The notes under the pieces were generated by a model. It worked only from the letters and a program-made list of their open reading frames with translations, was not told the origin of the DNA and made no database searches. A stretch of 64,000 nt of DNA from Oscillatoria salina IIICB1. GTDB taxonomy: Bacteria > Cyanobacteriota > Cyanobacteriia > Cyanobacteriales > SIO1D9. The translations under genes and the position numbers were made by a program. The DNA lies in contig NZ_JAAHBQ010000117.1 in the NCBI RefSeq assembly GCF_020144665.1, forward strand, positions 1 to 64,000, given 5' to 3'. Of the stretch, positions 1-64,000 are shown piece by piece. Positions within the stretch are counted from its first letter, which is position 1. Every line of letters starts with the position of its first letter.

Positions 1-420
1 GGTGGCTAAATTGAGATTTTCAATTCCAATTGTTGTTGGTGCAGTGTTATTTTGTGCAGTAGCTGATACAGATAGATTGTAATTAGTTTCGCTGTCGTTA
101 TTAGGGGAAAAAACGTTGATAAAATAACTTTCTGGTGTTAGGGAAAGATTTAGTTCGAGATCCTCACCGATATCGGTTTGTCTAGTATCGAGGATCTCGT
201 CAGAATCGATTATGCTATTATCGTTGCTATCAGCGATAATTTCTATGCCAGCAGCGTCACTTAAACCAGTTAAACTTAAATTGAATAAGCTATTTTCGTT
301 TAGTGTGAAGCTAAAGAAATCGTTTGGTTGTGCGATCGCTAAATTCTCGTTTCGCGATGTTGGGGTAGCACCCACTACACCCAGATCCGCAAAATTACTT
401 ATTTGGTCATTGACAGGCAT
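1..420 (-). CDS. Partial extracellular protein with PPC-like (pre-peptidase C-terminal) domain
   Basis: The first 140 codons of a leftward gene are visible and the frame is open to the window edge. The start is the ATG at 420: GGAGG lies 10 bases upstream and an in-frame TAG precedes it by one codon. Residues about 10-125 read like a PPC-type beta-sandwich, with an FFSFTLNENSLFNLSLTGL stretch, a DSNDNSIIDSDEIL segment resembling a calcium-binding loop, and SYFINVFSPNNDSETNYNLSV. In cyanobacteria such modules usually sit in large secreted haemolysin-type or adhesin-like proteins. No signal peptide is visible, which would fit type I secretion, but the C-terminus is outside the window. It starts 60 bases beyond the end of fabD. 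The domain call is by pattern only. Confidence 0.6.
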   Translation of the reverse strand, partial: MPVNDQISNFADLGVVGATPTSRNENLAIAQPNDFFSFTLNENSLFNLSLTGLSDAAGIEIIADSNDNSIIDSDEILDTRQTDIGEDLELNLSLTPESYFINVFSPNNDSETNYNLSVSATAQNNTAPTTIGIENLNLAT

Positions 421-480
421 CAGCTATCTACCTCCAAATTTTCCTAATAGTAAACGTAATTGGTCGCGATCGCTATTCAA

Positions 481-1374
481 CTAAGGACTTAAACAGTTTT
501 TCACGTCTGTTATATTTGTAACATTTTTCAATTCTATTTCTTTATATGCACGTTTTAGCAATCCTGTCAATACTTTTCCCGGACCAACTTCTAAAACTTG
601 TTCGATGCCTTCTGCTGCCAAACGCTGCATAATTTCGCGCCAGCGTACCGAACCCGTCATTTGTCGCACCAAGCGAGTTTTCAACTCAGCCGCCTTCACA
701 GTCGGCACTGGCTCCACATTAGAGATTACAGGCATCTGAGCATCTTGAAAAGCCACAGACTCTAGTTCTGTTTCAAATTCGGCGGCTGCTGCTGCCATCA
801 GAGGTGAATGAAAAGCACCTGAAACCTTCAAAGCTACAGCACGCTTAGTTTTCACCTGCTCAACTACTGCATCTACTGCTTCTGGCGTACCAGAAATTAC
901 TACTTGTGTCTCGCTGTTGTCATTGGCTAGCACAACACCATCGGTATTGTCAATAGCTTGTTGTAATTTTTCGCGATCGAAGCCAACCAAAGCGACCATT
1001 TTGCCACCAGCAGCAGCAGCCATCAATTCAGCACGACGCTTAACCAAAAGCAGCCCTGGCTCAAAATCGTACACCTGAGCCGTATAAAGAGCAACATACT
1101 CACCCAAACTATGACCAGCCACCAAATCGGGTAGTTGTCCATTTTCGCGCAAAAGATCGGAGATCGCGCATTCAACTACATAAAGACAAGGCTGGGTATA
1201 GAGAGTACGAGATAATTTATCTGAATCACTTTGGCAAACCCCATCCACAGACCAACCTAAAATTTGCTCGGCTAGGTCAAATTTACGTTTAACAGCCGGA
1301 ATATCGATTAAATCTCCTCCCATACCTGCTGTTTGCGAACCCTGTCCGGGAAATACCCATGCTGTTTTGGTCAT
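481..1374 (-). CDS. fabD: Malonyl-CoA:ACP transacylase FabD
   Basis: FabD moves the malonyl group from CoA to acyl carrier protein, supplying the extender for type II fatty acid synthesis in the cytosol. The 297-residue length is normal. The N-terminal oxyanion segment FPGQGSQ, the nucleophile motif GHSLGEY (Ser near residue 92), the Arg in KRRAELM and the catalytic His in GAFHSPLM are all present. The start is an ATG followed at once by the conserved AWVFPGQGSQ core. It lies 60 bases downstream of fabH on the same strand, in the usual plsX-fabH-fabD order, so the three are probably co-transcribed. Confidence 0.97.
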   Translation of the reverse strand: MTKTAWVFPGQGSQTAGMGGDLIDIPAVKRKFDLAEQILGWSVDGVCQSDSDKLSRTLYTQPCLYVVECAISDLLRENGQLPDLVAGHSLGEYVALYTAQVYDFEPGLLLVKRRAELMAAAAGGKMVALVGFDREKLQQAIDNTDGVVLANDNSETQVVISGTPEAVDAVVEQVKTKRAVALKVSGAFHSPLMAAAAAEFETELESVAFQDAQMPVISNVEPVPTVKAAELKTRLVRQMTGSVRWREIMQRLAAEGIEQVLEVGPGKVLTGLLKRAYKEIELKNVTNITDVKNCLSP

Positions 1375-1434
1375 TTGTAATTTCTTATCTGTCGTTTCTA
1401 ATTATTTTTGCTAAAAAAATGTTGGTGCGAGATC

Positions 1435-2454
1435 CTATTTACCCCAGCGTAAGATCGCCGCCCCCCAAGTCAAACCAGCCCCAAAACCGGAAGTAGCGAT
1501 GATATCTCCCGATTGAATTTTACCTGCACGGACTGCCTCATCAAGGGCTAGGGGAATAGAAGCGGCAGAGGTATTGCCATATTTAGCTAGATTACTAATT
1601 ATTTTTTCTGGCGGTAGCTTGAGGCGTTGAGCAACTGCATCCATAATCCTTTGATTAGCTTGATGCAAAAGTAACCAATCCACATCCTCAGTCAAAAGAT
1701 TAGCCCGATACAGAGCTTTTTCAATTACTTCTGGTACCTTAGCCACCGCAAAACGGTAAACTTCTCGCCCATTCATGGTAATTGACTGATAACCACCAGA
1801 ACCAACCGCAATATCCTTGACAAGAGACTTAGGTTGTGATTTGTAAGCCAAGTTTAGACAATTATTTTGGCTACCATCGCTACGCAGTTCAAAACCGAGT
1901 AAACGATCTACCGAATTAGCTTGTAAAACAACTGCCCCAGCACCATCACCAAACAAAACGCAAGTAGAGCGATCGGACCAATCCACCCAACGAGAAAGAA
2001 TATCCGCTCCGATGAGTAAAACATTCCGATACACCCCCGTACGAATAAATTGAGCGGCTGTCACCAAGCCAAAAACAAACCCAGAACAAGCGGCTGTCAG
2101 ATCGAAAGCAACCGCCCCTTTAGCGCCAATTAAAGCTTGAATTTGACAGGCACTACCAAACAAATCATCTGGCGTCGAAGTAGTCAGAATAATCAAATCC
2201 ACATCTGTTGCCGAAATTTCCGCCATTGCCAAAGCCGCCTGCGCCGCTTGAGCAGCAATTTCCGCCAACGAGCTTACCGCAAGGTCGGCGCAGCCATCGC
2301 TATTTACCAAGCGTCTTTCTTTAATCCCAGTCCGAGTAGAAATCCACTCATCGTTCGTTTCCACAATTTGGCTGAGAAGGTGATTATCAACAATTAAATT
2401 ACCCGTCGCCGAACCAATTCCGGCGATCGCTATGCCCGCCCCTATATGTTTCAA
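1435..2454 (-). CDS. fabH: 3-oxoacyl-ACP synthase III FabH (KAS III)
   Basis: FabH condenses acetyl-CoA with malonyl-ACP and so starts each fatty acid chain. At 339 residues it has the family length. The catalytic triad is visible: Cys in TAACSGFVFG, His in LLLHQANQRIMDA and Asn in KYGNTSAASIP. A C-terminal SGFGAGLTWGA glycine loop is also present. The first codon is TTG at 2454, with GGGAG 8 bases upstream. No ATG or GTG lies before the conserved GAGIAIAGIGSATG segment, so TTG is the best start. It follows plsX after a gap of about 160 bases with no other gene. Confidence 0.96.
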   Translation of the reverse strand: MKHIGAGIAIAGIGSATGNLIVDNHLLSQIVETNDEWISTRTGIKERRLVNSDGCADLAVSSLAEIAAQAAQAALAMAEISATDVDLIILTTSTPDDLFGSACQIQALIGAKGAVAFDLTAACSGFVFGLVTAAQFIRTGVYRNVLLIGADILSRWVDWSDRSTCVLFGDGAGAVVLQANSVDRLLGFELRSDGSQNNCLNLAYKSQPKSLVKDIAVGSGGYQSITMNGREVYRFAVAKVPEVIEKALYRANLLTEDVDWLLLHQANQRIMDAVAQRLKLPPEKIISNLAKYGNTSAASIPLALDEAVRAGKIQSGDIIATSGFGAGLTWGAAILRWGK

Positions 2455-2614
2455 AGCTTTTCTCCCTTGCTCTGTGAGCTACTTTGGAAATAATGACCGC
2501 AATTTGGATTTTATCGAAACTAGTTTAGTTGCCGCAGCCTTACTGCCATTAACTTGTAACGGCTGCGGCGATGCTTTAAGATGCCAATTGCCTCCCACTC
2601 TAACCATCAGGTAA

Positions 2615-3655
2615 CTATTGACCAGATTGGGCAGTTTTTGAGGCACTAAGCCCGTCATAATAAGACTGAATGCGTTCTAGTACCCGATTATCTATCGCTT
2701 CTTTCGCCAGGCGGATAGCATTATAAATGGTTGGAGCTTGAGAAGAGCCGTGGCTGATAATACAAACTCCTGCAACACCCAAAAGCAAGCCACCTCCGTG
2801 TTCTGCGTGGTCAATTCGTTGCTTCAGCCGCCGTAAATTCGGTTTCAGCAAAGCACTACCTAGCTGACCCCGAATACCTTGAGGCAATTCTTCCCGCAAA
2901 ATTTGCAAGAGAACATCCCCAATTGCTTCAGCAAACTTTAGTACCACATTACCTACGAAACCGTCGCAGACAATCACGTCAAAGTTACCCGAAAGCATAT
3001 CCCTACCCTCGGCATTGCCAATAAAAGGAATTTGGTCATTTTCTTCTAGTAGCTGGTACGTGCGGAGCGCTAGGTCATTGCCTTTAGAAGCTTCCTCCCC
3101 AATATTGAGTAAACCTACTTTCGGTTCCTCAACACCCATAACGTACTTACTGTAAACCGTTCCCATCAGAGCAAACTGTTCCAAAAATTTCGGACGACAG
3201 TCAACATTAGCCCCGACATCAAGAACGATGACGGATTTACCTGCTAGTAAGGTAGGAAATACCGCACCAATTGCCGGACGGTCAATTCCTGTAATCCGAC
3301 CTAAACGAAGCAATGCCGCCGCCATAGCAGCACCCGAGTGACCTGCGGAAACTACCGCTTCTGCCCGTTTCTGCTTGACTAAATCCATTGCTACGTTAAT
3401 CGAAGCCTTGGGCTTGCGTCGAATGCCCGTTAAAGGCTCTTCGTGCATCGCAATTAAACCCTCAGCCGGAACGATTTCTAACTGATGAGAACTGGTGTGC
3501 TGCTTGAGTGAGGATTCGATCTGTTGAGGATCGCCCACCAACAAAACCTCTACATCAAGCTCTTCGGAGGCTCTGAGCGCTCCAGCAACGATTTCGGCGG
3601 GAGCATAGTCTCCTCCCATAGCGTCAACTGCAATTTTTGCGCGAGTCGATCCCAT
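2615..3655 (-). CDS. plsX: Phosphate acyltransferase PlsX
   Basis: PlsX converts acyl-ACP to acyl-phosphate, the donor for the first acylation of glycerol-3-phosphate in membrane lipid synthesis. It is a peripheral membrane enzyme. The 346 residues begin with the family signature AVDAMGGDYAP. They carry SAGHSGAAMAAAL, VLDVGANVDCRP, NIGEEASKGN and a C-terminal HAEHGGGLLLGV. The ATG at 3655 is the start. It is the first gene of the leftward plsX-fabH-fabD group; the promoter should lie in the 3656-3750 stretch, before the repeat block that separates it from the divergent dacB. Confidence 0.97.
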   Translation of the reverse strand: MGSTRAKIAVDAMGGDYAPAEIVAGALRASEELDVEVLLVGDPQQIESSLKQHTSSHQLEIVPAEGLIAMHEEPLTGIRRKPKASINVAMDLVKQKRAEAVVSAGHSGAAMAAALLRLGRITGIDRPAIGAVFPTLLAGKSVIVLDVGANVDCRPKFLEQFALMGTVYSKYVMGVEEPKVGLLNIGEEASKGNDLALRTYQLLEENDQIPFIGNAEGRDMLSGNFDVIVCDGFVGNVVLKFAEAIGDVLLQILREELPQGIRGQLGSALLKPNLRRLKQRIDHAEHGGGLLLGVAGVCIISHGSSQAPTIYNAIRLAKEAIDNRVLERIQSYYDGLSASKTAQSGQ

Positions 3656-3750
3656 TGATCAAATAGATAGAAGCCTTAAAGATTTTACCAGACGCAAGAA
3701 ACTCAACATTACTTATTAGTCACTTGTCAGTCTAAAAAAGTCAGTAGTCT

Positions 3751-3904
3751 GGGGATTAGGTATTGGGTTCAGTGAACAGTGAGCAGTTATCAGTGAGCAG
3801 TTATCAGTTATCAGTTATCAGTTATCAGTTTATCCTCCCCCTCTCCCTTGTCTTCCCCCAGTCCCCAGTCCCCAGTCCCCAGTCCCCAATCACCAATCCC
3901 CAAT
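3751..3904. repeat. Heptamer repeat block between plsX and dacB
   Basis: The block opens with a short G-rich part (GGGGATTAGG, TATTGGG), passes through CAGTGAACAGTGAGC and several CAGTTAT/CAGTGAG units, and ends in tandem CCCCAGT, CCCCAAT and CACCAAT units. The 7-base period is clear. The same G-rich, CAGTTAT, C-rich order recurs in four other gaps of this window. It resembles the STRR heptamers known from cyanobacteria. Its function is unknown. Confidence 0.9.
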
Positions 3905-3966
3905 GGGATCGGTTGTCATTAGGTCACTCTGCTATTTAAAATTAAGCCCGGTGGAGGAAATTAGTC

Positions 3967-5259
3967 ATGCTCGAAGGAATTGCTTTTAGTTTAGTAGGTT
4001 TGTCATTAAAGGTTCTAGGACAACCAGCTAATTTAGAAACTATCCAGCTTTCTAACTGGCAGAATGCTGCTGTGTTTACTTTACCTCCTGAACCAGATCC
4101 AGCCACAGACAAGATTTTGCAACAATATTTAAAGGATCTATCCGCCAAGGGATTACCTGCGGAAAATCAGGGGATTTGGATACAGTCAGGTTTAACTAAG
4201 TTAGCAACTCATCAAGGAACAGTACCAATTTCGGCGGCTTCGATTACGAAAATTGCGACTACGCTGGCTTCTTTGGAGAAGTGGAGTCCCGAACATCGCT
4301 TTGAAACTGGTATTTATGGGACGGGAGAAATTAAAAATGGTGTTTTACAGGGAGATTTGATTGTTAGCGGTAGTGGCGATCCTTTGTTTGTTTGGGAAGA
4401 AGCGATCGCGCTTGGTAATGCTTTGAATAAAATGGGTATCCGCAAGGTGACGGGGAATTTGATCGTTACTCCTGATTTTTACATGAACTATGAAAGTAAG
4501 CCCCAGATCGCCGCGCAACAGCTACGTCAAGGCTTAAATTCGGCTACCTGGAATCGGGGAATAATTATTCAACACGCTTTGATGCCGAAAGAAACTCCTC
4601 GTCCTCAAGTGGCGATCGCTGGTTCAATTAAAGTACAAGAAAATTTTCCCGAAAATGCTAAGTTACTTTTGCGTCATCAGTCGATGGATTTGACACAAAT
4701 TCTCAAGCAGATGAATGTCTACAGTAACAATCATATGGCGCAAATGTTAGCCGATCTGCTTGGGGGTGCGAAGATTGTCTCTCAGTTAGCCGCTCAAGCT
4801 GCTGACGTACCAGAAAATGAAATTCAGTTAATTAATGGTTCTGGTTTGGGAGTAGAGAACCGCATTTCTCCTCGCGCTTCAGTAGCCATGCTCATTGCGA
4901 TTGACAACAAATTGAAATCTCAACCGATACAAGTTACCGACCTTTTTCCCGTTGCTGGTAGAGACAAAAAAGGCACAATGGTTGCCCGTAAAATCCCCAA
5001 TGGCACAGCCGTCAAAACAGGAACCCTCAATGCAGTGAGCGCTCTAGTGGGAGTAATGCCGACAGGCGATCGCGGTCAAATTTGGTTTGCTATCCTCAAT
5101 CAAGGTGGTTCACTCCTAGAATTTCGCGCCCAACAAGACCAACTTTTACAAAGTCTCGCCCAAGAATGGAAAGTTGTACCACTCACTCAAACCGCCGTTA
5201 CTTCCAAACCAGAATTTTTCGGCGACCCCTCTCGCAATCTGATCTCTCAAGAAGAATGA
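3967..5259 (+). CDS. dacB: D-alanyl-D-alanine carboxypeptidase/endopeptidase, PBP4 (S13) family
   Basis: This is a low-molecular-mass penicillin-binding protein that trims or cuts peptidoglycan stem peptides in the periplasm. The three active-site motifs are present: SITK (Ser92-Lys95), SNN in VYSNNHMAQM and KTGT in AVKTGTLNAV. The family insert lies between the first two. The 430-residue length fits S13. The start is ATG 3967, with GGAGGAAA 6 bases upstream and an in-frame TAA eight codons before. The N-terminus is only weakly hydrophobic, so export is inferred from the family. The stop codon abuts the next heptamer repeat block. Confidence 0.93.
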   Translation: MLEGIAFSLVGLSLKVLGQPANLETIQLSNWQNAAVFTLPPEPDPATDKILQQYLKDLSAKGLPAENQGIWIQSGLTKLATHQGTVPISAASITKIATTLASLEKWSPEHRFETGIYGTGEIKNGVLQGDLIVSGSGDPLFVWEEAIALGNALNKMGIRKVTGNLIVTPDFYMNYESKPQIAAQQLRQGLNSATWNRGIIIQHALMPKETPRPQVAIAGSIKVQENFPENAKLLLRHQSMDLTQILKQMNVYSNNHMAQMLADLLGGAKIVSQLAAQAADVPENEIQLINGSGLGVENRISPRASVAMLIAIDNKLKSQPIQVTDLFPVAGRDKKGTMVARKIPNGTAVKTGTLNAVSALVGVMPTGDRGQIWFAILNQGGSLLEFRAQQDQLLQSLAQEWKVVPLTQTAVTSKPEFFGDPSRNLISQEE

Positions 5260-5424
5260 GGGATTGGGGACTGGGGATTGGGGATTGGGAGACTGGAAAG
5301 AGGGGGAGACAAGGGAGACAAGGGAGACAAGGGGGACAAGGGGGACAAGGGGGATAAACTGTTCACTACTGATAACTGTTCACTGATAACCCCAATCCCC
5401 AGTCCCCAGTCCCCAATCCCCAAT
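5260..5424. repeat. Heptamer repeat block between convergent dacB and lptC
   Basis: The order is tandem GGGATTG/GGGACTG units, a run of GGGAGACAA and GGGGGACAA units, ATAAACTGTTCACT and CTGATAACTG units, and finally CCCCAGT/CCCCAAT units. The G-rich left half and the C-rich right half are roughly complementary, so either strand could fold into a long hairpin. The block lies between two converging genes, where a bidirectional terminator would be expected, but it has no classical T tract. Confidence 0.9.
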
Positions 5425-5427
5425 CAA

Positions 5428-6630
5428 TCACCTTTCTTCTGGAATAATTTCTGTAACAACTCTAGTACCAGTATTCCCACCGCTAACCACGATACTTTGA
5501 TCCTGAAGCTTACCTATAGCCCTTGGACCAGAAACACTAAACGGCGGATCTGCTTGTCGATAAAAGACATTACCCATCGCTTGAATTCTTTGAGTAGGTA
5601 TATCCCAAGTAAGCTGACTCGCAACCAGATTAGCCTGATTATCGGTACTCACTCCTTCAACACCATCACTCAAACGAGCGACTTCTTGTTTCAAATCCAC
5701 TAAACCTCGATTAGCGGTAAGAGTAATTTTTTCCGTAGGATAAACAATTCGCAGAGGTTTATCTGCCATCACAGTTTCTGCATCTAGATTCCAAATAGCT
5801 GAATTAGTAGCAATTTGTAATGGTTGAGCCTTTTCACCAGTTTCAATTGATTTTAGCTCTACATTATTGCGTAACTGCACGATTTTAGTATTCAAATCAA
5901 CCTCAGAATTATCAGCAACAACACGGTCAGTTATTGTTGCTTCTTGAAAACGATCGATTTGAATTGGACTAGAACCAACAACCCGTTCATCTTTCACCAG
6001 CCAAGTGAGTCGATCCGACTTCATTTTAAGTGATAGTTCCTTCGCTGTTGCTTCAATGTCACCAACTAACTCTAAATGTTGCTTTTTAGTTAAATATCGT
6101 CCCGAATTTGCCGATGCTGAAAATTTTTGGTTACTACCGCTCAATCGATCGTTAACAATTAATAAATCTTCTTTCGGCAACCATTGAACTTCCTCACCGC
6201 GAATTACTGCTCCATTACGGGGATCGACGGCAACTATTTGATTTTGCAAAGAAATTTTTGTACCTTCTCGATCGATTTCTCCTGAATTAGCTCTTACCTG
6301 TAAGACTACCTCTCCTTCTTGAAACAAAGACCCCTCAATCTGCTCGATTTTGGCGATTTTATTGTCTTCATCATAAACTGCTCGTTCTGCCTTAATTTTC
6401 CAGAGAGTATCCCCCTCCTCGTCTGCCTGTTCTAAACTAGCATTATCTAAAACTAATCCCCCTTCAGACAGACTTTCTTCTTTAGTAGACGTTATTTCTT
6501 GTTCAAGTTTTTGCTCGGTTTTACTTTTTGGTTGACAAGCAGTAATTACCAGCAGCAAGAAGACTAAAAAGAAACTTGCTGCTTTAGTTGCCCAAAGTTT
6601 ACTTGATAATTTAGCCAAGCTAAAGTACAT
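5428..6630 (-). CDS. lptC: LptC-like LPS export periplasmic lipoprotein
   Basis: LptC is the inner-membrane-anchored bridge that passes lipopolysaccharide from the LptBFG transporter to LptA. The protein is predicted to begin MYFSLAKLSSK at ATG 6630, with AGGAG 10 bases upstream, giving 400 residues. A TTG six codons earlier is also open but less likely. An N-terminal hydrophobic stretch ends in a lipobox (LLLVITAC). The rest is repetitive beta-strand sequence with the LptC/OstA pattern (LEQADEEGDTLWKIKAERAVYD). Cyanobacterial LptC proteins are about twice the proteobacterial length, as seen here. It follows the NYN gene on the same strand by 47 bases. Confidence 0.88.
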   Translation of the reverse strand: MYFSLAKLSSKLWATKAASFFLVFLLLVITACQPKSKTEQKLEQEITSTKEESLSEGGLVLDNASLEQADEEGDTLWKIKAERAVYDEDNKIAKIEQIEGSLFQEGEVVLQVRANSGEIDREGTKISLQNQIVAVDPRNGAVIRGEEVQWLPKEDLLIVNDRLSGSNQKFSASANSGRYLTKKQHLELVGDIEATAKELSLKMKSDRLTWLVKDERVVGSSPIQIDRFQEATITDRVVADNSEVDLNTKIVQLRNNVELKSIETGEKAQPLQIATNSAIWNLDAETVMADKPLRIVYPTEKITLTANRGLVDLKQEVARLSDGVEGVSTDNQANLVASQLTWDIPTQRIQAMGNVFYRQADPPFSVSGPRAIGKLQDQSIVVSGGNTGTRVVTEIIPEER

Positions 6631-6677
6631 CGCCCATTGTCTCCTCAAGTGACGACATCAACAGTATCGAAAGCAAA

Positions 6678-7286
6678 CTATCTTGGTTTTTCTTCATACT
6701 CGATACTGACACTAGAAAAGCTGCGGTAGCTATTGTCATGAGGTTTCGTAGTTTTTTGGATGTCCTCTTTAATTTCGTTGAGATCGATATAGCGATCGGC
6801 AACGTTAATCAAACTATCGCTAGTCATCGAGCGCAAACTCACTACTTCCACCCTCGAACCCCTATAACTAACTGCATCAACAGCATAAGCAAGATCGCCA
6901 TCGCCGCTAACCAGAACCGCCGTATCATAAGATTTCACTAAAGCCATCATATCCACAGCAATTTCCACATCCAGATTGGCTTTTTTCGAGCCATCAGGTA
7001 GCTGAACTAAATCTTTAGCAATTACCCGATAACCATTGCGACGCATCCACAAAAGAAAGCCTTGTTGCTTTTCATTTGTGCGGTCAACACCTGTATAGAA
7101 AAACGATCGCAGCAATCTCGACTTAGCGGTGAGACGATACAATAATTTGGTGTAATCGATTTCGATACCTAATTGTAGGGCTGCATAAAATAAATTTGAG
7201 CCATCGATGAAAATAGCAACGCGACCTCGGTTTTCCAATACCTGTTCTGGGGAAAATACCGGGTCGTTTCCAAAGTTATCAAACAT
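6678..7286 (-). CDS. NYN domain (LabA/DUF88 family) protein
   Basis: This 202-residue protein carries a PIN-like NYN fold over nearly its whole length. The acidic residues that bind metal in this fold are visible in VAIFIDGSNLF, ANLDVEIAVDMM and LVSGDGDLAYAVDAV. NYN proteins are predicted or proven RNases. The cyanobacterial LabA branch includes a circadian-clock output factor. Which role applies here cannot be read from the sequence. ATG 7286 is the start, directly before the conserved core. It lies upstream of lptC on the same strand and may share its transcript. Confidence 0.85.
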   Translation of the reverse strand: MFDNFGNDPVFSPEQVLENRGRVAIFIDGSNLFYAALQLGIEIDYTKLLYRLTAKSRLLRSFFYTGVDRTNEKQQGFLLWMRRNGYRVIAKDLVQLPDGSKKANLDVEIAVDMMALVKSYDTAVLVSGDGDLAYAVDAVSYRGSRVEVVSLRSMTSDSLINVADRYIDLNEIKEDIQKTTKPHDNSYRSFSSVSIEYEEKPR

Positions 7287-7536
7287 TTTTCCGATCCCTC
7301 GTTTTTTATTAAAAAAATTTGCTTTTTAAGTTTTGTACTATTTTAAATTTTGACTCAGTAGGGACTGAATCATCCAGCTTAATTTAAGTCATAAAACTTA
7401 AATTAAGAACTTTTTACCAATGGACACTAGCTTCTAGAGACCAAGGAGTTAAGGATTTTTAGCCCAACTCAAGTCGCAGTCTATAGTCTATATACCAATT
7501 TAGTCGATCGCCAGGGAGTTCTGATTATTTTAATGA

Positions 7537-9126
7537 CTAATACTCTTCATCAGGTAGTTCCAACTTGGTAAAGATTGGTTGCGCTTGCTCTAAGGCTTGA
7601 CTAGCTGGGAGAATTCCCCATTTTCCGTGGTGATTAAAGGGTGCTTGATGTTGAAGGAGAGTTTGGTTGTTGAAGTCGATCCCCAAACCTAACTGTTGAT
7701 AAATGTCAGTACTTAAGTTGGGAATGATGGGTGAAAGGAGGTAAGCTGCTAGTCTAACAGATTCTAATACTGCATACAAGATTTGTTCTACTTCTGCCTG
7801 ATTGCCTTGCTTGTATAAACGCCAGGGTGCTTGTTCGTCGATGTATTTGTTACTAAGACGAACCAATTTTAAGATTTCTTCACAAGCTTGACTAAAGCGC
7901 AGAGAGTTGTATTCTTTGGCAACGATTTCACCTAAATCATTACCTATTTTTTGCAGGATATTGTCGCTGCTAATTTCCGATGCTGTCAGTTCTGGTACCT
8001 TACTTTGACAATATTTTTTTGCCATGCCTAAAGTACGGTTGAGTAAATTACCTAAGTCATTGGCGAGGTCAGCATTGAGAACGCCAACAAAACGGGTTTC
8101 GTTAAAATCCCCGTCTCGTCCAAATTCTATCTCTTTGAGGAAATAGTAGCGTACTGCATCAGCACCGTATTTATTGACTAATTCCACAGGATCGAGAGTA
8201 TTACCAAGACTCTTACCCATTTTCTGTCCGTCTTTGGTCAAAAAACCATGACCAAATACTTGTCCGGGCAGTTCAATTCCGGCTGATATTAGCATTGCCG
8301 GCCAATAAACGGCGTGAAAGCGTAAGATATCTTTACCGATTAAGTGTAAATTAATCGGCCACCATTGAGATAAGGCATTTTCTAGAGTTGGTTCGCTATC
8401 GGGTTCGAGAAGGGCGGTAACGTAACCTAGGAGAGCATCAAACCAAACGTAAATTGTATGTTTGGGATTGGTTGGTACAGGAAAACCCCAATTAAGGTTG
8501 AGACGAGAAATAGAAAAATCTTGCAGTCCTTGCTTAACAAAATTTAGGACTTCGTTGCGCCGACTTTCTGGTTGAATAAAGTCTGGACGCTCTTGGTAAA
8601 GTTGTTCTAAGTCTTGTTGATATTTTGATAAGCGGAAGAAGTAATTTTCTTCGTCGCGCCATTCGACTTGCTTATTAGGATGTAACTGGCAATAAGTTTG
8701 GTCGATTAGTTCTCGTTTTTCTTTAAATTCTTCACAAGCAACGCAATACCAGCCTTTTTGTCGATCTAGGTAGATATCTCCTCGATCCCAAACACGCTGA
8801 AAAAATTCTTTAACGATCGCTTCGTGACGAGGTGCAGTGGTGCGGCTGAAGCGATCGTATTGAATATTCAGTTTCTCCCATAATCCGGCAAAACTTGCTG
8901 CGATGCGATCGCAATGTTCTTGTGGAGGTACTCCCAACTCTTCTGCGGTACGCTGGATTTTTTGCCCGTGTTCGTCTGTACCAGTGATTAATAATACTTC
9001 CTGACCTTGTAGTCGCTGCCAACGAGCTACTACATCTGCCACCATTGTTGTATAAGCACTACCGATATGAGGTACGTCGTTAACGTAGTACAAAGGTGTT
9101 GTTAAGGCAAATTTATGTTTATTCAT
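7537..9126 (-). CDS. metG: Methionyl-tRNA synthetase
   Basis: MetG charges tRNA-Met. The 529-residue protein has the class I signatures: the HIGH-type motif in YYVNDVPHIGSAYTT near residue 20, the connective zinc-knuckle region with CVACEEF, the KMSKS variant KMGKSLGN near residue 300, and the C-terminal alpha-helical anticodon-binding domain (NLLNRTLG, IDEQAPWRLYK). The C-terminal tRNA-binding (Trbp111-like) extension of some MetG proteins is absent, as usual for this short form. The start is ATG 9126. The gene stands alone. Confidence 0.97.
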   Translation of the reverse strand: MNKHKFALTTPLYYVNDVPHIGSAYTTMVADVVARWQRLQGQEVLLITGTDEHGQKIQRTAEELGVPPQEHCDRIAASFAGLWEKLNIQYDRFSRTTAPRHEAIVKEFFQRVWDRGDIYLDRQKGWYCVACEEFKEKRELIDQTYCQLHPNKQVEWRDEENYFFRLSKYQQDLEQLYQERPDFIQPESRRNEVLNFVKQGLQDFSISRLNLNWGFPVPTNPKHTIYVWFDALLGYVTALLEPDSEPTLENALSQWWPINLHLIGKDILRFHAVYWPAMLISAGIELPGQVFGHGFLTKDGQKMGKSLGNTLDPVELVNKYGADAVRYYFLKEIEFGRDGDFNETRFVGVLNADLANDLGNLLNRTLGMAKKYCQSKVPELTASEISSDNILQKIGNDLGEIVAKEYNSLRFSQACEEILKLVRLSNKYIDEQAPWRLYKQGNQAEVEQILYAVLESVRLAAYLLSPIIPNLSTDIYQQLGLGIDFNNQTLLQHQAPFNHHGKWGILPASQALEQAQPIFTKLELPDEEY

Positions 9127-9532
9127 ACTAGGTTAGGTATGGGTCTTAATAAATAGAAAAATTTGTCTTGGCGAATTAAGAAGTATAGCATTTAGGAACT
9201 TCGACTTTATTTTAGTAGGAGAATTGCCCTGGTCAAACTCCCCAAATTAGTATAGGAGGAATTGCGAGCGTTAGGTATGTCTACTGGTGGATTAATTTTT
9301 CCTTAAGGAATCGATGATAATTTTCAAGAGAAAAATTACGGATAAGTTTGTGGCGATCAATGTCTTGTTTCGCAAATCCCCCAATTGTATCGTGTCAATG
9401 TCTCAGTACTGATAACTGCTACAGTAAGATTTTTTACTTTATCTACCCTAAGACATTTGTCAAGTAAAGTAAAGTAATATTAAGTTTTAGTTAGCTCGAC
9501 CAACACTGCTGCGAATCCAACTAAAAACACGA
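9127..9532. other. Intergenic region, no gene seen
   Basis: These 406 bases separate the divergent metG and acyltransferase genes, so both promoters should lie here. I see no tRNA-like or protein-coding signal. A short direct repeat AGTAAAGTAAAGTAATATTA at 9462-9481 and an AAGGAATCG stretch are the only local patterns. Confidence 0.5.
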
Positions 9533-10255
9533 ATGTCTTCTGATAGTCCCCTCCAAATCTCTAACTTACTGCTAGCAGCGATGGAAATGCGGATGTTTGT
9601 TTACCACGAAAACCGCATTCCTCAGAATACGGCTGTGGTGGTAGTGAGTAATCATCGCAGCTTTATGGATGCCTCCGTGTTGATGAAAGCATTAGGTCAT
9701 CCGCTTCGCACTGCTTGTCATCACTATATGGGTCAAGTTCCAGTAATGCGGGAATTTGTCCACCTGCTTGGCTGCTTTCCTTTGGAAGAGCGAGAACAAC
9801 GGCAACAAAGTTTTTTCAAGCAAGCAACTGAGTTACTCAAATCTCACGAATGGGTTGCAGTGTTTCCTGAAGGAGCGCAACCAATGATCAAGCTAACTCA
9901 ACCAGAGAAAGTAGGTAAGTTTCATCGTGGCTTTGCTCACTTAGCTTTCCGGACTGATGTATGTAATTTAGCAGTTTTACCAGTGGCGATCGCTTCTTAC
10001 GAAGAAAATGTCACTAAAGCAGTTCCACTGCGTTTCTTACGCCTATTTGACCCCTCAGAACCGCTTTTTGACCAATCTGGTTGGCATCCAATGGTAACTT
10101 ACCAAAGCGTCAATGTTCTTATCGGTCATCCTTATTGGATTACACCCACACAACGCGAACAATATCAAGGTAAACAAGCAAAGCAGGTGATTACTCACTT
10201 GACGAAATATTGTCGTTCCCAAATTACTGAATTACTTGCTGTTGGTTGCAATTGA
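9533..10255 (+). CDS. Lysophospholipid acyltransferase (PlsC-like)
   Basis: This 240-residue protein has the LPLAT block I motif NHX4D as SNHRSFMDAS near residues 40-49 and a block III FPEG in VAVFPEGAQPM. It probably transfers acyl chains to a lysophospholipid or related acceptor at the membrane. The usual N-terminal membrane anchor is weak. The start is ATG 9533 with no strong ribosome site. It is followed, after a repeat block, by an alpha/beta hydrolase whose sequence resembles the N-terminal half of plant phytyl ester synthases; those plant proteins carry an acyltransferase domain too. The exact substrate is unknown. Confidence 0.85.
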   Translation: MSSDSPLQISNLLLAAMEMRMFVYHENRIPQNTAVVVVSNHRSFMDASVLMKALGHPLRTACHHYMGQVPVMREFVHLLGCFPLEEREQRQQSFFKQATELLKSHEWVAVFPEGAQPMIKLTQPEKVGKFHRGFAHLAFRTDVCNLAVLPVAIASYEENVTKAVPLRFLRLFDPSEPLFDQSGWHPMVTYQSVNVLIGHPYWITPTQREQYQGKQAKQVITHLTKYCRSQITELLAVGCN

Positions 10256-10258
10256 TCG

Positions 10259-10472
10259 GTTACCAGTTACCAGTTACCAGTTATCAGTTATCAGTTACCA
10301 GTTACCAGTTACCAGTTACCAGTTACCAGTTAACAGTTAACAGTTAACAGTTTCCCAGTCCCCAATCCCCAATCACCAGTCCCCAATCACCAGTCCCCAA
10401 TCACCAGTCCCCAATCACCAGTCCCCAGTCCCCAATCACCAGTCCCCAATCACCAGTCCCCAATCACCAATC
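10259..10472. repeat. Heptamer repeat block between the acyltransferase and hydrolase genes
   Basis: The block begins right after the acyltransferase stop with CAGTTAC, CAGTTAT and CAGTTAA units, then switches to CCCAGTCCCCAAT and long CACCAGTCCCCAAT alternation, always with a 7-base period. It has no G-rich half, unlike the blocks between converging genes. The 3' end lies about 28 bases before the hydrolase start. Confidence 0.9.
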
Positions 10473-10500
10473 CCTGATAGTTGAATTTTCACTGATAAAA

Positions 10501-11322
10501 ATGCCTAAACTTAAGAGTTATCCTTGTTTTCTCACGCCGAAAAATCTTAATCCCCACTATCCACTGTTCGTATTTTTGCCGGGAATGGATGGTACGGGTG
10601 AATTATTGCGGTGTCAAACTGAAAGTTTACAGGAATCTTTCGATATTCGCTGTTTGGCGATACCTTCAGACGATTTGACTGACTGGGATACTCTTTCGGC
10701 TCAAGTGGTAGAACTAATTAAAAAAGAAATTGGTAAAGAGTCACAACGTTCAGTTTATCTGTGTGGTGAGTCCTTTGGAGGCTGTCTAGCTCTAAAAGTA
10801 GCGGTTCGAGAACCAAAATTATTCGATCGCATTATTCTCGTTAATCCTGCGTCTTCTTTCAGTCAACGCCCCTGGTTGCGTTGGGGGGCGCAATATCTAC
10901 GTTTAATACCGGAATGCTTTTACCGCTTTTCGGCTTTGGCAATTTTACCTTTTTTTGTAACTTTGGCACGAACTGCATCTCGCGAGCGCCGAGAATTGTT
11001 AGAAGCAATGCGTTCTGTACCACCTCATACGGTACAATGGCGCATCTCTTTACTTAAAGATTTCCGCGTGGATGAAAATCATTTGCGGCGTTTGACTCAA
11101 CCTGTGTTGTTAATTGCTGGTGGTGCCGATCGGGTTTTACCTTCGATCGCTGAGGCTAAACGGTTAGCTAGTAAACTTCCTGATGCAAGAATTTTTGTTC
11201 TCAAATATAGCGGTCATGCTTGCTTGCTGGAAACAGAAACTCAACTTTATCAAATTCTCAAAGCTGAGAATTTTTTGGCAGCAGATGTTCCTCAACCTGC
11301 TACTATATCTAACTCTAATTAG
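10501..11322 (+). CDS. Alpha/beta hydrolase resembling the N-terminal domain of phytyl ester synthase
   Basis: The 273-residue protein is a complete alpha/beta hydrolase: an oxyanion LPGMDGTGELL near residue 30, the nucleophile elbow GESFGGCLAL near residue 95, a late acid region LIAGGADRVLPS and a catalytic His in YSGHACLLE. The LPGMDGTG, DIRCLAIPSDD and NPASSF segments resemble plant PES1/PES2 hydrolase domains, which handle fatty acids and phytol during chlorophyll breakdown. That assignment rests on memory of the family. The start is ATG 10501. Its neighbour upstream is an acyltransferase; together they would make up the two PES domains. Confidence 0.8.
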   Translation: MPKLKSYPCFLTPKNLNPHYPLFVFLPGMDGTGELLRCQTESLQESFDIRCLAIPSDDLTDWDTLSAQVVELIKKEIGKESQRSVYLCGESFGGCLALKVAVREPKLFDRIILVNPASSFSQRPWLRWGAQYLRLIPECFYRFSALAILPFFVTLARTASRERRELLEAMRSVPPHTVQWRISLLKDFRVDENHLRRLTQPVLLIAGGADRVLPSIAEAKRLASKLPDARIFVLKYSGHACLLETETQLYQILKAENFLAADVPQPATISNSN

Positions 11323-11504
11323 ACTTTATTTTGGCTTTTTTGGACAAAGTAACCAGAGTTTTGTCAAGGGTTAAGGTTTAAATATAAAAAAGTTACTTGA
11401 AAACCACTTAAACCATTAAATTAGATTATGTTACAAATCTTTATCGAGATCGTAATGTATCGTATACTACGCCAATAGAGCGTAAGTAAGGAGCAAAAAC
11501 AACG

Positions 11505-12404
11505 ATGTCAGAGGCTCAAGTGCCAATGACAGTTCCCAAAGATTTTCTTAAACCGCCCGGTGGTTGGAATCCAACGGTGGTAATGTTTTTGGTAGCTTTG
11601 ATGCTAATAGTATTGTCCATCTGCGGTTACTACCTTTGGAACTGGCAAAGTTGGTGCTGCTTTTGGCTGAATGTCTTGGCTTTACATTTATCAGGTTCGG
11701 TAATTCACGATGCTTCTCATAATGCTGCCCACCGCAACCGAATTATTAATGCTCTTTTAGGGCATGGTAGTGCGTTAATTTTGGGATTTGCTTTTCCGGT
11801 ATTTACGCGGGTTCACTTACAACATCATGCCCACGTTAACGATCCGGAAAACGATCCGGATCATTTTGTTTCCACTGGTGGTCCTTTGTGGCTGATTGCC
11901 CCTCGTTTTTTTTATCACGAAGTATTTTTCTTTAAGAGGGCTTTGTGGCGGAAATATGAGTTACTGGAATGGTTTTTAAGCCGATTGTTTTTAGCTGGTA
12001 TTGTTTATTTGTCTTTGCAGTTCGGCTTTTTTGATTATGTGGTTAACTATTGGTTTGTGCCAGCTTTGGTGGTGGGATTGACTCTGGGTTTATTTTTTGA
12101 TTATTTACCACACCGCCCTTTTCAAGAGCGCGATCGCTGGAAAAATGCGAGAGTTTATGCTTCTGCGATCCTCAATCTACTCATCCTGGGACAAAATTAT
12201 CATTTAATTCACCATCTTTGGCCTTCAATTCCTTGGTATAAGTATCAATCGGCTTACCGCGCGACTAAACCTTTATTAGATAGCAAGGGCTGTCATCAAT
12301 CTCTAGGATTGCTCAAATTTAAGGATTTTTGTGGTTTTGTCTACGATATTTTTCTAGGAATTCGCTTCCATCGGAAAAAATCTAAACAGGCGATCGGGGA
12401 TTAG
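11505..12404 (+). CDS. crtR: Beta-carotene hydroxylase CrtR
   Basis: CrtR is a membrane di-iron hydroxylase that converts beta-carotene to zeaxanthin in cyanobacterial carotenoid synthesis. The 299 residues match the family in length and sequence, including FLKPPGGWNPTVVMF near the N-terminus and NYWFVPALVVGLTLGLFFDY. The three desaturase histidine boxes are HDASHNAAH, HLQHHAH and HLIHHLWPS. About four hydrophobic segments are present. The start is ATG 11505 with AAGGAG 12 bases upstream. The last codons and stop (GGGGATTAG) are formed by the first unit of a heptamer repeat block. Confidence 0.95.
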   Translation: MSEAQVPMTVPKDFLKPPGGWNPTVVMFLVALMLIVLSICGYYLWNWQSWCCFWLNVLALHLSGSVIHDASHNAAHRNRIINALLGHGSALILGFAFPVFTRVHLQHHAHVNDPENDPDHFVSTGGPLWLIAPRFFYHEVFFFKRALWRKYELLEWFLSRLFLAGIVYLSLQFGFFDYVVNYWFVPALVVGLTLGLFFDYLPHRPFQERDRWKNARVYASAILNLLILGQNYHLIHHLWPSIPWYKYQSAYRATKPLLDSKGCHQSLGLLKFKDFCGFVYDIFLGIRFHRKKSKQAIGD

Positions 12405-12560
12405 GGATTGGGGACTGGGTTCAGTGAACAGTGAACAGTTAGGAGTTATCAGTTATCAGTTCATACTCTAATTCCCCCTTGTCCCCCCTTCTTCCTTGTC
12501 TTCCCCTTCTTCCTTGTCCCCCCTCTTCCCCTTCTTCCTTGTTTTCTCAAGAGGGGCAAC
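12396..12560. repeat. Heptamer and CTTCC-rich repeat block between crtR and aroH
   Basis: GGGGATTAGGGATTGGGG units overlap the crtR stop. TTCAGTGAACAGTGAACAG, CAGTTAT units and then a pyrimidine run of CTTCCTTGTCTTCCCC and TTGTCCCCCCTTC units follow. The G-rich to C-rich order between converging genes is the same as at 5260-5424. Confidence 0.85.
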
Positions 12561-12579
12561 CACGGGGGGATTGCCCCTA

Positions 12580-12981
12580 CTAACTGATTTGAGACAGACT
12601 CCAATCAGGACGGAGATTTTTAGCTTTGCGTAAGTAGGGATGATTTAGCTTGAGTTTCGGGGTTGGGGTATTAACGTGGAGCATAATTCTAATACAACGC
12701 TCTAAGCTACCCTCAACGTGCATTTGCTGAACATCGAGTAAAGCAACATTATCCCAACGAGGACGTTCCCTGGCGATCGCGGCAGGAAAAATCGCATCTA
12801 GATCGCGGGTAGTGGTAAAAACTGCACTAATAATATCTTCCGGATCGAGTTGATTGCGTAACTCCACTTCTTCGAGTAGCTCGCTAACTGCTTCTCGAAT
12901 GGCTTCGATTGTGTTTTCTTCAGCAGTCGTCGCCCCACGAATCGCCTGCACTTTCCACTCCACTGCTTGCATCCTCCGCAA
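12580..12981 (-). CDS. aroH: Chorismate mutase, AroH type
   Basis: AroH rearranges chorismate to prephenate in phenylalanine and tyrosine synthesis. The small trimeric fold is recognised from VQAIRGATTAEENT, the helix IREAVSELLEEV, AVFTTTRDLDAIFPA and the catalytic-region Arg in ECIRIML-like sequence (LERCIRIMLHV). The likely start is TTG 12981, because AGGAGGAG lies 5 bases before it. ATG 12972 has only a directly abutting GGAGG, and GTG 13011 would overlap sppA without a ribosome site. The TTG start gives 133 residues, close to the usual 120-130. The ribosome site overlaps the sppA stop codon, so the two are translationally linked. Confidence 0.9.
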   Translation of the reverse strand: MRRMQAVEWKVQAIRGATTAEENTIEAIREAVSELLEEVELRNQLDPEDIISAVFTTTRDLDAIFPAAIARERPRWDNVALLDVQQMHVEGSLERCIRIMLHVNTPTPKLKLNHPYLRKAKNLRPDWSLSQIS

Positions 12982-12992
12982 AGATTCTCCTC

Positions 12993-13814
12993 CTAGGGTC
13001 GATAAAGCCACAATGGTTGACCACTTGTAGCCAGTTCAAATTCTAACCAATCTCTTGCTGCTTCTATCCCCGATTTTTTTGGGCTTTGACCCGAGATTAA
13101 GCGCATCAGGGGATTCTTTTTCTCTTCAATAGTTTCGCATTTACTTTTTTCTGGGTCTAGTCCTGCTAGTTCTGCTGCCCAACAACGAGCATCTTCTTCT
13201 GTTCCTAAACGATCGACAACTCCTAATTCTAGAGCTTGTTCGCCTGTAAAAATTCTCCCGTCGGCAAAACTTCTGACTGTTTCTACAGCTAAATTACGTC
13301 CTTCAGCGACAGTTTGGACGAATTGTTGATAACTTGTATCAATCAGTTGTTGGAGAATGTTCATTTCTTCTGGGGTGGGATCGCGATCGAAGGCGAGAAT
13401 GTCTTTGTAAGGACCGGATTTGATTACTTTGAAGGAAACGCCGATTTTATCTAAGAGACGTTCAAGATTATTTCCTCGCAAAATTACGCCGATGCTGCCA
13501 GTAATTGTACCGGGATTGGCGACGATGTGTTCTGCCCCCATACCGATGTAAACTCCTCCAGAGGCGGAGATGTTGCCGAAACTAGCGACTATTTTGATTT
13601 TTTCTCGCAGACGCTTGAGGGCGTAGTAAATTTCTTGCGAGTCTCCGACTGTACCACCAGGAGAGTCAATTCTTAACAGTAGAGCGGGATATTTCCTCTC
13701 TTCGACGACTTTTAGAGCTTTGAGGACTCGTTTACGGGTTTCGGAGGCGATCGCTCCTGTGATTTCTATCCGAGCTATTTGCTTGGCTTTTTTTGTTTTA
13801 AAGGGCCAGACCAT
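12993..13814 (-). CDS. sppA: Signal peptide peptidase SppA (short form)
   Basis: SppA degrades leftover signal peptides in the membrane with a Ser-Lys dyad. In this 273-residue short form Ser85 lies in NISASGGVYIGM and Lys137 in KSGPYKDILAF. The LRIDSPGGTV motif is near residue 48 and GTITGSIGVI near residue 102. There is no clear N-terminal membrane anchor, so this may be a soluble or peripheral cyanobacterial form. The start is ATG 13814. It runs into aroH, whose ribosome site overlaps this stop codon. Confidence 0.93.
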   Translation of the reverse strand: MVWPFKTKKAKQIARIEITGAIASETRKRVLKALKVVEERKYPALLLRIDSPGGTVGDSQEIYYALKRLREKIKIVASFGNISASGGVYIGMGAEHIVANPGTITGSIGVILRGNNLERLLDKIGVSFKVIKSGPYKDILAFDRDPTPEEMNILQQLIDTSYQQFVQTVAEGRNLAVETVRSFADGRIFTGEQALELGVVDRLGTEEDARCWAAELAGLDPEKSKCETIEEKKNPLMRLISGQSPKKSGIEAARDWLEFELATSGQPLWLYRP

Positions 13815-14115
13815 TTGGTTTTTAACAGACTAAGTTATTTCGCTATGAGTTAGCTTATCCTTGTAAACGACCTCACCCCTTTAGGGCAAGGCTTCTCGGA
13901 GCTTTTTCGGTGATTGTGCTTATTCTTAATATACTTTGCCTGGTTGGGGATTGGGTTTTTCAGTGACCAGCGAGCGGCGAATAGTGAACCCAGTCCCCAA
14001 TCCTCAAGCGATCGCCAGATCTGTTTACAAAAATACACAATTGATTAAAATTAAGTTAAGTAAAGAAAACAGCAACAAGATTTACTTAACTAGATTTTAG
14101 ATACACATAATCTTG
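13815..14115. other. Intergenic region with a short heptamer remnant
   Basis: About 300 bases between divergent sppA and the EamA transporter. Positions 13945-14004 hold a degraded copy of the GGGGATTGGG, CAGTGACCAG, CAGTCCCCAATCC pattern. An AT-rich stretch with repeated TTAACTTAAG-like segments at 14050-14100 may hold the transporter promoter. No gene was recognised. Confidence 0.5.
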
Positions 14116-15183
14116 ATGGAATCAAATATAACAAAATTTAAAAAGTATCTGTATCCGTTGATACTAATTACGCCTTTTTTCCTTTGGGGAACGGCAATGG
14201 TAGCGATGAAAGGAGTGATTCCGAACACGACACCCTTATTTATGGCAGGAATACGCTTGCTGCCAGCCGGATTGTTAGTATTAGCTGTGGGAATGATTCT
14301 CGGTCGTCCTCAGCCTCAAGGCTGGAAAGCATGGTTGTGGATTAGTTTATTTGCCTTGGTAGACGGGGTAATGTTCCAAGGATTTCTCGCTGAGGGTTTA
14401 GTGAGAACCGGGGCTGGTTTAGGTTCGGTGATGATTGACTCCCAACCGATCGCGATCGCTATTCTCTCCAGTTGGCTATTTGGCGAAATTATCGGAATCT
14501 GGGGCGGAATCGGTTTACTGACAGGAGTTTTGGGAATTAGTTTAATTGGTTTCCCCGATCGCTGGATCGTTAATCTGCTTCAAGGTGACTTTCTCAACAT
14601 CTCTTTTAACTGGGAAGCCTTGTTTAGTAACGGCGAGTGGTTAATGCTGCTAGCATCGCTGTCAATGGCAGTGGGAACAATTATGATTCGGTTTGTGACT
14701 CGTTATGCCGATCCCGTGACAGCCACAGGCTGGCACATGATCGTTGGGGGGTTGCCTTTATTCATATTTTCTGGTATAGGAGAATCAAACCAATGGGCAA
14801 ATCTGGATTTGAATGGTTGGTTAGGACTGACTTACGCCACAGTATTTGGTAGCGCGATCGCCTATGGCTTATTTTTCTACATTGCTTCGTCAGGTAATCT
14901 CACTAGCTTTACTTCTCTAACCTTCCTCACACCAGTTTTTGCGCTAATTTTCGGCAATTTATTTTTAGCAGAAGTCCTCAGTGAAATTCAATGGGTCGGA
15001 GTATGCCTAACTCTGGTAAGTATACTTTTGATTAATCAGCGCGAAAGAATCGGACAATGGTGGCACAAGGAAGTTAGGGAAGAAAACGCCGAAACCAGTA
15101 ACAGCCAAAAAACCGATCGCTCGGCGATCGCCAAACAAGTATCTCTGAAAATTACCGACTCCACCAGCAGAAGTATCAGTTAA
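14116..15183 (+). CDS. EamA-family (DMT) membrane transporter
   Basis: This 355-residue protein has two EamA repeats of about five membrane helices each. The first spans residues about 12-155 and begins with PFFLWGTAMVAMKGVIP. The second spans about 175-310 and ends with FLAEVLSEIQWVGVCLTLVSILLI. Such proteins export amino acids or other metabolites; the substrate is not predictable. ATG 14116 is the start, since the TTG just before it adds nothing. A polar C-terminal tail of about 40 residues (SQKTDRSAIAKQVS) is cytoplasmic. An out-of-frame coding remnant follows directly. Confidence 0.88.
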   Translation: MESNITKFKKYLYPLILITPFFLWGTAMVAMKGVIPNTTPLFMAGIRLLPAGLLVLAVGMILGRPQPQGWKAWLWISLFALVDGVMFQGFLAEGLVRTGAGLGSVMIDSQPIAIAILSSWLFGEIIGIWGGIGLLTGVLGISLIGFPDRWIVNLLQGDFLNISFNWEALFSNGEWLMLLASLSMAVGTIMIRFVTRYADPVTATGWHMIVGGLPLFIFSGIGESNQWANLDLNGWLGLTYATVFGSAIAYGLFFYIASSGNLTSFTSLTFLTPVFALIFGNLFLAEVLSEIQWVGVCLTLVSILLINQRERIGQWWHKEVREENAETSNSQKTDRSAIAKQVSLKITDSTSRSIS

Positions 15184-15384
15184 GGAAACTTACGTTTCGA
15201 TCGCAATAGTCGCTAAGCTAGAAACAGTGAAAAAAAATCAGGGCTTGCATCTGCCTTTGATGCCGTTACGATTTATAACAAGAGTGGGTTAGTCGGAAAA
15301 AAGGCTCAACTCAGCCGAGAAAAAATTACCGATCTAACCAAAACTTTGCGTCACACTGGCTGCCAAGTTATCAGCCCTGAATAA
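15184..15384 (+). pseudogene. Possible frameshifted small gene or remnant
   Basis: One frame reads KETYVSIAIVAKLETVKK and stops being protein-like at an eight-A run at 15229-15236. The next frame then reads SGLASAFDAVTIYNKSGLVG and continues to a TAA at 15382-15384, ending TGCQVISPE. Adding one A at the run would join the two halves into one smooth protein of about 70 residues. I do not recognise the family, and no good start codon is visible. It may be a decayed gene, a sequencing slip in the homopolymer, or chance. Confidence 0.3.
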
Positions 15385-15388
15385 GTTT

Positions 15389-16609
15389 ATGATGCGCGAT
15401 CGCTTACCTCTGTTTCTAGCTGCCTGCTTTACTTGTCTAACTGTCACAGAAAATTTATCTACTCGGTTAGCATTTTCTCTCTCGTACCCAGGAGATTACG
15501 AAATTGCTCAGTTAGAAGACAACGCTACTACTCCTAAGCCTACCCTGATTCCCGGCAGTCAGGGTGCAGAAGTCGAACAACTGCAAACTAAACTCAAACA
15601 GTTAGGTTACTTCGAGGGCGAAATTGATGGTGTATACAACGAAAGTACCAGGTTAGCTGTAGAAGAATTTCAACGAAGCCAAGCTTTAGCTGCTGATGGT
15701 ATTGTCGGCTCAGGTACTTGGCAAAAGTTAGACGCAGTTGAAGTAAAATCAACTCCTACCCCAGCAGAATCAGATACTTCTCCCGTTGAAGAAGAAAAAC
15801 CTTTATTTAGCAAACGAACCTTATTTTTATTCGGCGTATTTTTTGCGATCGTCGCTAGCTTAGGAGTAGGTATAGTATTTTTACTGGGAATGTTCAAGGG
15901 TAAGAAGAAAGCAAGGCGAAATCTTAGATCCGTTTTACCCGAAGATAATTTAACTGACGAGTTTACTGACGATCCCGAATTAACCAACCAATTAGAGGAA
16001 GAACAAGTAACTAATGAAGATCGCTTAGATTTAGACAAAAATTACCACAATGGCGCTAATTTAGCAGTTTCTACTTCCGAAGATGGTAAAAGCGAGTCAA
16101 ATAATCTTGAAAACTCTCTTCCGGAAATCCGCAAAACTTCTCGTCTCGCCAAAATTGATATTATTGACGAGTTGATTAAAGACTTGCGTCAACCAGATCC
16201 TAACAAGCGACGTAAAGCAATTTGGGAATTAGCCCAACGTGCCGATTCTCGCGCAATGCAGCCTTTAGTTGAGTTAATGATTGACTGTGATTCCCAAGAA
16301 CGTAGTTTAATTTTGGAAGCGATCGCCCAAATTAGCAACCGTACTCTCAAACCCCTGAATCGGGCTTTAGCTATTTCCCTGCAAGACGATAACCCAGAAG
16401 TACGGAAAAACGCGATTCGCGATTTAACCAGAGTTTACGAGTTAATTTCTCAAGTTAGTCGTATGTTGTGCAATGCTGCTGACGATCCCGATCCAGAAGT
16501 TCAAGAAACGGCAGAATGGGCGCTTTCTCGGCTGAATCAGCTTCAAATGCCTGCTTCTGATTCTAATTTAGATCGCTTGTCAATGGGACAAAATCCGCCT
16601 AATAATTAG
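15389..16609 (+). CDS. Membrane protein with peptidoglycan-binding domain and HEAT repeats
   Basis: The order of parts is a signal-like hydrophobic N-terminus (LPLFLAACFTCLTV), a PG_binding_1 domain at about residues 55-115 (EVEQLQTKLKQLGYFEGEIDG), one membrane helix at about 145-170, a charged linker, and a HEAT-like helical domain at about 260-390 (DPNKRRKAIWELAQ, DNPEVRKNAIRDL, DPEVQETAEWALS). The layout suggests a protein that touches the cell wall outside and offers a protein-binding scaffold inside, though topology is inferred. The start is ATG 15389; a second ATG follows at once. The stop codon is part of the GGGATTA repeat block. Confidence 0.8.
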   Translation: MMRDRLPLFLAACFTCLTVTENLSTRLAFSLSYPGDYEIAQLEDNATTPKPTLIPGSQGAEVEQLQTKLKQLGYFEGEIDGVYNESTRLAVEEFQRSQALAADGIVGSGTWQKLDAVEVKSTPTPAESDTSPVEEEKPLFSKRTLFLFGVFFAIVASLGVGIVFLLGMFKGKKKARRNLRSVLPEDNLTDEFTDDPELTNQLEEEQVTNEDRLDLDKNYHNGANLAVSTSEDGKSESNNLENSLPEIRKTSRLAKIDIIDELIKDLRQPDPNKRRKAIWELAQRADSRAMQPLVELMIDCDSQERSLILEAIAQISNRTLKPLNRALAISLQDDNPEVRKNAIRDLTRVYELISQVSRMLCNAADDPDPEVQETAEWALSRLNQLQMPASDSNLDRLSMGQNPPNN

Positions 16610-16868
16610 GGATTAGGGATTAGGGATTAGGGATTAGGGATTGGGGATTGGGGATTGGGGATTAGGGATTAGGGATTAGGGATTAGGGATTAGGGATTAG
16701 GGAGACAAGGAGTATAAACTGATAACTGATAACTGATAACTGTTCACTGAACCCAGTCACCAGTCCCCAGTCACCAGTCACCAGTCCCCAGTCCCCAGTC
16801 CCCAGTCCCCAGTCCCCAGTCACCAGTCCCCAGTCCCCAGTCACCAGTCCCCAGTCCCCAGTCACCAA
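16605..16868. repeat. Long heptamer repeat block (GGGATTA then CCCCAGT)
   Basis: About 13 GGGATTA/GGGATTG units are followed by GGGAGACAAGGAG, three CTGATAA units, TTCACTGAACCC and then about 15 CCCCAGT/CACCAGT units. The first repeat supplies the TAG stop of the upstream gene. The two halves are near-complementary. It separates two genes of the same direction, so here it is not between converging genes. Confidence 0.92.
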
Positions 16869-16885
16869 TTCCCAAATACTAACTA

Positions 16886-17944
16886 ATGAAACTACTATTT
16901 TTATCAACACCTGTAGGTTGTCTCGGTTCGGGACAAGGTGGTGGTGTAGAATTAACACTGCAAAATGTTGCTCAAGAAATGCGAAAACGCGGACATGAAG
17001 TGCAAGTGGTTGCGCCTGTGGGTTCAGTTTTGGGCGATATTAGGATTGTGGGAATTGCCGGAAATTTGCAAGTTCCAGCGCAAAGTCAAGGACGAGATCT
17101 TCCGATTTGTTTGCCGGATAATTCAGTATTGGCGAATATGTGCGAGTATGTTCGCCAGGAACAGACAAATTACGATTTAATTGTTAATTTTGCTTACGAT
17201 TGGTTGCCCTTTTACCTAACACCATTTTTTCGCTGTCCGATCGCTCATTTTATCAGTATGGGTTCAATGAGTGTGGCGCTGGATCGAATTATGACAGATG
17301 TGGCGCAGAAATTTCCCGAGGCGATCGCGGTTTATACTCTCTCTCAAGCGGCTACTTTTCCTTTTGCTGAGTCTTGTCATATTTTAGGCAGTGGCATCGA
17401 TTTGGATTTGTATCAATTTTGTCCCCAACCAGGAGAATCTTTGGCTTGGTTGGGTAGAATTGCACCAGAGAAAGCCCTTGAAGATGCGGTTGCAGCCGCG
17501 AAAATTACTGGAATTCCGCTACGGATTTTTGGCAAAATGCAGGATCGAGATTACTGGCAGCAAATTTGTCAAGATTATCCTGATGCACCTGTAGAATATG
17601 GCGGATTTTTGTCTACTGTAGAGTTACAACGGGAATTAGGTCAATGTCGGGCGATGTTGATGACTCCTCGTTGGGTAGAAGCTTTTGGTAATGTCGTCAT
17701 TGAAGCTTTTGCTTGCGGAGTTCCGGTTATTGCCTATCGTCTCGGTGGACCTGCCGAAATCGTTCGCGATGGCAAAACAGGCTTTTTGGTTGAACCGGGC
17801 AGCGTCACGGGGCTAGTAGAGGCAATTCAGCGTATAAATGAAATCGATCGCTATGCTTGTCGTCAGCAAGCTGAGGCAGAATATTCTTTAGCCGCGTTAG
17901 GCGATCGCTTTGAAATCTGGTTTAATCAAGTTAGGCAAAGTTAG
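16886..17944 (+). CDS. Glycosyltransferase family 4 (GT-B fold)
   Basis: The 352 residues form a GT-B enzyme: an N-terminal domain with the GSGQGGGVELTLQ loop near residue 15 that faces the acceptor, and a C-terminal nucleotide-sugar domain with WLGRIAPEKALEDAV and the GT4 E-x7-E region in EAFGNVVIEAFACGVPVIAY near residue 270. It should transfer a sugar in glycolipid or polysaccharide synthesis; donor and acceptor are unknown. ATG 16886 begins directly at the fold. It stands alone beyond the repeat block. Confidence 0.9.
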   Translation: MKLLFLSTPVGCLGSGQGGGVELTLQNVAQEMRKRGHEVQVVAPVGSVLGDIRIVGIAGNLQVPAQSQGRDLPICLPDNSVLANMCEYVRQEQTNYDLIVNFAYDWLPFYLTPFFRCPIAHFISMGSMSVALDRIMTDVAQKFPEAIAVYTLSQAATFPFAESCHILGSGIDLDLYQFCPQPGESLAWLGRIAPEKALEDAVAAAKITGIPLRIFGKMQDRDYWQQICQDYPDAPVEYGGFLSTVELQRELGQCRAMLMTPRWVEAFGNVVIEAFACGVPVIAYRLGGPAEIVRDGKTGFLVEPGSVTGLVEAIQRINEIDRYACRQQAEAEYSLAALGDRFEIWFNQVRQS

Positions 17945-18017
17945 CCCACAGAATGATAATCTGGGGCTATCTAGATTTAATTTATCTCAGGAAGTGAGAT
18001 ATGCTGAATTGAAAGAT

Positions 18018-18413
18018 TTAATCGAAGAAATCTTTAACTTTTTCGACTAAGTTTTCGCCAGTATTTTCAGCGCGATCTTCGGCGCGATCGAGAGAATTTT
18101 CAATCTTGTCCCCAGTGCGATCGAAATTAATTTTCGCTTCACCAGCAGCTTGTTGCGCTTTACCTTTAGCTTCTCTTAATGCACCTTCAACTTGATTGGA
18201 AGTTGTGCCGAAGTTTCTCTGGGCTTTACCTGCGGCTTCGTTAGTCTTACCTTGAATTTTATCACCAATCCCTTCAAAAGTATTTTCTAAAGCAATGAGA
18301 GCTTGAGAGCCGCTCATGTTAGGATTTGCTGAAGCTGAAGGTACGCCTACTCCCACAAATAATAAGCAAATTAGGCAGATTGGTAAAACGAAACGGAAAA
18401 TTTTCTTAATCAT
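18018..18413 (-). CDS. CsbD-family protein with signal peptide
   Basis: The 131-residue protein starts with a clear signal peptide (FVLPICLICLLFVGVGV, cut near ASA-NP). Two CsbD-like amphipathic repeats then carry DKIQGKTNEAAGKAQ and EGALREAKGKAQQAAG. CsbD proteins are small stress proteins. Most are cytosolic, so export of this one is unusual. The C-terminal third is rich in charged D/E/R residues (DRAEDRAENTGENL). The start is ATG 18413. A strong 18-bp hairpin lies 24 bases upstream in the probable 5' leader. Confidence 0.88.
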   Translation of the reverse strand: MIKKIFRFVLPICLICLLFVGVGVPSASANPNMSGSQALIALENTFEGIGDKIQGKTNEAAGKAQRNFGTTSNQVEGALREAKGKAQQAAGEAKINFDRTGDKIENSLDRAEDRAENTGENLVEKVKDFFD

Positions 18414-18437
18414 ATTAAGCGCGAAATGTTTGTAATG

Positions 18438-18479
18438 GAGAATACAAAAATCACTTTTTTTAGTGACTTTTGCATTCTC
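18438..18479 (-). promoter_or_regulatory. Hairpin in the 5' leader of the csbD-like gene
   Basis: Arms 18438-18455 and 18462-18479 pair over 18 positions with two wobble-type mismatches and a six-base T/A loop. On the csbD-coding strand the hairpin is not followed by a T run. It lies upstream of the start codon, so it may control mRNA stability or translation of the csbD-like gene. It could also be part of an independent small RNA. Confidence 0.5.
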
Positions 18480-19160
18480 GCGCTTCTCTAGTGAAATTTT
18501 AATGGATCTAGAGACAGATTAATTCGGTTATTGTTTTATCTCCTAAGATAGATATATTTTTTAGGGATGAAATTTTAGCAAAAAACTCAATTGAACTTAT
18601 CCCAAATCCTCATAATTAATCACAATTGAAAACCAGCCAGCTAACCTAGAAACATTAAAGTCTTTTTGAAGTGTGGCATTTTGCCAACTATAGCAATGGT
18701 AAATCATTCGTAAAATTTAGAGAGACTAAAATGCAACGTCTCTACACCAGATAATTAAAAAAATCACAAATCTCCTCCTAAGATAGAAAACTTATTGTCA
18801 GTAAAGGCAAAATTGTTGTAGTCGCTACTCGTTTTTAATCAAGAAAAGTTACAGTTTAGACTTGGTAGATATGAAGTTATAATCAAAACCAAATTTATAT
18901 TAGTTTGTAGTTAAAATTGTATTTTTGAACGAAATATCTTTTTTTAGCTTTAGCAAAGAACTAATATAAAATTCATGTCTTGATAACTAGCCACGATCGA
19001 AACAAGCGATGAAAATCGAAGCGATACGCGCATTACAATAATCTTAAAGCATTTTGGTAGTGCGGAAATTTTATCCGCTAGATAACTGATTGACTAAAAA
19101 CTGTACATGAACGCTAAGATAAAATATAAAATAGTCGCCTGAAATCAACATTTAAAATTT
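18480..19160. other. Long AT-rich intergenic region
   Basis: These roughly 680 bases between the csbD-like gene and the binding-protein gene contain no reading frame I can support. They hold one copy of the dispersed GTAGAGAC-type palindromic element (18717-18744). The rest is AT-rich and should include the promoter of the rightward binding-protein gene. Confidence 0.5.
18717..18744. repeat. Dispersed GTAGAGAC...GTCTCTAC palindromic element, copy 1
   Basis: AGAGACTAAAATGCAACGTC flanked by TAG and TCTAC forms an imperfect palindrome. Its flanks (AAATTT on the left, ACCAGATAATTAAA on the right) match those of copy 3 at 48748 almost base for base, so the mobile or copied unit is about 45 bp. 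Confidence 0.7.
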
Positions 19161-20453
19161 ATGAATTCACTATTATCCCGCTTGCTAGCAATTTTTCTCA
19201 GCTTAACTTTGCTGTTTTCAACTGGCTGTCAGACTAATTCTCGAACTGACAGCGATATAATTAAGATTACCATGTGGCATGGAATAAATCCACCTGCAAA
19301 TAGAGATGTTTTTAATGAATTAGTTGCTAAGTTTAATCAAAATCATCCCCACATAGAATTAGAAGCATTATATATCGGACAACCAGATGGACAATTACCG
19401 AAAATTCTCACAGCAGTAGTAGGAAATGTGCCACCGGACATTCTTTGGTTTACACCGCAATTAACAGGTCAACTAGTAGAATTACAGGCGATCAAACCCC
19501 TTGATGATTGGCTAAATAATTCTCCTCTAAAAGCTGAAATTGACCCAGTTTTGTTTGAATCTATGGAATTGAACGATCATTTGTGGTCGATTCCTTTAGC
19601 TACTAATAATGCAGCAATATTTTATCGTCCTTCTTTGTTTGAGAAAGCAGGAATTACTGAGTTGCCGCAAACTTGGGCAGAATTACGGAAAGTAGCAGAA
19701 AAATTAACTCAGGATTTCGATAAAGATGGTTTAATCGACCAATATGGATTATTTTTATCTTTAGGAAAAGGAGAATGGACTGTGTTTGCGTGGCTACCCT
19801 TTGTCTTTAGTGCGGGTGGCGAATTAACTTCCGGAAATCAGCCGAATTTAGTTAATGAAGGTACCATTTCTGCCTTACAATTTGGGGCAGATTTAGTAGG
19901 AGATAATTTAGCAATTTTATCTGCACCAGAAAGAGGTTATGAAATGGATAATTTCCTTACGGGAAAAGCAGCCATGCAAGTAACAGGACCTTGGACTTTA
20001 GGACAATTACAGCAAACTAATATAGATTATGGTGTTTTTCCTATTCCTGCCAAAAAAGAACGTGCCGCAGTTGTGGGTGGAGAAAACTTATTTGTCTTTA
20101 AAACTACTCCGGAAAGAGAACAAGCAGCAATTGAGTTTTTGTCCTATGTTTTGAGTGAAGAATTTCAAACAGCTTGGGCTTTGGGGACAGGATATTTACC
20201 GATTAATAAAAAAGCCCAAAAAAGTGCAGAATATCAAAAATTTGTGCAAGAAAATCCCATGCTAAATGTATTTTTGCAGCAAATGGACTGGGCGCGATCG
20301 CGTCCTATCATTCCCGGTTATACTCGTCTCTCAGAAAACTTCGGACGTGCAATTGAAGCTTCTCTTCTAGGGAAAGAAAGCCCCGCAGAAGCTTTAGCTG
20401 CATCTCAACGACGTTTAGAGTTAATTTTTCAAGATAAATACGTTCAGAAATGA
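19161..20453 (+). CDS. ABC transporter extracellular solute-binding lipoprotein, family 1 (sugar type)
   Basis: This 430-residue lipoprotein has a signal peptide ending in the lipobox LFSTGC near residue 23. The family 1 solute-binding fold follows: ITMWHGINPP, the hinge-region DILWFTPQLTGQL and IPLATNNAAIFYRP, and the C-terminal AAIEFLSYVLSEEFQ. Such proteins deliver sugars or glycerol-phosphate-like solutes to an ABC permease. No permease or ATPase gene is adjacent, so its partners are encoded elsewhere. The start is ATG 19161. Confidence 0.9.
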   Translation: MNSLLSRLLAIFLSLTLLFSTGCQTNSRTDSDIIKITMWHGINPPANRDVFNELVAKFNQNHPHIELEALYIGQPDGQLPKILTAVVGNVPPDILWFTPQLTGQLVELQAIKPLDDWLNNSPLKAEIDPVLFESMELNDHLWSIPLATNNAAIFYRPSLFEKAGITELPQTWAELRKVAEKLTQDFDKDGLIDQYGLFLSLGKGEWTVFAWLPFVFSAGGELTSGNQPNLVNEGTISALQFGADLVGDNLAILSAPERGYEMDNFLTGKAAMQVTGPWTLGQLQQTNIDYGVFPIPAKKERAAVVGGENLFVFKTTPEREQAAIEFLSYVLSEEFQTAWALGTGYLPINKKAQKSAEYQKFVQENPMLNVFLQQMDWARSRPIIPGYTRLSENFGRAIEASLLGKESPAEALAASQRRLELIFQDKYVQK

Positions 20454-20468
20454 TTGACAAAAATCAAT

Positions 20469-20500
20469 ATCTGTGTTCATCTGCGTTGATCTGTGGTTTC
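20469..20500. repeat. ATCTGTG-type dispersed repeat
   Basis: ATCTGTGTTCATCTGCGTTG and the following ATCTGTGG form a short intergenic repeat of 10-11-base units. A longer inverted version of the same motif lies at 34585-34649. This type of repeat is widespread between bacterial genes. Confidence 0.6.
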
Positions 20501-20540
20501 AACTGCTATCCTAAATTTTGCTCACAGTTGAGGAAATTTA

Positions 20541-21692
20541 ATGACAGGAAAACCGACAAATAAATGTCAGTTACCACCACCGCTAAAACCAGGAGATAGG
20601 TTACGAGTTATTACTCCTAGCGGAACTTTGCGCGAGTTGGAAGCGTTTGAGAAGGGAGTAAAAATTTGGCGCGATCGCGGCTACCAAATCGAATACGCTA
20701 GTCATTGGGATGCACGTTGCGGCTATTTGGCAGGAAAAGATAGCCAACGCCGTGAAGCGTTAGCTGAGGCTTGGTTTGACCCGGAATGTAAAGGTATTCT
20801 TTGTGCTAGAGGTGGTTATGGTAGCACGAGGTTGCTGGAAAATTGGCGTTGGGATGTTGAGAGTGAAGGAATTTGCGGACAAGGAAGTAGAGAGGTTGCA
20901 TGCAACGTCTCTACAAACCCCAATCACCAATCACCAATCACCAATCACCAGTCCCCAGTCCCCAGTCACCAATCACCAGTCCCCAGTCCCCAGTCCCCAG
21001 TCACCAGTCCCCAGTCACCAGTCCCCAGTCCCCAGTCCCCAGTCACCAGTCCCCAGTCACCAGTCCCCAGTCCCCAGTCCCCAATCACCAAATGGCTAAT
21101 CGGCTTTTCTGATGTCACAGCATTGCTGTGGAGTTTAGCGAAAGCGGGTATTTCTAGCTTACACGCGCCGGTTTTAACTACTTTGAGTAGGGAGCCTCAA
21201 TGGTCAATTGAACGACTGTTTGACTGCGTAGAAGGTCGTTCAGTGGCTCCTTTGACTGGTAATGGTTGGGGTGGTGATGTAGCGACTGGGATCTTGTTAC
21301 CAGCTAATTTAACTGTAGCGACTCATTTGTTAAATACACCTCTTCAACCTAACCTGGAAGGCGTTATTCTGGCTTTAGAAGACGTGACAGAGGCTCCTTA
21401 TCGCATTGACCGAATGTTAACTCAGTGGCGGATGTCTGGGGCGTTTGCGGGGGTAAAAGGTATTGCTTTGGGACGTTTTAGTCGGTGTTGCGCTCCCGAA
21501 GGAATACCCAGTTGGACTGTAGAAGAAGTGTTAAGCGATCGCCTCATCGATCTTAATATTCCCATTGTCTCAGATTTGGCTTTCGGTCATGAGGGCGCAA
21601 ATGCGGCTCTTCCAGTGGGACAATTTGTTACTTTGGATGGATCTCAAGGTATTTTAGCTTTTCAGTCTCAGGAAAGCATTACGAATAAATAA
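20541..21692 (+). CDS. ldcA: LD-carboxypeptidase (S66 family) with an in-frame repeat insertion
   Basis: LdcA removes the terminal D-Ala from tetrapeptides during murein recycling. The motifs are all present: ARGGYGSTRLL near residue 90, the nucleophile Ser190 in LIGFSDVTALL, Glu in LALEDVTEAPYRI and His in AFGHEGANAALPVG. The 383-residue length exceeds the normal 300-310. The excess is residues about 106-183, encoded by a palindromic element plus heptamer repeats read as SPVPSPQ and SPVTSPQ units. The insertion lies in the loop before the nucleophile and keeps the frame, so an intact enzyme may still fold with a Pro/Ser-rich loop. Activity is uncertain. The start is ATG 20541. Confidence 0.88.
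   Translation: MTGKPTNKCQLPPPLKPGDRLRVITPSGTLRELEAFEKGVKIWRDRGYQIEYASHWDARCGYLAGKDSQRREALAEAWFDPECKGILCARGGYGSTRLLENWRWDVESEGICGQGSREVACNVSTNPNHQSPITNHQSPVPSHQSPVPSPQSPVTSPQSPVPSPQSPVTSPQSPVPSPQSPITKWLIGFSDVTALLWSLAKAGISSLHAPVLTTLSREPQWSIERLFDCVEGRSVAPLTGNGWGGDVATGILLPANLTVATHLLNTPLQPNLEGVILALEDVTEAPYRIDRMLTQWRMSGAFAGVKGIALGRFSRCCAPEGIPSWTVEEVLSDRLIDLNIPIVSDLAFGHEGANAALPVGQFVTLDGSQGILAFQSQESITNK
20887..21090. repeat. Palindrome plus heptamer repeats inserted inside the LD-carboxypeptidase gene
   Basis: Bases 20887-20914 are a 28-bp palindrome (GTAGAGAGGTTGCATG to TCTCTAC, one mismatch). A run of CACCAAT, CACCAGT and CCCCAGT heptamers follows to 21090. Three heptamers equal seven codons, and this frame contains no stop. 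The same sequences are intergenic elsewhere in the window. Confidence 0.92.
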
Positions 21693-21773
21693 CCACAATC
21701 TACAAAGAGCAATTAAGCAATGATAAGCTAGCAAATGCACTTAAAAATCTCTCTATAACAAGGTGAAGTTCAT

Positions 21774-22838
21774 ATGACTGGGACAACCCAGATACCATAT
21801 CTCTTACGTGCGGCTCGTAATGAGGAGTTAGAGCGTCCTCCAGTGTGGATGATGCGACAAGCGGGTCGTTATATGCAGGTTTATCGCGATTTGCGCGAGA
21901 AATATCCCAGTTTCCGCGAGCGATCGGAAAATGCTGAGATTGCGATCGAAATTTCCTTGCAACCCTGGAAGGCGTTTCAACCGGATGGGGTGATTATGTT
22001 TTCTGATATTTTGACTCCTTTACCAGGAATCGGTATTCCTTTTGATATCGTCGAAAGTAAGGGACCGATGATTCAACCGCCAATCCGGAGTCAGGAACAA
22101 ATTGACCAATTGCATCCTCTAGAGCCAGACGAGTCTCTACCGTTTATTAAGAAAATTTTAACGGCTTTGCGCGAGGAAGTTGGCAACCAAGCGGCGGTAT
22201 TAGGTTTTGTCGGCGCACCTTGGACATTAGCAGCTTACGCGATCGAAGGTAAAAGCTCGAAAAATTACGCGATTATTAAGAGTATGGCGTTTTCTGAGCC
22301 GAAAATGCTGCATCAGTTTTTAGGGAAATTGGCTGAGGCGATCGCTACTTACGTTTGCTACCAAATTGACTGCGGAGCGCAGATCGTGCAAATGTTTGAC
22401 TCTTGGGCTGGTCAACTTTGTCCTCAAGATTACGAAATTTTTGCTTTACCATATCAACTGCAAGTTGTCAAGAAGGTAAAGGAAACTCACCCAGATACAC
22501 CCTTAATTCTCTACATTAGTGGTAGTGCAGGCGTGTTAGAAAGAATGGGTAGATCGGGAGTTGATTTTGTCAGTGTAGACTGGACAGTAGATATGGCAGA
22601 AGCCAGAGAGCGTCTCGGTAAAGATATGAAAGTACAAGGAAATATCGACCCTGGCGTATTATTTGGCTCAAAGGAATTTATCCGGGAGCGAATTATTGAT
22701 ACCATTCGTAAAGCCGGATCTCGCGGTCATATCCTGAACCTCGGTCATGGCGTGTTACCGGGAACACCTGAAGAAAATGTGGCTTTCTTCTTTGAAACCG
22801 CCAAACAAGCGGATAAACTCCTGGCTTTTAGCGCCTAA
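21774..22838 (+). CDS. hemE: Uroporphyrinogen decarboxylase
   Basis: HemE removes four carboxyl groups from uroporphyrinogen III to give coproporphyrinogen III, on the way to haem and chlorophyll. The 354 residues have the family length. Signatures are [14 protein letters not shown] near residue 21, the catalytic Asp in [26 protein letters not shown] and [14 protein letters not shown]. The start is ATG 21774 with AAGGTGA about 10 bases upstream. The epimerase gene follows after about 70 bases and may be co-transcribed. Confidence 0.97.
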
Positions 22839-22909
22839 AATAGGTGACTAAAGGGAACCTTTTCCGTTCAAGCAAGATCCAAAAGCAAAACTCTCAAAGC
22901 GAAAATCCC

Positions 22910-23944
22910 ATGACCCCCAAGCGGATTTTATTGACAGGTGCTACTGGCTGTATTGGTCATTACATCGCCGAAGCGATCGTTCAAGAAACCGAACACGAGT
23001 TATTCTTGTTGGTGAGGAATCGCGATCGCTTGAAGTTTGACTATGAAGCACGTCCAGGTGTAACAATTTTAGAAGCAGATCTGCGGGCGATCGACCGTTT
23101 TAACGATTTGCTGAAAACAATTAACGTGGCGATTCTAGCAGCAACCGCTTGGGGTGGTTCGGCGGAAGTTTTTGATATTAATGTTGCGAAAACTGTACGC
23201 TTACTAGAGTTACTCGATCCTTTGATTTGCGAACAAGCGATTTATTTCTCTACAGCTTCAATTTTGGATCGAGATAATCGTTTATTAACTGAAGCAAAGC
23301 AGTTAGGGACAGACTACATTCGTTCTAAATATGACTGTTTTTGTCGTTTGTCTCGACTGCAACTTGCACCGAAAATTACCGCCCTTTTTCCAACTTTAGT
23401 TTTCGGTGGAGACGAGAATAAACCTTATTCTCATCTTTCTTCTGGTTTGCCAGGAGTGGTAAAGTGGATTAACTTAATTCGCTGGTTCAAAGCTGAGGGA
23501 AGTTTCCACTTTATCCATGCTAGGGATATTGCGAAAGTAGTCGTTCATTTAATCGAACATCCAGAAGCAAAAGATTTCCTCGACGAAAAAGAAAACGTCC
23601 GGGAAATTACTAAAGTTATTTTAGGTAATCCCTCAATTACAGTTAACGAAGCAATCGAAGAACTTTGTGCTTATTTTGGCAAAAAGATATACTTCCGCAT
23701 TCCTTTAACTGATTGGTTGGCAAATTTCTTAATTGCGGTGTTTAATATCCAAATGGCAGCCTGGGATCGCTTTTGTTTCCGTTATCGTCATTTTACTTAT
23801 CGCCATCCCGTACATCCAACTACATTCGGTTTGCCTAGTTATTGTCCTACGTTAACTGATGTTTTGAAAGTCCGAGGAATTCCTTCGGGTAAAAGTAGTC
23901 AAACTGTAATCACAGAGGAATTAAGAGCAAGCGAAGAAGAATGA
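22910..23944 (+). CDS. NAD(P)-dependent epimerase/reductase, extended SDR type
   Basis: The Rossmann motif RILLTGATGCIGHYIAE begins four residues after ATG 22910. That is the more natural start, although the frame is open from a GTG at 22844; neither has a strong ribosome site. A Y-x3-K pair appears in TDYIRSKYD, and FIHARDIAKVV is typical of extended SDR enzymes. The 344 residues probably reduce or epimerise a sugar or flavonoid-like substrate, which cannot be named. It follows hemE in the same direction. Confidence 0.82.
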   Translation: MTPKRILLTGATGCIGHYIAEAIVQETEHELFLLVRNRDRLKFDYEARPGVTILEADLRAIDRFNDLLKTINVAILAATAWGGSAEVFDINVAKTVRLLELLDPLICEQAIYFSTASILDRDNRLLTEAKQLGTDYIRSKYDCFCRLSRLQLAPKITALFPTLVFGGDENKPYSHLSSGLPGVVKWINLIRWFKAEGSFHFIHARDIAKVVVHLIEHPEAKDFLDEKENVREITKVILGNPSITVNEAIEELCAYFGKKIYFRIPLTDWLANFLIAVFNIQMAAWDRFCFRYRHFTYRHPVHPTTFGLPSYCPTLTDVLKVRGIPSGKSSQTVITEELRASEEE

Positions 23945-24117
23945 TCCCGGAGCGATCGCAGTACCTATCCCCAGAGCAGATTGCATCTACAGGTGAAATT
24001 ATCAGTATCATCAGTATCAGTGGATATGGTGCTGTCACAGTTCACTGAAGTTATGATTCCAGTGCAGCAGAGAACTGAAAACTGAGTAAATCAAAGGTTT
24101 ACCATGCTTGGAAAACA

Positions 24118-24414
24118 CTAGACTTTAAGTTTGGCTACGAGTTCATCTGCAAGCTTTTCGAGATCGCCAGTGTCAAACAAAACAAAAGTATCATATCTAA
24201 TTCTAAAAAAAAGTCCGACATTCATCTTGGCGAGTGTAACTTCAAGCGAGAAGTTTTTTCCATCGATTGCTAACTGTTTTCCGGCTCGCTTAAAGATAGT
24301 ATGTTCAGAATTTGTAAAATACTCAGTAAAACCTGCATCCTCTATGATGATATGGGCTTGAGCTAATGATACACTCTGTTCAATTTTTCTTTCGATAACT
24401 TTCCAACCCCGCAT
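24118..24414 (-). CDS. Hypothetical protein, 98 residues
   Basis: I do not recognise the family. The protein is soluble, with a mix of helix and strand predicted by eye (IEQSVSLAQAHIIIEDAGFT, FSLEVTLAKMNVGLFFRIRY) and a C-terminal helix LEKLADELVAKLKV. Smooth codon use and a plausible ATG at 24414 support a real gene. It lies just beyond the BrnT-type toxin-antitoxin pair on the same strand, 97 bases after the antitoxin, so it might belong to the same accessory patch. Confidence 0.5.
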   Translation of the reverse strand: MRGWKVIERKIEQSVSLAQAHIIIEDAGFTEYFTNSEHTIFKRAGKQLAIDGKNFSLEVTLAKMNVGLFFRIRYDTFVLFDTGDLEKLADELVAKLKV

Positions 24415-24511
24415 GAGTTATATTTTCTCTTTGTACTAATTCTTCATTAAATTATCTCTCTTCTGTCACTCTGGGGGAAATTAGTTTAATTCGCCCTAAG
24501 CTCTCATCGAT

Positions 24512-24736
24512 TCATTTTTTAGGAATAGCCGATAGAATAGCTCGAAGTGCTTTGTTTACTTCTTCAGAAGTCTTGAAAACTTCAGCAACATCGGCTTGTA
24601 ATGTAACAGTTACAGAATTTTCATCTTTAGAAATAACAAAACGGTTGGGACGAGCTTTAGTATAATCAAAATTATATTCAGGAAGTAATTCGTCTTCAGA
24701 ATTTTTGTTAGGATCAAAATTGCCTGTATTTTTCAT
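24512..24736 (-). CDS. Putative antitoxin partner of BrnT-type toxin
   Basis: The 74-residue protein starts at ATG 24736, inside the end of the toxin gene (23-base overlap), which is the standard layout for BrnT/BrnA pairs. The middle reads NRFVISKDENSVTVTLQADV, and the C-terminus VFKTSEEVNKALRAILSAIP could form a ribbon-helix-helix. It should neutralise the upstream RNase and repress the operon. The family call comes mainly from its position. Confidence 0.7.
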   Translation of the reverse strand: MKNTGNFDPNKNSEDELLPEYNFDYTKARPNRFVISKDENSVTVTLQADVAEVFKTSEEVNKALRAILSAIPKK

Positions 24737-25001
24737 AATCTTGACGTTCTTTTTTGGTTGCCAAACGTGCGCTGATAATACGAATTATTTGGTTTTTTTC
24801 GGTATAGCAAACTAAGACAAGGTGATTTTTGTCATCATGTCCAATAATAATTTCTCGTTTTTCGCCGACAGAATGCCACTCATCATCAAAGATATAGGCT
24901 AGGGGATCTTTAAAAACAGTTTTGGCTTCTTCAAAGTCAATACCGTGCTTTTTGAAGTTTAGTGAAGCTTTTTGGTCATCCCACTCAAACTGTAAGTTCA
25001 T
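24714..25001 (-). CDS. BrnT-family toxin (RelE-like ribonuclease)
   Basis: BrnT toxins are small RNases with a RelE-like fold that block translation. This 95-residue protein has the family pattern FEWDDQKASLNFKKHGIDFEEA at the N-terminus, REIIIGHDDKNHLVLVCYTE in the middle and IRIISARLATKKERQDYEKY at the end. The C-terminal Arg and Lys are the usual catalytic-site residues. It starts at ATG 25001 and is followed by its overlapping antitoxin. The pair lies between metabolic genes, as is common for acquired modules. Confidence 0.88.
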   Translation of the reverse strand: MNLQFEWDDQKASLNFKKHGIDFEEAKTVFKDPLAYIFDDEWHSVGEKREIIIGHDDKNHLVLVCYTEKNQIIRIISARLATKKERQDYEKYRQF

Positions 25002-25138
25002 AAACTCGAATTCTGTTTAATAGTCTAACTGATTTTATACCCCCAGCGCTATCCTCTTTACGCTTAAGTGGTCAGCCAGAGTTAGAATGTCGCTCAATTC
25101 ATACAGATTAGATTACGATAATGCCTTTAGTCTACGTC

Positions 25139-25558
25139 CTAAACTTGACCGTCGCGATCTCTCCAATACCGAGAATCTTTGAGTAAATTTCTCGTTTGCG
25201 GACCGGCAATTCCATCGGGAGTTAAGCCAACATCTCGTTGAAAATCACGTACTGCTCTTTCTGCGACAGGACCATAATAACTATCGTTACCGACGTTGTA
25301 ATAACCGGCACGTCGTAAGTCTTCGATTAATTCGTAAATTAATGGACCTCTGTTACCACGTCGAAAGCAATAACTACCACGGTTGGGTCCGCTAGTACAT
25401 CGGGAATAGTTGACTTGGGCTAGTTGGAGATTGGTTTGGTTTTCCGATTGAGAGGGAACGACAAAAGCAAGTGTATTTGGGGCTAGGAGGGGAAAGTTAC
25501 TCAGCCCTAAACTAACTATCAAACTAGCTAAGAAATTGCTAACTGGTTGTGTTTTCAT
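25139..25558 (-). CDS. Exported peptidoglycan-binding domain protein
   Basis: The 139-residue protein has a signal peptide ([19 protein letters not shown]) and one PG_binding_1 domain at about residues 75-130 ([38 protein letters not shown]). A pair of Cys residues precedes the domain ([14 protein letters not shown]) and might form a disulfide. It probably sits in the periplasm bound to murein; no catalytic domain is attached. ATG 25558 is the start. It is divergent from ureG. Confidence 0.85.
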
Positions 25559-25709
25559 CGAAAGTTACCTCACTGCAATTGAGTGCTTCTACATACTGTT
25601 CTCCTCCCAGCGAGAGATTTTTGGCGGGAGTTCCAAACTTGTAATATTTCTTAATGAGATCGGAGCGATCGCCTGGGCGATTATGTTTCTAAGCAACCAA
25701 GATGAGATT

Positions 25710-26309
25710 ATGAGTAAGTTACGAGTGGGTATAGCTGGACCTGTGGGATCGGGGAAAACGGCGCTATTAGACGCATTATGTAAAAGTTTGCGCGATGAGT
25801 ATCAAATTGCGGTAGTCACGAACGATATATATACTCAGGAAGACGCGCAATTTTTAGTGAGATCCGAAGCTTTGTCAGGCGATCGCATTCTGGGAGTAGA
25901 AACGGGAGGTTGTCCCCACACGGCAATCCGCGAAGATGCTTCCATGAATCTTGTGGCGATCGCGCAACTGGAAAAGCGTTTCCAAAACTTAGATTTAGTC
26001 TTCCTCGAAAGCGGTGGAGACAACCTCGCAGCCACATTTTCGCCCGAATTAGTCGATTTAACCATTTATGTCATCGATGTCGCCGCAGGCGATAAAATCC
26101 CCCGCAAAGGCGGTCCAGGGATTACCAAATCCGACTTACTGGTAATCAATAAAATTGACCTCGCCCCTCTCGTCGGCGCAGATTTAAGCATTATGGAACG
26201 AGATGCCAAAAAAATGCGCCCAGACAAACCCTTTGTGTTCACTAATTTGAAAACTCAACAAGGATTAGCGATCGTCCGAGACTTTATAAAACTTCATCTA
26301 GGAACTTAG
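25710..26309 (+). CDS. ureG: Urease accessory GTPase UreG
   Basis: UreG is the SIMIBI-class GTPase that drives nickel delivery into urease together with UreD, UreE and UreF. The P-loop GPVGSGKT lies at residues about 9-16. The metal-binding Cys-Pro-His is in [11 protein letters not shown], a switch region is in [13 protein letters not shown], and the guanine specificity motif is NKIDLA. The ATG at 25710 gives 199 residues, the normal length; the frame is open for 58 codons upstream but that stretch is not conserved-looking. It stands immediately before the urea transporter operon and apart from ureD/ureABC. Confidence 0.96.
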
Positions 26310-26325
26310 CTCTCAGTAACCATTG

Positions 26326-26368
26326 TGTATCGAAAAACACAATTTCCTTGAGACTATCGATATAACAT
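26326..26368 (+). promoter_or_regulatory. Predicted NtcA-activated promoter of urtA
   Basis: TGTA at 26326-26329, eight bases, then CACA at 26338-26341 matches the NtcA consensus TGTA-N8-TACA at seven of eight positions. Exactly 22 bases after the CAC, TAACAT at 26363-26368 fits a TAN3T -10 element. This is the spacing of class II NtcA promoters. The box also lies within a larger 7-bp-armed palindrome (26322-26343). Nitrogen control of urt operons by NtcA is established in other cyanobacteria. Confidence 0.65.
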
Positions 26369-26438
26369 CTCTCTTTGACTGTCTGAATCTCACGTAGGGC
26401 AGATTCAGCTATGTAAGGGAGGTATATAAAAAATTACT

Positions 26439-27761
26439 ATGCCAGGACAATTAGGCAGACGGAAATTTTTAATTTACGGTTCCGCAGCCTTTGGAACTAG
26501 CCTGTTACTGAAAGCTTGTTCGGATAGCGAAACCACAGAACCGACCGCAGCAGGTCAAGATGAAGAAGGCCCCACAGCAGCTAGTAGCGGAGACACGATC
26601 AAAGTAGGTATTTTGCACTCCCTAAGTGGGACAATGGCAATCAGCGAAACCACCGTAGTCGATGCCGAAAAATTAGCGATCGAGCAAATTAACGAAGCTG
26701 GCGGTGTACTCGGTAAGCAAATCGAGATGGTTGTCGAAGATGGCGCTTCAGATTGGCCCACATTTGCAGAAAAAGCAACCAAACTGATCGACCAAGATAA
26801 CGTCGTTACTGTTTTCGGTTGTTGGACTTCAGCGAGTAGAAAAGCAGTTCTACCTGTATTTGAATCCAAAGATCACTTGCTTTGGTATCCCGTCCAATAC
26901 GAAGGTCAAGAATGTTCTAAAAATATTTTCTACACTGGCGCAGCACCAAACCAACAAATTGAGCCTGCGGTTACGTGGTTGATGGAAAATAAAGGCACCC
27001 AGTTCTTTTTAGTCGGTTCGGACTACGTTTTCCCTCGCACAGCTAACACAATTATTAAAGAACAAGTCAAGGCTGAAGGTGGCGAAATTGTCGGCGAAGA
27101 TTACTTGCCACTTGGTAATACCGAAGTTACGGCAATTATCACCAAAATTAAAACAGCTTTACCTGATGGCGGTGTAATCTTTAATACCCTCAACGGCGAC
27201 AGCAACGTTGCTTTCTTTAAACAAATGCAAGGTGCGGGACTCGGACCTGACAAATATCCTGTAATGTCAGTTAGTATCGCCGAAGAAGAAGTTAAGCAAA
27301 TTGGTGTCGAATACCTGAAAGATCACTATGCAGCTTGGAATTATTTCCAAACGATTGATACTCCCAAAAACGAAGAATTTGTCCAGAATTTTAAAGCTAA
27401 GTACGGCGAAGATCGGGTAACTAACGACCCGATGGAATCTGCTTACAACATGATTTATTTGTGGAAGCAGGCGGTAGAAAAAGCGGGAACGGCTGATGAC
27501 TTAAATAAGGTACGTCAAGCAGCTATTGGTCAAAGTTTTGATGCTCCCCAAGGTACAGTAACAATGCAACCGAACCATCATATTTCTCAAACTGTCAGAA
27601 TTGGTCAAGTTCGTGATGATGGTTTATTTGATATTGTTTGGGCTACTGATGGTCCGATAGATCCAATTCCTTGGAATCAATACGTGCCAGAAACAAAAGG
27701 CTATGCCTGTGACTGGACTGACCCGAATAAGGGTGGTAAATACAAGGTTGAAGAAAGTTAA
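26439..27761 (+). CDS. urtA: Urea ABC transporter substrate-binding protein UrtA
   Basis: UrtA binds urea in the periplasm and hands it to the UrtBC permease. The 440-residue protein begins with a twin-arginine-like and lipobox leader ([13 protein letters not shown] then LLLKACSD), so it is probably a lipoprotein exported by Tat or Sec. The type I periplasmic binding fold follows: [20 protein letters not shown] near residue 55, [34 protein letters not shown] and [11 protein letters not shown]. The length is normal. It is the first urt gene, downstream of a predicted NtcA promoter. Confidence 0.96.
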
Positions 27762-27820
27762 AAATCAGGGTGGGCAATGCTCACCCTCAAATCTTACTCA
27801 TAGTTTTTTACAAGTTAATC

Positions 27821-28987
27821 GTGTCACTATTACTCGAATCTATTGTTAATGGTCTTAGTATCGGTTCAGTGCTGCTAATTGCCGCTTTGGGACTGGCTAT
27901 TGTTTTTGGTTTGATGGGTGTAATTAATCTCGCTCACGGTGAGTTAATGATGCTAGGAGCATACGCAACTTTTGTTGTCCAAAATGCGTTCAAAGGTTTC
28001 GGCGAACCCTGGTTTAGTCTTTATATTTTCTTTGCTATTCCTGTTGCTTTTTTAGTCGCGGCTTTAGTAGGTTTAGCTTTAGAAAAAGGTGTAATTCGCT
28101 TTCTCTACGGACGACCTTTGGAAACTTTGTTAGCGACTTGGGGCGTAAGTTTGATTTTGCGGCAATTTGTTCGTAGTGTTAATTGGGTGATGATTATTGG
28201 GATTGGTGTATTTTGTCTGTTATTTTTTGGTTCTCTCTGGGCTTTACGCCGTTACTCAGATTGGCAAAGAATTAAAAAATGGGCAAGTGTAATTATGTTG
28301 ATTTACTCGCTGGGAATTGGTATTTTAAGCGGGTTTTTAATTGGCAAAACTGATAATGAAGTTTTAACAAGACCTTGGTTTAGTGCGAGAAATGTTGACG
28401 TTACTGCCCCGGAATGGCTGCGCGGTGGATTGCCGATCGCGGGTTTTCAATTAGCTTATACTCGCTTGTTAATTATAATTTTGACAATTCTTTGTTTATT
28501 GGGAGTTTATTGGTTTTTAAATCGTTCTAATTGGGGTTTGCGAATTCGCGCGGTAACTCAAAATCGCAGCATGAGTGCTTGTTTGGGAATTCCCACAGAA
28601 AAGGTAGATGCGCTAACATTTGCACTCGGTTCTGGGTTAGCAGGAATTGCTGGTTGTGCGATTAGTTTTTTGGGTTCTGTTGGACCGAATACCGGACAAA
28701 ATTACATTGTCGATACGTTTATGGTAGTGGTTGTCGGTGGTGTAGGGAATTTGCTGGGGACAATTTTAGCAGCTTTAGCGATCGGGACAATTAGTTATTT
28801 AATTGGTTCGGGAACGATCGCGTTATTACTCGCACCAGTAGCATCTCTTCAGCCGTTGGTTGGGTTTTTTGAATTTTTTGCTACAGCAAGTATGGCAAAG
28901 GTTATGGTATTTGCTTTAATTATCGCCTTTTTACAGTTCCGACCTGCGGGAATTTTCCCTCAGAAAGGACGCATGGCGGATGCTTAG
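27821..28987 (+). CDS. urtB: Urea ABC transporter permease UrtB
   Basis: This branched-chain-type inner-membrane permease forms the channel with UrtC. The N-terminal block SIGSVLLIAALGLAIVFGLM and INLAHGELMMLGAY are typical, as is the cytoplasmic loop NRSMSACLGIPTEKVDAL and VVVVGGVGNLLGT. About eight to ten membrane helices are visible. The start is probably GTG 27821, giving 388 residues; the frame also opens at GTG 27770, but those extra residues are not family-like. It lies 59 bases after urtA. Confidence 0.95.
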   Translation: MSLLLESIVNGLSIGSVLLIAALGLAIVFGLMGVINLAHGELMMLGAYATFVVQNAFKGFGEPWFSLYIFFAIPVAFLVAALVGLALEKGVIRFLYGRPLETLLATWGVSLILRQFVRSVNWVMIIGIGVFCLLFFGSLWALRRYSDWQRIKKWASVIMLIYSLGIGILSGFLIGKTDNEVLTRPWFSARNVDVTAPEWLRGGLPIAGFQLAYTRLLIIILTILCLLGVYWFLNRSNWGLRIRAVTQNRSMSACLGIPTEKVDALTFALGSGLAGIAGCAISFLGSVGPNTGQNYIVDTFMVVVVGGVGNLLGTILAALAIGTISYLIGSGTIALLLAPVASLQPLVGFFEFFATASMAKVMVFALIIAFLQFRPAGIFPQKGRMADA

Positions 28988-28998
28988 GTTGAAAATTT

Positions 28999-30132
28999 AT
29001 GAAGTATAAAAAGAAACAAAATCTACTGGTAGAAGCGGCAATAGTTGCAGCGATCGCGCTTTTGCTAGCTTTATTAATGCCAGCATTGCTGCCAGCTTTT
29101 CGCCTCAAATTGTTGGGTAGATTTTTAGCTTTAGCAATTGTTGCTCTCGGAATTGATTTAATTTGGGGTTATACGGGCTTATTAAGTTTAGGACATGGAA
29201 TCTTTTTTGCCCTAGGTGGTTATGCTTTGGCAATGCACATTAATTTGCAACCTGAAGGACAACTGCCGGAATTTTTTACGCTTTATGGTGTTAATGAATT
29301 GCCTGGGTTTTGGCAACCTTTTTACTCGTTTCCCTTTACTTTAATTGCCCTGATTGTTATTCCGGGAATTGTCGCCGGATTGCTAGGTTATTTGGTATTT
29401 CGTAATCGCATTAAAGGGGTTTATTTTTCGATTTTAACCCAAGCGGCTTTATTAGTTTTCTTTAATTTCTTTAACGGACAACAGAAGTTAATTAATGGCA
29501 CAAATGGTCTGAAAACTGATACCGAAACTATTTTTGGCGTGCTTGCAGGTTCCGATGGGGCGCAAATAGCTTTTTATGAAGTGACGATTTTGTCATTAAT
29601 TGCAGTTTATGCCCTTTGTCGTTGGTTGACAAGCGGACGTTTTGGGCGTTTATTAGTGGCAATTCGTGATGATGAAACCAGGGTGCGTTTTTCCGGTTAC
29701 GATCCCACGGGATTCAAAGTATTAGTATTTGCAATTTCGGGCGCGATCGCCGGAATTTCGGGGGCGCTTTATACGGTGCAAACGGGCATTATTACGCCGA
29801 ATGCAATGGAAGTGGCTTTTTCAATCGAAATGGTGATTTGGGTGGCTGTAGGAGGCAGAGCAACGTTAGTAGGAGCAATTTTAGGAGCGGTATTAGTTAA
29901 TTTTGCCCGGACTTTGTTAAGCGAACAATTTCCCGAAGTTTGGTTATTTTTCCAAGGTGCGCTATTTTTAATTGTCGTGACAGTGCTTCCAGAGGGAATC
30001 GTTGGCTGGTTGCGTGAAATAGGTTGGGGGAAAATGCGATCGTTACTGGGAATGGAGAAAAGACTTATTACTTATCCTAGTATTGAGGAAAACCCGGAAG
30101 TACAGCGAGAAAGAGAAGAAATTGGTTCCTAA
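28999..30132 (+). CDS. urtC: Urea ABC transporter permease UrtC
   Basis: The second permease subunit of 377 residues. The pattern GIDLIWGYTGLLSLGHGIFF near residue 52, LVAIRDDETRVRFSGYDP and ISGALYTVQTGIITPNAMEV mark the LivM/UrtC family. Most of the protein is hydrophobic, with the EAA-like loop before the last helices. It starts at ATG 28999, 11 bases after urtB, so the two are surely co-translated. A five-copy repeat array follows instead of the usual tight junction to urtD. Confidence 0.95.
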   Translation: MKYKKKQNLLVEAAIVAAIALLLALLMPALLPAFRLKLLGRFLALAIVALGIDLIWGYTGLLSLGHGIFFALGGYALAMHINLQPEGQLPEFFTLYGVNELPGFWQPFYSFPFTLIALIVIPGIVAGLLGYLVFRNRIKGVYFSILTQAALLVFFNFFNGQQKLINGTNGLKTDTETIFGVLAGSDGAQIAFYEVTILSLIAVYALCRWLTSGRFGRLLVAIRDDETRVRFSGYDPTGFKVLVFAISGAIAGISGALYTVQTGIITPNAMEVAFSIEMVIWVAVGGRATLVGAILGAVLVNFARTLLSEQFPEVWLFFQGALFLIVVTVLPEGIVGWLREIGWGKMRSLLGMEKRLITYPSIEENPEVQREREEIGS

Positions 30133-30140
30133 TAAATTAG

Positions 30141-30435
30141 TTTGTAGTTAGGGCTAAAGCCCGAAAAAGTAGCGCTAAAGCGCTCACTACGAACTCAAAG
30201 TTTGTAGTTAGGGCTAAAGCCCGGAAAAGAGGCGCTAAAGCGCTCACTACGAACTCAAAGTTTGTAGTTAGGGCTAAAGCCCGAAAAAGTAGCGCTAAAG
30301 CGCTCACTACGAACTCAAAGTTTGTAGTTAGGGCTAAAGCCCGAAAAAGTAGCGCTAAAGCGCTCACTACGAACTCAAAGTTTGTAGTCAGGGCTAAAGC
30401 CCGGAAAAGAGGCGCTAAAGCGCTCACTACGAACT
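30141..30435. repeat. Five tandem 60-bp repeats between urtC and urtD
   Basis: Units start at 30141, 30201, 30261, 30321 and 30381 with TTTGTAGT(T/C)AGGGCTAAAG, and each holds two perfect mini-hairpins: GGGCT-AA-AGCCC and AGCGCT-AA-AGCGCT. TTTGTAGT at the left and ACTACGAA at the right of each unit can pair as an outer stem. The middle differs between two types: copies 1, 3 and 4 have GAAAAAGTAG, while copies 2 and 5 have GGAAAAGAGG. The last unit lacks the TCAAAG spacer. Confidence 0.97.
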
Positions 30436-30458
30436 AAGTATTACTAAGATTAAAAAAA

Positions 30459-31217
30459 ATGGGCGAACAAATTCTCAAAACCGAAAATGTAACTGTCAGT
30501 TTTGACGGTTTCAAAGCGATAAATAACCTTAACTTCAGTATGGATACTGGCGAATTACGAGTAGTTATCGGTCCAAATGGTGCAGGAAAAACTACCTTTT
30601 TAGACATCATTACAGGAAAAGTACAGCCAACCGAAGGACAAGTATTATTTAAAGGGCAAAATTTACGCCGTTTATCAGAACACAAAATTGCTCGTTTGGG
30701 AATTGGGCGTAAATTTCAAACACCGCGAGTTTATCTTAATCTGACAGTAAGAGAAAATTTGGATTTGATTTCTAATCGCCAAAAAAATGTTTTCCAAACT
30801 TTATTTGGTAGCGCTGCTGCTGCGGAAAAGCGTAGTGTAGCAGGTTTATTAGAAACAATTGGTTTAGAAACAAAAGCGGAGATTAAAGCACAATATTTGT
30901 CTCATGGTGAAAAGCAACGTTTAGAAATTGGAATGTTAGTCGCGCAATCGCCGGATTTATTATTAGTAGATGAACCTGTGGCTGGTTTGACTGACGAAGA
31001 AACTGAAAATGTCGGTAATTTGCTGTTAGCTTTGGCGGAAAGTCATTCAATTATTGTAATCGAACATGATATGGAATTTGTGCGGCAAATTGCGCGAAAA
31101 GTTACGGTTTTGCATCAGGGTTCGGTTTTGTGCGAAGGAAATATGGATGAGGTACAAAACGATCCTCGTGTGATTGAAGTTTATTTGGGAGAGTCACCAG
31201 AAGATGGTCATAACTAA
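30459..31217 (+). CDS. urtD: Urea ABC transporter ATP-binding protein UrtD
   Basis: A 252-residue LivG-type ATPase that powers urea uptake. Walker A is IGPNGAGKTTF near residue 37, the signature is YLSHGEKQRLEIGM, Walker B is DLLLVDEPVAGLTDEE and the switch His is in IVIEHDMEFV. The family-specific GIGRKFQTPRVY (Q-loop region) is present. It starts at ATG 30459, right after the repeat array, with no strong ribosome site. Expression relative to urtABC may therefore depend on how the repeats fold. Confidence 0.96.
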   Translation: MGEQILKTENVTVSFDGFKAINNLNFSMDTGELRVVIGPNGAGKTTFLDIITGKVQPTEGQVLFKGQNLRRLSEHKIARLGIGRKFQTPRVYLNLTVRENLDLISNRQKNVFQTLFGSAAAAEKRSVAGLLETIGLETKAEIKAQYLSHGEKQRLEIGMLVAQSPDLLLVDEPVAGLTDEETENVGNLLLALAESHSIIVIEHDMEFVRQIARKVTVLHQGSVLCEGNMDEVQNDPRVIEVYLGESPEDGHN

Positions 31218-31275
31218 TTAGTACGAGAAACAGAGTATTTTTAACTAAATTTTGCAGTTTTCAAAGGAATAAATT

Positions 31276-32016
31276 ATGACTTCAGTAAGTGAATTAACCT
31301 CACCAGCAGCAACGGATTTAATGTTACAAATTAGTGGCTTAAATGTTTATTATGGCGAGAGTCACATTTTGCGAGATGTTGATTTAAGCGTTCCAAAAGG
31401 AAAAATGGTTTGCTTAATTGGACGCAATGGTGTGGGGAAAACTACTTTGTTGAAAAGTATTATTGGGTTGCTCAAACCGCGAATTGGAATTATTGATTTT
31501 GCAGGTATTCCTATTAATAGTTTATCGCCCGATCGCCGTGCGAGATTGGGTATTGGTTATGTACCCCAAGGACGAGATATTATTCCGCGTGTGACGGTGA
31601 AGGAGAATTTATTGCTGGGTTTAGAAGCGAGACGCGATCGCGTGAAATCAGAAATTCCTGATGAGATTTTTGAGTTGTTTCCGGTATTGAAAACGATGTT
31701 ATCTCGCATGGGAGGCGATTTGAGTGGGGGACAACAACAACAATTGGCGATCGCGCGGGCTTTGATGGGAAAACCGCAATTACTTCTGCTTGATGAACCT
31801 ACCGAGGGGATTCAACCTTCAATTATTCTCGAAATTGAAGCGGCTGTGAAGCGAATTATTGCGGCTACCGGAATTTCGGTTTTATTAGTCGAACAACACC
31901 TACATTTTGTCCGCCAAGCTGATAAATATTACGCAATGCAAAAAGGTGGAATTGTTGCTTCTGGCGATACTAGCGAATTATCTCAAGAAGTAATTCAAAG
32001 ATTTTTGGCTGTTTAG
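31276..32016 (+). CDS. urtE: Urea ABC transporter ATP-binding protein UrtE
   Basis: The LivF-type second ATPase of 246 residues. Walker A GRNGVGKTTLLKS, signature LSGGQQQQLAIARAL, Walker B LLLLDEPTEGIQPS and the switch His in VLLVEQHLHFV are intact. The GYVPQGRDIIPRVTV Q-loop is family-like. ATG 31276 has AAAGGAAT upstream. It lies 58 bases after urtD and ends the urt operon. The next genes run leftward. Confidence 0.96.
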   Translation: MTSVSELTSPAATDLMLQISGLNVYYGESHILRDVDLSVPKGKMVCLIGRNGVGKTTLLKSIIGLLKPRIGIIDFAGIPINSLSPDRRARLGIGYVPQGRDIIPRVTVKENLLLGLEARRDRVKSEIPDEIFELFPVLKTMLSRMGGDLSGGQQQQLAIARALMGKPQLLLLDEPTEGIQPSIILEIEAAVKRIIAATGISVLLVEQHLHFVRQADKYYAMQKGGIVASGDTSELSQEVIQRFLAV

Positions 32017-32025
32017 AATATTTCT

Positions 32026-32391
32026 CTATTCCAAGCTTAAGTATTGACGTAAAATATTTTGAACTTGCTGTAATAATTCGGATTCAAGTTCACCTAAATA
32101 TTTCACTAAACGCACTTTATCAAAAGTCATCGGTTCCACGCATACTAATAAACTATCAACGGACAAATTATTTTGCGTTGATGAGGGTACTTTGACTACC
32201 GCAGGTGACAGGCGGCGATCGCTAACTTTTACAGACGTAAAAGGCAATACTGTTACCTTCGTGCGTTGAGTATTAAATACAGTACCAGAAATAACTAAAG
32301 CTGGACGAGTTTTGCGAATTTCACTAGCTATAGATGGGTCAAAATTTACCACCCAGATGCTTCCCAATCGGTAATTGCCGCTTTCTCCCAT
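32026..32391 (-). CDS. MazF/PemK-family endoribonuclease toxin
   Basis: The 121-residue protein has the MazF core: GSIWVVNFDPS near residue 10, KTRPALVISGTVFN, the SVKVSDRR loop, VDSLLVCVEPMTFDKVR and a C-terminal helix VQNILRQYL. MazF toxins cut single-stranded RNA at short motifs and arrest translation. ATG 32391 lies inside the antitoxin gene, with a 46-base overlap, so the two are translated as a unit. The stop is 10 bases from the converging urtE stop. Confidence 0.92.
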   Translation of the reverse strand: MGESGNYRLGSIWVVNFDPSIASEIRKTRPALVISGTVFNTQRTKVTVLPFTSVKVSDRRLSPAVVKVPSSTQNNLSVDSLLVCVEPMTFDKVRLVKYLGELESELLQQVQNILRQYLSLE

Positions 32392-32570
32392 TCACTTTCC
32401 CATCCTAATTCAAGTTCATCAACTAGCGCACAAGCTTCTGCAAGTTTGGCATCTTCTTGCTGCTTTTGCCATTGTTTCAGGAGTTTTTCAATTAGCGCAC
32501 TTGGATTTTCGACTTTTTTATCGAGATACTCTAGCAATTCATCTGATAAGTAAATAGATATTTCTGCCAT
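32346..32570 (-). CDS. Antitoxin partner of MazF-type toxin
   Basis: The 74-residue protein begins with a ribbon-helix-helix-like segment (EISIYLSDELLEYLDKKVE) that would bind operator DNA. An acidic tail (DELELGWESEWEKAAITDWE) of the kind that wraps MazF dimers follows. ATG 32570 is the first codon. It precedes and overlaps the toxin in the usual antitoxin-first order. Confidence 0.85.
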   Translation of the reverse strand: MAEISIYLSDELLEYLDKKVENPSALIEKLLKQWQKQQEDAKLAEACALVDELELGWESEWEKAAITDWEASGW

Positions 32571-32636
32571 AGTATATTGAAAGTTTCTTTGACTATAATT
32601 ATAGCAAAAATATAATCTTTTCTACCTAAAAACAAT

Positions 32637-34244
32637 TTAATTCACTGAACAAACTTTATTTTCAACTAAAATTACGGGAATTGAACTTGTTTCTAAAACT
32701 GCTTGGGAAACCGAACCAACTAACACCTTTTCCCACGGTTGATGTCCGCGTTTGCCCATAATTATATCGGTGACTTGATATTCTTCGGCGGTGCTGACAA
32801 TTGTTTCGGCAACGGAACCATTGACGGTAATAAATTGATGGTGAATGTCGGCAAGTAAGCGCTTGGTTTGTTTTTTTAGTTGCTCAATTTCTAAGTCGTT
32901 ACTGCTACTAATTACGTGTAAAATTATTGCTTCACCATTACTTTTTCGAGCTAAATCTGCTGCTTTTTTTAATACTTTTTCAGCTAAAGGAGAAGTATCG
33001 ACGGCAGTTAGTAATAATGTTCGGGCTGTGACAGTAACTTTGGTGGGATCGACTTCACCTTTGGCTAATAATTTGGGTGCAAAAGTGGGAATTGCCCAAG
33101 CACCTAACGGGGCTGTGGTTAAAATAGAAAGGGCGGCGATCGCTAAAATTATCTCTCCTCCTGCGATTCCTAAACTTAAGGGAATTGCCCCAATTGCCGC
33201 TTGTACTGTGGCTTTGGCGGAATTTCCTGGTAGTAAAAATAGTCGTTCTCGCCAATTCCAATTACTTCCTAATGTGGAGAGATACCAGCCAATACTTCTA
33301 CCACAAATTAAGCCAATTGTCAACAGCAATAAGCCTGGTAATAGCACATTTTCTAAGACTTTTAGTTGTACACTTGCGCCGAGTAAAACAAACAAAACAA
33401 TTTCCGCAATTACCCAGAGAGTGTTGAAGCCCAAGCGTAATCTGCGGGCTAAAGGCGCATCTAATTCTATGAGAAAAAATCCTAGCGCCATTGTTGCTAA
33501 ATAGCCAGAAAAGTAAGGTAAAATTTCGGCAAAAATAACGAGAAACAAGGCTAAACAAGCAGCAATTAAAACTTCTTGGACTACATTTTGCGCCCAAGTT
33601 TTTTGCTGCAAAAGCCAGTCAAGTAAACGGGCGGCTAAATAACCAATTATGATCCCAAAAATTATTTGAATTGCTACTTGAATTGGTAATAATTGTAAGG
33701 CGTTGCTGTCAAAATTTGACTGAGATAAAAAATTGAGTAATAAACTAAAAAGTAGCAGAATTAAGACATCAGATAAAGCACTTCCGGTGAGAATAACATC
33801 AGGAATTCCTTTAGTTACACCCCAACCTAAACTTTTCAGACGCAACATTCCGGGGACGATAACCGCAGGAGATTCTGCACCCACGACGCAACCAAGGAGC
33901 AAACCTGTGAGAAAATCAAAATTGAAGAGGAAGATAGCCGCGATCGCCACAACCACAGCTTCAGTCATTGCCGGAAGCAAACCTAAGCGAATCGCCACAC
34001 TTCCCTGCTGAACTAGCTTTTCGCGATCCAAGCCCAAACCAGCCCGCATCAAGATTACCATTACCGCAAAGGTACGCAAATCATCAGCTAATTCATAAAC
34101 TTGGGAAGCGAGTAAATCTCCAACTTCTCGTCCTAAGAGAATACCAGCTAAAATCATCCCAATCAAGGGTGGCGCACCGAAACGGCGCACCAACTGACCG
34201 CTAAAATAGCCTAGTAGTAAAATTAAGATTGCGCTTGTTAGCAT
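32637..34244 (-). CDS. CPA2-family cation:proton antiporter with C-terminal UspA domain
   Basis: The 535-residue protein has about 12 membrane helices over residues 1-385. FGAPPLIGMILAGILLGREV near the start, VMVILMRAGLGLD and the discontinuous-helix region VVGAESPAVIVPGML mark the Na+/H+ exchanger fold. A universal stress protein domain follows at about 400-530, with its nucleotide loop in IMGKRGH and VLVGSVSQAVL. The ion (Na+, K+ or another) cannot be told. The UspA domain may sense ATP or cyclic nucleotides. ATG 34244 is the start. It is a single gene downstream of fmdB. Confidence 0.9.
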   Translation of the reverse strand: MLTSAILILLLGYFSGQLVRRFGAPPLIGMILAGILLGREVGDLLASQVYELADDLRTFAVMVILMRAGLGLDREKLVQQGSVAIRLGLLPAMTEAVVVAIAAIFLFNFDFLTGLLLGCVVGAESPAVIVPGMLRLKSLGWGVTKGIPDVILTGSALSDVLILLLFSLLLNFLSQSNFDSNALQLLPIQVAIQIIFGIIIGYLAARLLDWLLQQKTWAQNVVQEVLIAACLALFLVIFAEILPYFSGYLATMALGFFLIELDAPLARRLRLGFNTLWVIAEIVLFVLLGASVQLKVLENVLLPGLLLLTIGLICGRSIGWYLSTLGSNWNWRERLFLLPGNSAKATVQAAIGAIPLSLGIAGGEIILAIAALSILTTAPLGAWAIPTFAPKLLAKGEVDPTKVTVTARTLLLTAVDTSPLAEKVLKKAADLARKSNGEAIILHVISSSNDLEIEQLKKQTKRLLADIHHQFITVNGSVAETIVSTAEEYQVTDIIMGKRGHQPWEKVLVGSVSQAVLETSSIPVILVENKVCSVN

Positions 34245-34294
34245 CCTAGAAATTTGTTGGGGAAAATACTATTTTACTAGAATGCGCTGGTGAT

Positions 34295-34558
34295 TCAATG
34301 ACTAATCATCCAAGGTCGTCCGCAAGCTTGACTTTTATAGCTAGTTTTTTTAGCTTTAACCTCACGTTTAATTAGTTCTGGTTCCTTGATTTCCCTACGT
34401 TTTACACCACCAGAATTTAAATTTATATTTGGTGGCGAAAAAATCCGCTTGGCAGCAGCTTCGCAGGTGGGACAATAAGTAGGATTGTCATATTCAGCTA
34501 GCGATCGCCAAACTTCAAAATTCCCGCAACTTTCGCAACGAAATTCGTATAAAGGCAT
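34295..34558 (-). CDS. fmdB: FmdB-family zinc ribbon protein
   Basis: The 87-residue protein opens with the FmdB signature MPLYEFRCESCG and a second pair CPTC near residue 34, together a four-Cys zinc ribbon. A basic tail follows with one further Cys. FmdB was named as a putative regulator of formamidase genes, and here it lies directly downstream of fmdA, which supports a link. Its biochemical role is not established. ATG 34558 is the start. Confidence 0.92.
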   Translation of the reverse strand: MPLYEFRCESCGNFEVWRSLAEYDNPTYCPTCEAAAKRIFSPPNINLNSGGVKRREIKEPELIKREVKAKKTSYKSQACGRPWMISH

Positions 34559-34584
34559 AATTTTTTACTCCAATTTTTGTTGAT

Positions 34585-34649
34585 AACCACAGATAAACAC
34601 AGATAAACGCAGATAAGATATCCGTGTTCATCCGTGTTTATCTGTGGTT
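34585..34649. repeat. Inverted ATCTGTG-type repeat between fmdA and fmdB
   Basis: AACCACAGATAAACAC at 34585-34600 and GTGTTTATCTGTGGTT at 34634-34649 are perfect reverse complements over 16 bases. The inner part is built of AGATAAACGC and TCCGTGTTCA units. The right arm overlaps the fmdA stop codon, so the mRNA would end fmdA in a long hairpin. This may stabilise the message or reduce read-through into fmdB. Confidence 0.8.
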
Positions 34650-35836
34650 TAAGTTGGTAAAATACTTTTCTCGAAAATTTCCGTCGGAATAGCTAAAGTA
34701 CAACAAGCATTGGGTATGTCAACTATACCGCTAATTCGACCTTCCACTGGCGCAGAACTAATTAATAGATAAGCTTGTTCGCCAGTAAATCCAAACTTCT
34801 TCAAATATTCAATCGCATTTAAACAAGCCCGACGATAAGCAACATGAGCATCTAAATAATATTGCTCGCCGCTAAATTCGTCAACAGAAATTCCTTCAAA
34901 GACCAAATATTCTGAGTAGCGAGGTTCAACAGGACCCGGTTTAAAAATTGGGTTAATTAAACCATATTTTTCGACACCACCTTTAATTATATCGACGTGC
35001 AAATCGATATAACCAGACATTTCGATCGCACCGCAGAAAGAAATTTCGCCGTCTCCTTGGGAAAAATGAATATCTCCCATTGATAGTTTTGCCCCATCAA
35101 CATAGACCGGAAAATAAATCCGCGAACCTTTGGAAAGGTTCTTAATATCGCAGTTTCCGCCATGTTCGCGAGGTGGAACTGTCCTCGCCGCTTCCGCCGC
35201 AACTCGCTTAAATTCTGCCCCTTTTAAAGAACCTAAAATCGCATTTTCTGGATTAGGCAAAGCGGCTAAAGGAGGAATTTCTGGTTTCCAGGCTGGACCT
35301 CCTTTTTTAACTAATTCTGCTTCCCGTTTGTTCCACATAGATAATAATTCTGCTGAAGGCGCACAACCGATTAAACCAGGGTGAGTAATCCCCGCAAAAC
35401 GCACTCCTGGGATATGGCGAGAACTGGTATAAATGCCTTGTAAATCCCAAATTGCTTTCGCTGCTTTCGGGAAATGATCTGTTAGAAAACCACCGCCATT
35501 GTCTCGCGCAAAAATTCCCGTGAAACCCCATTCATCTCCTTGTAAAGCGCCAATATCTAAGAGATCTACTACTAAGATATCTCCTGGCTCCGCACCATTA
35601 ACATGAATAGGTCCACTGAGAACATGAACTACTGTTAAATCTACGTCGCGAATATCGTCAGGACTATCGTTATTTTTAATTTGTCCGTCCGTCCAATCTT
35701 TGCACTCAATCCTAAATATATCTCCCGGATTGACAGAAGCAATGGCTGGTATATCGGGATGCCAACGATTATGACCGACTACTTCCTGTTCTGTCATCGG
35801 TTTAGTCAGGTCAACTTTGAAAAGAACTTCTGGCAT
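34649..35836 (-). CDS. fmdA: Formamidase/acetamidase FmdA
   Basis: FmdA hydrolyses formamide (and in relatives acetamide) to ammonia and the acid, a nitrogen-scavenging step. The 395 residues carry the family pattern FKVDLTKPM, HNRWHPDIP, EPGDILVVDLLDIG, REHGGNCDIKNLSKGSRIYF and GDGEISFCGAIEMSG. ATG 35836 has GAGGAG 8 bases upstream and is preferred to the GTG three codons earlier. It is divergent from the ureD-containing run, with an NtcA box between them, and is followed by fmdB. Confidence 0.95.
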   Translation of the reverse strand: MPEVLFKVDLTKPMTEQEVVGHNRWHPDIPAIASVNPGDIFRIECKDWTDGQIKNNDSPDDIRDVDLTVVHVLSGPIHVNGAEPGDILVVDLLDIGALQGDEWGFTGIFARDNGGGFLTDHFPKAAKAIWDLQGIYTSSRHIPGVRFAGITHPGLIGCAPSAELLSMWNKREAELVKKGGPAWKPEIPPLAALPNPENAILGSLKGAEFKRVAAEAARTVPPREHGGNCDIKNLSKGSRIYFPVYVDGAKLSMGDIHFSQGDGEISFCGAIEMSGYIDLHVDIIKGGVEKYGLINPIFKPGPVEPRYSEYLVFEGISVDEFSGEQYYLDAHVAYRRACLNAIEYLKKFGFTGEQAYLLISSAPVEGRISGIVDIPNACCTLAIPTEIFEKSILPT

Positions 35837-35918
35837 CTTTTGCACTCCTCACTAACTAATTTGGCGTTATTTCAGCCTGTAGATAGGCGCATTTTGCCTT
35901 ATTTGTTGGCGAGCAAAT

Positions 35919-35961
35919 TGTAACTTTGACTACAAAAACCCCGATCGCTATTTTTTAAAAT
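35919..35961 (+). promoter_or_regulatory. Consensus NtcA box and -10 element
   Basis: TGTA (35919-35922), eight bases, TACA (35931-35934) is a full match to the NtcA consensus. Twenty-two bases after the TAC lies TAAAAT (35956-35961), a TAN3T -10 box. This is the class II NtcA activator layout for the rightward radical SAM-methyltransferase-ureD transcript. On the other strand no TAN3T lies at the right distance, so direct class II activation of fmdA is less clear. Confidence 0.78.
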
Positions 35962-35977
35962 AATGATAATCATTATC
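35959..35977. promoter_or_regulatory. Fur-type box overlapping the NtcA promoter
   Basis: The palindrome ATAATGATAATCATTATC at 35960-35977 matches 18 of the 19 positions of the classical Fur box (only the first G is replaced by A). It overlaps the -10 element and the expected transcription start about seven bases downstream. A bound Fur protein would be expected to block RNA polymerase here. The first gene served encodes a radical SAM iron-sulfur protein. Confidence 0.7.
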
Positions 35978-36040
35978 TAAAAATAAGTAAATAATTTCGC
36001 TTCAGTTTAAAATATTACTAATAGTAGTTTTGAGGTTTTA

Positions 36041-36964
36041 ATGATGGGAAAACTTCTCTATGAAGGTTATTCTTCAGGTAAGTATGATTTTGCAGTTCGG
36101 GAAAAGTTTGCTCAGGCAAATATTTATGCTAAGAATTCTCAATCGATTTTGAGTAAAGCAACGGGTTTTATTAATGTTTATGACTTTACTTTAAATCCTT
36201 ATCGCGGTTGTCAATATGGATGTAGTTATTGTTATGCTGCGGCTTTTAGTCCTAATTCTAAAATGCGCGATGATTGGGGGAAATGGGTGATTGTTAAAGC
36301 TAATGCTGCTGAGTTATTGGAAAAAGAATTAGTCAAATGGTATCAGTCAAATTCTCGTTCTCCTAGCATTTATATGAGTAGTGTGACTGACCCTTATCAA
36401 CCTATCGAAGCTCAAGAAAAATTAACCAGACAGTTGCTAGAAATTATGATAATATACAAGCCAAAATTAGTTATTCAAACTCGCAGTCCGATGATTACTA
36501 GAGATATCGATTTGTTACAAAGAATTAAACATTTGCGAATTAATATGAGTATTCTCACGGGAAGCGAACGAGTGAGGAAAGATTTTGAACCGATGTCGCC
36601 AAGTATTAAAGCCAGATTACACGCGGTAAAAAAGATTAAGCAGCAAATCGATCCTTGGAAAGGTTATGTACCTAAAATTTCGGTTACTGTGACGCCTTTG
36701 CTTCCTACTTTTCCAGAGGAACAAGCTGATTTTATTAATAGTTTAGCTGTTGCCGATCGCGTAGTCATCCAGGAATTTCACGCCCAGAATCAAGGGCGAT
36801 CGCTAATTGCTTCGACTCGTCAAGAAGCCTTGACATTAACAAAAAAGTATGCTTGGTGGTATGATAACGAACAACAAAGTTATCACCAGTTTAAGCAACA
36901 GTTACACGAGTTGTTGACTGGGGTTGAGATTAAGGAAGGTAAAGAAGGTTTCACCTATGAGTAA
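36041..36964 (+). CDS. Radical SAM protein (SPL/Rv2578c-like)
   Basis: The 307-residue protein has the cluster motif CX3CX2C at Cys57, Cys61 and Cys64 in NPYRGCQYGCSYCYA, which would hold a [4Fe-4S] cluster and cleave S-adenosylmethionine. MSSVTDPYQPIEAQEKLTR and LVIQTRSPMITRDIDLL are typical of the spore-photoproduct-lyase-like uncharacterised group. The substrate is unknown. The start is ATG 36041 with GAGG 7 bases upstream. The next gene starts inside its last codons, so the two are translationally coupled. Confidence 0.87.
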   Translation: MMGKLLYEGYSSGKYDFAVREKFAQANIYAKNSQSILSKATGFINVYDFTLNPYRGCQYGCSYCYAAAFSPNSKMRDDWGKWVIVKANAAELLEKELVKWYQSNSRSPSIYMSSVTDPYQPIEAQEKLTRQLLEIMIIYKPKLVIQTRSPMITRDIDLLQRIKHLRINMSILTGSERVRKDFEPMSPSIKARLHAVKKIKQQIDPWKGYVPKISVTVTPLLPTFPEEQADFINSLAVADRVVIQEFHAQNQGRSLIASTRQEALTLTKKYAWWYDNEQQSYHQFKQQLHELLTGVEIKEGKEGFTYE

Positions 36965-38234
36965 TATTTTAGTGAACTGGTGGCGATCGCGGCAATTTCA
37001 AGCAGCACTCAAACGCGGAAATGAACGACAAGCACAACAAATTTTACAAATAATTGAAACTTCTGGTGCAAAACTTTCTCTGTTACAAAAACTCTATAAA
37101 AAACAGCTTAAAACTGAGCAAAGTTTAGCTTTTTATCAGCGAGAATTAGCCGCAGTAGGTAATCGTTTACAAGCAACTCTCCAAGAAGACAACTATTTAA
37201 TTCCCGATCAAAATTTTATCCAGTTTATTCGTAATAGTTTCAAATTTATCGAACATGACAAAGCTATTTTACAATGTACTGGTATCGAAGCAAAGGTTTT
37301 TGATGATTTTGAAGATAACTTAGCTCAATTTTTACTAGCAGATTTTCAGAAAAGAAAACCAGATGCTTTAAAAAACAAATTGAATAAAGCTATTCAAGAT
37401 TTAGAACAACTGAAGCGAGGTGGAGATCCTAAATACGATCTCAGTTTGAGTCCTCATGTGTATTTAATGAAATATTTTTTAGAAAATGTTTACTGTAGTT
37501 ATCTAGCATGGTTTCTCATTTATGAAACAGGTTTATTACCCAAAAATATGAGAATTCTCGATATAGCTGCGGGTCCGGGTACAGTCGCTTATGGACTCGC
37601 TTTGTTATTACAAAGTATGAGTAGTTTTGAAAATTTACCACAAACCCATATTTCTTATTATTCTTTAGAACAACAACCCCAGCTACAATTCAGAGGACTT
37701 CAATTTTGGCGACACTATATTGAACCTCAGCAAAAAGCTACCAATGCTTACTTTCGTTTTGATACAGCAGACATTTTCGATTATGCTAGTAACCAAAATA
37801 AAATTCCTAATAACTTTTTTGATTTTATTGTGATTTCTCACTGTTTTTTTTACGACCATGAAAGACGAATAAAAGCTAACAAAATTTATCAAAGCGTTTT
37901 TCAAGAAAAACTGGCACAAGAAGGATATGTTTTATTAATTGTTCAAGGAAGAAAGTTATTTAACAGCTATAATATTCCCCAAACTGAAGATATTTACCGA
38001 GAACAAGACTTGATTCAAATGTTTCTGACTGAGTTGGGGTTACAGTTAGAGTGGTATAAATATCTTACTTCAACAGATCGCCGGATACCTATATGTGGAA
38101 CTAATTTTTATAACTTTGCTAGACAAAACTTACCAGATTTAAAGTATATGAATCCTTTAAAGCGAAAATATTTAAACTTAGGATTTGATGCTAATTATGT
38201 TATTGACGATTATGTTATTTTGGCAAAAAGATGA
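36957..38234 (+). CDS. Putative SAM-dependent methyltransferase, function unknown
   Basis: The 425-residue protein has a class I methyltransferase motif I, RILDIAAGPGTVAYGLALL, near residue 190, and later strands ISYYSLEQQPQL and FFDFIVISHCFFYDHERRI. The N-terminal 150 residues are helical and lysine-rich with no known domain. I do not recognise the family. The start is ATG 36957, overlapping the radical SAM stop by 8 bases; the open frame before it is not needed. The stop overlaps the ureD start as ATGA. The position suggests work with the radical SAM protein or in urease maturation, but that is inference. Confidence 0.65.
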   Translation: MSNILVNWWRSRQFQAALKRGNERQAQQILQIIETSGAKLSLLQKLYKKQLKTEQSLAFYQRELAAVGNRLQATLQEDNYLIPDQNFIQFIRNSFKFIEHDKAILQCTGIEAKVFDDFEDNLAQFLLADFQKRKPDALKNKLNKAIQDLEQLKRGGDPKYDLSLSPHVYLMKYFLENVYCSYLAWFLIYETGLLPKNMRILDIAAGPGTVAYGLALLLQSMSSFENLPQTHISYYSLEQQPQLQFRGLQFWRHYIEPQQKATNAYFRFDTADIFDYASNQNKIPNNFFDFIVISHCFFYDHERRIKANKIYQSVFQEKLAQEGYVLLIVQGRKLFNSYNIPQTEDIYREQDLIQMFLTELGLQLEWYKYLTSTDRRIPICGTNFYNFARQNLPDLKYMNPLKRKYLNLGFDANYVIDDYVILAKR

Positions 38235-39085
38235 ATCAAAACAATGAGATAAATTCTCGGAAAAACTGGCACGGAAGTTTAAACTTAGTTTATAGCAAAC
38301 GCGAAGATACTACTTTAGTAACTTATTCTCAACAACAAGCACCTTTGAAAGTGCAACGCCCGTTTTATCCGGAAGGAAAACAAATTTGTCACAGCATAAT
38401 TTTACACACTGCTGGTGGAATTGTCGGCGGAGATAGGCTCAGCCAAAACATCCATTTAGAAGGTAATTCTCAGAGTTTAATTACTACGGCGGCGGCTAGT
38501 AAAATTTATCGTAGTAACGGACAACAAGCGAGACAAAGTATTAAAATAAATTTAGAAGCTGGTGCTGTTTTAGAATGGTTGCCTCAAGAAACAATTGTTT
38601 TTAATCGAGCAAATTATCGCCAAGATTTACGGGTAGAATTAGCAGCAGAAGCTTGTTGGTTAGGATGGGAAATTGTGCGTTTTGGACGTACTGCGAGAGG
38701 TGAGAAATTTGTCCAGGGAGAATGGCGAAGTCATACCGAAGTTTGGCAAAATGGACAGCCTTTGTGGATTGACAGACAGTGGCTACCGGGAAGCGAAGCA
38801 ACGTTTCATCATCCTCACGGTTTAGCCGGGAAACCCATCGTCGGGACGTTAATTTGGCTAGGAAAACCCGTAACTGAAGAAATTGTTACGAAAGCAAGAA
38901 ATCTTTGGAACCCAGAGACGGCAAGCGATGCAGGAGTTACGACTACCCAAGGAGAAGGATTATTATGTCGCTACCGTGGATCGGCGATCGCAGAAGTGAG
39001 ACACTGGTTTAGGGAGGTTTGGCATTTGCTACGTCTCTATAAGTTAGAACGTCCTCCTATCAAACCACGTATTTGGCAACTGTAA
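38231..39085 (+). CDS. ureD: Urease accessory protein UreD
   Basis: UreD (UreH) binds apo-urease and forms the scaffold through which UreF and UreG insert nickel. The 284 residues have the family core: HTAGGIVGGDRLSQNI near residue 58, TTAAASKIYRSNG, GAVLEWLPQETIVF and WEIVRFGRTARGEKF. ATG 38231 overlaps the methyltransferase stop by 4 bases. The HepT-like gene begins 6 bases after the stop. UreE and UreF genes are not in the window. Confidence 0.95.
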   Translation: MNQNNEINSRKNWHGSLNLVYSKREDTTLVTYSQQQAPLKVQRPFYPEGKQICHSIILHTAGGIVGGDRLSQNIHLEGNSQSLITTAAASKIYRSNGQQARQSIKINLEAGAVLEWLPQETIVFNRANYRQDLRVELAAEACWLGWEIVRFGRTARGEKFVQGEWRSHTEVWQNGQPLWIDRQWLPGSEATFHHPHGLAGKPIVGTLIWLGKPVTEEIVTKARNLWNPETASDAGVTTTQGEGLLCRYRGSAIAEVRHWFREVWHLLRLYKLERPPIKPRIWQL

Positions 39086-39090
39086 AACTT

Positions 39091-39438
39091 ATGTTTATCG
39101 ACGAAGGAACCGCCTTGAATCATATGTTGGATGCAGCCCAAGAAGCTGTCTCTTTCACTTATAATCGCAGCAGAACCGATCTAGATTACGATCGGATGTT
39201 AACCTTAGCTTTGCTGAAAGATTTGGAAATTCTCGGTGAAGCAGCTTCGAGGATTACTACTCATCGTCAATATGCTTTTCCTCAAATTTCTTGGCGAAAA
39301 ATTCTCCAAATGAGGGCTAACTTTATTGATGCCTATTTTGAGATTAATTTAGATGAAATTTGGCGAACTGCTACCGTCGATTTACCACCGCTAATTATCG
39401 AACTAGAAAAGATAATTACTGATAATTACAAGAAATAG
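39091..39438 (+). CDS. HepT-like (DUF86) protein with altered RNase motif
   Basis: The 115-residue all-helical protein matches HepT/DUF86 proteins: NHMLDAAQEAVSFT, LTLALLKDLEILGEAASRI and ISWRKILQMRANFIDAYFEI. HepT toxins use an R-X4-6-H-X-Y motif; here the place of His is Asp (RANFIDAY). The adenylyltransferase antitoxin MntA that normally precedes HepT is absent. It may be a domesticated or inactive relative. ATG 39091 is preferred to the TTG at 39073, which overlaps ureD. It lies inside the urease gene run between ureD and ureA. Confidence 0.82.
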   Translation: MFIDEGTALNHMLDAAQEAVSFTYNRSRTDLDYDRMLTLALLKDLEILGEAASRITTHRQYAFPQISWRKILQMRANFIDAYFEINLDEIWRTATVDLPPLIIELEKIITDNYKK

Positions 39439-39489
39439 CTTGAAGTTTGGCAATGCCCTGATTAATTAACCACTTTCAGAGAAATTTTT

Positions 39490-39513
39490 GTTCGTAGTAA
39501 GGGCTTTAGCCCT
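39490..39513. repeat. Single GTTCGTAGT...GGGCTTTAGCCC element
   Basis: GTTCGTAGTAAGGGCTTTAG followed by CCC is the reverse-orientation cousin of the 60-bp unit repeated between urtC and urtD: the same GTAGT edge and the same GGGCT/AGCCC mini-hairpin. It lies in the gap between the HepT-like gene and ureA. Confidence 0.65.
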
Positions 39514-39581
39514 TTCCTGATTAATCTTAAAGTGTTGACAAACTAATTTTTTTTAGCTTCTACTATCGAGTCTGACTAAAA

Positions 39582-39884
39582 ATGCAACTGACACCACAAG
39601 AAAAAGACAAATTACTAATTTTTACGGCAGCTTTACTAGCAGAAAGACGCAAAGAAAAAGGGTTGAAATTGAATTACCCGGAAGCCGTAGCCTATATTTC
39701 GGCGGCAATTTTAGAAGGAGCGAGAGAAGGAAGAACTGTAGCTGAATTGATGAGTTATGGGACAACTTTACTTAAGAGAAATGATGTGATGGAAGGTATA
39801 CCGGAAATGGTGAAAGAAGTGCAGGTAGAAGCGACTTTCCCTGATGGAACTAAGTTAGTTACAGTTCACGATCCTATTCGTTAA
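39582..39884 (+). CDS. ureA: Urease subunit gamma
   Basis: UreA is the 100-residue smallest subunit of the nickel urease. The sequence is full length and conserved: [60 protein letters not shown] and a C-terminal [16 protein letters not shown]. It starts at ATG 39582 and precedes ureB by 40 bases, in the usual gamma-beta order. The alpha subunit is displaced 3 kb downstream. Confidence 0.97.
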
Positions 39885-39924
39885 AAAGTTTTGTTGTTGT
39901 CATTTTTAGGAGGAAAATTTCAAA

Positions 39925-40236
39925 ATGATTCCCGGAGAAATGTTTATTGCTGAGGGCGAAATAGAATTAAATGCTGGTCGTCCAACGGTGAAAGTGTTAG
40001 TAGGAAATACTGGCGATCGCCCAATTCAGGTGGGTTCTCATTTTCACTTTTACGAAGCAAATGAAGCCTTAAATTTTACTCGTGAAACTACTAAAGGAAT
40101 GCACTTAAATATTCCCGCAGGAACCGCAGTCCGTTTTGAACCTGGTGATGAAAAAGAAGTGGAGTTAGTTCCTTTTGTTGGCAGTCGGGAAGTCTATGGT
40201 TTAAATGGTAAAATTAATGGTAAGTTAGACGAATGA
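39925..40236 (+). CDS. ureB: Urease subunit beta
   Basis: UreB, 103 residues, packs against the alpha subunit in the urease trimer. [51 protein letters not shown] and [16 protein letters not shown] are all family hallmarks. ATG 39925 has AGGAGG 11 bases upstream. The stop overlaps the start of the dioxygenase gene (ATGA), so that gene is coupled to urease translation in place of ureC. Confidence 0.97.
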
Positions 40237-40994
40237 TAGACTTAGCAAATACGGGGTCAATTGTCAAGGAAATTGTTGAAGGTCAGGGTTATGTGTTGCT
40301 TCCTGAAGTCATAACTAAGGAAGAGGCAGAAAACGCGCGATCGCGGCTTCTGCAACAGGCTGAAATAGCCCGCAAAACAGGAACTCTCCTCACCGAAGGT
40401 AAACATCGGGAACGAATTTATGGTTTAATTTTCAAAGGTGAAATCTTTGAATTAATGGTACAACATCCGCGAGTTCTCGAAGTAGTTGAAACTATTTTAG
40501 GTTCAGAAATAACTCTCGGTGGTTTTTCGGCTCATATTCTCCATCCTGGTGCTACAAATATGGGAGTTCATGTAGATTATCCTTATTGGGCGATGGAGCC
40601 ACCTTTTCCCGCTCATCCCATCTTAGAAGTACAAACTATTTGGTTAGTTGAAGACTTTACTGAAGACAATGGTGCGCCCTTTTTTGCCCCTGGTAGTCAG
40701 AAATTATCTTGCAAACCGGACATCAAACAATTTCACCAAATAGCTGAGAAAATTACTGGAAAAGCCGGCTCGGTAGTCATTTCTCATGGTCTTTGTTGGC
40801 ATGATACCTCAACTAATACTACTCAAGAGCCAAGGGTGTCAATCCTGGGTAACTATACGCCCAAATTTATCCATCCTCTCGAAGATAATTTATACGAAGT
40901 GCGCCCAGAAGTGCTAGAGCAAGCTAGTCCTAAATTGCAAAAACTGCTGAGATATCGGTTAAAATCAACTGAAGAGCCAATTTTTAAGATGTAA
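40233..40994 (+). CDS. Phytanoyl-CoA dioxygenase (PhyH)-family Fe(II)/2-oxoglutarate oxygenase
   Basis: The 253-residue protein has the PhyH double-stranded beta-helix: the iron-binding H-x-D in [12 protein letters not shown] near residue 112, a distal His in [10 protein letters not shown] near residue 188 and a 2-oxoglutarate Arg in [10 protein letters not shown]. It should hydroxylate a small molecule, which cannot be named; PhyH relatives include ectoine and halogenase enzymes. ATG 40233 overlaps the ureB stop by 4 bases. Its place between ureB and ureC is unusual and hints at a nitrogen-compound substrate. Confidence 0.87.
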
Positions 40995-41092
40995 ATCTCG
41001 CTGTTACCCTCTGCCGAAATTATTGATATAAAAGTGACGCATTTAATAATATAATTATGTCGGGATTTTTCTGAGAATTGAGGGGGGTTTAA

Positions 41093-41545
41093 ATGTCTAA
41101 ATATGAGGAACTTTGTCAAGTTTTTGCTAATGCTAGGAAGGAAGCCGTCAAATATAAGCATTCTTGTCAAGATTTTGCCGATTTCCTGGTACATCGTATG
41201 AGTATGTACTTTGGTTGCGCGATCGCTACGGGAGAGATACGCTTTTATGAGGATGGTAATTTACACCTCCAAACTTCTCTCACTTTATACGAAAATCCCC
41301 AAGATACAGCTAATTCTGCTTGCGAAACGATTACCATAGATTTATCAATTATTAAAAAATGTGAAGATTTTTTGGTGGCAGTGCTTCCTTATGGTAGTGA
41401 ATTCACAATTCCCAGCAAAAACATGAATAAATTAGATGAACTTTTCGAGTTTATTGCTGATAAAATTAGAGCAGTTTATGAAAATGATATTGAATTATTA
41501 GTCGGCGAATGCGAAAAAATTAGAAGCCTCGGCTGGAATTTTTAA
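41093..41545 (+). CDS. Hypothetical protein, 150 residues
   Basis: I do not recognise the family. The protein looks soluble, with an N-terminal helix (YEELCQVFANARKEAVKYKH), a central beta portion (GEIRFYEDGNLHLQTSLTLY) and a C-terminal helical end (LFEFIADKIRAVYENDIELL). ATG 41093 has a strong AGGGGGG ribosome site 6 bases upstream. It is 98 bases after the dioxygenase gene and 11 bases before the SDR gene, so all three are likely on one transcript. Confidence 0.65.
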   Translation: MSKYEELCQVFANARKEAVKYKHSCQDFADFLVHRMSMYFGCAIATGEIRFYEDGNLHLQTSLTLYENPQDTANSACETITIDLSIIKKCEDFLVAVLPYGSEFTIPSKNMNKLDELFEFIADKIRAVYENDIELLVGECEKIRSLGWNF

Positions 41546-41556
41546 CTAAGAAAAAA

Positions 41557-42351
41557 ATGAACAAAAGCGGTAGAGTTGCAGGCAAAATTGCTTTAGTTAC
41601 AGGTGCGGCTTCCGGAATAGGTAAAGCGACAGCACAACTATTAGCAAAAGAAGGTGCAAAAGTAGCATTAACCGATATTGATGGGGAAAAAGTAGCAACT
41701 ACCGCTAAGGAAATTGCTGACACAGAAAATGAAGCTATTGGTTTCGCTTTGGATGTGACTTCCGCAGCAGCTTGGGAAAGCGGGATCGAGAAAATATGCC
41801 AAACTTGGAACTGTCTTGATATCCTAGTTAATAATGCTGGAATATCTTTTGCTAAACCTGTTACTGAGATGAGTTTAACTGAATGGCGACAGGTAATAGC
41901 AATCAATTTAGATGGCGTATTTTTAGGGACAAAATCGGCAATTCCTGCGATGAGAAAAACTGGGGGAGGTAGTATTATTAATCTCTCCTCAGCTTCGGGA
42001 ATAAAAGCCAGTGCGAATGCTTCTGCTTATTGTGCTAGTAAAGCAGCAGTGCGTTTATTTTCTAAGACAATAGCCCTCGAATGCGCCCAAAATAATGATA
42101 ACATTCGCGTTAATACTGTAGTGCCGGGAGCAGTAGCTACGCCGATGTGGAAAAATCAAGATTGGTGGGCAGATTTAGAAGCAAAATCAGGTGGAGAAAG
42201 CCAAGCTTGGGAGTCGATTTCTACTACTATACCTTTAAAAAGATTCGCTCAACCAGAAGAAGTTGCTGCGGCGATTTTGTATCTCGCTAGTGATGAATCT
42301 AGTTATGTTACGGGGACAGAAATAGTTATTGATGGTGGCTATCTAGCTTAA
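41557..42351 (+). CDS. Short-chain dehydrogenase/reductase
   Basis: This 264-residue classical SDR has the cofactor motif VTGAASGIGKAT near residue 15, the NNAG element in DILVNNAGIS, a catalytic Ser in NLSSASG and Y-x3-K in SAYCASKAAV, and the C-terminal YVTGTEIVIDGGY. An Asp after the second strand (LTDIDG) favours NAD over NADP. The substrate is unknown. ATG 41557 follows the hypothetical gene by 11 bases. With the PhyH oxygenase it would form an oxidation pair inserted in the urease gene run. Confidence 0.92.
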   Translation: MNKSGRVAGKIALVTGAASGIGKATAQLLAKEGAKVALTDIDGEKVATTAKEIADTENEAIGFALDVTSAAAWESGIEKICQTWNCLDILVNNAGISFAKPVTEMSLTEWRQVIAINLDGVFLGTKSAIPAMRKTGGGSIINLSSASGIKASANASAYCASKAAVRLFSKTIALECAQNNDNIRVNTVVPGAVATPMWKNQDWWADLEAKSGGESQAWESISTTIPLKRFAQPEEVAAAILYLASDESSYVTGTEIVIDGGYLA

Positions 42352-42354
42352 TAA

Positions 42355-42429
42355 AGTAGCGATCTAGTTTGGTTTGATATAACTGAAAAAGGAAATCGCG
42401 AAGCCGAAAAGTTATTAAAGTCAGAATAA
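42355..42429 (+). pseudogene. Possible C-terminal gene remnant
   Basis: After the SDR stop an open frame reads SSDLVWFDITEKGNREAEKL and ends LKSE at a TAA (42427-42429). It has no start codon. The LVWFDITEKGNREAEKLL segment looks like the tail of a small helical protein. Too short to identify; it may be a decayed gene left by a rearrangement. Confidence 0.25.
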
Positions 42430-42536
42430 TTTGTAGCTATTGGCAGGGGAATTTCAATCGCTAGATAAGAGGTTGAGTTTATTGAGCAAAGTATAATGTT
42501 AATATTGTCTAAAGTAAAATTAGTTTGAGTCGAGCG

Positions 42537-42761
42537 ATGGACTACCAAAATATTATTACAATTGAGCCTGGAAAACGTAGTGGCAAACCGTGTATTCGAG
42601 GAATGCGTATTACTGTGTATGATATTTTAGAGTATTTAGCAGGTGGTATGACTGAAGCCGAAATTCTCGAAGATTTTTCTGAACTTACTTCAGAAGATAT
42701 CAAAGCTTGTCTTGCTTTTGCCGCCGATCGTGAGAAAAAGTTATTTTTAGCATCGTTATGA
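42537..42761 (+). CDS. DUF433-family antitoxin
   Basis: The 74-residue protein has the DUF433 pattern ITIEPGKRSGKPCIRGMRIT followed by VYDILEYLAGGMTEAEILED and a C-terminal ACLAFAADREK. DUF433 proteins are winged-helix-like antitoxins paired with PIN-like toxins. ATG 42537 is preferred to the TTG four codons earlier. The stop overlaps the toxin start (ATGA). Confidence 0.88.
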   Translation: MDYQNIITIEPGKRSGKPCIRGMRITVYDILEYLAGGMTEAEILEDFSELTSEDIKACLAFAADREKKLFLASL

Positions 42762-43090
42762 AACTGCTACTAGACGAAAATATTTCCGATCGGATTATTA
42801 ACAGAATTATTGATTTGTATCCAGATTCCCACCACGTTAAAAGCTTGGGAATGACTAATACTGATGATGTTGTTATCTGGGAGTATGCAAAAATGAATGA
42901 TTTTGTGATTGTTTCTAAAGATTCGGACTTTCATCAACGTAGTTTGCTTTACGGACATCCACCAAAATTCATTTATCTTCGGATAGGAAATAGTCCAACT
43001 TCCAAAATTGTACAGATTTTGAGAGATAATTTTGAGACTATCCTGAAATTTGCCGATCGCGAAACAGAAAGTATTTTGGTGTTAATGTAG
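42758..43090 (+). CDS. DUF5615 PIN-like toxin
   Basis: The 110-residue protein has a PIN-like fold: the first acidic cluster in KLLLDENISDRI, a second Asp region in TNTDDVVIWEYAKMNDFVIV and the SKDSDFHQRSL motif, then PPKFIYLRIGN. These residues form the metal site of the probable RNase. ATG 42758 overlaps the antitoxin gene by 4 bases. The pair lies directly before ureC. Confidence 0.88.
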   Translation: MKLLLDENISDRIINRIIDLYPDSHHVKSLGMTNTDDVVIWEYAKMNDFVIVSKDSDFHQRSLLYGHPPKFIYLRIGNSPTSKIVQILRDNFETILKFADRETESILVLM

Positions 43091-43209
43091 TCTGAAACAA
43101 AACAAGAATCTACCGTTTGTACTCGATCGCCAAATTTTCCCGAAGATTGCTTTAATGACTGTGTGGTGTCATACTCGTTGCAGGTTGCTGTTTGTGAGGA
43201 GTAAAATAA

Positions 43210-44928
43210 ATGAGTTATCGCATGGATCGCCGCGCCTATGCGGAAACTTTTGGTCCGACGGTGGGCGATTGCGTTCGTCTCGCGGATACAGATCTCATTA
43301 TCGCTGTGGAACGAGATTTTACCACTTATGGTGACGAAGTTAAGTTCGGCGGTGGTAAAGTAATTCGTGATGGGATGGGACAATCGCCGATTTCTCGCGC
43401 TGATGGGGCGGTGGATTTGGTCATCACTAATGCTTTAATTTTAGATTGGTGGGGCATTGTTAAAGCTGATATTGGCATTAAAGACGGCAAAATCGCCAAA
43501 ATTGGGAAAGCGGGAAATCCTCATATTCAAGATAATGTTGACATAATTATCGGTCCTGCGACAGAAGCGATCGCGGGAGAGGGAATGATTCTCACTGCGG
43601 GTGGTATCGACTCCCACATTCACTTTATTTGTCCCCAACAAATCGAATGCGCGATCGCCTCGGGAATTACGACTATGATTGGTGGTGGTACGGGTCCCGC
43701 GACGGGTACAAATGCTACTACTTGTACTCCTGGGGAATGGAATATCTACCGAATGTTACAAGCGGCTGATGCTTTCCCCGTCAATTTAGGTTTCCTCGGA
43801 AAAGGTAACAGCAGCCAACCTCAAGGTTTAGTCGAACAAATCCAAGCGGGCGTAATGGGTTTAAAATTACATGAAGATTGGGGAACCACTCCCGCAGCGA
43901 TCGATACTTGTTTAACAGTCGCCGATGAATATGATATTCAAGTAGCGATTCATACCGACACACTCAACGAAGCAGGTTTTGTCGAAAATACGATCGCCGC
44001 TTTCCAAAATCGCGTTATTCATACATACCACACTGAAGGCGCAGGTGGAGGACACGCCCCTGATATTATCAAAGTTTGTGGGGAAGCTAATGTTTTACCT
44101 TCTTCAACTAATCCCACTCGCCCTTATACTACAAATACTTTAGAAGAACATTTAGATATGCTGATGGTGTGTCATCACCTCGATAAAAGCATACCTGAAG
44201 ATGTTGCTTTTGCTGAGTCGAGAATTCGTCGCGAAACGATCGCGGCTGAAGATATTTTGCACGATTTAGGTGCATTTAGTATGATTGCTTCCGATTCTCA
44301 AGCAATGGGAAGAGTTGGCGAAGTAATTATTCGGACTTGGCAAACAGCACATAAAATGAAAGTACAGCGAGGACAGCTTAATTCTCCTGAAGATTTAGAC
44401 ATTGAAAACGACAATTTTCGGGCAAAAAGATACGTGGCGAAATATACGATTAATCCGGCAATAACTCATGGAATTTCCGATTATGTCGGTTCGGTAGAAG
44501 CGGGTAAATTAGCCGATTTGTGTCTCTGGAAACCCGCCTTTTTTGGGGTTAAACCCGAAATTGTGATTAAAGGAGGTGCGATCGCTTACGCGCAAATGGG
44601 CGATGCAAATGCTTCTATTCCTACACCGCAACCGATTCATATACGTCCCATGTTTGCTAGTTTTGGCGGCGCCAGATTTGCTACCTCTCTTACTTTTGTC
44701 TCTCAAGCAGCATTGGAGCGCGAAATTCCTACCCAAATTAACTTACAAAAAACCGCCGTTGCTGTTAAAAATACCCGTCAATTAAGCAAGCGAGATTTGA
44801 AATTAAATGAAGCTTTACCAACAATTGAAGTCGATCCCGAAACTTACGAAGTTAGGGCAAATGGCGAATTATTAACTTGCGAACCTGCTTCAGTTTTACC
44901 TATGGCGCAAAGATATTTTCTTTTTTAG
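43210..44928 (+). CDS. ureC: Urease subunit alpha
   Basis: UreC holds the two-nickel active site that hydrolyses urea to ammonia and carbamate. All key residues of the 572-residue protein are visible: His pair in [11 protein letters not shown], the carbamylated Lys in GLKLHEDWG, His in [10 protein letters not shown] and [12 protein letters not shown], and Asp in [11 protein letters not shown]. The flap Cys-His lies in [23 protein letters not shown] 43210 has GAGGAG about 9 bases upstream. It follows the DUF5615 toxin gene by 119 bases, separated from ureAB by five other genes. Confidence 0.97.
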
Positions 44929-45263
44929 TTTTATTTAATAACTCGATCGGAAATCTTCACTAACAATTTATTTTTTCTTGATTTAAGTTTCGCAAAAGTT
45001 GGACTTAGCGAGGTAAGACTAATTAATTTTCGCCAGAGAAAAATTTGCCGAATATGTGGAGACAACTATTGTAAAGAAACCTAAATTTCGCTTTCGTCAG
45101 GACAATTGCAGAATTGGCATACTATCCACTTCTGGATCGATAGATTAACGTTATCGCCTACTTAATTGGCAGATGTTATCCCCTAACAAGAGCCGAAAAC
45201 AAAAAATAATGCTATCTTAACTACAAAGTCTCTGTATATAATATCAAATTTGAGGACTGTGAG
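44929..45263. other. Intergenic region, no gene seen
   Basis: About 335 AT-rich bases between ureC and the histidine kinase. No reading frame or RNA gene is recognisable. The kinase promoter should be in the last 100 bases, which include TATAATATCAAATTTGAGGA just before the start. Confidence 0.45.
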
Positions 45264-48200
45264 ATGTTTCAAGTCCAGACAAACTCTTTAGAGGTTGGTC
45301 GTCAAATCCCTCTTGGAGAAGAATTATGGTATGCCAGCATCTTCGACGAAATGGACGAAGTAGTTTGGTCTATAGATGCAAATACTAACGAGATAGTTTA
45401 TCTTAACAGAGCGGCTGAAAAATTATACGGTCGAGAAATTCAAGCATTTTATAGTAACCCAGAATTAAGATTAGAAGTTATTATTCCAGAAGCAAGAAAT
45501 CGCGTCAGGGATTATGTGGCTCGGGTAGGAAAAGAAAAAAATCAACTTGAGACAGTATATCAGATAATTAAACCATCAGGAGAAATACGGATAGTAAAAG
45601 ATAAAACTTGGGCGATCGCCGACGAAGAAGGCAAAGCGCAACGGATTATCAGTCTGGTAAAAGATATTACCGAAAATGTCAAGTATCAGGAAGAGCATCT
45701 GCGTTTCCAAAAGTTAACTGCTAATTTACCAGGAATAATTTATCAATATATACTTCACCTCGACGGAAGACAAGAAATTTCTTATATTAGTCCTAGTTGT
45801 CAAGAAATATATGAAATAGCGCCAGAAGCAATCCAGGAAAATATCAATTTAATTTGGGACATAGTTCATCCGGAAGATATCAATAACTTGCAAGAAACGA
45901 TCGCCATCTCCGCAGAAACGTTACAATTTTGGCAATGTCAGTGGCGGATTATTACTCAGTCTGGGAAACTGAAATGGTTATCGGGCGTAGCCCAACCAGA
46001 AAAGCAAGCTAACGGAGAGATTATTTGGGATGGAATCTTTATTGATGTTAGCGATCGCAAAAAGATCGAAAAAGAACGTAATGAATTAATCGTCTCGATG
46101 GCAAAAGGTGAAGCACGTTATCGTTCGGTCTTAAGTGCCATGAGTGATGGGATAATAGTGCAAGATACGGAAGGCTTAATTCTCGAATGTAATACTAGCG
46201 CCGAACGCATTCTCGGTTTGACTGGGGAACAAATTATGGGGATGAAGACTCTCAGCGCAGGTGGAATCGCGATCGCCGAAGACGGTTCGCCCCTTTCCGA
46301 AGCAGAACAACCCCTTACCGTTACCCGTAAAACAGGTAAACCAATTACTAATGCTGTTATGGGGATCGCCAAACCCGATCGTCCTATTACCTGGATTTTG
46401 GTCAATACCCAGATTTTATTATCTCCTGGGAGCAAAAAATTTTCCGGAATTGTCGCTTCGATTAAAGATATCACCGAACTGCATCAAGCCCAAAAAGCTT
46501 TAAAAATCAGCACCGAACGCTTGCAATTAGCTTTAGAAGCAGCCAACGATGGACTCTGGGATGGGAATTTAGTTACAGGAGAACTGTATTTAAGCGATCG
46601 CTGGAAACAAATCTTGGGCTACAACCAATCAGAAATTGTCAATAGCATGGATTCTTGGCAACAATTACTCCATCCTGAAGATAAGCAAGTAGTTCTCAAC
46701 TTACTTGAAGATCATTTAGCCGGAAATTCCCCCGATTTCCAAGCCGAATATCGAATGCAGACTAAATCGGGCGACTGGAAATGGATTTTAGCTCGCGGTA
46801 AAGTAGTTGAATCAGACTTTACAGGTAAACCCGTCCGGATAATTGGTACTCAGCGCGATATTAGCGATCGCAAAGCTGCTGAATTTGCTTTGCGTCACAG
46901 CCAACACCAATTAGAAGAAGCCCAAAGAATCTCCCGCATTGGTAACTGGGAATATGACCTCACTACAGAACAAGTTACTTGGAGTGAAGAACTTTTCCGC
47001 ATTTTTGGTTTAGATCCCCAACAAGGCGCACCTAGTTACTCGGAACTAATTGAAAAATATCATCCCGAAGATCGTAGCATCTTTCAAGCAAAAGTCGAAA
47101 AAGCGATTACTGAAGGTAAACCTTATCAACTTGATTTGCGTTTTTATCGCAGCGATGGCGAACTAAGATACATCGTTGGTTGGGGAGAACCTGTCCTTAA
47201 CGCTGAAGGTACTGTAGTGCGCTTGTTTGGCGCAGGAATGGACATCACCGAACGCAAACAAGGAGAATTAGCGATCGCGCGCTCTGAAGCTAGATATCGA
47301 GACTTAGCCCAAAGAGAAGCCTTACTCAATCGCTTAAGCTGTTTGATTCGTAATTCCCTCGATTTAGATACTATTCTCGAAACTACTGTCCGCGAAATTT
47401 ATAATCATTTGCAGGTCGATATTTGCGCCTTTGGCTGGTATCGTTACGAACTCGTCGAACCTGTTTGGGAAATCTTTAAAGAAGCTAAACATCCTGCAAC
47501 AAATAGTGTTTTAGGTACTTATCCAGTCGAATTATATCGAGAAACATCGGTCAAATTATTACAGCTAGAAACTTATCAGCTCGATGACATTAACACAGCA
47601 AGAGATTTAGCACTCCGGGAATTATTAACTTCTCTCGGCGCCACAGCTTTTATTTCTTTACCAATTGCCACTACATCTGGTTGTCTCGGTTCGTTACATT
47701 GCTTGCGCTGTGGCGAAAATCAACCTTGGCAAACCAAGGATTTAGAATTATTGCAAGCAGTGGCTACTCAATTGGCGATCGCTATTAATCAAGCTTTTCT
47801 CTACAATCAATCCCGGGAAGCTACTCGACAAGCAGAAGCTAAAACTCAACAACTCGAACAAACTTTGATCGAGTTACAACGCACTCAAGCTCAACTCGTA
47901 CAAACTGAAAAAATGTCCTCCCTCGGACAAATGGTTGCCGGTGTCGCTCACGAAATTAATAATCCAGTAAGTTTTATTTACGGCAATATTTCCCACGCGA
48001 TTGAATATACTGCTGATTTATTGAAAATTATCGAACTTTATCAAGATACCTATCCTCAACCTACCCCAGAAATTGAAGCTGAAATTGCAGCTACTGACTT
48101 GGATTTTTTAGTTGCAGATTTGCCGAAAGTCTTGGATTCGATGAAAGTAGGAGCCGTGCGCATTAAAGAAATTGTACAATCTTTGCGTACTTTTTCCCGT

Positions 48201-48725
48201 CTCGATGAAGCAGAAATGAAAGCTGTCGATCTCCACGAAAATATCGACAGCACGATCGTGATTTTGCAAAATCGGCTCAAAGCCAAATCCGATCGCCCAG
48301 AAATAATTATTAAAAAAAATTACGGTAACTTGCCAAAAGTAGAATGTTGTGCAGGTCAACTAAATCAAGTTTTTATGAATTTGATCGGTAATGCTATTGA
48401 CGCTCTCGAAGAACGATCTCGCGATCGTACCACTGACGAAATAAAAGCCAAACCCAGTACCATTAGCATCTCAACTTTGGTTCTACCGAGCAACCGCGTC
48501 CAAATTCGGATTGCTGATAATGGAAATGGGATGAATCCGGAAACGATCGCCAGAATCTTTGACCCATTTTATACTACTAAACCCATCGGTAAAGGCACGG
48601 GTTTAGGTTTGTCTATCTCTCACTCAATTATCGTCGAAAAACATGGCGGTAGTCTGCGTTGTGTCTCTGAGTTAGGAGTCGGGACTGAATTCGCGATCGA
48701 AATTCCCATCCATCCACTTTCTTAA
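45264..48725 (+). CDS. Multi-PAS sensor histidine kinase
   Basis: The 1153-residue cytoplasmic kinase has five PAS domains at about residues 25-135, 150-270, 285-405, 415-540 and 550-670, most ending in a PAC-like DIT(E/D)RK pattern. A GAF domain lies at about 690-860 (LDLDTILETTVREIYNHLQV, TSGCLGSLHCL). A coiled coil, a HisKA domain with phospho-His896 in GVAHEINNPVSF, and a HATPase domain with N box NLIGNAIDAL and G boxes DNGNGM and GKGTGLGLS follow. No membrane segment is present. The ligand is unknown, and no response regulator gene is adjacent. Confidence 0.95.
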   Translation: MFQVQTNSLEVGRQIPLGEELWYASIFDEMDEVVWSIDANTNEIVYLNRAAEKLYGREIQAFYSNPELRLEVIIPEARNRVRDYVARVGKEKNQLETVYQIIKPSGEIRIVKDKTWAIADEEGKAQRIISLVKDITENVKYQEEHLRFQKLTANLPGIIYQYILHLDGRQEISYISPSCQEIYEIAPEAIQENINLIWDIVHPEDINNLQETIAISAETLQFWQCQWRIITQSGKLKWLSGVAQPEKQANGEIIWDGIFIDVSDRKKIEKERNELIVSMAKGEARYRSVLSAMSDGIIVQDTEGLILECNTSAERILGLTGEQIMGMKTLSAGGIAIAEDGSPLSEAEQPLTVTRKTGKPITNAVMGIAKPDRPITWILVNTQILLSPGSKKFSGIVASIKDITELHQAQKALKISTERLQLALEAANDGLWDGNLVTGELYLSDRWKQILGYNQSEIVNSMDSWQQLLHPEDKQVVLNLLEDHLAGNSPDFQAEYRMQTKSGDWKWILARGKVVESDFTGKPVRIIGTQRDISDRKAAEFALRHSQHQLEEAQRISRIGNWEYDLTTEQVTWSEELFRIFGLDPQQGAPSYSELIEKYHPEDRSIFQAKVEKAITEGKPYQLDLRFYRSDGELRYIVGWGEPVLNAEGTVVRLFGAGMDITERKQGELAIARSEARYRDLAQREALLNRLSCLIRNSLDLDTILETTVREIYNHLQVDICAFGWYRYELVEPVWEIFKEAKHPATNSVLGTYPVELYRETSVKLLQLETYQLDDINTARDLALRELLTSLGATAFISLPIATTSGCLGSLHCLRCGENQPWQTKDLELLQAVATQLAIAINQAFLYNQSREATRQAEAKTQQLEQTLIELQRTQAQLVQTEKMSSLGQMVAGVAHEINNPVSFIYGNISHAIEYTADLLKIIELYQDTYPQPTPEIEAEIAATDLDFLVADLPKVLDSMKVGAVRIKEIVQSLRTFSRLDEAEMKAVDLHENIDSTIVILQNRLKAKSDRPEIIIKKNYGNLPKVECCAGQLNQVFMNLIGNAIDALEERSRDRTTDEIKAKPSTISISTLVLPSNRVQIRIADNGNGMNPETIARIFDPFYTTKPIGKGTGLGLSISHSIIVEKHGGSLRCVSELGVGTEFAIEIPIHPLS

Positions 48726-48747
48726 CAGTTAACACTTAGTGAAATTT

Positions 48748-48774
48748 GTAGAGACTAAAATGCAATGTCTCTAC
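48748..48774. repeat. Dispersed GTAGAGAC...GTCTCTAC palindromic element, copy 3
   Basis: GTAGAGACTAAAATGCAATG plus TCTCTAC is an imperfect palindrome after the kinase gene. Flanks AAATTT and AGCAGACAATTAAA match copy 1 at 18717. Copy 2 is the version within the LD-carboxypeptidase gene at 20887-20914. Confidence 0.75.
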
Positions 48775-48904
48775 AGCAGACAATTAAATATTTTTACCAA
48801 CATAGAAATAATTCGCGAACTTGATTAGCTCGCGAATAGTTAGCTAAGTAGATGGAAATCTTGAACTTTTCCCCGATCTTACCTTCTAATTGAAACGCTC
48901 TCAA

Positions 48905-49774
48905 TTATTTGCTTTCTGCTTGACGGCGCTGACGACGACTGCTAAGTAAACCCAATCCTACAACCACTAAACTCGCTACTGCTGCTGGCTCAGGTACGCT
49001 TTCGCTGTCGATGGTACCATTAATACCAATTCCGTCGTTAGCACATTCTGCAAACAAATGGGCAATAAAGTCACCTTTAGGAAGATTAGCAGTATCAAAG
49101 CTAAAGCCATAAGTGAAGCTACCAGCTTGACCAATGTTACTAGCAAAATCTAGTCCTAAGCCACTGAAATCATTAATCAACTCAACATCACCAACAAAGG
49201 CTTGGTAAGTGTCGATTACATTACCAATCGGAGCGGAAGAATCAAAGTAGTTTCCATTGATATCGATATCTCCTAAAGAAGCAGTTTTCCCTGCATTTCT
49301 AACTTTATTTTTGTAATGGTTTAAGTGGTTGAATCCAGAATTGTTCGTCGTGACACTCTTAGCAACAACTCCACTATAAAGTCCTATACCAGGTGCATTA
49401 GAGTCATTTCCTTCAGCAAAATTAACAGCAAATAAATCACCGTCAGCCATTGCGGTATCAAAATCTTTACCGGAAAAATTAAAGAAAAAGTCGCCATAAT
49501 CAATCGTACCATTGAGAACGCGATTATAGGCTATGCCGCCTTGGGGAAGGTTACTATTAATTCCCACATATAAACGATCGCCTTCTTGAGCGTAAGCTAC
49601 ACCAAAGAGTTCAAAACCTGGGTCAGCGAGATTGCCAACTACACCGTTGGTGACACCATCATTAAAGCTATCTGCTGTATATTTCCAGGAAAAAGCTTGG
49701 GCTGATTGGCTAGTTCCTAAAGCTATTAATGCGGAAGTTGCAGCAGTAAATACTAATTTATTTAGAAGAGTCAT
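48905..49774 (-). CDS. PEP-CTERM exosortase-dependent surface protein
   Basis: The 289-residue protein has an N-terminal signal peptide (LVFTAATSALIALGTSQSAQA) and a C-terminal sorting signal: VPEPAAVASLVVVGLGLL followed by the basic SSRRQRRQ. Exosortase would process it at the membrane for display or release. The body is beta-rich with many Asn, Gly and Asp (VAYAQEGDRLYVGINSNLP, GTIDYGDFFFNFSG). It resembles the XDD-type PEP-CTERM families, but I cannot confirm that. ATG 49774 is the start. No exosortase gene is in the window. Confidence 0.88.
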   Translation of the reverse strand: MTLLNKLVFTAATSALIALGTSQSAQAFSWKYTADSFNDGVTNGVVGNLADPGFELFGVAYAQEGDRLYVGINSNLPQGGIAYNRVLNGTIDYGDFFFNFSGKDFDTAMADGDLFAVNFAEGNDSNAPGIGLYSGVVAKSVTTNNSGFNHLNHYKNKVRNAGKTASLGDIDINGNYFDSSAPIGNVIDTYQAFVGDVELINDFSGLGLDFASNIGQAGSFTYGFSFDTANLPKGDFIAHLFAECANDGIGINGTIDSESVPEPAAVASLVVVGLGLLSSRRQRRQAESK

Positions 49775-50369
49775 TGGTTTGAAGTTCCTTCTGTTCTACT
49801 GCTTTGATACTAACAACATCTCCTAAGTTTCTACTTAAAGTTTGGATGTAGATCTTGGCTAACTTTGTGAAGGGTCTAGTCTAGATATTTTATTATTTTG
49901 GCAAAGCAAAATATTTCTTAAAATACGTTTTTGGGCTTGGTATCTTTTAGCTCAACTTAACAAGTAATTTCACTAAATTTTTCCCCTATTTATCTGAGCG
50001 ATCGACTAGTTAATCCGCAAAAACCCTCGGTTTTCTCTTCTTCATTGATGTGAAAGATTATGATAATTACTGACTTGAGGCGTAAGTGTTACTACGAGGG
50101 TAATTTGAAGGAAAGATAAAATGCTTTTTGCTCGCTCGTTCGGCTTGAGTATAAATTCAAGTTGTTTCCTGGCTTTTCCGCATTTAGGAGCTGATTTTAT
50201 TAAGGATCGTTAAGTTCCCGACTTGAGTTCACCTCGATCTACCCCTGCTCTCCCTTGACAGTTAGTAATTTTTTACGCTAGCTTATATGTAGTCGTTATG
50301 AGTATGACTTATTCAAGACTCGAACCGAGCGATCGTTTAAATCCATATTTTGATGGAGAAATATAACCT
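49775..50369. other. Intergenic region between divergent genes, no gene seen
   Basis: Nearly 600 AT-rich bases hold the promoters of the PEP-CTERM gene and the flavoprotein gene. I saw no coding frame, tRNA or strong hairpin. One partial HIP1-like GAGCGATCG lies at 49995-50003 and another at 50327-50335. Confidence 0.45.
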
Positions 50370-50915
50370 ATGGTAAAAATAGTTGGCATTGGGGGAAGTT
50401 TGCGCCCCAACTCCTACAGCTATCAAGCTTTAAAAATAGCTGTTCAGCGAGTGGAAGCCCTAGGTGCAGAGGTAGAAATTCTTGACTTGCGGGAAATGAA
50501 GCTACCTTTGTGCGATGGTGGTGACGACTACCCCGATTACCCAGATGTTGCGCAGCTACAAGCAACAGTCAAAGCCGCAGATGGTTTAATTTTAGCGACT
50601 CCAGAGTATCACGGTAGCGTGAGTGGGGTACTGAAAAATGCTTTAGACTTAATGAGTTTTGACGAATTATCGGGGAAAGTGACAGGGTTAATCAGCGTAT
50701 TAGGAGGACAATCGAATAGTAACGCCTTAAACGATCTCCGCACGATTATGCGTTGGGTACACGCTTGGGTTATTCCCGAACAGATTGCAGTGGGTCAAGC
50801 TTGGCAAGCTTTTAGCGAAGATGGGAAAATCGTCGATGAGAAGCTTTCCCAACGTTTCGACAAATTTGCTGAAAGTCTAGTGGAAAATACATCTAAACTG
50901 AGTCAAGTCGTCTAA
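50370..50915 (+). CDS. NADPH-dependent FMN reductase family protein
   Basis: The 181-residue flavodoxin-like protein has the FMN phosphate loop GIGGSLRPNSYSYQAL near residue 5 and the family motif LATPEYHGSVSGVLKNALD near residue 76. It reduces FMN, quinones or metal ions with NADPH; related cyanobacterial proteins act in quinone and oxidative-stress defence. The physiological substrate is not predictable. ATG 50370 is the start, with GGAGAA 11 bases upstream. It is followed by a strong terminator-like hairpin. Confidence 0.9.
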   Translation: MVKIVGIGGSLRPNSYSYQALKIAVQRVEALGAEVEILDLREMKLPLCDGGDDYPDYPDVAQLQATVKAADGLILATPEYHGSVSGVLKNALDLMSFDELSGKVTGLISVLGGQSNSNALNDLRTIMRWVHAWVIPEQIAVGQAWQAFSEDGKIVDEKLSQRFDKFAESLVENTSKLSQVV

Positions 50916-50951
50916 GTGTTTTGTCCTTACCGCAGAAATCTCTTCACTGAG

Positions 50952-51006
50952 AGAGAGGATCTCGCTACTCCAAAGATAGAAGCGAGATCCTCTCTGTTGC
51001 TTTTAT
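50952..51006 (+). terminator. Terminator-like hairpin after the FMN reductase gene
   Basis: AGAGAGGATCTCGCT (50952-50966) and AGCGAGATCCTCTCT (50981-50995) pair perfectly over 15 bases with a 14-base loop, followed by GTTGCTTTTATTG. It begins 37 bases after the stop codon. Confidence 0.7.
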
Positions 51007-51110
51007 TGTGGTTAATGAAAGTTGAGTTTTGCTTCGGGTTCGGTACAAACGAACTGAAAATAGTCCTCGAAGCAAGGTAATTGTAAATCTAATTTTATAG
51101 AGGTAGTTAA

Positions 51111-51872
51111 ATGACTAACATTAAATTTCGTACAGGCGCGATCGCCTTAGCAATCTCTGCATTCCTGCTTCCCGCTTGCACCAATGAGCCAGAAGTAGGT
51201 ATCACTCAAGACGAAGAGAATGTCACCACCGAAGAAGTGGCTGAAAACACCGAAGATTATCTCGGTCAAGAAATCACCGTGAGAAGCGAAGTTAACCAAA
51301 AAGTTGACGAAGCCGCCTTTACCCTGAATGACAGCCGATTTTTTAATGGCGATGAAATACTGGTAATTAACGCCACTGGAGCGCCGTTTATACTGCCAGA
51401 AGACGACACCGAAGTGCAAGTAACCGGAGAAGTCCAACAGTTTAACATCGTCGAATTCGAGCAAGGCTACGGCTTAGACCTCGATCCACAAGTTTATGCC
51501 GAATACGAAGAACAACCCGCGATCGTCGCCCAGTCACTAGCTCTAGCACCTGAGCCACAGGAAATCGCTGCCAATCCCGACCAATACTATAATTATCCCA
51601 TTGCCGTACAGGGCGAAGTTGATGAAGTTTACAGTCCTAATTCCTTTAAACTTGAGGGAGAAGACTTGTTAGTTATCGTTCCCGGTTCGGACTTTACTCA
51701 AGAAGACGAAGTAGTTACTATTGTCGGAGAAGTTCGTCCTTTTATACTTGCGGATCTCGAAAGAGACTACGATCTAACTTGGGATTTAGACGTCCAAGAA
51801 AAGATTGAAGCAGAATATCAAGAAAAACCTGTGATGATTGCCCGTGAAGTATACCCTTCAGCCCAAGAATAA
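51111..51872 (+). CDS. Lipoprotein with two tandem OB-like repeats
   Basis: The 253-residue protein has a lipoprotein signal (AIALAISAFLLPACTN). An acidic linker and two copies of a module of about 90 residues follow: the first has YLGQEITVRSEVNQ, the second YYNYPIAVQGEVDEVYSP. Each goes on with a hydrophobic LVINATG or LLVIVPG strand, VTGEVQQFN or IVGEVRPFI, and ends with an EYxEQPAIVAQ or EYQEKPVMIAR sequence. The strands look like an OB or tOB fold. The function is unknown. ATG 51111 is the start, with AGAGGTAG upstream. It stands alone with its own terminator. Confidence 0.8.
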   Translation: MTNIKFRTGAIALAISAFLLPACTNEPEVGITQDEENVTTEEVAENTEDYLGQEITVRSEVNQKVDEAAFTLNDSRFFNGDEILVINATGAPFILPEDDTEVQVTGEVQQFNIVEFEQGYGLDLDPQVYAEYEEQPAIVAQSLALAPEPQEIAANPDQYYNYPIAVQGEVDEVYSPNSFKLEGEDLLVIVPGSDFTQEDEVVTIVGEVRPFILADLERDYDLTWDLDVQEKIEAEYQEKPVMIAREVYPSAQE

Positions 51873-51895
51873 TTTGTCAGACCGACTCGAGAATT

Positions 51896-51926
51896 AAGGG
51901 GAAGCTGTGGGCTTTCCCTTTGTTTT
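51896..51926 (+). terminator. Rho-independent terminator after the lipoprotein gene
   Basis: AAGGGGAAGC (51896-51905) pairs with GCTTTCCCTT (51911-51920) over 10 bases with one wobble and a five-base loop. TGTTTT follows. It lies 24 bases past the stop codon. Confidence 0.75.
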
Positions 51927-52065
51927 ATCTGAGATCGGATTAGATTAGTCAGAAGGTAGTATAATTAGATAAAATATTTAAGAATCAAGCAAAATTAATT
52001 AACTCAAAAAATAAGAGTTACCTTGGTTTCAATCCTTAATGATTTTCTCAGTAAAAGTATAGGTA

Positions 52066-52512
52066 ATGGAAGTACAATTCCGCGAATTTAATCCTTTTGA
52101 CCTGTGGATTTGGTTAGAATTTGATACTGTCCCCTCACCAAGGGAAAAACAGTACATTGAAGAAGTCTTTAACTCTTGGTTTTATATTGGTAAACTGGGA
52201 GCATTTAATGCGGAAAATCTTCAGGTACAAGATTCTGGGATTGAGATTAGCTACATGGAATACGATAATGTCGCAGCTAGCAGCGCGATGATGTCACCAA
52301 TGCACAATATGGGTGAATTTGAGTATCAAGGAGTTTGGGGTCGCTGCTGGTTCGATCTAGGAACTAGCGATTTAATTGCTTTGGATATTTTGATTAATGC
52401 TTTACGAGAATTTAGTAAAGAATTGGTGCAAATTAAGCGGTTAATTATTGGTGGAGAAAATGAAGATTGGACAATTAATCAGCGCCAGAATTCGGTTTTT
52501 TATCAAGGTTAA
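52066..52512 (+). CDS. DUF3531-family protein
   Basis: The 148-residue protein is highly conserved in cyanobacteria and plastids: VQFREFNPFDLWIWLEFDT, EVFNSWFYIGKLGAFNAENL, HNMGEFEYQGVWGRCWFDLG and IGGENEDW. No enzymatic motif is known. The plant members are plastid-targeted, which suggests a photosynthesis-linked role, but none is proven to my knowledge. ATG 52066 starts the conserved region. Its 3' end overlaps the converging channel gene by 38 bases. Confidence 0.85.
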   Translation: MEVQFREFNPFDLWIWLEFDTVPSPREKQYIEEVFNSWFYIGKLGAFNAENLQVQDSGIEISYMEYDNVAASSAMMSPMHNMGEFEYQGVWGRCWFDLGTSDLIALDILINALREFSKELVQIKRLIIGGENEDWTINQRQNSVFYQG

Positions 52513-54133
52513 AATTACTCGATTTGTTGAGGTAATCGCGAGCAAATGTAGTAATTTGTTGGGCGAAATTATTTGCTGATAGGGGATTTGAATGAGGCAT
52601 TTGCATTGTTTCGGTGAGATAGTCTTGTTGATGTTTAGCGAGTCGGTGACTAAGGAGAGCGAGAAAAGATTCATCTTCACTTAACACTAGCGCGATCGCC
52701 TGGCGATCGATCGCTAAAAGTTCCGTGGCTACCGCAGCAGTCATCTTGACATCGGGGAAATCTGCACCCAAAAACAAACACATCTCGCCGAAAAAATCCC
52801 CTCTTTGCAACTGTTCTATCGGAGCAAGTGGACAGTTGCTCAGAAATTCCGCGCGAGCGCGAGGATCGTTAATTTCTGCTGCTAATCGTTGATAAATCCA
52901 ATATAGGAAAAATACCTCTTTTGCCACCTGGTTGGTAATCGCAAAAGCACTCGGACCAATGTAGAAAGCTAATTGATAAGCAACTTTTTCGACAGTTTCT
53001 TCAGACAAAGGAACAGGAGGTTGCACTTTGGGACGGCGACTGAATACTTTAACAGTAAATGTATTTTCGCTCAAATTAGTAATTAACTCCTGTTCAACAT
53101 TGATACAACCTTCAGCGACAATAAACATTGTTGACGAAGGTAGATTAGCGCAACTAAGTTGTTCCCCAGCATCAAACAGGAAAGATTGGCAATTGCCAAC
53201 TAAAATTTCTCGGTTTTCCTGACTTAACTCACGAAAGAATTCCACAGAACTAATCAAATTCAGATGCTTTTCTGAAGAACCAGGAATGTATTCCGGAAAC
53301 CAGCCTTGACGATGCAAAGCATACCAAACTCGCTGCAAAATTTCTGCATCAGTATAATTATTTGCATCAGAGTAATTAAGCGGATAATAGAGAACTTTAT
53401 AGTGAGCCAAAACTTCTTCCGCAAATTCATACTCGCCGAGTTTAACTCGAAGCGGTTTGTCGAGATTAACATTAGCAGAAGGCTGATTTAGTAAAGCTCG
53501 ATCCACAGTATTAATAACATCTTGAGGAGGGACGCGAGCAGAAACTATAAACTCAACACAGCGTCGCACCTGTCCTCCTGGAGGGATAACTTTAACTAGC
53601 TCTTGCGCCATTGAACCATTAGGAATATGAACCAGCATACCCTCACAAGTACGAATTGTCGTCGCGCGCCAAGTAATCGATTCCACCCAACCTTCAGCAT
53701 CTTCAAGAATAATGCGATCGCCTACTTGAAATGGTTGATCGATCCGCAGCGCTACCCCTTCAAAGAAATTACCTAAAGTGGACTGCAAAGCAAAACCCAA
53801 CACCGCCGACAGCACCGCCGAAGTTGTAAAGATCGTCGCAATATTTTTCCCCAACAGCAGCAAAATAGCGATCGCGCAAACCCCGTAAAGGATTAAAGAA
53901 ATAACTAATTTCAGCAAAGCTGAAGGTTGCTTACCTTGCTTCCGGGGAAACCAAACCTCAACTACTAAAAAAGAAATAACATTAACAACTGCGATACTGC
54001 CACAAAGTAGCAAAATTACCAACAGATAATCTAAGACTGCTGCCGATACTAAATCTTGATTATGCTGTAAAAAAGAATAAACAAACAGGAGCAAACCCGT
54101 CAGAGCAAGGAGAATCAAGTTATAAGCATTCAT
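52475..54133 (-). CDS. MscS-type mechanosensitive channel with cyclic-nucleotide-binding domain
   Basis: The 552-residue protein has about four membrane helices (residues 1-115), the pore-lining TM3 and MscS beta domain (LGFALQSTLGNFFEGVALRI, FQVGDRIILEDAEGWV, IPNGSMAQELV), an alpha/beta domain to about 290, and a C-terminal cNMP-binding domain at about 310-500 (LSENTFTVKVF, GDFFGEMCLFLGADF). It probably opens under membrane tension with gating tuned by a cyclic nucleotide or another ligand. The cNMP domain has an insertion of about 60 residues. ATG 54133 is the start. It lies 22 bases after the haem protein gene on the same strand. Confidence 0.92.
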   Translation of the reverse strand: MNAYNLILLALTGLLLFVYSFLQHNQDLVSAAVLDYLLVILLLCGSIAVVNVISFLVVEVWFPRKQGKQPSALLKLVISLILYGVCAIAILLLLGKNIATIFTTSAVLSAVLGFALQSTLGNFFEGVALRIDQPFQVGDRIILEDAEGWVESITWRATTIRTCEGMLVHIPNGSMAQELVKVIPPGGQVRRCVEFIVSARVPPQDVINTVDRALLNQPSANVNLDKPLRVKLGEYEFAEEVLAHYKVLYYPLNYSDANNYTDAEILQRVWYALHRQGWFPEYIPGSSEKHLNLISSVEFFRELSQENREILVGNCQSFLFDAGEQLSCANLPSSTMFIVAEGCINVEQELITNLSENTFTVKVFSRRPKVQPPVPLSEETVEKVAYQLAFYIGPSAFAITNQVAKEVFFLYWIYQRLAAEINDPRARAEFLSNCPLAPIEQLQRGDFFGEMCLFLGADFPDVKMTAAVATELLAIDRQAIALVLSEDESFLALLSHRLAKHQQDYLTETMQMPHSNPLSANNFAQQITTFARDYLNKSSNFNLDKKPNSGAD

Positions 54134-54155
54134 GGGAGATTCCAGCCTAGAAAAA

Positions 54156-55022
54156 TTACCTTGACAGCGATTTTCTCAAACTAACTAATAGTCGATTAAT
54201 CGATTTGCTCAACTTGCCTAACTCATCAGCACGTTCCTCTGGAAGTTGAGACATTTCCACCTTGCTCAAGCTAATTTCTTCAACTAAATGAGCAATATTG
54301 TCTAAAGGTCTAACCAGCCAATGTCTAACTATTAAACTTACCGCCGTATAGGCAATTAAAAAGATACTCCCGATCAGTAACATATAGCAACTAATAGCAT
54401 CTTGTGCCTGCCGTTTCGGAATCGAAGTTGGTACACTCATCAACCTCGTCCCGACAATTTCATTTAATTTCCAGCCAAAACCATTAGCCGAACCATACAT
54501 TTTAATTAATGAAGGTGGAGCTACTTCCGGGGTACTATGACATTCTAAACAAGCTTGAGTTTTAATTTGAATTGGCTGGGCGACATAGAGAATTTCTCTT
54601 CCTCCTTGAGTAATTCGCTCGCCGATAATCTCCTTCAAATCCTGGTTTTCCAGAAAACTTTGAATAAGTTCAACTTGCCATCCTTCAGCTAAGTCCTTCG
54701 GATTAGTTGGGTTCAGAGCGCGTTCGACATAATTGTAACCTGGATAATCTTTACTCAAGTCGCTAAACACTTGTTGAACCGCATAAGAAGGGACACTTTC
54801 CGGCAAAAACTCCTCTTCCATGCGATCGGCGAACAAAGGTTGAACTCGATTCAAAGTGTATCTTCTCGTTGCTACTGCCGTCCTTAAAAGCACTTCCGCA
54901 CTATGAACGATCTCTTGTCGAGCATCTCTTTGCTCAAGTGTGTAAGCGGCGACTCCCGCAACCAGCCAACCCAGTAAAAAAATAATAATTATTACTAATT
55001 CCAGCCTGGTCTGTAGTTTCAT
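54156..55022 (-). CDS. Tll0287-like c-type haem sensor (DUF3365) with HAMP domain
   Basis: The likely start is ATG 55022 (288 residues), directly before the first membrane helix LELVIIIIFLLGWLVAGV. A periplasmic DUF3365 domain follows with YPGYNYVERALNPTNPKD, and a single haem site CLECHS near residue 165. A second membrane helix at about 210-235 and a HAMP-like segment (RPLDNIAHLVEEISLSKVEM) end the protein. It lacks a kinase or cyclase domain. It may sense redox or a gas ligand and pass this to the adjacent MscS-cNMP channel, which is inference from gene order. Confidence 0.85.
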   Translation of the reverse strand: MKLQTRLELVIIIIFLLGWLVAGVAAYTLEQRDARQEIVHSAEVLLRTAVATRRYTLNRVQPLFADRMEEEFLPESVPSYAVQQVFSDLSKDYPGYNYVERALNPTNPKDLAEGWQVELIQSFLENQDLKEIIGERITQGGREILYVAQPIQIKTQACLECHSTPEVAPPSLIKMYGSANGFGWKLNEIVGTRLMSVPTSIPKRQAQDAISCYMLLIGSIFLIAYTAVSLIVRHWLVRPLDNIAHLVEEISLSKVEMSQLPEERADELGKLSKSINRLLVSLRKSLSR

Positions 55023-55111
55023 AGTTTTAACAGATGTAGTCGAAAATGGGAAAACGCGATCGCCTTCTGGTGAAACAGCGATCGCCTTTTCCCCAATCAC
55101 CAATACACCAG

Positions 55112-56098
<987 letters not shown>

Positions 56099-56130
56099 TT
56101 AGGATGCACCCTTTCACGAAGAGGTTCAAC

Positions 56131-57210
56131 CTAATCCACCGTGCTGCCCACATTGTGACGAATATAGGCATTATCTTTCAACAATTCTTGACCCTTACCA
56201 TTCGGCGAAGAAAGCCCCAAAGCATTCAAATCTGCTTCTACCATCAAAGCAACCAATTCCTCAAAAGTTACCGAAGGTTTCCAACCAAGTTTTTCCCGTG
56301 CCTTAGTCGAATCACCAATCAATAAATCCACCTCCGCAGGGCGCAAATAACGGGGGTCAAACTCCACATAATCGTGCCAATCAAGATTAACGTAATTAAA
56401 AGCCAAATCGAGAAATTCGCGAATCGAGTGAGTTTCACCCATCGCAATCACATAATCGTCCGGTTGCTCTTGCTGAAGCATCATCCACATCGCCCGGACA
56501 TAATCCTTGGCATAGCCCCAATCGCGCTTCGAGTCCAAATTCCCCAAAAACAGTTTTTTCTGCTGTCCAGCGACAATGCGCGCCACTGCCCTAGTAATCT
56601 TGCGCGTGACAAACGTCTCCCCACGACGAGGACTTTCATGATTGAAAAGAATACCATTACAAGCAAACAATTCATAAGATTCGCGATAATTAATCGTTTG
56701 CCAGTGAGCGTAAACTTTAGCACAAGAATAAGGACTGCGAGGATAAAAAGGAGTTGTTTCCTTCTGGGGAACTTCTTGAACCTTACCGAACATCTCCGAA
56801 GAACCAGCTTGATAAAAACGCACCTCAATCCCAGTCCGATGTTGATAATCGCGAATTGCCTCCAGCAAGCGCAGCGTCCCCATTGCCACAGTATCCACCG
56901 TATATTCCGGCGAATCAAAACTAACCCGAACGTGAGATTGTGCGCCGAGGTTGTAAATTTCTACTGGTTTAACTTCCTCCAAAATCCGCCGTAAAGTCGT
57001 ACCATCAGTCAAATCCCCGTAATGAAGAAACAACTTAGCTTTCTCATTATGCGGATCGACATAAATATGGTCAATCCGGTCAGTATTAAACGTCGAAGTC
57101 CGACGAATGATCCCATGAACCTCATAGCCTTGTTCTAGCAAAAACTCGCTTAAATAAGAACCATCTTGACCAGTAATGCCAGTAATCAAAGCTCGTTTAA
57201 CTTGGGTCAT
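56131..57210 (-). CDS. gmd: GDP-mannose 4,6-dehydratase
   Basis: Gmd dehydrates GDP-mannose to GDP-4-keto-6-deoxymannose. The 359 residues carry the cofactor motif [18 protein letters not shown] near residue 7, [16 protein letters not shown], the active-site [13 protein letters not shown] and [10 protein letters not shown], and [16 protein letters not shown]. The length is normal. ATG 57210 is the start, and fcl follows downstream. The partner gene order gmd-fcl is typical. Confidence 0.96.
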
Positions 57211-57361
57211 ATTTAATCTTCCTCGCTTATTCTGGTGGTATCTTTACCTACTGCTACACTTAAGGCGTGTAAATTCCTTTTTAAGTTAACCTGAAGTACC
57301 ATCAATCAGCTACGATCGCCACAGAAAATTTATCAACGAAAATCTTCCGACTAACTCAAAC

Positions 57362-57409
57362 ACAAGTGATGGGTAAGGTAAATCAATTTTCACCTTACCC
57401 ATCACTTGT
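57362..57409. terminator. Perfect 18-bp hairpin after the sugar transferase gene
   Basis: ACAAGTGATGGGTAAGGT (57362-57379) and its exact reverse complement (57392-57409) flank a 12-base loop. It lies 28 bases past the sugar transferase stop (that gene runs leftward) and 150 bases before gmd. On the leftward strand GTTTGAG follows rather than a T run, so termination is plausible but not certain. Confidence 0.55.
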
Positions 57410-57437
57410 TCAAACAGCCAAGCGAGATCGGTCTCGC

Positions 57438-58169
57438 TCAATAAGCGCCGTTATTGCCGGGAAAAATAACCACCCCAATTGTTTTGAAGATCGTCCATAA
57501 ATCCAACAACCAATTCCGAGAATTCACGTAATAAACATCAATTTGAATGCGACGATGGTAAGGAATATCATTGCGTCCAGAAACTTGCCACAATCCGGTA
57601 ATTCCTGGTCTAATTGTCAACACCTTATCGATGTGCCGTCCGTACTTCGGTAATTCTTCAGGAACTAGCGGTCTGGGACCGACCACGCTCATATCTCCCA
57701 TTAAAACATTCCAGAACTGAGGAAACTCATCTAGACTGGTCAGGCGGAGAAATTTCCCAATCGCCGTAATCCGAGGATCGTCTTTGAGCTTGAAGTTATC
57801 CTCAAACTCTTGTCGCATTTGGGGAGATTTATCCATCATTTCCGCCAGTACATCCTCAGCATTATTCACCATCGTGCGGAATTTAATACAACCAAAAGGC
57901 TTGTAGTTTTTACCTACTCGTTGTTGAACGTAAAAAATCGGTCCTGGAGAGCTAATCGCAATCAGTAAAGCCAGCACTAAGTAAACTGGGGAAAACAAAA
58001 TCAGAACCGATAAGGAAAAAACAACATCGAACAAACGTTTGCAAAATACTCCGTTTGTAGCTCGCCAAGATAAACGCTGAGGTTTTGCTTTGGCAGGGAG
58101 GGGCTGAAAACGTTGTTTCATCAACCCCTGCAACAGCTTCACGGAGATAAGTTGGCTATTAGCAGTCAT
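57438..58169 (-). CDS. Sugar transferase (polyprenyl-phosphate sugar phosphotransferase, WcaJ/HpsE type)
   Basis: This 243-residue enzyme attaches the first sugar-1-phosphate to undecaprenyl phosphate, starting exopolysaccharide repeat synthesis. The membrane anchor VFSLSVLILFSPVYLVLALL lies near residue 48. The catalytic domain has KPFGCIKFRTMVNNAEDVL, LRLTSLDEFPQFWNVLMGD, VVGPRPLVPEE and RPGITGLWQVSGR. The extra N-terminal membrane helices of long WbaP types are missing, as in short forms. ATG 58169 is the start. It runs leftward with the glycosyltransferase upstream. Confidence 0.93.
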   Translation of the reverse strand: MTANSQLISVKLLQGLMKQRFQPLPAKAKPQRLSWRATNGVFCKRLFDVVFSLSVLILFSPVYLVLALLIAISSPGPIFYVQQRVGKNYKPFGCIKFRTMVNNAEDVLAEMMDKSPQMRQEFEDNFKLKDDPRITAIGKFLRLTSLDEFPQFWNVLMGDMSVVGPRPLVPEELPKYGRHIDKVLTIRPGITGLWQVSGRNDIPYHRRIQIDVYYVNSRNWLLDLWTIFKTIGVVIFPGNNGAY

Positions 58170-58239
58170 CTTACTCCTTCACATCACATCACACCACACA
58201 GTCCCGATCATAAAGCCACAAGACCCCGATTATAGTTAA

Positions 58240-59397
58240 TCAAGTTTCATGAGTCGGAATTTTTGTTGCCAACTGATACTCTTGTCGAGAAACTTCAAGA
58301 AAGTCTAAATAGCGCTGGGTAAAGATTTTCGGGCTAAAGTTAATTGCTTGAGCGCGACTAACTTCCGGATTAAATTTTCCTGTAAATTGTTCAAAAGTTT
58401 CCACAGCAGCGACTAAGGCGGCGGGAGTTTGGGGAGAAAAAAGTAAACCCGTCCCTGTTTCGGGAAATTGTCTAATATCCCTGACAGTTTCTGTAGCTCC
58501 ACCGCTACCATAGGCAATTACTGGGGTACCGCAGGCTTGTGCTTCGACTAAGGCGATGCCAAAATCTTCACAAGCTGCATAAACAAAGGCTTTTGCTCCA
58601 GCCATGTATTTTTCGACGATCGCATCAGGTTGTGCTCCGAGGATTTGTACGTTTGGTTTTGCTAGTTGGCGAATTGCCGGTAATTCTTTTCCGTCGCCGA
58701 TGATGACTAAATTTCGTCCTAGCTGATTGAAAGCTTTGACGATGAGAGAGACTTGTTTGTAACTTACTAATCGGGAAACGGTTAAGTAATAATCTTCTTT
58801 CTGAGCTTGGAAAGGAAAACGGTCAATTTGGACTGGAGGATAAATTACTTCTGCTTTACGGCGATAACAGCGCCAAATGCGGCGAGCCGTATGATAGGAG
58901 TTAGCGATAAAGTAATCAACTCGATTAGCGGCGATCGCGTCCCACTGACGCAAACGATGAAGCAAGTAGCGAGTTAAGATTCCCGCTACACCTCGTCCCA
59001 GATGGCTATTATTCAAGTAATCAAATGTCAAATCCCACGCATAGCGCATGGGAGTATGGCAATAGCAAATATGAAGCTGTTGGGGGCTAGTCAAGACTCC
59101 TTTGGCTACTGCATGGGAAGAAGAAAGAATGACATCATAAGCCCGCAAATCAAGCTGTTCGATCGCTAAAGGTAACAGAGGTAGATATTTTTGTACGCCA
59201 TTACGAGCAAAAGGAAACTTTTGTAGGAAAGTTGTCCCGATTTGGCGTCCAAAAAGGTAACTTTCCGGATTGATTGATTCAAAATCAATTAGAGCATATA
59301 AATCCGCCTCCACATGCTGTAAAATTTCTTTGACCACCAACTCAGAACCGCCAGTAGCTTTCGGGGTTAACCACTCGTGAACCAAAGCATATCTCAT
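58240..59397 (-). CDS. Glycosyltransferase family 4
   Basis: The 385-residue GT-B enzyme has ALVHEWLTPKATGGSELVV at the N-terminus, HICYCHTPMRYAWDLTF near residue 110, a linker YPPVQIDRF, and the C-terminal sugar-nucleotide domain with YLTVSRLVSYKQVSLIVKA, VYAACEDFGIALVEAQACGT and AYGSGGATETV. The E-x7-E pair lies in EDFGIALVE. It likely adds a mannose-type sugar to a polysaccharide under assembly. ATG 59397 is the start. With the sugar transferase, gmd and fcl it forms a leftward exopolysaccharide group. Confidence 0.93.
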   Translation of the reverse strand: MRYALVHEWLTPKATGGSELVVKEILQHVEADLYALIDFESINPESYLFGRQIGTTFLQKFPFARNGVQKYLPLLPLAIEQLDLRAYDVILSSSHAVAKGVLTSPQQLHICYCHTPMRYAWDLTFDYLNNSHLGRGVAGILTRYLLHRLRQWDAIAANRVDYFIANSYHTARRIWRCYRRKAEVIYPPVQIDRFPFQAQKEDYYLTVSRLVSYKQVSLIVKAFNQLGRNLVIIGDGKELPAIRQLAKPNVQILGAQPDAIVEKYMAGAKAFVYAACEDFGIALVEAQACGTPVIAYGSGGATETVRDIRQFPETGTGLLFSPQTPAALVAAVETFEQFTGKFNPEVSRAQAINFSPKIFTQRYLDFLEVSRQEYQLATKIPTHET

Positions 59398-59632
59398 CTT
59401 GAAGGATCTCGCCAGACAAACAAGTCTCGATTGACAGATTTACTATTTTGTTACCTTATCAAAAATTTGGCGTAGTCAAACTCTACTTTTTTCGGACGAG
59501 AATGGGCGTTGCGCTTGAGCCTTTCCCTGTCTAGATTGGATAGCAGGCTTTTGCCTGTACTACTTCCCCACTTAACTTTGCCTTTGTAGCAAGCTAGTAG
59601 CGTGTAAGATTGTTTCAGGATTATCAAAAAGC

Positions 59633-60406
59633 ATGGAAGAACGCGACGAAAGGCTAAGGAAATTAATTGCCACGCTACGCCAGCAATCAAAGGGAAGTTT
59701 AAGTTGGCGCAAAGCTTTAAATGGTTTATTGCTCGAAATTCAGCAACTTCCGGGTTTGGCGAGGTCTAACCATCCAGATTATTTACAAGCTTTGGATGAT
59801 ACTTTAATGCGGGTGGGTGAGGAAATAGAAGAATTTGAACCTCAACAAGCTTCAATTACCAGTAGTCTCGTAGCTTGGATTAATCTTAAATTACGCTTAA
59901 AGTATCAAGTGCGAGATTTGTACGCGGGAACAGGCGATCGCGCTAGAACTAGAACTACGAATAAAAGTATCAGACAGGAATTTAAAGAACAAGCTAGGAA
60001 ACCGCCTCTTTCTTTGGATGTACCTCTCGATGCAATTACTCAAGAAACTTTTGCCGCTCAACTCCCAGATGAGACACCAAGTACAATTTGGGAACAGTAC
60101 GAAGAAATTGCCCGCGAACAAGAAAAACGACGCCATACGAGAATTGGCATTCGACTCCAAGCATATATTGAAGCAGATCCAGATAATATTCTCGCCAGTT
60201 GTCATCCTCGCGCCCATCCTCAATGTAACTGCCAAGTTCTCGCTTGGCGATTGCTGTTGAAATATCCGCCAGACAAGCTTGTCGATATTGCTAAAGATTT
60301 AAATATTAACTATCACACTCTCAACTGGCATTGGAAAAATAAAGGACTACCTTTGCTGCAAAATATTGCCAAAAATTTTGGCTATCAACCTGAAAGAGAT
60401 ATGTAA
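59633..60406 (+). CDS. Sigma-70-like regulator of the DUF1822/CHAT cassette
   Basis: The 257-residue protein has no secretion signal. Its N-terminal half is helical (SLSWRKALNGLLLEIQQLPG, AWINLKLRLKYQVRDLY). The C-terminal part has a helix-turn-helix typical of sigma region 4 (DKLVDIAKDLNINYHTLNWH) and a short CNC motif in PQCNCQVLAWRLLL. Genes of this type often precede DUF1822 and CHAT genes in cyanobacteria and are annotated as sigma-70 family. Whether it binds RNA polymerase is unproven; the classical region 2 -10-binding motif is not clear to me. ATG 59633 is the start. Confidence 0.72.
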   Translation: MEERDERLRKLIATLRQQSKGSLSWRKALNGLLLEIQQLPGLARSNHPDYLQALDDTLMRVGEEIEEFEPQQASITSSLVAWINLKLRLKYQVRDLYAGTGDRARTRTTNKSIRQEFKEQARKPPLSLDVPLDAITQETFAAQLPDETPSTIWEQYEEIAREQEKRRHTRIGIRLQAYIEADPDNILASCHPRAHPQCNCQVLAWRLLLKYPPDKLVDIAKDLNINYHTLNWHWKNKGLPLLQNIAKNFGYQPERDM

Positions 60407-60461
60407 GATGTGCTGTGGTGCATTTTTGCCTTAACCACAAAGGAACCATTACTTATTACTG

Positions 60462-61418
60462 ATGAATAATACTGAAACTTGTCTAACTATTCCCTTGGTT
60501 AATTATGCCCATAACCAAGCGCGAGAATTTGCCGCCCAACAAGCAACACCAGAAAAAGGTTTGCGAGTTTATCTGAACACCTTGGCAGTGTGGGCTGTTC
60601 GCCGCTATTTACAATGGTTGCAAATAGATTCTGATTTGGAAGCTAGCGATAGTTGGCATCCGGGGATGCGTGCAATCTTCGATATTGCAGATTTAGTTAT
60701 TCCTAATCTGGGAAGGCTAGAATGTCGTCCAGTTTTGGCTGAGGAGACAGTTTTGAGATTACCGCCAGAAGTAGTTTCTAATCGCATCGGTTATCTGGCG
60801 GTAGGATTTAATCGACATCCCCAACAAGCACAATTGCTCGGATTTGTTCCCGAAGTTAATAGCGAAACTATTTCCCTGACTGAGTTACAGCCTCTTGACG
60901 CTTTAATCGAACATCTGGAACAAGTTTCTTTAACATTTTCGGCTCCAAGTCAAGAACAAAAGCGAAATAATTTAAGTCAGTGGTGGGAAGGTGTTTTTGA
61001 GTCAGGTTGGCAAGCAGTTGAAGGGTTATTCACATTATCTGCGCCGAATTTAGCCTTTCGTAGAACCTGTATGAGAATGGGAAAATTAATTGAGTTGGGT
61101 AGTGAATGTCAGTTAATTTTGGTACTGACGCTAGTGCCAGAAACTAACGATAAAGTAGGAATTAATTTACAATTGTATCCCGCAAGAGCCACAAAATTTG
61201 CTGAAGCTACCACAGCGATCGCCAAAAACCAAGCCCAAACACTACCAACCGAACTAAAGTTGCTCGTCTTGACAGCATCTGGTGAAGTTTTTCGCGAAAT
61301 AACTCCTTGTGAGGGAGATACTTTTCTCCAATACGAGTTCGCTGGACAATTGGGTGAAGAATTCAGTATAAAGGTAACGTTGTTAAATGCTAGCTTTAGC
61401 GAAGCGTTCGTTATTTAA
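60462..61418 (+). CDS. DUF1822-family protein
   Basis: The 318-residue protein matches DUF1822: N-terminal LTIPLVNYAHNQAREFAAQQ, the VYLNTLAVWAVRRYLQWLQI segment near residue 37, LEASDSWHPGMRAIFDIADL, and a later beta-rich part with LILVLTLVPETNDKVGINLQ. The function is unknown. It sits 55 bases after the sigma-like gene and 31 bases before the CHAT gene, so all three are likely one operon. The two ends of the protein look like adaptor regions rather than an enzyme. Confidence 0.88.
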   Translation: MNNTETCLTIPLVNYAHNQAREFAAQQATPEKGLRVYLNTLAVWAVRRYLQWLQIDSDLEASDSWHPGMRAIFDIADLVIPNLGRLECRPVLAEETVLRLPPEVVSNRIGYLAVGFNRHPQQAQLLGFVPEVNSETISLTELQPLDALIEHLEQVSLTFSAPSQEQKRNNLSQWWEGVFESGWQAVEGLFTLSAPNLAFRRTCMRMGKLIELGSECQLILVLTLVPETNDKVGINLQLYPARATKFAEATTAIAKNQAQTLPTELKLLVLTASGEVFREITPCEGDTFLQYEFAGQLGEEFSIKVTLLNASFSEAFVI

Positions 61419-61449
61419 AGTAGCGCTAACAAACTGACTACAAACCAAA

Positions 61450-62691
61450 ATGAGTAAATTAGTCATCCTCGATCTTGATGGAGATTTGCAGCAGGGTGCC
61501 AAAGTAACTTTAGAAATTAGGGAAGAAGATAATTTTTCCCTAATCCAAAGTCGTGCTAAAGGTAGATTACCACCAGCACCGGAAATTATTGTTCAATACC
61601 AACATTGGCAATCTTTTTATCGTAATTTAAGTTTATTATTTCGGCTTGAAGAGCGAACTCAAACGATTATTAGTGGCAAACAAACTGAAGTAATTAATGC
61701 TTGTCGTCAAGCTGCCCAAAATTTGGCAGATGCTTTTAATAACTGGTTATTGGCTGACTCTTTTCGTTTGATTCGCGAGAAATTATTAGAGAAGTTGCAA
61801 ACTAGTGAATCTATTAGGGTGATTGTGCAAGTTGAAGTGATTTCTCTCAGACAATTACCTTGGCATTTGTGGGATTTTTGCGAGCGTTACCCGAAAGCAG
61901 AAATTGCCCTTAGCGCTCCTGCTTACGAGCGCGCTTCAACGGATTTATTACCTCGTTCGCAAGTCAGAATTCTGGCGATTTTAGGCAATCGAGCGGGAAT
62001 TGATATTGAAGCAGATCGTCAATTATTAACTAATTTATCGTCTGAGGCAGAAATAGTTTTTTTGGTCGAACCCCAACGACAAGAATTATCTCAATGGTTG
62101 TGGGATGGAAAAGGTTGGGATATTCTCTTTTTTGCGGGACATAGTAGTTCTCATCATGATGGAGAAAGCGGACAAATTGAGATTAATCGCCAGGAAAGTT
62201 TATCTCTAGATGAGTTGACTCATGGGCTGAGAAAAGCTATTAGTAATGGATTGAAATTGGCAATTTTTAACTCTTGCGAGGGTTTGGGTTTAGCGAGAAA
62301 ATTGGAATCTCTTTCTATCCCGCAAATGATTGTGATGCGGGAACAAGTACCAGATTTAGTTGCTCAAGAATTTCTCAAATACTTTTTAACAGCTTTTGCG
62401 AGAGGAAAATCTCTTTATCTGGCTGTGCGAGAAGCAAGAGAACAATTACAAGCTTTAGAAAATCGCTATCCTTGTGCTACTTGGTTGCCTGTGATTTGCC
62501 AAAATCCGAGTGTGATTCCTTTTACTTGGCAACAATTAGCTCAGTCATCAGTTGGAGATAATTTCTCTATTGAAATAGACGGGTTTAGGGCAATTTCTCT
62601 TCAGTCTCCATATCGCGGATTAGCAGCTTTTACTGAAGCAGATGCGCCTTTCTTTTTTGGCAGAGAAGAACGCACCGAAAAGTTAGTTTAA
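61450..62691 (+). CDS. CHAT-domain caspase-like protein, cut by an in-frame stop before its nSTAND domain
   Basis: The 413-residue product holds an N-terminal beta region (LVILDLDGDLQQGAKVTLEI), a helical linker and a CHAT peptidase domain at about residues 150-360. The likely Cys-His dyad is His231 in LFFAGHSSSHH and Cys276 in AIFNSCEGLGLARKL. The product ends in the junction FFFGREERTEKLV that normally leads into an nSTAND ATPase. A TAA follows at 62689-62691, yet the same frame stays open for 436 codons to the window end and encodes that ATPase. So the gene is a truncated CHAT protein, a fresh pseudogene, a read-through gene or a sequencing error. Confidence 0.88.
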   Translation: MSKLVILDLDGDLQQGAKVTLEIREEDNFSLIQSRAKGRLPPAPEIIVQYQHWQSFYRNLSLLFRLEERTQTIISGKQTEVINACRQAAQNLADAFNNWLLADSFRLIREKLLEKLQTSESIRVIVQVEVISLRQLPWHLWDFCERYPKAEIALSAPAYERASTDLLPRSQVRILAILGNRAGIDIEADRQLLTNLSSEAEIVFLVEPQRQELSQWLWDGKGWDILFFAGHSSSHHDGESGQIEINRQESLSLDELTHGLRKAISNGLKLAIFNSCEGLGLARKLESLSIPQMIVMREQVPDLVAQEFLKYFLTAFARGKSLYLAVREAREQLQALENRYPCATWLPVICQNPSVIPFTWQQLAQSSVGDNFSIEIDGFRAISLQSPYRGLAAFTEADAPFFFGREERTEKLV

Positions 62692-64000
62692 ACTGTGGGT
62701 AATAAACCTTTTGTGGCAATTGTTGGCGCTTCGGGAAGTGGAAAATCTTCGTTGGTTTTTGCGGGTTTGATTCCTCATTTGCGCAAACAAAATAATTGGT
62801 TGATTGTCTCTTTTCGTCCAGGTAATCGTCCGTTTTTTAAGTTAGCCGAACAGTTGATTTTTTGGCTCGAACCAGAGTTGAGTGAAACGGAACAACTGAT
62901 TGAAATTCATAAATTAGCTGGTGCTTTATGCGAGAAAAGTATTAGTTTAAATGATGTGGTTGAGCGAATTTTATCTAAACAAGAAAGTCAAGGTCGTTTG
63001 CTGCTGGTTGCCGACCAATTTGAAGAAGTTTATACGCTTTGTCAAAATATTCAAGAACGTCAAACTTTTCTGGAAGTTCTTATTAACTTAGAGGAGGAAA
63101 AAAACACATCTAACTATTTCCTGAAAACCCTGGTACTTACCCTTCGCGCTGACTTTCTCGAACAAGCCCTTGGATCTCGCGTCTTTGCTCAGGCATTATG
63201 GCAGTATCACCCAGAGTTTCTTGCACCTATGAGTCGTGAGGAATTGCAGGCGGCGATCGCTAAACCTGCTGCTAAATTAGGTGTGGCGATCGCTGATGGT
63301 TTGAGTGAACGCATATTAGATGCTTTAAGTCAAGAACCTGGTAATCTTCCTTTACTTGAATTTGCCCTGACGTTACTCTGGGAAGAATCCATTGCTAGCA
63401 ACTCCGATTTTACCCTCACTCATGCAGCTTATGACGCGATCGGGGGCGTAGAACAAGCTTTAGCGAGTTATGCCGATCGCGTTTATACTGCCCTCAACCA
63501 GGAACAACAACCCCAAGCAAGGCAAATTTTCACGCAGTTGGTGCGTCCTGGAGAAGGAACAGCCGACACGCGCCGAGTAGCGACGCGCCTGGAAATAGGG
63601 GTTGACAAATGGGGCTTAGTTATGCACTTAGCGAATACTCGTTTAGTCGTGACCGGACGAGACGAAGCCACAGGTGAAGAAACAGTAGAAATCGTTCACG
63701 AAGCCTTGATTCGGGAGTGGAAACGTTTGCGATCGTGGTTAGAAGACGATCGCAGCTTTCGCATTTGGCAAGAACGTTTGCGAGTAGCAATGAATCAGTG
63801 GGAAATTGGCGATCGCGATCCAGAAACTTTGTTGCGCGGTACATTATTATTAGAAGCCCAGCGTTGGCTAACAGAAAGAGAACAAGAATTAAGCGAAAAA
63901 GAACAAAATTTTATTCGCACGAGTTTAACCCATCAACAGCGCCAAAAAAAGATTCGTGCAACTACGCGCCGTCGAGTAATTTTTTTACTCACTTGCGGTT
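62692..64000 (+). pseudogene. nSTAND ATPase portion downstream of the in-frame stop (partial)
   Basis: This frame continues that of the CHAT gene with no stop codon up to the window edge. It carries Walker A in VAIVGASGSGKSSLVFAGL (from 62725), Walker B in LLLVADQFEEVYTL, and the sensor and winged-helix pattern of nSTAND proteins (TLVLTLRADFLEQAL, GNLPLLEFALTLLWEE, EIVHEALIREWKRLRSWLED). The visible end (RRVIFLLTCG) may start a membrane helix; WD40 repeats often follow in this family. A GTG at 62695 could start a separate protein, but only a weak GAAAAG lies upstream. Codon quality shows no decay. Confidence 0.8.

Follow-up and report, generated by a model that had tools for sequence, protein, structure and literature searches.

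Unrelated repeats in a single loop of cyanobacterial LdcA: a probable recurrent and permissive landing site

How did repeats that otherwise lie between genes come to sit, in frame, just ahead of the nucleophile of a cell-wall enzyme, and does the enzyme survive them? The locus is ldcA of Oscillatoria salina IIICB1, at 20541–21692 (plus strand) of the 64,000-nucleotide stretch of contig NZ_JAAHBQ010000117.1 that we analysed (the window), between a solute-binding protein gene (19161–20453) and hemE (21774–22838). Its 383-aa product was assigned to the S66 LD-carboxypeptidases with Pfam and Foldseek. Both S66 halves are matched above their curated cut-offs (PF02016, E 7.7e–26; PF17676, E 8.8e–34, or 3.5e–34 in the genome-wide search), and the sequence predicts a murein tetrapeptide carboxypeptidase of cell-wall recycling that would cleave off the terminal D-Ala. 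The N-terminal S66 domain (20604–20855, plus strand; PF02016 over residues 22–105, AF2 pLDDT mostly >80) ends at RGGYGSTRLLENWRW. It is followed by an insert whose left part, DVESEGICGQGS (20856–20886, plus strand), includes GGACAAGGA-like sequence and is missing from short-loop orthologues. A 28-bp palindrome, GTAGAGAGGTTGCATGCAACGTCTCTAC (20887–20914), comes next, and then an array of 24 heptamers C[CA]CCA[AG]T (20918–21090, plus strand), translated as NHQSPITNHQSPVPS...SPQSPIT, with the G-rich strand as template. KWLIGFSD (21090–21113, plus strand), the strand and nucleophile elbow with the predicted catalytic Ser190, starts where the array ends; the C-terminal domain (21285–21635, plus strand; PF17676) carries E280/D281 and H350 in invariant columns. 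A first-pass annotation had described the palindrome and about 170 bases of heptamers in the ldcA frame and put the gain at about 75 residues. Both statements hold: RGG and GFSD stand 98 residues apart against a baseline of 23–28, that is, ~73 extra.

A large insert near the active-site serine may point to a decaying pseudogene that is open by chance. We consider this highly improbable, since 383 codons run without a stop, the gene is the sole S66 gene that a profile search found in the 5.96-Mb genome, and the window LdcA retains 73 of 73 columns that are invariant across 63 orthologues. S190, E280 and H350 are among these columns, and the Ser-Glu-His catalytic residues stand in GxSD, ED and H motifs; the catalytic motifs are thus kept, as had been claimed. 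In the AlphaFold model the core blocks are mostly >90 pLDDT and most of residues 112–160 are <50, which suggests an intact fold with a disordered insert. Foldseek matches of the model are 1zrs, 2aum and 5z01, with LdcA active-site mutant structures among them. These enzymes of P. aeruginosa (1zrs, 2aum) and E. coli (5z01) have the fold and the catalytic motifs in common with the window LdcA but lack a repeat-built loop, and are ~22–24% identical to it by structure alignment. Judged from sequence and model, ldcA looks functional.

We then considered the inserted elements themselves. The palindrome is one mismatch short of perfect (none as good in 100 shuffles) and has a hairpin folding z of –4.4. 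It has ~67 copies genome-wide at ≤3 mismatches (134 strand matches; reversed control, 0), and 15 of the 15 other copies that were inspected are intergenic, outside any substantial open frame. The copy in ldcA is the only one in the window. Hence, the claim that both elements are otherwise intergenic in the window is right for the heptamers and wrong for the palindrome. A search of 60 genomes from the order detected the palindrome in 17, and symmetric variants such as GTTTCATGAAAC preserve it. Many copies form part of a larger MITE-like element bounded by ATACCAATTT...AAATGGTAT (near position 1500 in L004, L005, L006, L011 and L014); in ldcA the palindrome is naked. Being short, dispersed, mostly intergenic and beginning with GTAG, it resembles the GTAG/CGTC-tagged REPs, which include cyanobacterial GTAG-12, -15 and -16 and have been described inside genes (PMC3733652), but differs in being symmetric (GTAG...CTAC).

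The heptamers are likewise dispersed. A two-unit pattern gave 70 matches in the window (0.03 expected), and a four-unit pattern gave 391 + 344 matches in the genome, with none for the reversed control. Among 44 arrays sampled genome-wide, that of ldcA alone sits within a gene, while several terminate directly upstream of one; some have a chance open frame, the repeat being stop-free in one orientation. Further arrays in the window lie at 3769–3902, 5260–5425, 10259–10474 and 16605–16874, and arrays of differing types often adjoin (TCAGTTA or GTTACCA beside CCCCAGT). The ldcA unit, with its many arrays genome-wide, is the GGGGA(C/T)T heptamer (A[GA]TCCCC on the opposite strand) known from Nostoc sp. 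PCC 7120; there, 68% are intergenic and the remainder intragenic, and the heptamer results in that account name no insertion hotspot (Rehm et al. 2015, PMC4692102). A canonical four-G-tract quadruplex motif is absent from the ldcA array and present in 28 of the 43 others. Quadruplex avoidance was nevertheless dropped as an explanation, since 18% of random orders of the array's own units also lack the motif. A different repeat occupies 30139–30435 of the window, with 4.9 copies of a 60-bp unit that combines the small palindromes GGGCTAAAGCCC and AGCGCTAAAGCGCT and ends in CACTACGAAC; a repeat resembling this unit, GAGGACTAAAGTCCTCACTACGAAC, is present in the ldcA loop of L045. Overall, the dispersed intergenic elements, the intact core and the predicted disorder of the insert lend good support to the earlier proposal of a repeat invasion that the protein accommodates as a flexible Pro/Ser loop.

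Is the insert peculiar to this genome? We compared cyanobacterial LdcA orthologues, 108 of them for indel mapping and 112 distinct ones for loop lengths, and found that most relatives lack the insert. Over 297 core columns, insertions in the 108 orthologues are confined to the loop interval between RGG and GFSD. The loop has ≤28 residues in 57 of the 112 orthologues, 29–37 in 21 and ≥38 in 34 (range 38–98), that of the window being the longest. Two members of a second S66 subfamily in the surveyed genomes (L206 and L209) both have an RGG-GFSD distance of 26 residues. Clear tandem repeats were scored in 24 of the 34 long loops, nearly all with period 7–8, and equal-length windows elsewhere in the same ldcA genes rarely score as repeats (shuffles and control windows). 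The units are diverse (CCAATTA, CCCCACT, CTCAGAA, CCAAAAT, GGGGCAGA, GGGGAGCA, GGACAAGGG), and the kinds of repeat in long loops comprise various heptamers, octamers, nonamers and palindromes, the last for example in L045, L096 and L190. Among the remaining 10 long loops, some contain palindromes and others may be ordinary diverged linkers. A low-power search for the loop repeats in the few-kb flanks of orthologues matched 6 of 40 long loops. The best identity of the window ldcA to any relative in the set is 73%, with no near empty-site partner. A contig labelled Candidatus Gracilibacteria (L049), probably a mislabelled bin, has an ldcA that is typically cyanobacterial and whose loop is built from repeats.

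On the core tree, the long and short loop classes require at least 17 changes. Repeats of period 7, 8, 10 or 11 within coding sequence are strongly overrepresented in ldcA (13 of 75 genes versus 1 of 395 other ORFs, Fisher P-value 2e–10) in a sample of ORFs of ≥150 codons from the loci fetched, in which the controls are genes flanking ldcA only. The sole flank gene with such an in-frame repeat, the octamer CTCCCACT, is a 358-aa ORF of L094 whose N-terminus resembles a membrane transporter. The first reading, a single invasion, was thus correct about the repeat origin of the insert and too narrow about the number of events, since the loop is a recurrent acceptor across cyanobacteria. Relatives with a loop from unrelated sequence, which had been named as grounds for giving up the invasion idea, do occur. 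However, these loops are mostly other repeats, and the idea is thereby strengthened and widened.

Close pairs of genomes display individual events. The gene cores of G016 and G123 are 98.3% identical in DNA, and in G123 a clean in-frame insertion of 42 nt splits the repeat of the loop itself; relatives of the inserted element exist elsewhere in both genomes. Fischerella muscicola differs from F. thermalis (core 94.3%) by a clean, in-frame, nested insertion of a 27-nt repeat, TACGGGAAGCCGCTTGCGCGTCTAC, which has 25 and 18 matches in the two genomes. The loop of Brasilonema angustatum, which carries an octamer array and a piece of a dispersed repeat, has 51 residues versus 27 in Brasilonema CT11 (core 96.6%). 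In L119 a heptamer and in L040 an octamer occupies the same place (core 95.3%). Repeated filling of one site across many genera, together with the striking excess over other genes, could reflect selection for long disordered Pro/Ser/Gly loops that serve localisation, dimer control or substrate access, with the repeats as raw material. We think this quite unlikely, as sister species can have wholly unlike peptides at the same place (e.g. SKIQNPK versus AEGQRGRG) and the loop is minimal in roughly half of the orthologues, both of which neutrality fits better.

The reading frame bears on a further possibility. In the ldcA orientation the heptamer has no stop in any of the three frames, and three units equal seven codons; changes of 21 bp in the array keep the frame, as had been pointed out. 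A change of +7 or –7 bp would yield a product of 192 or 183 residues with a stop just past the array and without the GFSD nucleophile motif. The array comprises 24 units and nearly repeats itself every 42 bp (autocorrelation 0.93 at that lag). It could therefore be a phase-variable switch in which gain or loss of a single heptamer by slipped-strand mispairing toggles LdcA, as in contingency loci. While phase variation by a one-unit slip is possible, we judge this account of the locus unlikely. No off-frame repeat-bearing orthologue was found among those readable across the loop, and the two ldcA genes of the first set that failed the frame test are contig ends within the loop. Variant units interrupt the array, which usually lowers slippage. 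Moreover, the 21/42-bp periodicity recurs in the array at 16752, which is intergenic, and so gives no sign of coding selection; for the same reason, frame-selected expansion was dropped as a reading of the 42-bp peak. There is a small chance that the loop is a functional, length-variable module, in which slippage switches or tunes this peptidoglycan-recycling enzyme and the site is permissive because variation pays.

Frameshifts were seen in the ldcA genes L195 and L197 of one genus (G131 and G185). The frameshift in the G131 loop is a single-base difference in the G-run of a short loop, and we rejected it as a repeat-slippage "off" variant, sequencing error or decay being more likely. Assemblies of ldcA are broken exactly in the loop repeats in L061, L111 and L191/L215 (Plectonema radiosum NIES-515, Phormidium sp. 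LEGE 05292, G144), and very long arrays may be under-represented because contig ends cut the gene there. Since repeats break ldcA in other genomes and the present one is a draft of 163 contigs, repeat DNA might have been misjoined into the gene. Such an artefact is extremely improbable: a chimera is unlikely to hold the exact frame and all downstream residues, and similar loops are found in many independent assemblies, some of 2 to 10 contigs (G055, G165, G179). If each event had a 1/3 chance of staying in frame and events were independent, 17 in-frame outcomes would have a probability of roughly 1e–8, and purifying selection is the natural reading.

Taking the elements, their dispersal, their recurrence, the kept frame and the conserved core as observed, we suggest that LdcA very probably has a permissive loop that has been filled recurrently by unrelated repeats, with the in-frame state held by purifying selection. 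The loop before the nucleophile strand would be a linker on whose length and sequence catalysis hardly depends. In cyanobacterial genomes, which are rich in small dispersed palindromes and in tandem heptamers, octamers and nonamers, such repeats may enter or grow within the loop repeatedly, presumably by copying of dispersed elements and by slippage. Selection would remove loops that are out of frame or bear stops, leaving only in-frame survivors. In the window genome, the loop would have received the 28-bp palindrome and an array of heptamers, today 24 units long, and the array may have lengthened by frame-preserving steps of three units. The heptamer suits the loop because it is stop-free in any frame in this orientation and because three units make seven codons. 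The product would be a normal LD-carboxypeptidase bearing a disordered loop rich in Pro, Ser and Gln, and we infer an expressed, active enzyme and a nearly neutral loop.

The closest parallel is offered by the Rickettsia palindromic elements (RPEs), palindromes that encode protein in Rickettsia and Wolbachia (Ogata, Claverie and colleagues; reviewed in PMC2229807, cited in PMC3733652). RPEs measure 105–146 bp and have entered many genes, and the guanylate kinase of R. conorii with an RPE insert is translated and active (PMC2229807). The ldcA palindrome resembles them as a dispersed palindromic repeat that lies in frame in a conserved gene and gives a tolerated product. However, it is only 28 bp long and belongs to a family dispersed in cyanobacteria. 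Moreover, where RPEs enter many genes, the ldcA case involves short repeats of many unrelated kinds, chiefly tandem units of 7 to 9 bp, in one loop of one gene across many genera. A literature search of partial coverage found no report of LdcA as a repeat-insertion hotspot in cyanobacteria; recurrent repeat filling of this loop appears undescribed, although an earlier description is possible.

For users of cyanobacterial genomes, these results mark a permissive loop in LdcA and serve as a warning that assemblies break in ldcA. Insertions of several repeat families in sister pairs are useful for tracing the spread of heptamers and small palindromes in cyanobacteria. ldcA illustrates how intergenic repeats turn into protein sequence outside Rickettsia, and its loop amounts to a natural insertion experiment, repeated many times at one site of a protein.
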